From: a virus
Length of the DNA stretch: 21,903 nucleotides
Reading direction: 5' to 3' (one strand)
Virus record (IMG/VR): IMGVR_UViG_3300025860_000100
Coordinates: 1 to 21,903 of that record
Within the stretch, counting starts at the first letter, position 1. The number at the start of each line of letters is the position of its first letter. The translations under genes were made by a program, and so were the position numbers. This document shows positions 1 through 21,903 of this stretch, one piece after another. The notes beneath the pieces are model-generated. The model had not been told where the DNA came from, did not search any database, and saw only the letters and a list, made by a program, of their open reading frames with translations.

Positions 1-2501
1 AGCTAGACCAGTCTGTAAATTCTGCTCAAGAGCAGTTTCCTGATGACATCATTGGATACAGTAAGTTAGTAGATGCCTCCAAGCAAGGCTTGTTAAGCAA
101 AATGCCTGAGCAATACAGGGGTTCTGCCGAGCTAGTATTTGATAAGCTCAATGCAAAAGCTGAAAGCTCTGTTGCCAAGGCTGAAAAGGCTAAAGATTTG
201 GCTCTTACAACTGCTGGAATTGAGCAGGGCGCTGCTGTTCTTTCTGACATTGTTACGAATGATGCTTACGCAGGGAATGTAGACGATGCTAAAGAGGGTC
301 TTGCTGAGTTTACTGCCGCTACCCTAGGCTTAGTTGAAACTGCCGATTTAGACCCTGGCATTGCCTTGCAAAAAATTAATAGCTTAACAGATAGAATCAC
401 CGTTCAGGCAAAATTAGGTGAAGTTAACAGGGCTGTTTTAGATCCTTCTTTTGAAATGAAAGATCGGCTGGTAAACGGACGCGCCATTGTAGAGGCTTTT
501 CGCAACAGCCCTGATCAAAGCCTATCCGCAGAGCAGAACCAAGAGCTATTAAACAAGCTTGACGTTCAGGTTTCTACTCTTGAGTTAAAGGCTGCAAAAG
601 ACGCGGCAACTTTATCTAGCGAGCAGATGAGTACTTTGTCAAATTTGGATATTTCAATTAAGAATCAAATTGGAGATCCGCAAGATTTAATTGATAAGGT
701 TTATGAATTAAACGAGCAGGGTTATTTTAAGACCTCAAAGGGGGTGTCAAGTAGAATTAATTTGATTCTTGAGCAGCAATCGGCAGACCAAAAAAAGAAT
801 AACGGAATGGTTCGCGTTTCTAACCTTGTTAATGGTGAGCAGCCAGTTACAGGCCAGCCTATTATTCCAGTTACCCAGAAAGATGTTGATAACACTTACG
901 AGGAGCTAATCAACGTAGGATTGTCTACCGATCCAGCCAAGAGAGGCGGGCAGGTAGCTCAGATAACAAAAATGACTGGATACCTTCCAACGCAGGCAAG
1001 AACTGAAATTCGGAACAACCTAGTGTCAGGAGATACTGACAAGATAGGTTATGCTGTAGATACTATTAATAGAATACAGGAAATTCCTGGAATTGGTGAA
1101 GTTGCATTTACTGACGCTGAAACGGCTTTTGCTTCAGTTGTAGCGGAGTCAGACAGTTACTTAACTCCAGAAGAATCAATCGCTAATGCTAAAGCTATTA
1201 CTGGAACTGGATCTCCTACTCAAAAAGCTATGGCTGAGGCTAGAGCTGTTGAAATAAAATCAAAAGACAATAAGAAAGTTTTTGGAGCTGAAGTCTACGC
1301 CGAAGAAGTTACAAGTCAAATGACTGGTTTCTTATTTGACAGCGCCTCTGACTTTCAAAATGAAATTGCTTTTGATGAGCTTGTAACTGATTACAAAGTA
1401 TTAACCGAGAATCTTTATAAAGCAGGAACGGTAGATATAGAATCAGCCAAAAAGAACGCTATGACACGCATACAGGCTAACTGGGGTAGAGGCGAGTTTG
1501 GTCTAATGAAGTATCCTCCAGAAAAATTTCCGGCATATAAGCTAAACGTAACAGGCGATACCTCTTATATTCGTGACGAGATCTATAATGATTTGCAGTC
1601 CAACGGGATTCTTGTTGAGCGAGAGAATATCCGCTTAATATCTGACGCAGAAACATCTAGGTCGGCTGGAAATAATCAACCAACGTATGCCATTATGATT
1701 AGGGCTAATGACGGAACTTTACAGAGCGTTTCTGCCCTTGATCCAGATGGCAACATGAGCAGCAGATTTAAGCCTGATGTAGAAAAAGGTAATGTTCTTC
1801 AAGCAGCTAGAATTAAAGCCGAAGAATACGGCAAGATGAACAAGTGGGGAACGCTTGATGAAAGAAAAATAAGAGCTGCTAAAATTGCTGAGAAATTTGG
1901 AACAGACAATCCTCTCAAGCAAGCTGAGCGTGAAGCTATGCGCGCAGTTCTAAAATCTTCTAAAAGCCCATTTGCATTGATAGGCAAAGGAATTAAAGAG
2001 TTTAAAAACATTCCAGACGCTATAACCGTAGAAAACATTAAGAAAGTACTGCTTGCAACTGGCATGCCCCAGCTAACAAACAAGGTGGGTGAGGCCGCTA
2101 ACTTTATTGTTGAGGAAATAAACAATGCTAGTGATCAATATGTAGCATCTCTCGCAAGGCCTAAAAACGAAATAGACGAAATTAACGATCTTATAGAAGA
2201 GGGTAAGGCAGTAGAAGGCGATAGCACTGGCATTCCAGAAAGCAGAACAGTAACTGTTTACCCAACTCCAACAGAAAAGGAAGAGGCGGCAGGAATTACT
2301 CCAGAGCCGTATGTAATGATGCAACAGAATTACAGCTCAGCTCAGGTTAAAAAGTTATTTTCAAAGGCTATATCTAAGGAAAAGTTTACAAAAGGATTTA
2401 AAATTGCTGTAGACAAACTTGGTCAGGAAGAAGCTGAGATAATCTTTATTAATCAGTTTGGTCAAGAAATGGTTAATGCTTTGAAAGGAATAGGTGAGTA
2501 A
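1..2501 (+). CDS. Large internal virion protein, 5' partial
   Basis: The frame is open from the left edge (first full codon at base 3), so this is the 3' part of a longer gene; the first in-frame start codon is only a TTG at 90 and is not a credible start. The visible part has about 832 residues, is rich in Ala, Glu, Lys and Asn, is mostly helical or coiled-coil in character, and shows no catalytic motif or clear membrane segment. It lies directly before a 1007-residue protein and a T7-type tail fibre, the order gp15-gp16-gp17 of T7-like viruses, so I infer an internal core or ejection protein of a short-tailed virion. The next gene's ATG follows its stop with no gap. Phage structural origin is likely; the exact role is inferred from position only. 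Confidence 0.75.
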   Translation, partial: LDQSVNSAQEQFPDDIIGYSKLVDASKQGLLSKMPEQYRGSAELVFDKLNAKAESSVAKAEKAKDLALTTAGIEQGAAVLSDIVTNDAYAGNVDDAKEGLAEFTAATLGLVETADLDPGIALQKINSLTDRITVQAKLGEVNRAVLDPSFEMKDRLVNGRAIVEAFRNSPDQSLSAEQNQELLNKLDVQVSTLELKAAKDAATLSSEQMSTLSNLDISIKNQIGDPQDLIDKVYELNEQGYFKTSKGVSSRINLILEQQSADQKKNNGMVRVSNLVNGEQPVTGQPIIPVTQKDVDNTYEELINVGLSTDPAKRGGQVAQITKMTGYLPTQARTEIRNNLVSGDTDKIGYAVDTINRIQEIPGIGEVAFTDAETAFASVVAESDSYLTPEESIANAKAITGTGSPTQKAMAEARAVEIKSKDNKKVFGAEVYAEEVTSQMTGFLFDSASDFQNEIAFDELVTDYKVLTENLYKAGTVDIESAKKNAMTRIQANWGRGEFGLMKYPPEKFPAYKLNVTGDTSYIRDEIYNDLQSNGILVERENIRLISDAETSRSAGNNQPTYAIMIRANDGTLQSVSALDPDGNMSSRFKPDVEKGNVLQAARIKAEEYGKMNKWGTLDERKIRAAKIAEKFGTDNPLKQAEREAMRAVLKSSKSPFALIGKGIKEFKNIPDAITVENIKKVLLATGMPQLTNKVGEAANFIVEEINNASDQYVASLARPKNEIDEINDLIEEGKAVEGDSTGIPESRTVTVYPTPTEKEEAAGITPEPYVMMQQNYSSAQVKKLFSKAISKEKFTKGFKIAVDKLGQEEAEIIFINQFGQEMVNALKGIGE

Positions 2502-5500
2502 ATGGGATTTGTTGCATCTCCAGAAACACAGCTGCTAGGCAAAAAAACAGTTTATACTCCTGAAATAGATGAGCAGCAAGCTCCTTCTTTCGGGGAAGTC
2601 GTTGGCGCTGCGTTTAGGCAAGAGAACATTATCGGAGCTTTTTCTATTAGAGAAGTTGGCCTGCCTGACACTAAAGATAACCCGTCATTTGATGCTTATT
2701 CCATGTTTACAGAGGAAGAGAAGAATGATCAGGCTTTTGTATCAACCGCACTGTATGCTGACGATGAAGATGAGTTAGAAGCTACCCGCAAGCAGATGAG
2801 CAGAGAGCGTCAGGACAGAGACACTATTGCCAGAGGTGGCGCTACCGGAATGATTATGAGTGGCGTTGCCGGTGTAATGGATCCTATTTCACTCATCAGT
2901 ATTGGCGGTGTAGCTGTCAACACTTATCGGGCAGGCAAAGGCATACTTAGTAGCGCTGCCGTTACAGGCTCTGTTGTAGCCGCTGAAACAGCCCTTGTAG
3001 AGGCCGCCTTACACACCCAGCAACTGACTAGGACGTTTGATGAGTCTGCCATTAACATTGGCGCTGGAACGCTCTTAGGGGGTGTTCTAGGGGGTACTGT
3101 ACAGCTCTTGCCTAGATACGGAATTGATGAGACGGTTATTCGGGAAATGGCTGACATTATGGAGGTTGAGCCTAAGATAGCTGAAGGTATTAACCCTGCA
3201 ATTAACGCTAAGACTGGCCCTGTAGGTGAAGATAGTGTTGGTGCTGCCCGTGTAGTTATAGGCGATGTTCAGGTTACGGGTAAAACTGCTAGATTCTTAA
3301 CTGACAAGCTAGGTTTTGACCCTTTGTCTAGGGCGCTTACTAGCAAGTCGCCAATAGTCAGAAGGCTTGCAGCAGAGCTGGCAGAAAGCCCTATCATGCT
3401 AGATAACTTTACCGGCCAAGCTGTTGAGTCATTAGCTAAAATTAAGAGTGGAAAGCTGTACAACTCGATAGACAATAACAATAAGTTCTACGAGCAGTAT
3501 ACAAAGTCTGGCGCTCCTAAAATGAAACGGCGTGATTTTAACGAAGCTGTATCTAGAGCCATTAGAACTGGGGAAAGCGACATTCCTGAGATTAAAGCCT
3601 CTTCTGATTTCTGGCGCAAAGAATTATACGATCCTTTGAAGAACGAAATGATTGAGCTAAAGATGCTGCCTGAAGATGTTGATGTCAGTACTTCTGTAAA
3701 TTACCTTAACAGAGTGTATAGCTCAGGCAAGATAGACGCTAATTACCCGCAGTTTATTACTAAGGTTTCTGGCTGGCTGCAAAAGAAAGATTTTGATCTA
3801 TATGAGCAGGCTAAGATTGCATCTTCCAAAGTTGCAAAAGCTGAAGGAAAAGAAAAGGCAGACCTTCAGGCAATTATAGATAAAGCAGAATACAAGTCTG
3901 GTAGAGACTTTGAGGCGCAGGACTATGATGATATTGCAGCGCAGATTGCCCAAAGAATTAAAGGCTCGCCTGGCGGCAGGCTTCCTTACGACTGGAAGAT
4001 GGGTGAAGGCACAGCAAAAGTAGGTAAAGTAAACGCGTTACGCGGCCCTCTCCGCAAACGAACCTTTCAAATTGATGATGAGATTATTGAAGAGTTTTTA
4101 GAGAATGACATTGAGGTCTTGGGTGCCAGGTATTTACAACAAACTGCTGCTGACATTGAGCTGACCAGGAAGTTTGGAAGCGTGGATATGGTTGATCAAA
4201 TTCAAGCAGTTAACAGGGAGTATAGAGATAAAGCCAATGGTATTACTGATCCAAAAAAGCGTGCTGAATTAGAGAAAGAAAGGAACGCTGACATCCGAGA
4301 CCTTAACGGAATGCGTGACAGGATGCGTGGAGTATATGGTTTTCAGGAAGATAACATATGGACTCGTATTGGACGATCGTCACGCGACCTTAACTATTTA
4401 AGATTGCTTGGAGGTGTAACCATATCCAGCTTTCCAGATGTTGCTCGCATTGTTATGGCAGAAGGTTTTGCCAAGACATTCAGTAAAGGCTTAGCTCCGT
4501 TAATCTCTAACACTAAAAACTTTAAAATTGCCGCTAGTGAAGCGAAGAGCTGGGGAATTGGCACTGACGTTTTAATGGCCGGTAAATCTGACGTTATTGC
4601 TGACGTTGGCGATTACGTTTCTGGTGGCACTGCTGTTGAAAGAGCATTAAGATCAGGCGCTAACAACTTTGGTAAGATTAACTTCCTTGACCGCTGGACT
4701 TCAGGAATGAAGCAGCTACACGCAGTAACCATGCAAACCTCTATCTTTGACGGGTTGTCTAAAGGCAAGTATGACAAGCGCCTTGGACGACTAGGGATTG
4801 ATAAGCAAGCTGCTAATGACATGATGGCTCAGGTTGTTAAACACGGGAAAAACGAAGATGGCGTGTGGATAACAGGCGCTAAGAACTGGGATCGCCCAGA
4901 CTTGGAGCGTATGTGGGCCGTAGCTATGAGAAAGGAATCTGACCGTGTCATTATTATGCCAGGTCAGGAGAAACCTTTATTTATGTCTTCAGAGATGGGT
5001 AAGACTATCGGACAGTTTAGGTCTTTTATATTGTCTGCTACTCAGCGTGTATTTATTGCTGGAGTGCAAAATCAAGATCATAACACTATGGGCGGCATTA
5101 TTTCGCTAGTAGGAATGGGAGCATTCTCTTACGTCATTAAACAGCAGCTTGCAGGCCGTGAAGTAAGTGAAGATCCGGCAGTGTGGATAACTGAAGGCAT
5201 TGATCGTTCTGGCGTTCTTGGGATTGTAGGTGAGATTAACAATACCATTGAGAAGATTTCTAGCAACTCGGTAGGGCTTAGGCCTTTACTGGGGATTAGT
5301 GCGCCAGCATCGCGCTTTGTGTCTCGCAGCGTTTCAGAGTCGATTTTAGGGCCAAGCTTGGGCAGTCTCTTGAGCACTACTGTTGCAGCAAGTAACGCCC
5401 TTTCATCGTCAGGGCCAATGACAGACTCTGACATTAGAACTTTAAGAAGATTGATTCCATTGCAGAATCTTAGTGGTGTAAACAAAATATTTGACGAGAT

Positions 5501-5525
5501 AGAAACAGCCATAGGCGACATGTAG
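2502..5525 (+). CDS. Giant internal virion / DNA-ejection protein (T7 gp16 position)
   Basis: A 1007-residue protein whose ATG abuts the stop of the preceding virion gene. Residues about 110-205 form a Gly/Ala-rich hydrophobic stretch (including SGVAGVMDPISL and GTLLGGVLGG) that could insert in a membrane. The middle is long, charged and helical. Another hydrophobic patch lies near residue 865 (GMGAFSYVI). The C-terminus is Ser/Ala-rich and ends with RRLIPLQNLSGVNKIFDE, similar to the ends of many podovirus internal core proteins. No lysozyme or transglycosylase motif of the T7 gp16 N-terminus is visible. By size, hydrophobic segments and placement just before the tail fibre I infer a protein ejected with the DNA that helps it cross the cell envelope. 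Homology would need a profile search. Confidence 0.75.
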   Translation: MGFVASPETQLLGKKTVYTPEIDEQQAPSFGEVVGAAFRQENIIGAFSIREVGLPDTKDNPSFDAYSMFTEEEKNDQAFVSTALYADDEDELEATRKQMSRERQDRDTIARGGATGMIMSGVAGVMDPISLISIGGVAVNTYRAGKGILSSAAVTGSVVAAETALVEAALHTQQLTRTFDESAINIGAGTLLGGVLGGTVQLLPRYGIDETVIREMADIMEVEPKIAEGINPAINAKTGPVGEDSVGAARVVIGDVQVTGKTARFLTDKLGFDPLSRALTSKSPIVRRLAAELAESPIMLDNFTGQAVESLAKIKSGKLYNSIDNNNKFYEQYTKSGAPKMKRRDFNEAVSRAIRTGESDIPEIKASSDFWRKELYDPLKNEMIELKMLPEDVDVSTSVNYLNRVYSSGKIDANYPQFITKVSGWLQKKDFDLYEQAKIASSKVAKAEGKEKADLQAIIDKAEYKSGRDFEAQDYDDIAAQIAQRIKGSPGGRLPYDWKMGEGTAKVGKVNALRGPLRKRTFQIDDEIIEEFLENDIEVLGARYLQQTAADIELTRKFGSVDMVDQIQAVNREYRDKANGITDPKKRAELEKERNADIRDLNGMRDRMRGVYGFQEDNIWTRIGRSSRDLNYLRLLGGVTISSFPDVARIVMAEGFAKTFSKGLAPLISNTKNFKIAASEAKSWGIGTDVLMAGKSDVIADVGDYVSGGTAVERALRSGANNFGKINFLDRWTSGMKQLHAVTMQTSIFDGLSKGKYDKRLGRLGIDKQAANDMMAQVVKHGKNEDGVWITGAKNWDRPDLERMWAVAMRKESDRVIIMPGQEKPLFMSSEMGKTIGQFRSFILSATQRVFIAGVQNQDHNTMGGIISLVGMGAFSYVIKQQLAGREVSEDPAVWITEGIDRSGVLGIVGEINNTIEKISSNSVGLRPLLGISAPASRFVSRSVSESILGPSLGSLLSTTVAASNALSSSGPMTDSDIRTLRRLIPLQNLSGVNKIFDEIETAIGDM

Positions 5526-5531
5526 TAGCTG

Positions 5532-5560
5532 TATAAAAAACAACCAAATTATAGTATAAT
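5532..5560 (+). promoter_or_regulatory. Candidate promoter before the tail fibre gene
   Basis: The 60-base AT-rich gap between the internal virion protein and tail fibre genes contains a perfect TATAAT at 5555-5560, with only a poor -35 (TATAAA, 5532-5537, spacer 17). A start near 5567 would leave a leader of about 19 bases with an AGGG ribosome site before the ATG at 5586. The -10 match is seen; promoter activity is inferred. Confidence 0.35.
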
Positions 5561-5585
5561 CGAACCAAATTAAAAGGGTGTCAAA

Positions 5586-8219
5586 ATGACCGTAACTGCA
5601 ACTTCTACTCGTGATGACTACAGCGCCTCTGCTGGGCAAGATACATTCCAGTATACCTTTAGAGTGCTGGCAGACTCTGACGTAACTGTCTATAAGAACA
5701 ATGTCATAGTCGCTCCTGCTGACTATACTGTAAACAATATTGGTGCAGTTGCTGGTGGTACTTTTGTCTTGGACACGGGTGCTAGTCTTAACGATACAGT
5801 CAGTATTGTATTAACCATGCCTGTTACTAGGGATACTAACTATCAAGAGAACGGTGCCTTCTTAGCTCAAGATGTTAATGGTGATTTTGATAAGATTTAC
5901 ATTGGCGCTATACAGAATGAAAACGCTATTGATCGAACCATTAGATTGAGCGATGCTGAGAATGTTCCGATTAGCATGATTCTTCCGCTAAAGGATCAGC
6001 GTAAAGGTAAGTTTCTAAAGTTTCACGATACGACTGGTGCGGTACAAGTTGCTGATGGAACTAGCCTTGGGGAACAGTATACAGCAGGATCTGGACTTGC
6101 TTTAAGTGCTGGCAATGAGTTTAGCAATACTGCTCCTGACCAGACTGTTTCATTAACGGGTGCTGGTACAACTAATGTAACAGGAACATACCCTAACTTT
6201 ACTATTACAAGTACAGGTGGTGGTGATGTAACTCTTGCTGGCAACAATACCTTTACGGGCAATAATACTTTTAACGCATCCCTTGCTGCTCCAGGCGGGA
6301 TTACTGCTGGAAGTTTCTTTTCAGTTGGCACTACTGGAATAGTTGATGTAACTAAAATAAAAGCAGGATCTGGTTCTAGTGGGACTCCTGCATATACATT
6401 TGGTGCAGATGAAAACACAGGAATGTGGCGAGCGGGGGCTGATCGTTTAGCTTTTTCTACTGCTGGAGCGGAAGCTTTTAGGATAATTGAAAATGGGAAT
6501 GTAGGAATAGGAACTACGATTCCATCCGCTGAATTGGACGTTAATGGAACTATTGAATTTAACGGCTTGTCTGGCACTGGTACTGTAACAGTTACCAACA
6601 TCCTTGATGAAGATAACATGGCAAGCAATAGTGCTACTGCTCTTGCAACCCAACAATCAATCAAAGCTTACGTTGATGCTAACGCTGGTGGTGGTGGTGA
6701 CATTACTGCTGTAACTGCTGGTACTGGTTTAACTGGCGGCGGCACTACAGGGGCCGTAACGCTTAACGCAGTTGGTGGTACTGGCATTACTGCTGGAGCT
6801 AACGACATCTCTCTTGACTTAGCTACTGCAACAACAAGAGGCGGCGTTGAATTATTCAGCAACACAGACCAGTCTGTAGCGGCTAACGCGGTCTCCTCTA
6901 CGGCTGGAAGAACTTATGGCATCCAGCTAAACTCAGCTAATCAAGCTGTTGTTAATGTACCTTGGGTTGCAGGTGCTGGCGGTGGTATCGCGCTAACTGA
7001 TTTAAGTGCAACTACTGCATCTCCTGGCACTACTGGCTTGGCGTATGACAACACCTCTGGCGTGTTTACTTATACTCCTGCCGTTGCAATTACCAATAAC
7101 AATCAACTGACTAACGGCGCTGGTTACACGACTAATACTGGCACAGTAACTCCATCTAGCACTGACACTTTCACCAACAAGTCTGGAGCTATATCCCAGT
7201 GGACTAATGATTCTGGTTACACGACTAATACTGGTGACATTACTGGGGTGACAGCGGGTGATGGCTTGTCTGGTGGCGGTACTACAGGCACAGTTACAGT
7301 TGACGTTGATAGCACTGTTGTAAGAACTTCAGGCGTCCAAACAATTTCTGGACAGAAGAACTTTAACGATGTTATTCGGATTAACAACACTAACGCAATT
7401 TTAAGATTAACGGCAGGAACAAGTAACCCTGCAACAATACAATTTGGCGATGTTAATGATTTTGATATAGGCAAGATTGCTTATAACAACTCTGACAACT
7501 CAATGGCCTTTACTACCAGCACTGGTGAAAGAGCTAGGATTACTTCGGCAGGTGACTTCCTTGTAGCAAAAACGTCTGGTAACTCAACCGTTACAGGAAT
7601 TGAGCTTGATTCTACCGGCATAATATACGCTACATCTGACCTTCCTAATTATCAAGGCATCAATATAAGGAATAACTCTTTAACAGATTCACTGGTAGGT
7701 TTAAGGGCATATAACGGTGTAGGGCAAGTAACCTCTACCTCCCTTACAGGTGGTGGACATAGTATTGCTATGGATGGTGGATTAAGTGGAGAGTATGCAA
7801 GATTCACTAGTGCAAAAAGATTAGGTATAGGCATTACCGCACCGACTCAGGCGCTGCATGTTGTTGGTGACATAGTGGCTACAGGTAACATTACTGCTAA
7901 CTTTTCTGATGAACGCCTTAAAGACTTCAAGGGAACCATCCCTAACGCGTTAGACAAGGTAGCCCAGCTTAACGGTTACTACTACACTCCTAACGAAACT
8001 GCTCAATCTCTTGGTGTAGACAACAACGGGCTAGAGGTAGGTATCTCTGCTCAAGAAGTAGAAGCTGTACTACCAGAGATTGTTGCTAAGTCTGCAATAG
8101 GCAAAGACTACAAAACAGTAATGTACGAAAGACTAACCCCTTTGCTTATCGAAGCTGTAAAAGAGCTGACTCAAAAAGTAGAGAAACTTGAATTAAAATT
8201 AAACGAGATGGAGAAATAA
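5586..8219 (+). CDS. Tail fibre with T7-type N-terminus and S74 self-cleaving chaperone
   Basis: An 877-residue tail fibre. Residues 1 to about 150 match the T7 gp17 N-terminal virion-attachment domain in pattern (SAGQDTFQYTFRV, a beta-rich body, QENAIDRTIRL-like segment and LKDQRKGKFLKF). The shaft is Gly/Thr/Asn-rich with repeats common in phage fibres: two GDIT-V-TAG-GL-GGGTTG-V units (about residues 366-396 and 545-575), NDSGYTTNTG, and two GNVGIGTT / RLGIGITAPTQAL-type units. The C-terminus is a Peptidase_S74 intramolecular chaperone of about 104 residues beginning at SDERLKD; Ser774 and Lys779 fit the Ser-Lys dyad that in this family cuts the chaperone off after fibre trimerisation. The GISAQEVEAVLPE segment and a C-terminal coiled coil also fit. 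It recognises the host surface. The start is supported by AAAAGGG upstream. Confidence 0.93.
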   Translation: MTVTATSTRDDYSASAGQDTFQYTFRVLADSDVTVYKNNVIVAPADYTVNNIGAVAGGTFVLDTGASLNDTVSIVLTMPVTRDTNYQENGAFLAQDVNGDFDKIYIGAIQNENAIDRTIRLSDAENVPISMILPLKDQRKGKFLKFHDTTGAVQVADGTSLGEQYTAGSGLALSAGNEFSNTAPDQTVSLTGAGTTNVTGTYPNFTITSTGGGDVTLAGNNTFTGNNTFNASLAAPGGITAGSFFSVGTTGIVDVTKIKAGSGSSGTPAYTFGADENTGMWRAGADRLAFSTAGAEAFRIIENGNVGIGTTIPSAELDVNGTIEFNGLSGTGTVTVTNILDEDNMASNSATALATQQSIKAYVDANAGGGGDITAVTAGTGLTGGGTTGAVTLNAVGGTGITAGANDISLDLATATTRGGVELFSNTDQSVAANAVSSTAGRTYGIQLNSANQAVVNVPWVAGAGGGIALTDLSATTASPGTTGLAYDNTSGVFTYTPAVAITNNNQLTNGAGYTTNTGTVTPSSTDTFTNKSGAISQWTNDSGYTTNTGDITGVTAGDGLSGGGTTGTVTVDVDSTVVRTSGVQTISGQKNFNDVIRINNTNAILRLTAGTSNPATIQFGDVNDFDIGKIAYNNSDNSMAFTTSTGERARITSAGDFLVAKTSGNSTVTGIELDSTGIIYATSDLPNYQGINIRNNSLTDSLVGLRAYNGVGQVTSTSLTGGGHSIAMDGGLSGEYARFTSAKRLGIGITAPTQALHVVGDIVATGNITANFSDERLKDFKGTIPNALDKVAQLNGYYYTPNETAQSLGVDNNGLEVGISAQEVEAVLPEIVAKSAIGKDYKTVMYERLTPLLIEAVKELTQKVEKLELKLNEMEK

Positions 8220-8220
8220 A

Positions 8221-8598
8221 ATGGCTTTAATTTGGAATATTGTAGCACTAGACTCTACTGTAGATACTGGCGCAATTAACACTTCTCATTGGGAAGCTTC
8301 TGACTATGAAGTGGTTGATGGCGTAACTCATAGAGGCCGTAGGTATGGATCTATTGGCCTTGAAGCTAATGTAGACGCTGAAGGTTTTATCCCTTGGGCT
8401 GACGTTACTGAAGAAATTGCTATGGCATGGACTAAAGCTGCCTTGGGTGAAGAGGAAGTTGCCTCTATTGAAAGCTCTATTGCTGATGACATTGCTAAGT
8501 CTAAAGTTCCAGTAATCATCAGTGAAAACCCTTGGGTTGTAGCAGAACAACAGGCTGCTGAGGAAGCTGCTAGGCTTATCCTTGAAGGCGGTGAGTAA
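8221..8598 (+). CDS. Small tail-associated protein of cyanophage type
   Basis: A 125-residue acidic protein starting one base after the tail fibre stop, with GGAG ten bases upstream. It begins with MALIWNIVALDS, followed by W-A-SDYE-VDGVTHRGRRYGSIGLE and a segment FIPWADVTEEIAMAWTKAALG, then a helical Ala/Glu-rich C-terminus. This layout resembles small conserved proteins found beside structural and fibre genes in marine cyanophages and related phages, whose role is not established. Its position between fibre and adhesin genes, in the same reading direction with coupled starts, suggests a minor structural or fibre-assembly role; this is inference. The stop overlaps the next ATG by one base (TAATG). 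Confidence 0.7.
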   Translation: MALIWNIVALDSTVDTGAINTSHWEASDYEVVDGVTHRGRRYGSIGLEANVDAEGFIPWADVTEEIAMAWTKAALGEEEVASIESSIADDIAKSKVPVIISENPWVVAEQQAAEEAARLILEGGE

Positions 8599-9236
8599 TG
8601 ACTCTTGCCGCTTCAGGAGAAATGTCCCTCGCTGGCACTGCGGCTGACAGGTCTGTTCAGGTAGCTCTCGGCGGTGATGGTACTACGCAGATTTCTATGA
8701 ATGACACTGCGGTACGGGCTTTGGCTGGGGAAGCTACTGGCCCTATCAGTATGAATGATTTTCATGGAAAGTCTGCTGCTGGGGGAATAACTGCTCGCTA
8801 TATTCGGGTCACTGGGTTTACAAGGTCGGTATCTGTTGGCCCCTTCATTTCACAGTTTGCCTTGTATACAGATGCAAATTTAACAAACTTAATTATTGGT
8901 CAAGATGCTAGTACTAACCCTACCATACCTGAGCTTTCTGCCAGCTACGAGAGTACTAGTTATCCAGCTCGTAAGGCGGGGTCAGTCTCGACTACTACAG
9001 GTTGGTATCTTGCTACTCGCGCTGCCAATGTGATTATAAACGACTGGATTCAGTACGACATGGGTTCGCCTATTACAATAGGAAGTATTCTAGTAAGAAA
9101 CGGATACTCCAACAGCAGCTTCAACTACTGGGCTACTGGTTTTAATGTTGAGCATTCTAATGATGGAACTAACTGGACGTTAATACAAGCTGTGACTAAC
9201 ATTACCGGCCCAACTGTTAACACTATTAATACTTAA
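8598..9236 (+). CDS. Virion adhesin with F5/8-type-C-like C-terminal domain
   Basis: A 212-residue protein in two parts. Residues 1-60 (MTLAASGEMSLAGTAADRSVQV, then ISMNDTAVRALAG and ISMNDFHGKSA) match a short repeated beta module often found at the N-terminus of phage tail proteins. Residues about 65-212 look like a discoidin / F5-8 type C beta-sandwich: ARYIRVTGF at the start, a central WIQYDMGSPITIGSILVRNGY, and FNVEHSNDGTNWTLIQ near the end. Such domains bind carbohydrates, so a host-surface binding role is inferred. It starts by a TAATG overlap with the preceding gene. The discoidin assignment rests on pattern only. Confidence 0.7.
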   Translation: MTLAASGEMSLAGTAADRSVQVALGGDGTTQISMNDTAVRALAGEATGPISMNDFHGKSAAGGITARYIRVTGFTRSVSVGPFISQFALYTDANLTNLIIGQDASTNPTIPELSASYESTSYPARKAGSVSTTTGWYLATRAANVIINDWIQYDMGSPITIGSILVRNGYSNSSFNYWATGFNVEHSNDGTNWTLIQAVTNITGPTVNTINT

Positions 9237-9252
9237 CTTTAAGGAAACAAAA

Positions 9253-9456
9253 ATGAAATATTTATTATTAGCATTACCATTGGCTCTTATGGGCTGTAAC
9301 ACCTTTAACGGTGCTGTTGACGGATCACAACAGATTGTAGGAACTACTGTTGACTCAGCGCAGTCTATGGTTTCAGACACTGCTAAGGGTATTGGAGCAG
9401 GATCAGCTACGTTTGTTGAAGGCATTGCCACTGACATTCGCAAAGCATCTGAGTAA
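9253..9456 (+). CDS. Small outer-membrane lipoprotein next to lysis genes
   Basis: A 67-residue protein with a short lipoprotein signal: MKY, a hydrophobic run LLLALPLALMG, then Cys15 in the lipobox LMGC. The mature chain of about 53 residues is small, Gly/Ser/Ala/Thr-rich, with a heptad-like pattern (DGSQQIVGTTVDSAQSM). AAGGA lies eight bases before the ATG. Its place before a membrane protein pair, holin and endolysin suggests an outer-membrane spanin subunit or entericidin-like lysis lipoprotein, but o-spanins are usually Pro-rich and this one is not. Lipoprotein identity is clear; the lysis role is inferred from neighbours. Confidence 0.75.
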   Translation: MKYLLLALPLALMGCNTFNGAVDGSQQIVGTTVDSAQSMVSDTAKGIGAGSATFVEGIATDIRKASE

Positions 9457-9885
9457 GTGATAGCGGAGATTGCCGCTGCTAATGCTGCCTTTAAAATTAT
9501 TAAGGCGGCTATAAGCAATGGCAAAGAACTCTATGACTGTTCTGCTGCTGCTCAATCTTACTTTGATAACAAAAGCGTAATAGCCAAACGTGTAGCTTCT
9601 AAGGGCAAGAGTGACTTAGAGGCTTTCATGGCTCTAGAGAAAATAAAAGAGCAGGAAGAATGGCTAAAGGACTACATGATCTATGCTGGTAGAGCTGACA
9701 TGTATGGTGACTGGCTCAATTTTCAAAGTGACTGCAAGAAGCAAAGAGAAAAGAAAGTTCGCCTTGCTGCCCAGGCTCGGCAACAAAAGATTAAATTACT
9801 CAAGCAATTTATTACAGTTATTGGCATAGCGATAGCAGTGATACCAGTTCTGATCTATGCAATTATCTTTATGGTAAAAAAATAA
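9457..9885 (+). CDS. Tail-anchored membrane protein of unknown function
   Basis: A 142-residue protein beginning at GTG immediately after the lipoprotein stop; there is no strong ribosome site, so translation is probably coupled. Residues 1-110 are helical and charged (AAANAAFKIIKAAISNGKEL, then ALEKIKEQEEWLKDYMIY, and a basic coiled stretch CKKQREKKVRLAAQARQQK). One membrane segment follows at about 116-138 (FITVIGIAIAVIPVLIYAII), ending in MVKK. Similar proteins occur in the fibre-lysis interval of marine podoviruses. Inner-membrane spanins normally carry the membrane helix at the N-terminus, so an i-spanin role paired with the lipoprotein is only a possibility. Confidence 0.72.
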   Translation: MIAEIAAANAAFKIIKAAISNGKELYDCSAAAQSYFDNKSVIAKRVASKGKSDLEAFMALEKIKEQEEWLKDYMIYAGRADMYGDWLNFQSDCKKQREKKVRLAAQARQQKIKLLKQFITVIGIAIAVIPVLIYAIIFMVKK

Positions 9886-10070
9886 TGGCAACAGCTAAAG
9901 AAGTTCTGATACGTCTTGAAGGCCACGAGAAAGAATGCAATGTCAGATATACTAACATTGAAAAGCGACTAGATGACGGAAGCAAGCGGTTTGCCAAGGC
10001 TGAAATAATGTTATGGGGAATGTACCCATTAGTAATTGGTGCTGCTTTATTAGATAAAGTGGTGATATGA
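9885..10070 (+). CDS. Small membrane protein, XhlA/holin-accessory-like
   Basis: A 61-residue protein starting by a TAATG overlap. The N-terminal two thirds is a charged helix (LIRLEGHEKECNVRYTNIEKRL), followed by one membrane segment at about 42-58 (IMLWGMYPLVIGAALL). This layout, a short amphipathic coil followed by a C-terminal helix, is that of XhlA-type holin accessory proteins, but the match is only in architecture. It overlaps the next holin gene by four bases (ATGA), supporting a shared lysis role. Confidence 0.68.
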   Translation: MATAKEVLIRLEGHEKECNVRYTNIEKRLDDGSKRFAKAEIMLWGMYPLVIGAALLDKVVI

Positions 10071-10444
10071 GTATTTTCAGCGCACTGATTGGCCCAGTTG
10101 CGGGACTAGCCAAAAGTTATCTGAGCAATAAGGCTGAAGAGAAACAGGCCAAGCATGACCGTAAGATGTCTGTTATACAGAACGATGCTGACTGGGAAAC
10201 CAAGATGGCTGATGCCTCTAAGGATTCTTGGAAGGATGAATTCTGGACTATTGTACTAGCCGTTCCTATATTCATGGTAGGCTATGCCATAGCAGCTAAC
10301 GATGTAACTGTTATTGATAGGGTATCCGCTGCGTTTATAGCACTAGAGGAATTGCCTGAGTGGTATCAATACCTTTTATTTATTGCTATCTCTTCTAGCT
10401 TTGGCATTCGCGGTGTTGGCAAGTTAATGAACATGAGGAAGTAA
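10067..10444 (+). CDS. Holin, GTA 3-TM type
   Basis: A 125-residue membrane protein. The N-terminus is an amphipathic segment (FSALIGPVAGLAKSYLSN), followed by a Lys/Glu-rich linker, then WKDEFWTIVLAVPIFMVGY (first clear membrane span, about 57-76), the conserved-looking LEELPEWYQYLLF and a second span with SSSFGIRGVG near the C-terminus. Spacing and the ALE-LPEWYQ motif fit the holin family first described in gene transfer agents (GTA_holin_3TM). It would form the inner-membrane lesion that lets the M15 endolysin encoded two genes downstream reach the cell wall. It starts by an ATGA overlap with the preceding small membrane gene. Confidence 0.82.
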   Translation: MSIFSALIGPVAGLAKSYLSNKAEEKQAKHDRKMSVIQNDADWETKMADASKDSWKDEFWTIVLAVPIFMVGYAIAANDVTVIDRVSAAFIALEELPEWYQYLLFIAISSSFGIRGVGKLMNMRK

Positions 10445-10445
10445 C

Positions 10446-10646
10446 ATGGGAAAGATAGTTGAATTTCCTGGTCGCCCTGACCTGGTCAAGCTGGCAGAAG
10501 AGTATGATCACCTGGTGGTCATAGGTGTAAGTGAAAGCCAGATACAGATCATTAGTAACATGGAAGATCCTGACATACTTTACAGCATGGAAGTTGCCAA
10601 GTCGGAGTTAATCAATGCCTACTTTACCGATGAGGCAGTACACTAA
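10446..10646 (+). CDS. Small soluble phage protein of unknown function
   Basis: A 66-residue acidic protein with GAGGAAG upstream, starting one base after the holin stop and ending in a TAATG overlap with the endolysin. It starts MGKIVEFPGRPDL, a beginning frequent among small phage proteins, then has LVVIGVSESQIQIISNM, which looks like two beta strands, and a C-terminal helix. No membrane segment or catalytic motif is visible. Its gene position inside the lysis cassette is the only clue to function. Confidence 0.7.
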   Translation: MGKIVEFPGRPDLVKLAEEYDHLVVIGVSESQIQIISNMEDPDILYSMEVAKSELINAYFTDEAVH

Positions 10647-10996
10647 TGCAATTACAATACTTCGATATTAAAGAATTTGACTGTCAGGAGACTGGCAACA
10701 ATGCAATGTGTCCTTTCTTTCTGGAGAAGCTGGACGAGCTGCGCCATGTATGTGGGTTCTCATTCACGATTACCAGTGGATACCGTGATCCTATAGGCCA
10801 TCCAATTGAGGCTAGAAAAAATGTACCAGGTACTCATGCCAAAGGGATAGCTGCTGACATACATATTAACAGCGGTGCAGAAGGATATAAGATTGTTCAG
10901 GAGGCCATGAGGTTAGGCTTTACTGGGGTGGGTGTAGCCAAGACTTTCATCCATGTAGACACAAGAACTTCTATGCCTGTTATGTGGTGCTACTAA
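10646..10996 (+). CDS. Endolysin, peptidase M15 (VanY/M15A-like)
   Basis: A 116-residue single-domain peptidase, typical in size of phage and phage-derived M15A enzymes that cut peptide cross-links of the cell wall. The zinc ligands of the family are visible: His64 in GTHAKG, Asp71 in AADIH and His103 in FIHVDTR; the SGYRD motif at 44-48 supplies the conserved Arg. There is no signal peptide, so release depends on the holin two genes upstream. It is the last gene of the rightward late block; a leftward operon faces it. The substrate bond (D-Ala-D-Ala or L-Ala-D-Glu type) cannot be told from the sequence. Confidence 0.9.
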   Translation: MQLQYFDIKEFDCQETGNNAMCPFFLEKLDELRHVCGFSFTITSGYRDPIGHPIEARKNVPGTHAKGIAADIHINSGAEGYKIVQEAMRLGFTGVGVAKTFIHVDTRTSMPVMWCY

Positions 10997-11037
10997 AAAA
11001 ACCCACCGTCTGAAGAGGAGTGGCAACAGACGATGGG
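10995..11037 (-). terminator. Rho-independent terminator of the leftward early operon
   Basis: Stem CCCACCGTCTG (11002-11012) pairs with CAGACGATGGG (11027-11037), 11 bp with one G-T wobble and a 14-base loop, and seven A's lie at 10995-11001. Read on the minus strand this is a GC-rich hairpin followed by seven U's. It lies after the stop of the last leftward gene (11132) and prevents antisense reading into the endolysin. It overlaps the endolysin stop codon by two bases. Confidence 0.85.
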
Positions 11038-11056
11038 GAAAGCAGGGGAGCTTTAT

Positions 11057-11133
11057 CAAGCAAGTGTAAAACAAGTGTAAAACAAGATTTGCCGTCTTCG
11101 CTTTACTTCACTTCACTTCCCGCTTGAGGTTTT
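11057..11133 (+). terminator. Candidate rightward terminator of the late block, with 11-bp tandem repeat
   Basis: CAAGCAAGTG at 11057-11066 pairs with CACTT-ccc-GCTTG at 11114-11126, a 10-bp stem with a 3-base bulge, followed by AGGTTTTATTC. The interval also holds two tandem copies of CAAGTGTAAAA (11061-11071, 11072-11082). The stem is long and imperfect and the T-run is short, so termination of late transcripts here is only plausible. Confidence 0.33.
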
Positions 11134-11365
11134 ATTCTACCACAAGATCTGGGTAACGCAACATTAATTGTTCTTCTGTTAAAGGCGCTGTCCTGGCTAT
11201 CTCAACTTCTATTACATGATCGACTATCGCCTGTATTTCTTTCTGCGCAAACGTAGTATTTGCTCCATGATACATAACAGATTCAAAGATCTCATCTAGC
11301 CTTTGACTCATGCCAGGTATCTCCAGTATTTTTGCCTTCCTTCTCAAGCTATTTATAAACGACAT
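11132..11365 (-). CDS. Small hypothetical protein, last gene of leftward early operon
   Basis: A 77-residue, mostly helical protein (FINSLRRKAKILEIPGMSQRL, then EIQAIVDHVIEVEIA and TEEQLMLRYPDLVVE). GAGGTG lies about six bases before the ATG. It has no cysteine pairs, membrane segment or recognisable motif. It follows the HNH nuclease gene by 17 bases and precedes the operon terminator. I do not recognise it. Confidence 0.65.
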   Translation of the reverse strand: MSFINSLRRKAKILEIPGMSQRLDEIFESVMYHGANTTFAQKEIQAIVDHVIEVEIARTAPLTEEQLMLRYPDLVVE

Positions 11366-11382
11366 ATGTCACCTCGACTGTC

Positions 11383-11769
11383 TTAATTGTAACTGATTGG
11401 TTGGTAGCTGGAACTGGCCAGCATTTTTTTATGCTCTTCACGGTAATGCTTTGCTATCTCAGCCCTTAACAACTTGTTAGTGGGCATCTTAACATTCCAC
11501 TTCTCTCGCAACATCTCCATATGACCTGGCCCTAAGTGCTCCATACACCACCTGCTGAAGTCCAGTGGGTTGGCAGTGAACGTCCGGTGACAGTAATGGC
11601 AGAGACAAACTGCGTTATCTAAACTCCACCTAACTGATTTGGCTGCCCTTCCGTATATGTGGGCGCACTCTTGTCTGCCAAATTTTCCGCAATGCTCGCA
11701 AGTAGACTCGCTCTTCAGTCTTACTACGTCACTAAACCACTTATCTGCTGCATCTCTTTTAATTGTCAT
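11383..11769 (-). CDS. HNH endonuclease, NinG/Rap-like zinc protein
   Basis: Start chosen at 11769 (MTIKRDAADKW): it overlaps the stop of the preceding PP-loop gene as ATGA and has AAGGAG ten bases upstream; the longer frame from 11793 lacks this. The 128-residue protein has a treble-clef HNH core: Cys24-x2-Cys27, the AHIYGR segment with His37, Asn52, then Cys57-x2-Cys60-His61 (CHYCHRTF). Phage HNH proteins of this size include lambda NinG/Rap, a branched-DNA endonuclease of the nin region, and homing-type nicking enzymes. Its place in a cro-O-ninB-like operon favours the NinG-type recombination role, but the NinG N-terminal zinc region is absent. HNH fold is well supported; specificity is not. 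Confidence 0.8.
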   Translation of the reverse strand: MTIKRDAADKWFSDVVRLKSESTCEHCGKFGRQECAHIYGRAAKSVRWSLDNAVCLCHYCHRTFTANPLDFSRWCMEHLGPGHMEMLREKWNVKMPTNKLLRAEIAKHYREEHKKMLASSSYQPISYN

Positions 11770-12506
11770 AATGCTAGTTCTCCTTGCGCCCATTCACATG
11801 TGAAACCGCAGTCGCTAGGCTTATCTTTCTTGAAATTCCCTCTGTCGCTTGCAAGAACATCCAGAAACACGGGGCCATCTTTATCCTTGTTAATGGCATG
11901 ACCTATTTTACGCTCCAAGATAGCCATCTTTTCAAACGCATCGGGGAAGTCATACCTGATTTTATTCCAATACCCCATTCCACCCTTCACGCAGCCAATG
12001 CAATTATTATTACTGTAACCCAGTTTATACATAATAGGTGTGTCAATGCCCAAGCTTTTTATAAATTCCATGCAGTTTTCTTTATCTATGCCTTTGTCAT
12101 GCAATATAAAATCTGTAATTACTTCATTGTTAGAGTCAATAAATCTATTTACTCTATTAGTTTCTTCAGATGTATATCCAAATATTTGAATGTCAGAGTC
12201 ACGCTGATAGGATTTCCTTACATCTTTTTTTAAAATCATTGTACAAGGTGCTCCAGTCGGCCCTTTAATAAACTTCCTAGATTCAAACACGTTATAAATA
12301 GAAAATTCTTTGCTTTTATCGCCTATAATTTTAACTGGAATGCCAGTTTTTTGAGAAAAATCACGCAAAAACCTTAAATTATCCTCATGTTCCTCGGCAA
12401 CCCTGCAATACACTGCTTCAAACTCACAGTCTTGATATTTTTTACTGGCCAAATAAGTTGCGTAAGCACTTGCAGCTCCGCAGCTAAACCAAGATATAAC
12501 CCTCAT
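11766..12506 (-). CDS. PAPS-reductase-like PP-loop ATP pyrophosphatase protein
   Basis: A 246-residue protein with AGGAG upstream. The N-terminus has a PP-loop variant, FSCGAASA at 7-14, in place of the usual SGGxDS, which in this superfamily binds ATP/PAPS phosphates. Further family-like features are GPTGAPCTMILKK (82-94), NNCIGCVKGGMGYW (168-180; Cys169-x2-Cys172) and CGFTC (Cys233-x3-Cys237). Four of these cysteines could hold a metal or Fe-S cluster, as in related PAPS/APS reductase and DndC-type enzymes. Its reaction in phages is not established; sulphate reduction, DNA or nucleotide thiolation are possible. The 3' two thirds of the gene is noticeably more AT-rich than its neighbours, suggesting separate acquisition. 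Confidence 0.78.
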   Translation of the reverse strand: MRVISWFSCGAASAYATYLASKKYQDCEFEAVYCRVAEEHEDNLRFLRDFSQKTGIPVKIIGDKSKEFSIYNVFESRKFIKGPTGAPCTMILKKDVRKSYQRDSDIQIFGYTSEETNRVNRFIDSNNEVITDFILHDKGIDKENCMEFIKSLGIDTPIMYKLGYSNNNCIGCVKGGMGYWNKIRYDFPDAFEKMAILERKIGHAINKDKDGPVFLDVLASDRGNFKKDKPSDCGFTCEWAQGELAL

Positions 12507-12633
12507 ATTGCTCTCCTAAAAATCTTTCAAATACTATCCGGTAGTCTTGCCTAAGCTTAACTGGTACATTGGCTCAAGTTTACCTTGCATACTGCAATTG
12601 GGCCACCGAAATGGCCACTTAAACAGGGTAGGA
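12507..12633. other. Intergenic gap inside leftward operon
   Basis: 127 bases between the NinB-like and PP-loop genes, the largest gap in an otherwise overlapping operon. It contains a small perfect hairpin, GGCCA at 12601-12605 and TGGCC at 12612-12616, without a T-run, and the ribosome site of the PP-loop gene. No promoter of good quality is seen. It may mark the insertion boundary of the PP-loop gene. Confidence 0.4.
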
Positions 12634-13089
12634 TTAACTATTCTGCTGCCTCTTTAGTTCAGTGTACTCATTATCCTTTGGCATGGGTAGATACAAATCT
12701 CTTTCAGATGCCCAGTGTAATACTTGATCTAAAAAATAACACATCTCACCAGTGTCCAGATCTCGTAGACTAACTAACTGGTCTTTCACAACAGTAGATC
12801 CAACCTTGATTGTTTTTCGCGGCCCAAACTTGTGCTTCATCATCCACTTGCAGCCTTCCTCTGTGGCCTCTGGCTGCTTCTTAATAAACTGTGTGGACAT
12901 AGCTCTGAACCATATGTGGGCTAACGCTATTTGGCTGGTTGTTGCCCTGCCTTGAAACCTCTCTAGCCTGACAGCGCATGGGGTTGAGTAATCCCACCCC
13001 CCTAACCTGTCGATAATAGCTGGCAATCTTTTCTCAAAATCGCCCAAACTCTTGATGAGATAGTAATCACCTTGGGTAATTTCTGTCAT
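12634..13089 (-). CDS. NinB-like recombination protein
   Basis: Start placed at 13089 (MTEITQGDYYL): this ATG overlaps the upstream stop as ATGA and is preceded by AAGGA, whereas the longer frame from 13110 is not. The 151-residue protein has the layout of the NinB / Orf-like family: a beta-rich first third, then RATTSQIALAHIWFRAMSTQF (the usual place of the R-S-x-x-Q-N-x-x-x-W helix), a central TEEGCKWMMKHKFGP helix, and RDLDTGEMCYFLDQVLHWASE near the end. Lambda NinB (Orf) is a recombination mediator that binds SSB-coated single strands. The DNA-binding function here is inferred from family pattern and from operon context between replication and HNH genes. Confidence 0.68.
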   Translation of the reverse strand: MTEITQGDYYLIKSLGDFEKRLPAIIDRLGGWDYSTPCAVRLERFQGRATTSQIALAHIWFRAMSTQFIKKQPEATEEGCKWMMKHKFGPRKTIKVGSTVVKDQLVSLRDLDTGEMCYFLDQVLHWASERDLYLPMPKDNEYTELKRQQNS

Positions 13090-13541
13090 ACTAATTTCCT
13101 TCTTAACCATTCATTCATTACTTTGGATGATCGTGTTTCGCATCTTACTATTTGCTGAACACCTGGGGTTGTCAAAGCCATGTCATTAATAAACACTCGG
13201 CTTCCTCTCATTCTTTCTCGGATTAACTTTTCGCTTATACCAAATGCCTTGCCCAGTTGAACATAACTGTAGCTCTGGCCAGACACCAGGTCTTTATGCT
13301 CACCCTGATATTGAATCATTCGACACCGGCTAGTTAAGGCTCGGACTGGAAACAAATCGCAGTCTCTTACTACCCGAGTAACGCCTCGGTGTTTAAATCT
13401 ACTTTGAATTGTTTGCGGGCTAATTGAAATTGCGTCTGCAAAGTCGGCCATGCAGTAAAAAAACCCTGAAGTTAAAGCTTTATGGTTGTTGCCTTCATAC
13501 AAAAACATTCGTTTGCCGCTTGGTGTAAGTCTTTTTGCCAT
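13086..13541 (-). CDS. DNA-binding-like protein with duplicated HTH module
   Basis: A 151-residue basic protein with AAGGAG eight bases before the ATG. It consists of two similar modules of about 55 residues. Module one (about 11-66) reads RMFLYEGNNHKALTSG, then FADAISISPQTIQSRF, then FPV; module two (about 73-127) reads RMIQYQGEHKDLVSG, then LGKAFGISEKLIRERM, then TTP. Each starts with a beta hairpin and continues into a helix-turn-helix-like segment (IS-x3-I-x-x-R). I infer a sequence-specific DNA-binding protein, perhaps regulatory or architectural. It lies between the replication initiator and NinB-like genes, where lambda has P, but nothing suggests a helicase loader. Confidence 0.65.
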   Translation of the reverse strand: MAKRLTPSGKRMFLYEGNNHKALTSGFFYCMADFADAISISPQTIQSRFKHRGVTRVVRDCDLFPVRALTSRCRMIQYQGEHKDLVSGQSYSYVQLGKAFGISEKLIRERMRGSRVFINDMALTTPGVQQIVRCETRSSKVMNEWLRRKLV

Positions 13542-13562
13542 TGTTGTTTCTCCTTTATCGGG

Positions 13563-14351
13563 CTAATCTGCCCATGATGTATCGGTTAATTGTTGGTGTA
13601 TAGACTGATCTCTAATTGAATCAGTTTTAGTTTCTTTCTTTGCAGTCTTATTTGACTTCTCTCTAGCACCCCAAGACCCAATAGTCTTTGGCCAAGAGAT
13701 CATCTTGTTCTTTCCAATTCTCCAGCCATTAGCCTCGTAGTGATGCCAGAAGACAGAAGGATCTATTCCAGAACCTTTCCTGTTGCAGTATTCAATGACC
13801 TCATCCAGAGTTGGCGGGACAAAACGCTTAACCGGCTTATCCTCTGGTTCGTCAATAACTACTACTTCATGTTCAACTTCTTCTTCGAGAGCTGGGGAAC
13901 TTGTTTCCCCCCTATTATCTGTAATATTAGATGTAGTATTAGATGTAGTATTAACTATTAAGTTTTCTTGGGTAGGGTCATTAAGTTTTCTTGGGGAGGG
14001 TATTAAGTTTTCTTGGCTACCCTCATTAAGTTTTCTTGGGGAGGTGGGTAAGATTTCTTGCATAGGGTTATCGACCAACTTCAAGTACCTGGCTTGGATC
14101 TGCTTAGTGCCTTCTTTGTACTGTAGTTGTCTTGTGATGTACCCACAATCGACCAGTGAACTGATCCACTGGCTAACTGAAGTCTCTGTCTTGCCATAAA
14201 GATCAGCAAAATAGGCATTACGCGCCCAGCAGTAACCTTTATCGTTGCACAGAGCAGTGATTTCCCCATATAAAAGTTTAGCGTTAGCCGTTAAACGTAC
14301 GTCATAGCGGACGCTTGCAGGAATGATGGCGTAATACCCTTTGCTATTCAT
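13563..14351 (-). CDS. Phage replication initiator / replisome organiser (lambda O-like)
   Basis: A 262-residue protein started by a TAATG overlap with the regulator gene. Residues about 8-92 form a winged helix (YDVRLTANAKLLYGEI, then NAYFADLYGKTETSVSQWI and a wing GYITRQLQ), as in the N-terminal origin-binding domain of phage replication proteins. Residues 98-132 are a low-complexity linker of PRKLN and QENLI units encoded by DNA iterons; an acidic stretch EEEVEHEVVVIDEPED follows. The C-terminal domain (178-230: FVPPTLDEVIEYC, FWHHYEANGWRIGKNKMISWPKTIGSW) is the segment common to many phage DnaD/O-type proteins. I infer that it binds the iterons inside its own gene and recruits the helicase machinery, as lambda O does; family assignment is by pattern. 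Confidence 0.8.
   Translation of the reverse strand: MNSKGYYAIIPASVRYDVRLTANAKLLYGEITALCNDKGYCWARNAYFADLYGKTETSVSQWISSLVDCGYITRQLQYKEGTKQIQARYLKLVDNPMQEILPTSPRKLNEGSQENLIPSPRKLNDPTQENLIVNTTSNTTSNITDNRGETSSPALEEEVEHEVVVIDEPEDKPVKRFVPPTLDEVIEYCNRKGSGIDPSVFWHHYEANGWRIGKNKMISWPKTIGSWGAREKSNKTAKKETKTDSIRDQSIHQQLTDTSWAD
13918..13956. repeat. AT-rich tract with 12-bp tandem repeat beside the iterons
   Basis: TATTAGATGTAG is repeated at 13925-13936 and 13937-13948, followed by a further TATTA. The segment is strongly AT-rich and lies directly next to the last iteron, where lambda ori has its easily melted region. It encodes the NTTSNTTSN stretch of the initiator. Duplex-unwinding function is inferred. 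Confidence 0.55.
13957..14061 (-). repeat. Five iterons inside the replication gene: lambda-type origin candidate
   Basis: On the minus strand the 15-mer CCAAGAAAACTTAAT occurs four times without change (14039-14025, 14016-14002, 13994-13980, 13971-13957), with a degenerate fifth (GCAAGAAATCTTACC, 14061-14047). Starts are 22, 23, 22 and 23 bases apart, about two helical turns. Each unit has a partial dyad (AAG-AAAA-CTT). Inverted GAGGGT (13996-14001) and ACCCTC (14019-14024) flank the unit at 14002. Since 22 and 23 are not multiples of three, the same DNA is read alternately as PRKLN and QENLI. An AT-rich tract follows at once, as in lambda ori. Confidence 0.8.
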
Positions 14352-14551
14352 TACTCACCCGCCGCAATAAACTCGCTGACTTCTACGTTAAAGGTTGCAG
14401 CAAAGGTTAAAAGGGTACTAGCTCGCGGTGATCTATGCTTATTTCTGATCAAGCTAATAGTAGAAGGATTGATTTTGGAGATTCTTGACAGCTCAACTGA
14501 TGACATCTGGTCGCGTTCCATAAAGAATTTAAGTGATTTGTTAATATCCAT
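14351..14551 (-). CDS. XRE-family Cro/CI-like regulator
   Basis: A 66-residue single-domain repressor-like protein, the same length as lambda Cro. The five-helix HTH_3 fold is readable: SLKFFMERDQMSSVELSRIS, with the turn SRISKINPSTISLIRN (residues about 22-37) and a C-terminal helix STLLTFAATFNVEVSEFI. AAGGA lies seven bases before the ATG. It is the first gene of the leftward early operon and sits next to the divergent early promoters, so it very likely binds operators there. No CI-sized repressor or other regulator is visible between the promoters. It overlaps the initiator gene as TAATG. Confidence 0.85.
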   Translation of the reverse strand: MDINKSLKFFMERDQMSSVELSRISKINPSTISLIRNKHRSPRASTLLTFAATFNVEVSEFIAAGE

Positions 14552-14577
14552 GATAGTTCCTTAGTAAGTGAAGTTGC

Positions 14578-14606
14578 ATCATAGCCCTTTGTTAAATTAA
14601 TTGCAA
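14578..14606 (-). promoter_or_regulatory. Leftward early promoter
   Basis: On the minus strand TTGCAA (14606-14601) is followed after 17 bases by TATGAT (14583-14578), a good sigma70-type match. Transcription would start near 14571, about 20 bases before the regulator gene. The -35 lies inside a perfect 8-bp palindrome ATTGCAAT (14600-14607), a possible operator half-site. Confidence 0.65.
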
Positions 14607-14614
14607 TAGAACAA

Positions 14615-14642
14615 TTGACTACTTGCGAGAAGTGTGTAAAAT
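14615..14642 (+). promoter_or_regulatory. Rightward early promoter
   Basis: TTGACT (14615-14620), 16 bases, TAAAAT (14637-14642). The two early -35 boxes are back to back, eight bases apart. The interval holds AATTG and CAATT in inverted order (14599-14603 and 14612-14616), and GTGT/ACAC arms flank the -10 region; these are candidate operators for the XRE regulator. The start would lie near 14649, just before AGGAG at 14658-14662. Confidence 0.62.
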
Positions 14643-14668
14643 AAACACCTCAACAACAGGAGAGCAAC

Positions 14669-14920
14669 ATGACTTATCAAGATGAAGACCCTGCAAGAAC
14701 TGGTGACTTTGATTTCTGCAATGCTTTAAGTATGTCATTGTTTGGACGACCGCATGACGAGTCCGAAGAGGCATATGAGAACCGTGTAGCAATGCGCCAC
14801 ACCCAGCCTATCTATGAGCCAATGTCTGAATACGAAATTCAACGTGACATAGCGGCAGCTAAAGAAAACGACCGTTTAGTAAATAAAGTTCTGGAAGGCT
14901 ATCAAGCCAGGTGGGGTTAA
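14669..14920 (+). CDS. First gene of rightward early operon, unknown function
   Basis: An 83-residue acidic protein with AGGAG seven bases upstream. It reads as Asp/Glu-rich turns (YQDEDPARTGDFDFCNAL) followed by two helices (DESEEAYENRVAMRH and YEIQRDIAAAKENDRLVNKVLEGYQARW). No cysteine pairs or membrane segment. Position just behind the early promoter, before the recombination genes, is where phages often carry small host-interfering or regulatory proteins; that is only a contextual guess. I do not recognise the family. Confidence 0.7.
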   Translation: MTYQDEDPARTGDFDFCNALSMSLFGRPHDESEEAYENRVAMRHTQPIYEPMSEYEIQRDIAAAKENDRLVNKVLEGYQARWG

Positions 14921-14921
14921 T

Positions 14922-15083
14922 ATGAATTTAGAAACTTCAACTTATCTTAACGATATTGATCGTGGGGATATGGACTGTAAGGTAGGAAATGAAGCGCCCA
15001 GTGATGAAACTGAGGCGTATTACATTGGATACGGTGCAAGATATGTATTCGAGCAAATGAAATCAGCAGGAGAATTTAACTAA
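14922..15083 (+). CDS. Short early protein (53 aa), unknown function
   Basis: A 53-codon frame starting one base after the preceding stop and ending in a TAATG overlap with the annealing-protein gene, so it fills the gap exactly. GGTGGGG lies about six bases before the ATG. The protein is acidic (NDIDRGDMDCKVGNEAPSDE) and ends in a helix with EAYYIGYGARYVFEQMK. The perfect fit between neighbours supports it as a real gene. Function is unknown. Confidence 0.68.
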   Translation: MNLETSTYLNDIDRGDMDCKVGNEAPSDETEAYYIGYGARYVFEQMKSAGEFN

Positions 15084-15628
15084 TGACAAGTAAAAGCGTA
15101 TGGGCCACATTATCGGCTATTGATTGCAGTGCTCACATAGCAAAAAAAGGGCAGCTATCTTATCTCAGTTGGGCATGGGCGTGGCAAACCTTGAATGAGC
15201 ACTACCCTGAAAGCACTTTTGAGTATTTTCAGCCAGAGTCACTGCCAAATGATACGGTTGAAGTATCAGTTGCCGTAACAGTTGAGGGTAAAAGGCATTC
15301 CATGTGGCTACCAGTCATGGATAACCGAAACAAAAGCATAGTGACACCAACTAGCAGAGACATATCTGACGCTAGAATCAGGTGTTTAGTCAAGTGTATT
15401 GCCATGCACGGTCTAGGCTTGTACATTTATGCTGGTGAAGACTTGCCAGAAGCTGCTAAGACTGAGGTTTTGACTCCAGCGCAGGCTGAAGACATTAAAG
15501 ACTTGCTTGAACAGGCTAATGGTGACGTTACTAAGTTCTTGGGGTTCTTTAAAGCCAGCAGTGTAGACGAAATGCTAGCAATTCATTACCCCAAAGCTGT
15601 TGCTGCACTAAAGGCGAAGATTAAGTGA
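15083..15628 (+). CDS. Single-strand annealing protein, DUF1071 / Sak3-like
   Basis: A 181-residue protein. It opens WATLSAIDCSAHIAKKGQLSYLSWAWAW, the signature beginning of the DUF1071 family, continues with VAVTVEGKRHSMWLPVMD, and has the conserved block DISDARIRCLVKCIAMHGLGLYIYAGEDLP. The family belongs to the Rad52-like group of phage annealing proteins (Sak3). The C-terminal 50 residues (LTPAQAEDIKDLLEQA) are a helical tail seen in many phage annealing proteins. It would pair complementary single strands made by the exonuclease encoded two genes downstream, with SSB next to it: a complete Red-type recombination module. Overlaps the next gene as GTGA. Confidence 0.85.
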   Translation: MTSKSVWATLSAIDCSAHIAKKGQLSYLSWAWAWQTLNEHYPESTFEYFQPESLPNDTVEVSVAVTVEGKRHSMWLPVMDNRNKSIVTPTSRDISDARIRCLVKCIAMHGLGLYIYAGEDLPEAAKTEVLTPAQAEDIKDLLEQANGDVTKFLGFFKASSVDEMLAIHYPKAVAALKAKIK

Positions 15629-15810
15629 GCTTGAGGAAGGCCATTAATGACTATTGTAAGGGTTGTATCTACGATAGTCTGGCCCCAGGCACTTGGTTAA
15701 AGCAGGTAGAGGACTGTAGTTCGCCGAATTGTGAGCTTTATCCTGTCAGACCTAAGCCTAGATCAAGAGGTGATGGCGATGCAGATATTATCGCATGTTC
15801 AGGGGAGTGA
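15625..15810 (+). CDS. Small Cys-rich zinc-binding-like protein
   Basis: A 61-residue protein starting at GTG in a GTGA overlap with the annealing-protein stop. It carries the pattern CKGC, then VEDCSSPNCELYPVRP, a four-cysteine arrangement common to a family of tiny phage proteins (C-x2-C, about 14 residues, C-x5-C-x-LYP). The cysteines probably bind zinc; the function is not known. Its 3' end overlaps the exonuclease start by 32 bases. No Shine-Dalgarno is clear, so translation probably relies on coupling. Confidence 0.72.
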   Translation: MSLRKAINDYCKGCIYDSLAPGTWLKQVEDCSSPNCELYPVRPKPRSRGDGDADIIACSGE

Positions 15811-16390
15811 TGGGTGGCTTGGCAGTAGGATCGGTAGGCCGTCAGCCTCGCAGTTCAGTAAGTTGATCACTACTTCAGGTAAACCTTCAGGCTCTGCTGG
15901 TAAATACATTGAGCAGCTAGTCATTGAGCGTTTATCTGGTGAGCCTACTCCGCATTTTCAGTCTGAGCATATGGCAAGAGGTAATGAGCTTGAGCCAGAG
16001 GCGCGTGAATACTATGAGCTGATGACTGGTAACACTGTAGTTGAGGCTGGTTTTATCCTCGATGACAGTGAAGAGTTTGGAGCCAGTCCTGATGGGCTAA
16101 TAATGTGCGATAACGAAATTGTTTCAGGTTTAGAGATAAAATGCCCAGCAGAAAGCACTATGCTAGGCTACATTGAAAAGCCCATGAAAGGCGTTAAGCA
16201 ATACTGGCAGCAGATCCAGGGCTGCATGATGATAACGGAAGCTAAAACGTGGGATTTCCTAGCATATCATCCTGAGATGGAGCCTGTACTGGTGACAGTT
16301 GAGTACGATGAAGAGTTTTGTAGTAAAATGTACGATGAGATCGTGAAAGCGGTCAATATAATTAACCAAGAGTGTGAGGAATTAGCATGA
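15779..16390 (+). CDS. YqaJ / lambda-Exo-like recombination exonuclease
   Basis: Start chosen at 15779 (MQILSHVQGSDGWLGSRIG), with AGAGG eight bases upstream; ATG at 15773 is an alternative, and the longer GTG frame from 15731 has no support. The 203-residue protein has the YqaJ/lambda-Exo PD-(D/E)xK core: RIGRPSASQF near the start, ARGNELEPEAREYYE (65-79), Asp105 in GASPDG, Glu119 and Lys121 in LEIKCP, and a later YWQQIQGCMMI helix. This family degrades one strand of linear duplex DNA 5' to 3' and hands the single strand to the partner annealing protein. It ends in an ATGA overlap with SSB. Confidence 0.9.
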   Translation: MQILSHVQGSDGWLGSRIGRPSASQFSKLITTSGKPSGSAGKYIEQLVIERLSGEPTPHFQSEHMARGNELEPEAREYYELMTGNTVVEAGFILDDSEEFGASPDGLIMCDNEIVSGLEIKCPAESTMLGYIEKPMKGVKQYWQQIQGCMMITEAKTWDFLAYHPEMEPVLVTVEYDEEFCSKMYDEIVKAVNIINQECEELA

Positions 16391-16671
16391 AGTTAGGTAT
16401 TTCAGTACGAATTGACGTTACAAAGATCGACAAGAGCCGCTTATATCAGGGTGCAAAGGGTACTTACTTGGATTTGACTACGTTTGTCAGTGATGAGCTA
16501 GACCAGTACGAAAACAATGGCTTTATCAGCCAGAGCCTGACCGCAGAAGAGCGTGAAGCAAAGACCCAGACACCAATCTTGGGTAATGTGAAGATCTTCT
16601 ACACTGATGGCCCTCAAGCTGCCGCATCAGCCCCACAAGCTGCTGCAATTGATGAAGATATTCCCTTCTAA
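16387..16671 (+). CDS. ssb: Single-stranded DNA-binding protein, short phage type
   Basis: A 94-residue protein starting by ATGA overlap. The body is beta-rich (LGISVRIDVTKI, YLDLTTFVSDEL, ILGNVKIFYTD), fitting a small OB fold. An Ala/Pro/Gln linker is followed by the acidic tip IDEDIPF, which matches the C-terminal partner-binding tip of SSB proteins (DDDIPF). Coming after annealing protein and exonuclease, it completes the recombination and replication support set. The tip is the strongest evidence; the body is shorter than bacterial SSB and resembles phage SSBs. Confidence 0.82.
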   Translation: MKLGISVRIDVTKIDKSRLYQGAKGTYLDLTTFVSDELDQYENNGFISQSLTAEEREAKTQTPILGNVKIFYTDGPQAAASAPQAAAIDEDIPF

Positions 16672-16690
16672 CCGCTAGCAGTAGTAAGAA

Positions 16691-16753
16691 GCGTACCGTT
16701 TAACGGGAGACGCAGGACTGCCCACCTGTACGCGCAAAAGGGCGCTTTAGTTT
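16691..16753 (+). other. Candidate structured RNA / weak terminator after ssb
   Basis: Three consecutive potential hairpins: GCGT-a-CCGT (16691-16699) with ACGG-gag-ACGC (16703-16713); CAGG (16713-16716) with CCTG (16725-16728); GCGC (16732-16735) with GCGC (16742-16745), followed by TTTAGTTT. The last could be a weak rho-independent terminator ending the recombination transcript. The arms are short, so this is only a candidate. Confidence 0.35.
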
Positions 16754-16764
16754 AAAAAATGCCG

Positions 16765-16812
16765 AATATACGGTGTAATACACCTTAAAATGTACAATAT
16801 GTAAACCAAATG
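16765..16812 (+). repeat. 48-bp direct repeat, copy 1, with palindrome and -10-like box
   Basis: Matches 17198-17245 at 45 of 48 positions. It contains a perfect inverted repeat GGTGTA-a-TACACC (16772-16784), TGTACA (16791-16796) and TACAAT (16793-16798, -10-like). It reads as a vestigial gene end (NIRCNTP stop) identical in type to the end of the next gene, then reaches an ATG (16810) that opens only a 14-codon frame. It probably arose by duplication of a gene-boundary and promoter/operator segment. Confidence 0.75.
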
Positions 16813-16840
16813 AAGACAGGTAGAGAAGAGGAATTAGAAG

Positions 16841-17221
16841 ATGGACACTCTTAAAAAGTTGATTGCTGAAAACGAGCAGTTGTTCGATGAGTTAGAGTTT
16901 TGGAAGTCAGTAGCTGTAGAACTTTATACGCCTGAAGACGCTTACGAAGAATTTTTACAAGACGCCGCAGCATATTCGCTAGACAAAGCAAAGTGGTTGG
17001 AGAGTGCAGCATCTGGCTGGGGAAAGAAATATGCATATTGGCTTAACTTTGACTCTAGTGCTTACAAGTTTGAAGAAGAAACAGGTAGAGAAGAACCCTG
17101 TGGTTCAGAATTATTACAAAGAGAGAAGGAGAAGAAAGAAAAGCTAGCAATAGCTGAACTGGTAAAAGAACTGATGCTGCCACTGAGTGAACAACGCAAT
17201 ATACGGTGCGATACACCTTAA
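16841..17221 (+). CDS. Unknown early protein with coiled coil (126 aa)
   Basis: A 126-residue acidic protein with AGAGGA before the ATG. Residues 1-30 form a helix (MDTLKKLIAENEQLFDELEF), the centre is Tyr/Trp/Ala-rich (AAAYSLDKAKWLESAASGWGKKYAYW), and residues about 88-120 are a charged helix rich in Lys and Glu. It ends NIRCDTP, and those last codons belong to the second copy of the direct repeat. A 14-bp direct repeat, ACAGGTAGAGAAGA, occurs both in the leader (16815-16828) and inside this gene (17081-17094). I do not recognise the family. Confidence 0.62.
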   Translation: MDTLKKLIAENEQLFDELEFWKSVAVELYTPEDAYEEFLQDAAAYSLDKAKWLESAASGWGKKYAYWLNFDSSAYKFEEETGREEPCGSELLQREKEKKEKLAIAELVKELMLPLSEQRNIRCDTP

Positions 17222-17245
17222 AATGTACAATAGGTAAACCAAATG
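17198..17245 (+). repeat. 48-bp direct repeat, copy 2, leading into the next gene
   Basis: Differs from copy 1 at three positions. Two changes break the palindrome (GGTGCG-a-TACACC), and the third turns ATATGT into ATAGGT, creating an AGGT ribosome site for the ATG at 17243. It covers the last seven codons and stop of one gene, a TACAAT -10-like box and the start of the next. A promoter or operator function is inferred from its position before a gene in both copies. Confidence 0.7.
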
Positions 17246-17623
17246 CTTGATATATTGAACAGTAGAATGCGGACACCTGATGGGACAATACTTGAGTCTC
17301 ATTACCGCCATGACTATGTGACCCATACGGATGCCAACGGCAAAGAGTACATGTTAGATGGTGGTTTAGATTATGTTAGATGTTCTGCTAATGGTGACGA
17401 ACACTTGCTAACTATTTATACCGACTACCCCCACGAAGTGATAAGGCTGCATGCCAAATGGGGAACTTATGGTAAGCAGGGCGACCAACCTTTGAAGTAT
17501 GTAGCAATTGCGGATTTAAACCCATACCACCTTAGAGCTATCTTAGACACGCAGAAGGCAACAATGCGGCCAGCTATGTACAAAGTTATGCAAGATGAAC
17601 TGGAGTATCGCAATGAAAGTTAA
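17243..17623 (+). CDS. Conserved phage protein of unknown function
   Basis: A 126-residue protein starting at the ATG of direct-repeat copy 2. It has a dense series of conserved-looking residues: SHYRHDYVTHTDANGKEYM, DGGLDYVR, IYTDYPHEVIRLHAKWGTYGK, QPLKYVAIADLNPYHLRAIL. This pattern recurs in many myovirus and podovirus genomes as a small soluble protein without assigned role. It looks like a compact alpha/beta domain with no metal or nucleotide motif that I can name. A second gene starts inside its last codons (17613). Confidence 0.7.
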   Translation: MLDILNSRMRTPDGTILESHYRHDYVTHTDANGKEYMLDGGLDYVRCSANGDEHLLTIYTDYPHEVIRLHAKWGTYGKQGDQPLKYVAIADLNPYHLRAILDTQKATMRPAMYKVMQDELEYRNES

Positions 17624-17789
17624 AATTTATAAACTCGTAGAGCAGATAGTCGAGCAAGGTACATATGCAGGTTATCATAGGGCGCACAAGCATACCGATA
17701 CCCCTGATGAATATACAATAACAAACTGCATTGCTGAATACATAATGAATGGCTTTGATGAAGCATTTGAATTTGATATGGAGGAATAG
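17613..17789 (+). CDS. Small phage protein, unknown function (58 aa)
   Basis: Start chosen at 17613 (MKVKIYKLVEQI) because GGAG precedes it at the right distance; an in-frame ATG at 17595 has none. The 58-residue acidic protein has a helix (VKIYKLVEQIVEQGTYAGY), a conserved-looking RAHKHTDTPDEYTI, and a C-terminal helix ending FEFDMEE. Such short RAHKH-type proteins occur beside nucleotide and recombination genes in several phages; the role is unknown. It overlaps the preceding gene by 11 bases. Confidence 0.65.
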   Translation: MKVKIYKLVEQIVEQGTYAGYHRAHKHTDTPDEYTITNCIAEYIMNGFDEAFEFDMEE

Positions 17790-17791
17790 TA

Positions 17792-18055
17792 ATGCAGATT
17801 ACCGATTACATATTTATAAACCTAATTGTTGCTGGCAGCAGTAAAGGCGTTGAGTTTGAACAATGGGAGCTAGACGCTAAAAGCAGTCCGCGTTTTGGCC
17901 GCAACTGGTGGTTTTGGCTGCCTAACCTTTTTACAAATGGCGGCAGGTTTAAGCCTTGGGAAAATACAGACATAGGGTTGCAATGGCTATGTTTTAGCTT
18001 GTCACTGACAGTTTATTCTAGGCGCAAAAGGAATAGTAATGCAAAAGAAATTTAA
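17792..18055 (+). CDS. Small Trp-rich phage protein, unknown function
   Basis: An 87-residue protein with GGAGG upstream, starting two bases after the preceding stop. It contains NWWFWLPNLFTNGGRFKPWENTDIGLQWLCFSLSLTVYSRRKR. The aromatic, hydrophobic second half could associate with the membrane but also resembles an interface segment of a soluble protein. The GGRF-PW---TDIGLQWL pattern is familiar from small phage proteins without assigned role. Its end overlaps the next short gene by 17 bases. Confidence 0.65.
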   Translation: MQITDYIFINLIVAGSSKGVEFEQWELDAKSSPRFGRNWWFWLPNLFTNGGRFKPWENTDIGLQWLCFSLSLTVYSRRKRNSNAKEI

Positions 18056-18191
18056 ATACTTTGGTCTTGGTATTCTATATTTAATTATCTCACCGGTCTA
18101 TGTTCCAGCTTTAATTCTCTGGCAAGAGAGAGATGATATAAAAGACTTTTACTTACAATGCTTCAAAGCAATTACATTTAAGGATATATAG
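18039..18191 (+). CDS. Short membrane protein (50 aa)
   Basis: A 50-codon frame with AAGGA seven bases before the ATG, overlapping the 3' end of the preceding gene. The N-terminus is basic (MQKKFKYFG), then a strong hydrophobic stretch at about residues 8-28 (LGILYLIISPVYVPALIL) and a charged amphipathic tail (WQERDDIKDFYLQ). A single inner-membrane helix with basic N-terminus is likely. The good ribosome site and overlap support expression; function is unknown. Confidence 0.6.
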   Translation: MQKKFKYFGLGILYLIISPVYVPALILWQERDDIKDFYLQCFKAITFKDI

Positions 18192-18209
18192 AATAAAGAA
18201 GAATAACGC

Positions 18210-18225
18210 ATATCATTAATGATAT
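18210..18225. promoter_or_regulatory. Perfect 16-bp palindrome, operator candidate
   Basis: ATATCATTAATGATAT is a perfect palindrome in the 170-base gap after the short membrane gene. It lies 22 bases upstream of a weak promoter candidate, so a homodimeric regulator could bind it. Being AT-only around the centre, chance occurrence is not excluded. Confidence 0.4.
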
Positions 18226-18246
18226 AAAACCCATGAATATAAGCCA

Positions 18247-18275
18247 TTAGCTATCATATCTGATTGCTGTAAAAT
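18247..18275 (+). promoter_or_regulatory. Weak promoter candidate before the phosphoesterase unit
   Basis: TTAGCT (18247-18252), 17 bases, TAAAAT (18270-18275). The -10 is preceded by TG, as is the TAAAAT of the rightward early promoter (14637). The -35 is poor. It would serve the 23-codon gene and the phosphoesterase gene after a 170-base gap that otherwise holds no gene. Confidence 0.3.
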
Positions 18276-18361
18276 CCGGCCCTCAATTGAGACACTTTTC
18301 CCTACCAATAAATTGGCATTTTGCACACTTTTTGCAGGGAATAATTAAAGAGGTTTTAAAG

Positions 18362-18433
18362 ATGGTTTGGTACGGTATTACGGTAGTAATGTTAGGTTTG
18401 ATGGCAATTGCAAAAGATGAATTCAAGAGGTAA
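18362..18433 (+). CDS. Possible 23-residue membrane microprotein
   Basis: A 23-codon frame, MVWYGITVVMLGLMAIAKDEFKR, preceded by AGAGG at about eight bases. It is almost entirely one membrane helix with a charged C-terminus. Its stop lies three bases before the phosphoesterase ATG, and its last codons supply the GAGG ribosome site of that gene. It may be a real microprotein or only a leader peptide that couples translation. The evidence is the ribosome site and hydrophobic design. Confidence 0.45.
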   Translation: MVWYGITVVMLGLMAIAKDEFKR

Positions 18434-18436
18434 CTC

Positions 18437-19198
18437 ATGAAACATATGGTAATCCCCGATACCCAAGTAAAGCCTGGCTGCCCTATAGATCATTTAAAAT
18501 GGGCTGGGCAGTACGCTGTAGACAAAAAGCCTGACGTTATTGTACATATTGGCGACCACTGGGATATGCCCAGTCTCAGCCATTACGATAAAGGGACTAA
18601 GAGCTTTGAAGGTAGGCGATACACTCAGGATATTGCAGCAGGCATTGCAGGAATGGAAGAGTTTCTGGCCCCTATTCGCGCAGAACAGCGCAGACTGAAA
18701 GTCAACAAGCATAAGCAGTGGAATCCCCGCCTAGTGTTTACTCTCGGTAATCACGAAAATCGCATAACACGCGCTATTGAATCTGACCCCAAGTTGGATG
18801 GTCTAATATCGTTTGATGACTTGTGCTTGGAAGGAATGGGCTGGGAAGTTGAGCCGTTCTTGGCACCAATCAAGATAGATGGCGTGGTGTACTCGCACTA
18901 TTTTACCTCTGGAATCATGGGCCGACCTGTAAGCAGTAGCAGGGCATTGTTAACCAAGCAGTTTCAGAGTTGTGTGATGGGTCACGTTCAGGATAGAGAA
19001 ATCAGTTTCGCAAAGAGGGCTGATGGTACTCGGGTGACAGGGTTATTTGCTGGCATATTCTATCAGCACGAAGAGGGATACCTAAACGCTCAGACCAATC
19101 TGTCATGGCGTGGTATATGGATGCTGCACGAAGTCGATGATGGTGCGTTTGATGAGATGCCAGTCAGTCTAAACTACTTGAGGAAGCGTTATGGGTGA
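18437..19198 (+). CDS. Calcineurin-like metallophosphoesterase with altered metal motifs
   Basis: A 253-residue protein. The five motifs of the family are readable in order: VIPDTQ (Asp8, Gln10), HIGDHWD (Asp40, Asp43), LGNHE (Asn105, His106, Glu107), YSHY (His154) and MGHVQ (His183, Gln185). In the usual enzyme the first motif is DxH and the last is GHxH; here both of the histidines that would bind metal 1 are glutamine. Similar VIPDTQ-KPG proteins are frequent in phages and their substrate is unknown; nuclease or phosphodiesterase activity is plausible. It overlaps the DUF3310 gene by eight bases. Confidence 0.85.
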   Translation: MKHMVIPDTQVKPGCPIDHLKWAGQYAVDKKPDVIVHIGDHWDMPSLSHYDKGTKSFEGRRYTQDIAAGIAGMEEFLAPIRAEQRRLKVNKHKQWNPRLVFTLGNHENRITRAIESDPKLDGLISFDDLCLEGMGWEVEPFLAPIKIDGVVYSHYFTSGIMGRPVSSSRALLTKQFQSCVMGHVQDREISFAKRADGTRVTGLFAGIFYQHEEGYLNAQTNLSWRGIWMLHEVDDGAFDEMPVSLNYLRKRYG

Positions 19199-19484
19199 TC
19201 CAGATGTTAAAGACTGGGATAGGCTTAAAAAAGAAATGCCTGCTATAGATGGGAAAGTGTACGCAAACTTAGCCGACCCCGTAAACTCACCCAATCACTA
19301 TCTGGCAGGGTCTATAGAATGCATTGATGCTATCGAAGCTAGTGCTAGTAGTGCGGATGCGTTCAGGGGTTACTGCAAGGGCAATGTCCAGAAGTATTTG
19401 TGGCGCATGGAGCATAAGGGCAAGCCAAAAGAGGATGCTCTCAAGGCCCAGTGGTATCTAAACAAGCTGATTAGCAAACTTTAG
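19191..19484 (+). CDS. DUF3310 protein (T7 gp1.7-like nucleotide-kinase family)
   Basis: A 97-residue protein with AGGAAG before the ATG. Residues about 30-95 are a clear DUF3310 domain: VNSPNHYLAGSIECIDAIEA, FRGYCKGNVQKYLWRMEHKG and EDALKAQWYLNKLI. The family includes T7 gp1.7, reported as a nucleoside monophosphate kinase without a classical P-loop, and occurs alone or fused in many phages. It is the last gene of the rightward early block; a terminator for the opposing operon lies 26 bases after its stop. Confidence 0.88.
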   Translation: MGDPDVKDWDRLKKEMPAIDGKVYANLADPVNSPNHYLAGSIECIDAIEASASSADAFRGYCKGNVQKYLWRMEHKGKPKEDALKAQWYLNKLISKL

Positions 19485-19509
19485 CCCTATTCCATAAACT
19501 ACGATGCGC

Positions 19510-19532
19510 AAAAAAGCCCCAGTTAAGGGGCT
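19510..19532 (-). terminator. Rho-independent terminator of leftward operon 19553-21323
   Basis: AGCCCC (19515-19520), loop AGTTAA, GGGGCT (19527-19532), a perfect six-base-pair stem, with A's at 19510-19515. On the minus strand this reads stem then a run of U's, just after the methyltransferase-like gene's stop. Rightward transcripts meet the same hairpin without a U-run. Confidence 0.88.
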
Positions 19533-19552
19533 AAGTCTCGGCCAGGTTAGGT

Positions 19553-20137
19553 CTATCCCCATTGATCGGCCATTGCGTCCGCGATCCCCTGATAGGTTTC
19601 AGATCTGATCTTCCATCTATCCGCACTTGGCCCTAGTTTGTTCTGACCGCTTGGCGTTTGATTATCCCAATAGCCACAATCTGGCCTTGGCAGGGTATTG
19701 GTTGAGGTCAGTTCTGGCAGGTTATGGAGCCACAAGCCGGTTTTTTTACTTTCAGAATGCCCGAACTGGTACGGCTGGACGTATTGGCTGGCCTTTATTG
19801 GTAACACTCCTACGGGGTTCTCCATTGCCACCCGTGGCGCGTTCTCTTTTGCGTGGGCATATAGTGCAAGAGTCCAATCTATCGCCTCCAATCGCTCCCC
19901 GTGGCGTTTCATTCCCGAGCCATAGTGGGCATTGCCGGAAACTGCCAAAGCCGTGCATGGTGGGTGCATCACGATCAGATCCCAGCCAAGGTCGATAACC
20001 TCCCAACAATCGCCCCTGTAATGGTGGGGGCTATCATCATCGGATTCTAGTAGATCGCAACTGTACGCATCATGCCCGCGCTTTCTGAATGCCTCCCGAA
20101 CTTTCCCGCTATACTCACAAGCTATTAAAACTTTCAT
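19553..20137 (-). CDS. C5-cytosine-methyltransferase-like phage protein
   Basis: Start chosen at 20137 (MKVLIACEYSG), with GGAG upstream and a TAATG overlap with the 29-codon gene. The 194-residue protein has VLIACEYSGKVREAFRKRGHDAYSCDL (nucleotide-binding-type first strand and helix), the HPPCT motif with Cys61, PRVAMENPVG (106-108 ENP), FGHSESKKTGLWL, and RWKIRSETYQGIADAMADQWG at the end. HPPC and ENP correspond in position to motifs IV and VI of C5 DNA methyltransferases, and many phage homologues carry this annotation, but the length is short and there is no clear target recognition domain. Activity is therefore uncertain; the family match is good. Confidence 0.78.
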   Translation of the reverse strand: MKVLIACEYSGKVREAFRKRGHDAYSCDLLESDDDSPHHYRGDCWEVIDLGWDLIVMHPPCTALAVSGNAHYGSGMKRHGERLEAIDWTLALYAHAKENAPRVAMENPVGVLPIKASQYVQPYQFGHSESKKTGLWLHNLPELTSTNTLPRPDCGYWDNQTPSGQNKLGPSADRWKIRSETYQGIADAMADQWG

Positions 20138-20226
20138 TAGATTCTCCAAATTAAGCTAATTATTAAAAGGTAAAAAAAGAGGCCCATGCAGATCCCGATT
20201 GATCGAAAAATGATTTTATCTAGCAT
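20137..20226 (-). CDS. 29-residue membrane microprotein
   Basis: A 29-codon frame, overlapping the methyltransferase-like gene as TAATG and starting three bases after the previous stop. AGGAG lies eight bases before its ATG, a strong ribosome site. The product is a basic start (MLDKIIFRSIG), a hydrophobic helix (ICMGLFFYLLIISLIW) and a C-terminal Arg-Ile. Tight coupling on both sides is good evidence for a real gene. A small inner-membrane protein is likely; its role is unknown. Confidence 0.62.
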   Translation of the reverse strand: MLDKIIFRSIGICMGLFFYLLIISLIWRI

Positions 20227-20229
20227 AGC

Positions 20230-20394
20230 TTAAACTCCTAACGATAAAACGGTGAAAGTTACCAAGTAGAGCATGAAGGCACCAACCAAGGCACCACCCA
20301 CAAAGACGACACTACCAACGGCGGCAGCTATGAGGTCAGAACGGCGCTCTCGTTTGGCGTGTTCCTTTTGCATTCTTATATATGCTGAATTCAT
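20230..20394 (-). CDS. Short membrane protein (54 aa)
   Basis: A 54-codon frame starting in an ATGA overlap with the preceding gene, with AGGGAAG upstream. The N-terminal 20 residues are strongly basic (YIRMQKEHAKRERR), the rest is hydrophobic and Gly/Ala/Val-rich (LIAAAVGSVVFVGGALVGAF, then MLYLVTFTVLSLGV), enough for one long or two short membrane spans. The basic end would stay in the cytoplasm. It fits the spacing of this operon exactly. Function unknown; a holin-like or host-membrane role cannot be excluded. Confidence 0.65.
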   Translation of the reverse strand: MNSAYIRMQKEHAKRERRSDLIAAAVGSVVFVGGALVGAFMLYLVTFTVLSLGV

Positions 20395-20591
20395 TGTGTC
20401 ACTTCCCTTGCTTGTTCGATTAGCTCCATCACAACGCCGTAGATCATATTGAACCGATCTTGATCTTTTTCGCTGTATGACTCGTTGCCGTATGCATCAG
20501 TTACCATTTGAATATGGTATCCGTCTAGACTTAGCATTGAAAAGGCAATTTCACAGCACAGTTCAACTTTTTCGTGGTCTTTAATTTTCAT
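20391..20591 (-). CDS. Small hypothetical protein (66 aa)
   Basis: A 66-residue acidic protein. GAGG lies in the upstream string GAGGTATAAACCATG, a start context shared with its neighbours. It has a helix (KDHEKVELCCEIAFSMLSL), a turn with DGYHIQMVTDAYGNESYS, and a C-terminal helix (RFNMIYGVVMELIEQA). No motif is recognised. It is followed by the 54-residue membrane protein with ATGA overlap, and preceded by another small gene three bases away. Confidence 0.65.
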   Translation of the reverse strand: MKIKDHEKVELCCEIAFSMLSLDGYHIQMVTDAYGNESYSEKDQDRFNMIYGVVMELIEQAREVTQ

Positions 20592-20594
20592 GGT

Positions 20595-20810
20595 TTATAC
20601 CTCTTTGTAGTATGGGGCCGATAACTTGGCGGCAATTGTTGGGTATTCGTCTCGGTGCTTATAATACGTTATATGGCTATAGTTAAAACCATGTTCATCC
20701 GCGAATCTATATGCCAGCGTTTGAATATGCTTTATCCCGCGCCCTCTTATGTTGGCTATATAGCTAACAGGTGCTAGTTCTTTATTCTTAAAAATTGCTA
20801 GTGCTTGCAT
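20595..20810 (-). CDS. Small hypothetical protein (71 aa)
   Basis: A 71-residue basic protein rich in Tyr and His (SYIANIRGRGIKHIQTLAYRFADEHGFNYSHITYYKHRDEYP). AGGGG precedes the ATG in the context GGGGCTAAACCATG. Its 5' end lies inside the last codons of the zinc-finger-like gene (23-base overlap). The central part could be a small helix-turn-helix but the match is too weak to assign. Unknown function. Confidence 0.6.
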   Translation of the reverse strand: MQALAIFKNKELAPVSYIANIRGRGIKHIQTLAYRFADEHGFNYSHITYYKHRDEYPTIAAKLSAPYYKEV

Positions 20811-20994
20811 GGTTTAGCCCCTTGGTGGATTCCTTTTTTAGTCTATGCCTAGTCTCGTTCATATATATGCGCACTTGCTCCGACTTGTCGCAATCAACAC
20901 AAGTGGCAGTGGTTGACGGTTTATGGTGGCCCATAAGCTTTGAGCATACCGCGCATTTTATTAATAGATGACTTCTCCAGTTTCCTATTGTCAT
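20788..20994 (-). CDS. Small zinc-ribbon-like protein (68 aa)
   Basis: A 68-residue basic protein with AGGAGG nine bases before the ATG, the best ribosome site in this operon. Residues 14-35 contain CAVC, fourteen residues later CVDC, a C-x2-C...C-x2-C zinc ribbon. The rest is basic and helical (DKSEQVRIYMNETRHRLKKEST). Such small zinc proteins in phages often bind nucleic acid or host proteins; that is inference. It overlaps the next gene by 23 bases. Confidence 0.65.
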   Translation of the reverse strand: MTIGNWRSHLLIKCAVCSKLMGHHKPSTTATCVDCDKSEQVRIYMNETRHRLKKESTKGLNHASTSNF

Positions 20995-21005
20995 GGTTTA
21001 GCCTC

Positions 21006-21323
21006 CTACTCGCAAAGGTTGCCATCAAGATCATCAAAAGCAAAGATACACGCATTGAACAGGGTTGCGTATGCTAACTTGCAGGCGTAATCATTAAAGG
21101 TGGCAGCCTCAAATCCGATTTCGTGCAGTTGCTCTTCTCCGTCCTCTGTATCGCATTGCTGGCACAACTCTATTGCTTTATAAGTATAGATTACACACTC
21201 ATGACCATCGCACGTTTGGTGCATATAATCGTACACGTCCATGCCATGGTTTAAGAATTCTGCCTCAGCATCTTTGGCGATCCGGATTGCTTCCTGCTCT
21301 AATTCATATTGATTGTTTATCAT
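21006..21323 (-). CDS. First gene of leftward operon, acidic, unknown function
   Basis: A 105-residue, strongly acidic protein with TAGGAG upstream of the ATG. It is helical and Cys-rich: ELEQEAIRIAKDAEAEFLNHGMDVYDYMHQTCDGHECVIYTYKAIELCQQC, and later ACKLAYATLFNACIFAFDDLDGNLCE. The seven cysteines lack zinc-ribbon spacing. The acidic character fits DNA mimics or host-binding early proteins, but nothing specific supports this. First gene after a promoter candidate in the origin-like gap. Confidence 0.65.
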   Translation of the reverse strand: MINNQYELEQEAIRIAKDAEAEFLNHGMDVYDYMHQTCDGHECVIYTYKAIELCQQCDTEDGEEQLHEIGFEAATFNDYACKLAYATLFNACIFAFDDLDGNLCE

Positions 21324-21370
21324 TGTTAACTACTCCTAGTTATTAAGTGCCGTTTATTCGGCGTGGGAGC

Positions 21371-21400
21371 ATTCTAATACTACCCATTGCCATAAAGCAA
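21371..21400 (-). promoter_or_regulatory. Leftward promoter candidate
   Basis: Minus strand: TTGCTT (21400-21395), 18 bases, TAGAAT (21376-21371). Transcription would start near 21364, giving a leader of about 40 bases with TAGGAG before the first leftward gene. Moderate -10, weak -35. Confidence 0.35.
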
Positions 21401-21420
21401 ATAAGAATGTGTTTTTTTAT

Positions 21421-21476
21421 GAATATAGACCAATAACTGATTAAATAATGATCAATCTGTACAAATAATGACCAAT
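21421..21476 (+). repeat. Three iteron-like direct repeats in AT-rich DNA
   Basis: GACCAAT (21428-21434), GATCAAT (21450-21456) and GACCAAT (21470-21476), each preceded by an AT-rich run; the last two share TAAATAATGATCAAT / CAAATAATGACCAAT, 13 of 15. Spacings are 22 and 20 bases, about two helical turns. The third unit overlaps the -35 area of a promoter at 21481. They could be binding sites of a phage regulator or initiator. Confidence 0.55.
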
Positions 21477-21480
21477 GTTG

Positions 21481-21489
21481 TGGTAGAAT
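21481..21489 (+). promoter_or_regulatory. Extended -10 promoter candidate, rightward
   Basis: TGGTAGAAT is TG-n followed by TAGAAT, a close extended -10. The expected -35 place is occupied by repeat unit three. Transcription would run through the DnaA-box array toward the gene at 21852, with a leader of about 350 bases. Confidence 0.4.
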
Positions 21490-21693
21490 CGGGCTAATGA
21501 AATCAAGGGGTTAAATCTAAAGAAAGGGATTAGATAGGTTATAGCACATAATATCGCTCTCATGATCTCAGGGAACCATTAAAACGGTGCATAAACTGTA
21601 GTAAGTGGGCCTAATCTATACGATGGCATAGATACCTTTATGGTATGGCAATAATGCGCTGTATAGGTGGATAGAAAGAGGCCTTTAATAACC

Positions 21694-21770
21694 TGTGGAT
21701 AAGTGTGGGCATAAGCTGGGGATAAGTGTGTGCATAAGCTGTGGAAAAGATGTGGGTAAGCTGTGGAAAA
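21694..21770 (+). other. Seven phased DnaA-box-like 9-mers
   Basis: All in the same orientation and within one mismatch of TGTGNATAA (complement of TTATNCACA): 21694 TGTGGATAA and 21729 TGTGCATAA are exact; 21706 TGGGCATAA, 21717 TGGGGATAA, 21740 TGTGGAAAA, 21751 TGTGGGTAA and 21762 TGTGGAAAA have one change. Starts are 12, 11, 12, 11, 11 and 11 bases apart, leaving 2-3 bases between boxes. This is the gap seen in arrayed low-affinity DnaA sites of E. coli oriC and lets DnaA oligomerise on one face of the helix. Confidence 0.75.
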
Positions 21771-21851
21771 GAGGCACCCCCTCCCCGAAGCGTGGCATGT
21801 GAATGGTATATATGTCTCTCTCAAAAAAAAATTACCAATTATAGGTGAAGC

Positions 21852-21903
21852 ATGATTAGAATTATTTGCGATGAAGAAGCTCATGAAAGTGACATTGAGT
21901 TGA
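21852..21903 (+). CDS. Start of a rightward gene, 3' partial
   Basis: An open frame from ATG at 21852 to the window end, 17 codons: MIRIICDEEAHESDIEL and on. AGGTGA lies about five bases upstream, a good ribosome site. The visible part is an acidic start with no motif. Only the start is present, so no function can be assigned. Its location beside the DnaA-box array makes a replication gene plausible. Confidence 0.55.
   Translation, partial: MIRIICDEEAHESDIEL

Follow-up and report, generated by a model that had tools for sequence, protein, structure and literature searches.

An origin of replication inside the gene for an initiator is a known kind of arrangement, represented by gene O of bacteriophage lambda and by the plasmids pSK41 and pPR9. 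In lambda, the textbook case (PMC4488673, PMC7466680), four iterons and then an AT-rich tract lie within the initiator gene, and the N-terminal domain of the protein is the part that binds. The origins of lambdoid Stx phages are grouped with the lambda ori inside gene O as the system closest to the one described here. Passages of PMC5703833 describe the RepA_N initiators of pSK41 and pSK1 as having a winged-helix N-terminal domain and four Rep boxes placed centrally inside rep, and identify the sequence coding for the linker as the origin of RepA_N plasmids, pSK41 among them, the linker being dispensable as protein in trans. According to the same passages, the initiator of the staphylococcal plasmid pPR9 carries a pfam13730 domain that is similar to a phage replication protein and was acquired with its origin region, its C-terminal domain is that of pSK41, and a pPR9 mini-replicon works; those passages hold no description of pPR9 iterons. 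Co-specificity of initiator and origin, with swapping of modules, is known for PLE RepA (PMC8263062).

The locus described here lies in an IMG/VR virus record, and the stretch that was analysed, referred to as the window, is 21,903 bases long. Judging from its named relatives the phage would be of marine type: those nearest to its internal virion protein are enterobacterial and marine Vibrio phages, at <32% identity among the matches listed. The initiator gene, whose DNA-binding family is the one found in pPR9, is the second gene of a leftward operon, behind a Cro-like gene, and is made up as follows:

13563 to 14351, minus strand: initiator gene, 262 aa, with N-terminal winged helix, disordered linker holding the putative origin, and helical C-terminal domain (ORF, PF13730, PHROG, AF2 model)
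14061 to 14336, minus strand: N-terminal winged-helix DNA-binding domain, residues 6-97 (AF2, HTH_36)
14148 to 14186, minus strand: predicted recognition helix, residues 56-68, including Thr57 and Gln61, whose positions co-vary with bases 1 and 3 of the iteron (AF2)
13566 to 13832, minus strand: C-terminal region, helices 182-255 (AF2; phrog_15768 over residues 139-248, E 1.5e-19)

That the gene encodes a winged-helix, initiator-like protein, as an earlier note on this DNA had proposed, is borne out by a match to HTH_36 (PF13730) over residues 19-72 (E = 6.8e-12; 45.5 bits against a curated Pfam cut-off of 25) and by matches over domain plus linker to phage replication-initiation protein families (phrog_19658, E 1.9e-31; phrog_270, E 1e-29). 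The AF2 model, built on a shallow alignment of 14 sequences, has a winged helix to about residue 97 (pLDDT 59-89 over the block of residues 11-100), disorder over 98-173 and helices over 182-255. Foldseek searching with this model returned generic winged-helix matches alone (best E 0.009), and fold similarity to the Rep-DNA entries 5kbj, 4pql and 4pt7 was weak (E 0.05-0.09). There was no match to RepA_N (PF06970) in the Pfam search of the initiator, none in the NCBIfam search, and none in a sequence search of solved structures with the family profile. The C-terminal region is presumed to be the replisome-recruiting part. Other homologues carry a different C-terminus: at loci L071-L098 the winged helix and linker layout is similar to that of the window gene and the C-terminal domain is quite different, of an FWxxYPRKxGK type, which indicates that the C-terminal module is swapped, much as described for pPR9 in the passages of PMC5703833.

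Five copies of a 12-bp core, CAAGAAA(A/T)CTTA, lie on the minus strand inside the initiator gene, and an AT-rich block comes after them:

14049 to 14060, minus strand: iteron core 1, CAAGAAATCTTA, frame 0 (the copy at first read as degenerate)
14027 to 14038, minus strand: iteron core 2, CAAGAAAACTTA, frame 1
14004 to 14015, minus strand: iteron core 3, CAAGAAAACTTA, frame 0
13982 to 13993, minus strand: iteron core 4, CAAGAAAACTTA, frame 1
13959 to 13970, minus strand: iteron core 5, CAAGAAAACTTA, frame 0
13917 to 13955, minus strand: AT-rich block with the 12-bp tandem AATACTACATCT, the probable strand-opening region, encoding an Asn/Thr-rich stretch

The earlier note had counted four unchanged copies of a 15-mer and one degenerate copy, in alternating frames and with an AT-rich 12-bp tandem repeat following at once, and this description proved accurate. 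Exact copies of the 15-mer CCAAGAAAACTTAAT (minus strand) stand at 13957-13971, 13980-13994, 14002-14016 and 14025-14039; the degenerate copy at 14047-14061 is one base off the other cores in the 12-bp register, which makes five good copies. Elsewhere in the window the 15-mer has no match at <=2 mismatches and a single site at three, and shuffled sequence gave 0.13 matches at <=2 mismatches, with 0/100 shuffles reaching four. On the coding strand the cores are 22, 23, 22 and 23 bp apart and fall in gene frames 0,1,0,1,0, and the AT-rich repeat stands directly after them at 13920-13953, in a block of 77% A+T. The iteron dyad of the window genome is imperfect at its outermost base (C..A). Iterons and AT block coincide exactly with the part of the gene that codes for the disordered linker in the AF2 model.

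The iterons of lambda, like those of the window, are dyads with an A-tract centre and occupy several reading frames; lambda has four of 18 bp at 20/24/23, and the window five 12-bp cores at 22/23 bp. Since the four annotated lambda iterons are read within gene O in frames 0, 2, 2 and 1, multi-frame iterons are not new, and the novelty implied in the earlier note by the alternating frames was overstated. The lambda gene order is cro, cII, O, P, ren, ninB, ninC (PAPS reductase) and, further on, ninG. In the window the initiator is followed downstream by one gene and then by NinB, PAPS-reductase-like and NinG genes, so that a cro or cro-like gene, an initiator with its known or candidate origin, ninB, a PAPS reductase gene and ninG are common to both in this order. 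The match places the window initiator where lambda has O. The neighbouring features are:

14351 to 14551, minus strand: HTH gene of Cro/C1 type, immediately upstream of the initiator and corresponding in position to lambda cro (PF13443, E 1.4e-6)
12634 to 13110, minus strand: NinB/Orf-like gene, as in the lambda nin order (phrog_72, E 2.1e-11)
11766 to 12506, minus strand: PAPS-reductase-like gene, at the place of lambda ninC (phrog_424, E 4.8e-46; lambda NinC annotation)
11383 to 11793, minus strand: NinG/Rap-like gene (phrog_5034, E 1.3e-16)
14578 to 14642, no strand assigned: promoter-like sites placed back to back, separating the leftward from the rightward early genes; weak (3 found against 3.1 expected)

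The gene between the initiator and NinB (13086-13541), at the place of lambda P/ren, encodes 151 aa in two helix-turn-helix-like halves. The window yielded no recognisable homologue of lambda P and no recognisable helicase-loader gene, the place of lambda P included. Lambda O belongs to PF04492/TIGR01610, whereas the window initiator is an HTH_36 protein; searches with PF04492 and TIGR01610 gave no match to it, and profile comparison detected no homology to lambda O (hhalign E 0.73). PHROG models named 'O-like' do match the initiator (phrog_678, E 2e-10). The earlier description of the locus as lambda-ori-like thus holds for layout and gene order and fails for membership.

Because 22 + 23 = 45 bp = 15 codons, the array doubles as a 15-aa repeat in frame, SPRKLNxxxQENLIP, and the two copies per frame in the window genome could be explained by one in-frame 45-bp duplication. 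Alternating frames were accordingly rejected as proof by themselves, and homologues were needed. In a codon-by-codon comparison among seven close relatives, synonymously variable codons numbered 0/35 in the array against 84/206 elsewhere (P = 1.1e-7), the latter comprising 31/94 degenerate codons of the DNA-binding domain and 53/112 of the C-terminal part. The array had a pS of 0.021, against 0.25 and 0.35, and pN/pS was 1.6 in the array, 4.8 in the AT block and 0.08 in the DNA-binding domain. Every variable array codon alters the amino acid, and the nine variable array nucleotides occupy 7/44 spacer positions and 2/60 core positions. As judged from these alignments, the array repeat is conserved as DNA and not as peptide. 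The earlier argument that protein-level selection is insufficient is upheld by these synonymous sites, although not by the frames alone, 45 bp being in frame. The AT block too is, by the same comparison, held at the DNA level: pS was 0.022, with 1/13 degenerate codons synonymously variable, and across homologues its Asn codons are AAT:AAC 1405:5 against 3293:1574 elsewhere in the same genes, counts that take in near-duplicate homologues. Such an AAT bias across the family would be expected of a melting region.

Scans of viral contigs and of bacterial and archaeal genomes yielded about 350 homologous loci, with some overlaps and near-identical entries among them. Of 96 non-redundant linkers, drawn from phages and from bacterial genomes, 88 contain a direct repeat that was significant against codon-shuffled controls, mostly with a period of 22-24 or 45 bp. 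Dyad sites centred on an A-rich stretch numbered 143 against 44.5 +/- 7 in codon shuffles, dyad and A-rich centre not being independent findings because the iteron caller demanded both. Among 118 non-redundant homologues with a callable repeat in the same linker, 84 are multi-frame (63 with two frames, 21 with three). Adjacent copies in these linkers are spaced by 22 bp (73), 23 bp (94) or 24 bp (45), and in-frame spacings make up 54/224, which indicates that spacing follows the helix and not the codon. Many Firmicute members have an in-frame 24-bp spacing; in the clade around locus L012, read from the sequences, the four iterons keep a constant spacing of 23 bp and so pass through each of the three frames, and there is no 15-aa repeat. 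The HTH_36 initiators of Firmicutes, Bacteroidota and marine phages (L002-L353) share the domain, the linker repeats and the AT-rich Asn/Thr block, with iteron arms that differ between lineages as residues 57 and 61 do. The earlier note had asked whether homologues keep the linker peptide and lose the DNA repeat; the opposite was found, with dyads 22-24 bp apart in any frame, peptides that differ and an array free of synonymous change. HTH_36 initiators with in-linker iterons also occur on a contig binned to a Borrarchaeum archaeon (L181) and in a Saccharibacteria MAG (L178), where a binning error is possible. A C- or G-rich element around CCT recurs in iteron spacers across phyla, with a weak consensus about 4-7 bases before the dyad core, and is perhaps part of the iteron site.

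Half-sites were called from DNA alone and then set against each column of the N-terminal domain. The column that best accounts for base 3 is residue 61 (z = 16.2, the runner-up reaching 6.3), and for base 1 it is residue 57 (z = 12.6, the runner-up reaching 4.7). Arg61 is present in 42/43 linkers with C3 (C3:G10) and in 2/55 with A3, and 55/60 of the G1 linkers have Arg, Glu or Lys at residue 57; the window protein, with Thr57 and Gln61, has C1 and A3 and matches the family pattern. A single helical turn separates the two residues in the predicted recognition helix, and since it is these two that stand out, the initiator very probably binds the repeats in its own gene. On a tree built without columns 57 and 61 the C3 trait needs 22 changes, and 20/22 disjoint pairs agree with Arg61 while 0 oppose. 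For G1 with R/K/E57, a grouping picked after the table was seen, 22/29 disjoint pairs agree and none oppose (Arg57 alone: 15 agree, 1 opposes). Few branches are starred in trees of the 95-column domain, whose support is poor, so that the independence of the switches rests on the best tree and their number is approximate; restriction to strongly supported (starred) branches leaves 1 to 4 pairs.

The code proposed from these comparisons would have Arg at residue 61 specify C at base 3 and other residues mostly A; at residue 57, Arg, Lys or Glu would specify G1, small or amide residues mostly C, and Val mostly A or T. On the best tree there appear to have been some twenty switches of specificity, in which protein and in-gene site changed together, and origin specificity could therefore be predicted from sequence alone. 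It is likely that HTH_36 initiators form one very widespread, self-contained class of replicon, in which the gene holds its own binding sites and two residues set bases 1 and 3. A literature search, which may have missed older work on Firmicute phage origins, found no description of HTH_36-family iterons or of a residue-base code. What seems new here is a marine-type phage member with a lambda-like gene order and a code of this kind that can be read. The origins of most environmental phages are unknown, and those of the HTH_36 class could be found from sequence by locating the gene and reading its linker dyads. The family-wide code is the added value, directly testable, and offers a cheap and direct handle on the joint change of initiator and origin specificity.

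We put at roughly 0.87 the probability that the array and the AT-rich block are the phage replication origin, lying where its own initiator gene codes for the linker. The lines of evidence are constraint at the DNA level, helical spacing free of frame, and residue-base co-variation; from them a mechanism can be proposed. The N-terminal winged helix would bind each dyad, probably as a dimer that places a recognition helix on each half-site; within the CAAG half-site, base 1 would be faced by residue 57 and base 3 by residue 61. With iterons two helical turns apart, initiator proteins would be aligned along the same side of the DNA, the neighbouring AT-rich block would then open, and the C-terminal domain would bring in a helicase or helicase loader. 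With the bases serving as binding sites, the linker peptide would be free to change and copies could fall in any frame. The HTH_36 binding site would be carried inside the gene that encodes its reader, as one stretch of DNA with two jobs, of which the binding-site job wins while the peptide drifts.

Protein-DNA contact at the array could also serve transcription, with the initiator or its Cro-like neighbour binding the in-gene repeats to repress or tune expression and the origin lying elsewhere. A winged helix and dyads suit a repressor as well, a Cro-like gene is directly upstream of the initiator, and DnaA-box-like sites are present elsewhere, at 21694-21770. The repeats, however, are about 300 bp inside the gene, where a search for promoter-like sites found none, and the AT-rich block with its extreme AAT bias follows them across the family. 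The same protein family, moreover, drives the working plasmid replicon of pPR9 in the passages of PMC5703833. Operators instead of an origin are thus improbable; autoregulation may exist in addition to origin function. Iteron arrays also act as centromeres and packaging sites, and a site of either type might lie in the initiator gene by chance. This is more doubtful still: no partition genes were noticed in the window, a likelier packaging array is the 23-bp repeat at 21688-21771, just before terminase-like ORFs on an overlapping contig, and the co-variation is with the initiator itself.

Two further accounts place the constraint in RNA or in protein. Synonymous-site constraint alone cannot separate DNA from RNA, and a structured mRNA or antisense RNA could hold the bases of the array; yet folding is little better than in shuffles (z -1.08 for the mRNA strand, -1.74 for the other), so that RNA structure was rejected for want of any clear excess stability, and both the 22-24 bp spacing and the recognition-helix co-variation would be left unexplained. 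We regard such an element as highly unlikely. A repeated linker peptide, with the DNA repeat a by-product of a recent 45-bp duplication, would account for the 15-codon period and the two occurrences of SPRKLNxxxQENLIP in the window, but it sits badly with zero synonymous variation alongside ongoing amino-acid change, with the three-frame arrays of L012 and its kin, with the disorder predicted for the linker by AF2, and with the dispensability in trans of the corresponding pSK41 linker in the passages of PMC5703833. It has very little probability beside an origin in the linker-coding part of the gene.

Other features of the window were recorded in passing. GC skew turns near 14 kb but tracks gene strand; it was set aside as an origin marker, its turn coinciding with the direction of transcription and so giving no independent evidence. 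On the rightward side, 15083-16390 encodes a single-strand annealing protein of Sak type and then a YqaJ-type exonuclease; among those listed, the best Sak matches are to Weissella and Lactococcus phages, although the structural gene that was searched matches enterobacterial and Vibrio phages. Short tandem repeats at 11061-11119 (CAAGTGTAAAA x2.4 and CTTCA x4.8), in the gap where the late genes and the leftward early genes converge, are possibly a terminator region. A second tandem array, with a 23-bp unit ATAAGCTGTGGAAAAGTGTGGGC, occupies 21688-21771 (position 1228 onward of contig L354) and includes four DnaA-box-like sites at 21694-21770 (TTATCCACA, TTATGCACA and two of TTTTCCACA); it may be a DnaA-dependent element. 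Contig L354 overlaps the end of the window at 99.7% and, farther on, has ORFs that look like terminase and portal genes; the array, just before the terminase-like ORFs, is thus a candidate packaging site.

Follow-up and report, generated by a model that had tools for sequence, protein, structure and literature searches.

DnaA starts chromosome replication, and in the arrays of bacterial oriC strong boxes occupy the edges, weak boxes the interior, and gaps of 2-3 bp separate them. DnaA boxes in phages are already known. According to the available portion of PMC13250531, the injection stop signal region of T5 contains repeats, inverted repeats and DnaA boxes; these boxes lie in a phage non-coding region, as do those described here, and in T5 that region is terminal. 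In the T5-like phage Shivani, a few scattered exact boxes fall within the annotated terminal repeat. For the basal unwinding system of bacterial origins, the part of PMC8287927 available to us describes a need for DnaA-trios at no more than ~16 bp from a box. Little came from the accessible parts of PMC11512268 and PMC3931495: an Ori-Finder prediction and a cos site that is unrelated.

The stretch of DNA analyzed here (the window, 21,903 nt) is the entire virus record of a marine phage and probably a fragment; a search of named phages for a near match to it found none. The features relevant to this study are:

13563-14351, minus strand: replication initiator gene (HTH_36; PHROG replication initiation families), from profile matches.
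13957-14060, plus strand: about four iterons of ~22-23 bp with a TTAAGTTTTCTT core, inside the initiator gene, from the repeat finder; a related repeat occurs in contig L075.
21443-21476, no strand assigned: two direct repeats AAATAATGATCAAT, the second copy with one mismatch, conserved in L002-L004.
21694-21770, minus strand: DnaA-box-like array of seven 9-mers, consensus TTATNCACA, from box matching, repeat finder and shuffles.
21777-21790, plus strand: C-rich core CCCCCTCCCCGAAG of a constant element, found upstream of TerL in 44/62 usable relatives.
21807-21831, plus strand: second half of the constant element, made up of TATATATGTCTCTCTC and an A9 tract, 16 nt past the C-rich core.
21852-21903, plus strand: first part of a 61-aa ORF that the contig end truncates; relatives continue with the small terminase and TerL.

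Searching the minus strand of the window for TTATNCACA-type boxes recovered the seven same-orientation 9-mers with 2-3-nt gaps described in the sequence-only reading. Two are exact and five carry one mismatch, with starts at 21694 (exact), 21706, 21717, 21729 (exact), 21740, 21751 and 21762. Start-to-start distances are 12, 11, 12, 11, 11 and 11 nt, the gaps measuring 3 or 2 nt; Tandem Repeats Finder reports the array as 3.7 copies of a 23-bp unit, equal to two boxes. This spacing of 11-12 bp bears out the proposed phasing and recurs in other phages, and the single orientation and helical spacing are those of other DnaA-box clusters. Across the whole window, boxes with at most one mismatch number 20 against 25.3 expected, so the total is not elevated. 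The cluster itself, with 7 boxes per 80 bp, is denser than chance, as had been claimed: dinucleotide-preserving shuffles, 200 of the whole window and 5000 local, yielded a maximum of 3. The surrounding gene-free stretch also stood, extending from a minus-strand ORF (21006-21323) to the ATG at 21852 and overlapped solely by a mechanical ORF on the opposite strand. An eighth near-match reported at 21586 did not survive comparison: L003 and L004 do not share it, and chance is its best explanation.

Because the window is the whole record, the gene at 21852 is truncated by the contig end. The metallophosphoesterase and the small terminase led to relatives that show what follows: the 61-aa ORF, a small terminase of 124 aa and a TerL of 486 aa. 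The small terminase (TerS), which had no PHROG or Pfam match, is named by position and size; TerL of the window's relatives, also without PHROG or Pfam matches, is named through its BLAST relatives, among which the best named one is the TerL of BcepC6B (51%). The array of the window-like contig L204, which also encodes TerS and TerL, is identical in every letter. A further relative, L421, whose TerL is 83% identical, has both boxes and the C-rich element and comes from a Piscirickettsiaceae MAG (GTDB), a weak pointer to the host. BcepC6B and Ss1 were set aside as models for the genome termini, since neither has a DnaA array and neither yielded genome ends. In Ss1 and VA-RY-3 (L229 and L231), both distant TerL relatives, a GGGGGAGGGGGT tract lies upstream of a terS-like gene in the opposite orientation, without DnaA boxes.

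The constant element (21777-21831) begins 6 nt past the last box and consists of CCCCCTCCCCGAAG, 16 nt, TATATATGTCTCTCTC and A9. We searched for it at 80 viral TerL loci, leaving out 12 loci from genome contigs. At 62 of the 80, at least 480 nt upstream of TerL made the locus usable; the other 18 fell short. The combination of C-rich run, TATATATG and A-tract was present upstream of TerL in 44 of these 62 and absent by pattern from 18. The adjacency to terS and TerL looked for in a cos or pac site was thus found for the C-rich element, the array itself being optional. In 12 of 13 family arrays, 4-8 nt separate the final box from the C-run, against 23 nt in L225; reversed arrays sit farther off, at 17 nt in L206. 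The window holds a single copy of the element, and its TATATATG box is 45 nt upstream of the start codon. In L421, the TATATATG part is altered, with C-run, A-tract and several boxes retained. In the otherwise very similar phage L002, array and constant element are duplicated in tandem (5147-5410). Other motifs were also seen in this region: upstream of TerL in L349 and L370, another phased repeat, GTCAAGATCAAGACAAAAG, stands ahead of the same C-rich element where the array would be; a phased repeat GTCAAGATCAAGAC lies at that place in L349; a TGTATGGAT-type motif lies upstream of TerL in the array-less L395 and L397; and a TGTATGGATGTACAG-like motif recurs near the C-rich element (L395, L397, L366 and L418), sometimes beside DnaA boxes.

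The constant element is probably either a packaging recognition or cleavage site or a late promoter. If it were the promoter, DnaA bound in the leader could act as a transcription switch that represses or activates the late operon. This would suit the short fixed distance between the array and an element whose TATATATG box lies so near the start codon, as well as the conservation of the upstream AAATAATGATCAAT repeats at 21443-21476, themselves a candidate operator or promoter of the divergent early/late region. We nevertheless consider a switch unlikely. No sigma-70 promoter was found in 21300-21903, the element is single-copy, L421 is without the TATATATG box, reversed arrays are tolerated, and the arrays of T7-like and Arthrobacter phages sit at genome ends. 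Searches for Rfam RNAs and tRNAs found none.

The array, defined as four or more boxes of which one or more must be exact, is an optional module that phages gain, lose and flip. Among the 44 TerL relatives bearing the element, 14 have it (12 forward, 2 reversed) and 30 do not; counted with the latter are L351 and L352, whose chains hold two reversed boxes each, and L378, where reversed boxes are scattered. On the TerL tree, its presence and absence require at least eight changes, five of them forced by well-supported branches. L418 illustrates a clean difference between near-identical phages, with an array of ~100 bp between the terS stop and the C-run that is missing from L416 and L417, whose flanks otherwise match. 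Within family arrays, boxes are spaced by 11 or 12 bp only, and exact boxes are concentrated at the edges (16/22, against 10/43 inside; p 0.0002). The contrast persisted in a less redundant set of nine arrays (13/18 against 9/36; p 0.0013), although both p-values are optimistic because the arrays are related by descent. It was absent from general phage arrays, which had been selected for exact boxes (first 27/29, last 21/29, inner 62/76).

These comparisons bear on whether the 9-mers merely resemble DnaA boxes and are bound as an operator by a protein of the phage, either TerS or a regulator. The array does adjoin terS, and some relatives have other phased repeats there, such as GTCAAGATCAAGAC in L349. 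The first 75 aa of TerS, however, are identical at all 75 positions between the array-bearing L204 and the array-less L212 and L214, and the N-termini of L203 and L205 (forward array) equal those of L206-L208 (reversed), so the TerS N-terminus is the same with no array, a forward one or a reversed one. Nor did the array sequence track TerS, the behavior looked for in a cos or pac site. The same 9-mer arrays moreover occur in unrelated phages, including a microvirus. An operator for TerS was rejected, as its N-termini are independent of array state, and an operator for any phage protein appears highly improbable. Being optional and accompanied by unchanged TerS N-termini, the array is not a terminase operator and probably not an essential origin.

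The sequence-only reading had also offered a second origin driven by host DnaA, as one possibility beside DnaA titration and a transcription switch. At such an origin, DnaA would melt nearby DNA and load the helicase of the host in the manner of oriC. Strong boxes at the edges, weak ones between them and 2-3-bp gaps do resemble oriC, the AT-rich segment 21807-21851 is close by, and the subset of window proteins that was scanned comprises an initiator and recombination proteins with no polymerase or helicase, making use of the host replisome likely. The window array and the basal unwinding system share tandem boxes with such gaps. On the C-rich side, in none of the 13 family arrays do three or more NAN trinucleotides follow one another within 28 nt, and no DnaA-trios lie within ~16 bp of a box; on the other flank, three NAN are reached only in the window, L363, L002 and L218, and are unconserved. 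An origin of the oriC kind would also be expected in all close relatives, whereas this array flips orientation, is missing from 30 of the 44, and is absent or reversed beside near-identical terminase genes. The proposal found no support here; we rejected it as the main reading and regard it as quite unlikely.

The phage's own origin is more probably of the lambda type, at the iterons. These repeats lie inside the initiator gene at 13563-14351, the arrangement of a lambda-type iteron origin, which the array at 21694-21770 does not share; the DnaA array is 7.6 kb away and has a different motif. A repeat related to the window iterons is present in L075 (6590-6670). A connection between the iterons and the C-rich element through a common CCCTCCCC was dropped, since the L075 repeat is without CCCTCCCC, and GC skew was discarded as evidence for an origin because it tracks gene strand.

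Similar arrays are widespread. In viral contigs, the tandem exact-box pattern occurred in at least 120 stretches, against 2 for the same pattern reversed, and exact tandem pairs were spaced by 11 (70), 12 (59) or 13 (21) but never 10. Among the matches listed, 228 pattern loci yielded 106 non-redundant arrays, of which 78 were intergenic, that is, mostly outside ORFs of at least 80 aa. A C5 or G5 run lay within 60 nt of 24 of these 78 listed intergenic arrays, compared with 8.2% of 3040 control positions in intergenic DNA; A6/T6 runs were barely enriched (23.1% against 18.8%). TerL was detected with phrog_2, a model that misses the TerL type of the window's own group, in 45 of 113 searched contigs (17/35, 16/50 and 12/28), 7 of the 113 being redundant with others. 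Of these 45 contigs, 24 (4, 14 and 6) had the array no more than 2 kb upstream of TerL, and none had it within that distance downstream. This count overstates the link, because non-coding space alone predicts 11.0 of 21: in the 21 contigs whose locus and contig coordinates agree, 18 had the array at most 2 kb upstream (P 0.0004). Among contigs of at least 18 kb, just 4 of 17 did. Enrichment of the array upstream of TerL is therefore moderate.

Several named phages carry comparable arrays at their ends. The T7-like P483, A7 and phiEap-1 have TGTGGATAA arrays beside a C-run, and presence again varies within the genus. In the Berlinviruses P483 and A7, the array falls between two sequence landmarks; in BA14, Kvp1 and FE44, which have no array, these delimit the annotated terminal repeat. 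In phiEap-1, five exact boxes, farther apart than those of the window, lie in a repeat found at both record ends. These T7-like phages differ from the window in their direct terminal repeats, T7-type gene order and an array downstream of TerL, as in P483. In the Arthrobacter phages Seahorse, Tiff81 and BillyTP, 2-4 boxes following an HNH gene end ~50 nt before the right record end; in Seahorse and Tiff81 they are followed by a G/C-rich tract with CCCCCTCCCTCCC, and BillyTP likewise has right-end boxes. At the right ends of the Arthrobacter phage records (L233, L442 and L443), boxes and then a G/C-rich tract lie ~50 nt from the linear end. Their actinobacterial hosts and the HNH gene beside the array set these phages apart, and no sequence kinship to the window was seen. 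The marks of a T5 injection stop signal, a long terminal repeat in a T5-like phage, were not found for the window: neither its gene content nor its TerL relatives are those of a T5-like phage; unlike Shivani, it has a compact phased array beside a C-rich element before terS, and different gene content. A genome-terminus role for the array region in the window's own group would be borrowed from other phages.

Microvirus mar39 (L238, 777-842) carries four exact tandem boxes and two weaker ones just after its replication-initiator gene. Microviruses are not known to have a terminase; a terminase therefore cannot be the common binder of these arrays. Arrays that are optional, orientation-free, rich in boxes and widespread could instead act as a sponge, many phage copies titrating DnaA and halting host initiation. 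We find this very unlikely, as it leaves unexplained both the 4-8-nt distance to the C-run and the association with C/G-runs.

Taken by its letters, the array would work like a DnaA-box cluster, and we do not class it as oriC, cos, pac or an injection stop signal. Host DnaA probably binds it in vivo. The reading we prefer, at a probability of about 0.45, is that the array is a swappable docking site through which DnaA acts on the adjacent constant element and modulates packaging or late-operon control. The array abuts the element and separates the early genes from the packaging/late operon. DnaA would fill it as a filament in phase with the helix, starting from the consensus boxes at its edges, and the filament would alter the shape or accessibility of the neighboring element. 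The array would then be an accessory, neither the core of the site nor the main origin. IHF assists lambda cos, and DnaA may by analogy aid the neighboring element here. This docking reading draws on the 4-8-nt distance to the C-run, the DnaA-type spacing, the exact edge boxes, the optional presence, the TerS N-termini shared across array states, the position upstream of TerL, the nearby C5/G5 runs and the arrays in terminal repeats and near record ends of other phages. Against it stand the 30 of 44 relatives without an array, the modest excess upstream of TerL, the low share (4 of 17) in contigs of at least 18 kb, the P483 array downstream of TerL and the greater distance of reversed arrays from the C-run.

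Our literature searches found neither an optional, flippable DnaA array that adjoins a constant element ahead of terminase genes nor the recurrence of DnaA arrays in terminal repeats and near record ends; with the exception of the T5 injection stop signal, they found no such phage role of DnaA. The natural pairs, with the array present or absent and forward or reversed, make its role directly testable. Tentatively, and with more doubt than for the docking reading itself, host DnaA filaments and a C/G-run may form a swappable module that marks the packaging start or genome ends in many unrelated phages. A recurrent, optional array beside packaging genes or in terminal repeats would give DnaA a role in phage biology; if the module reading is true, DnaA would be a host factor that acts in processing genome ends, in packaging or in entry instead of in starting replication.
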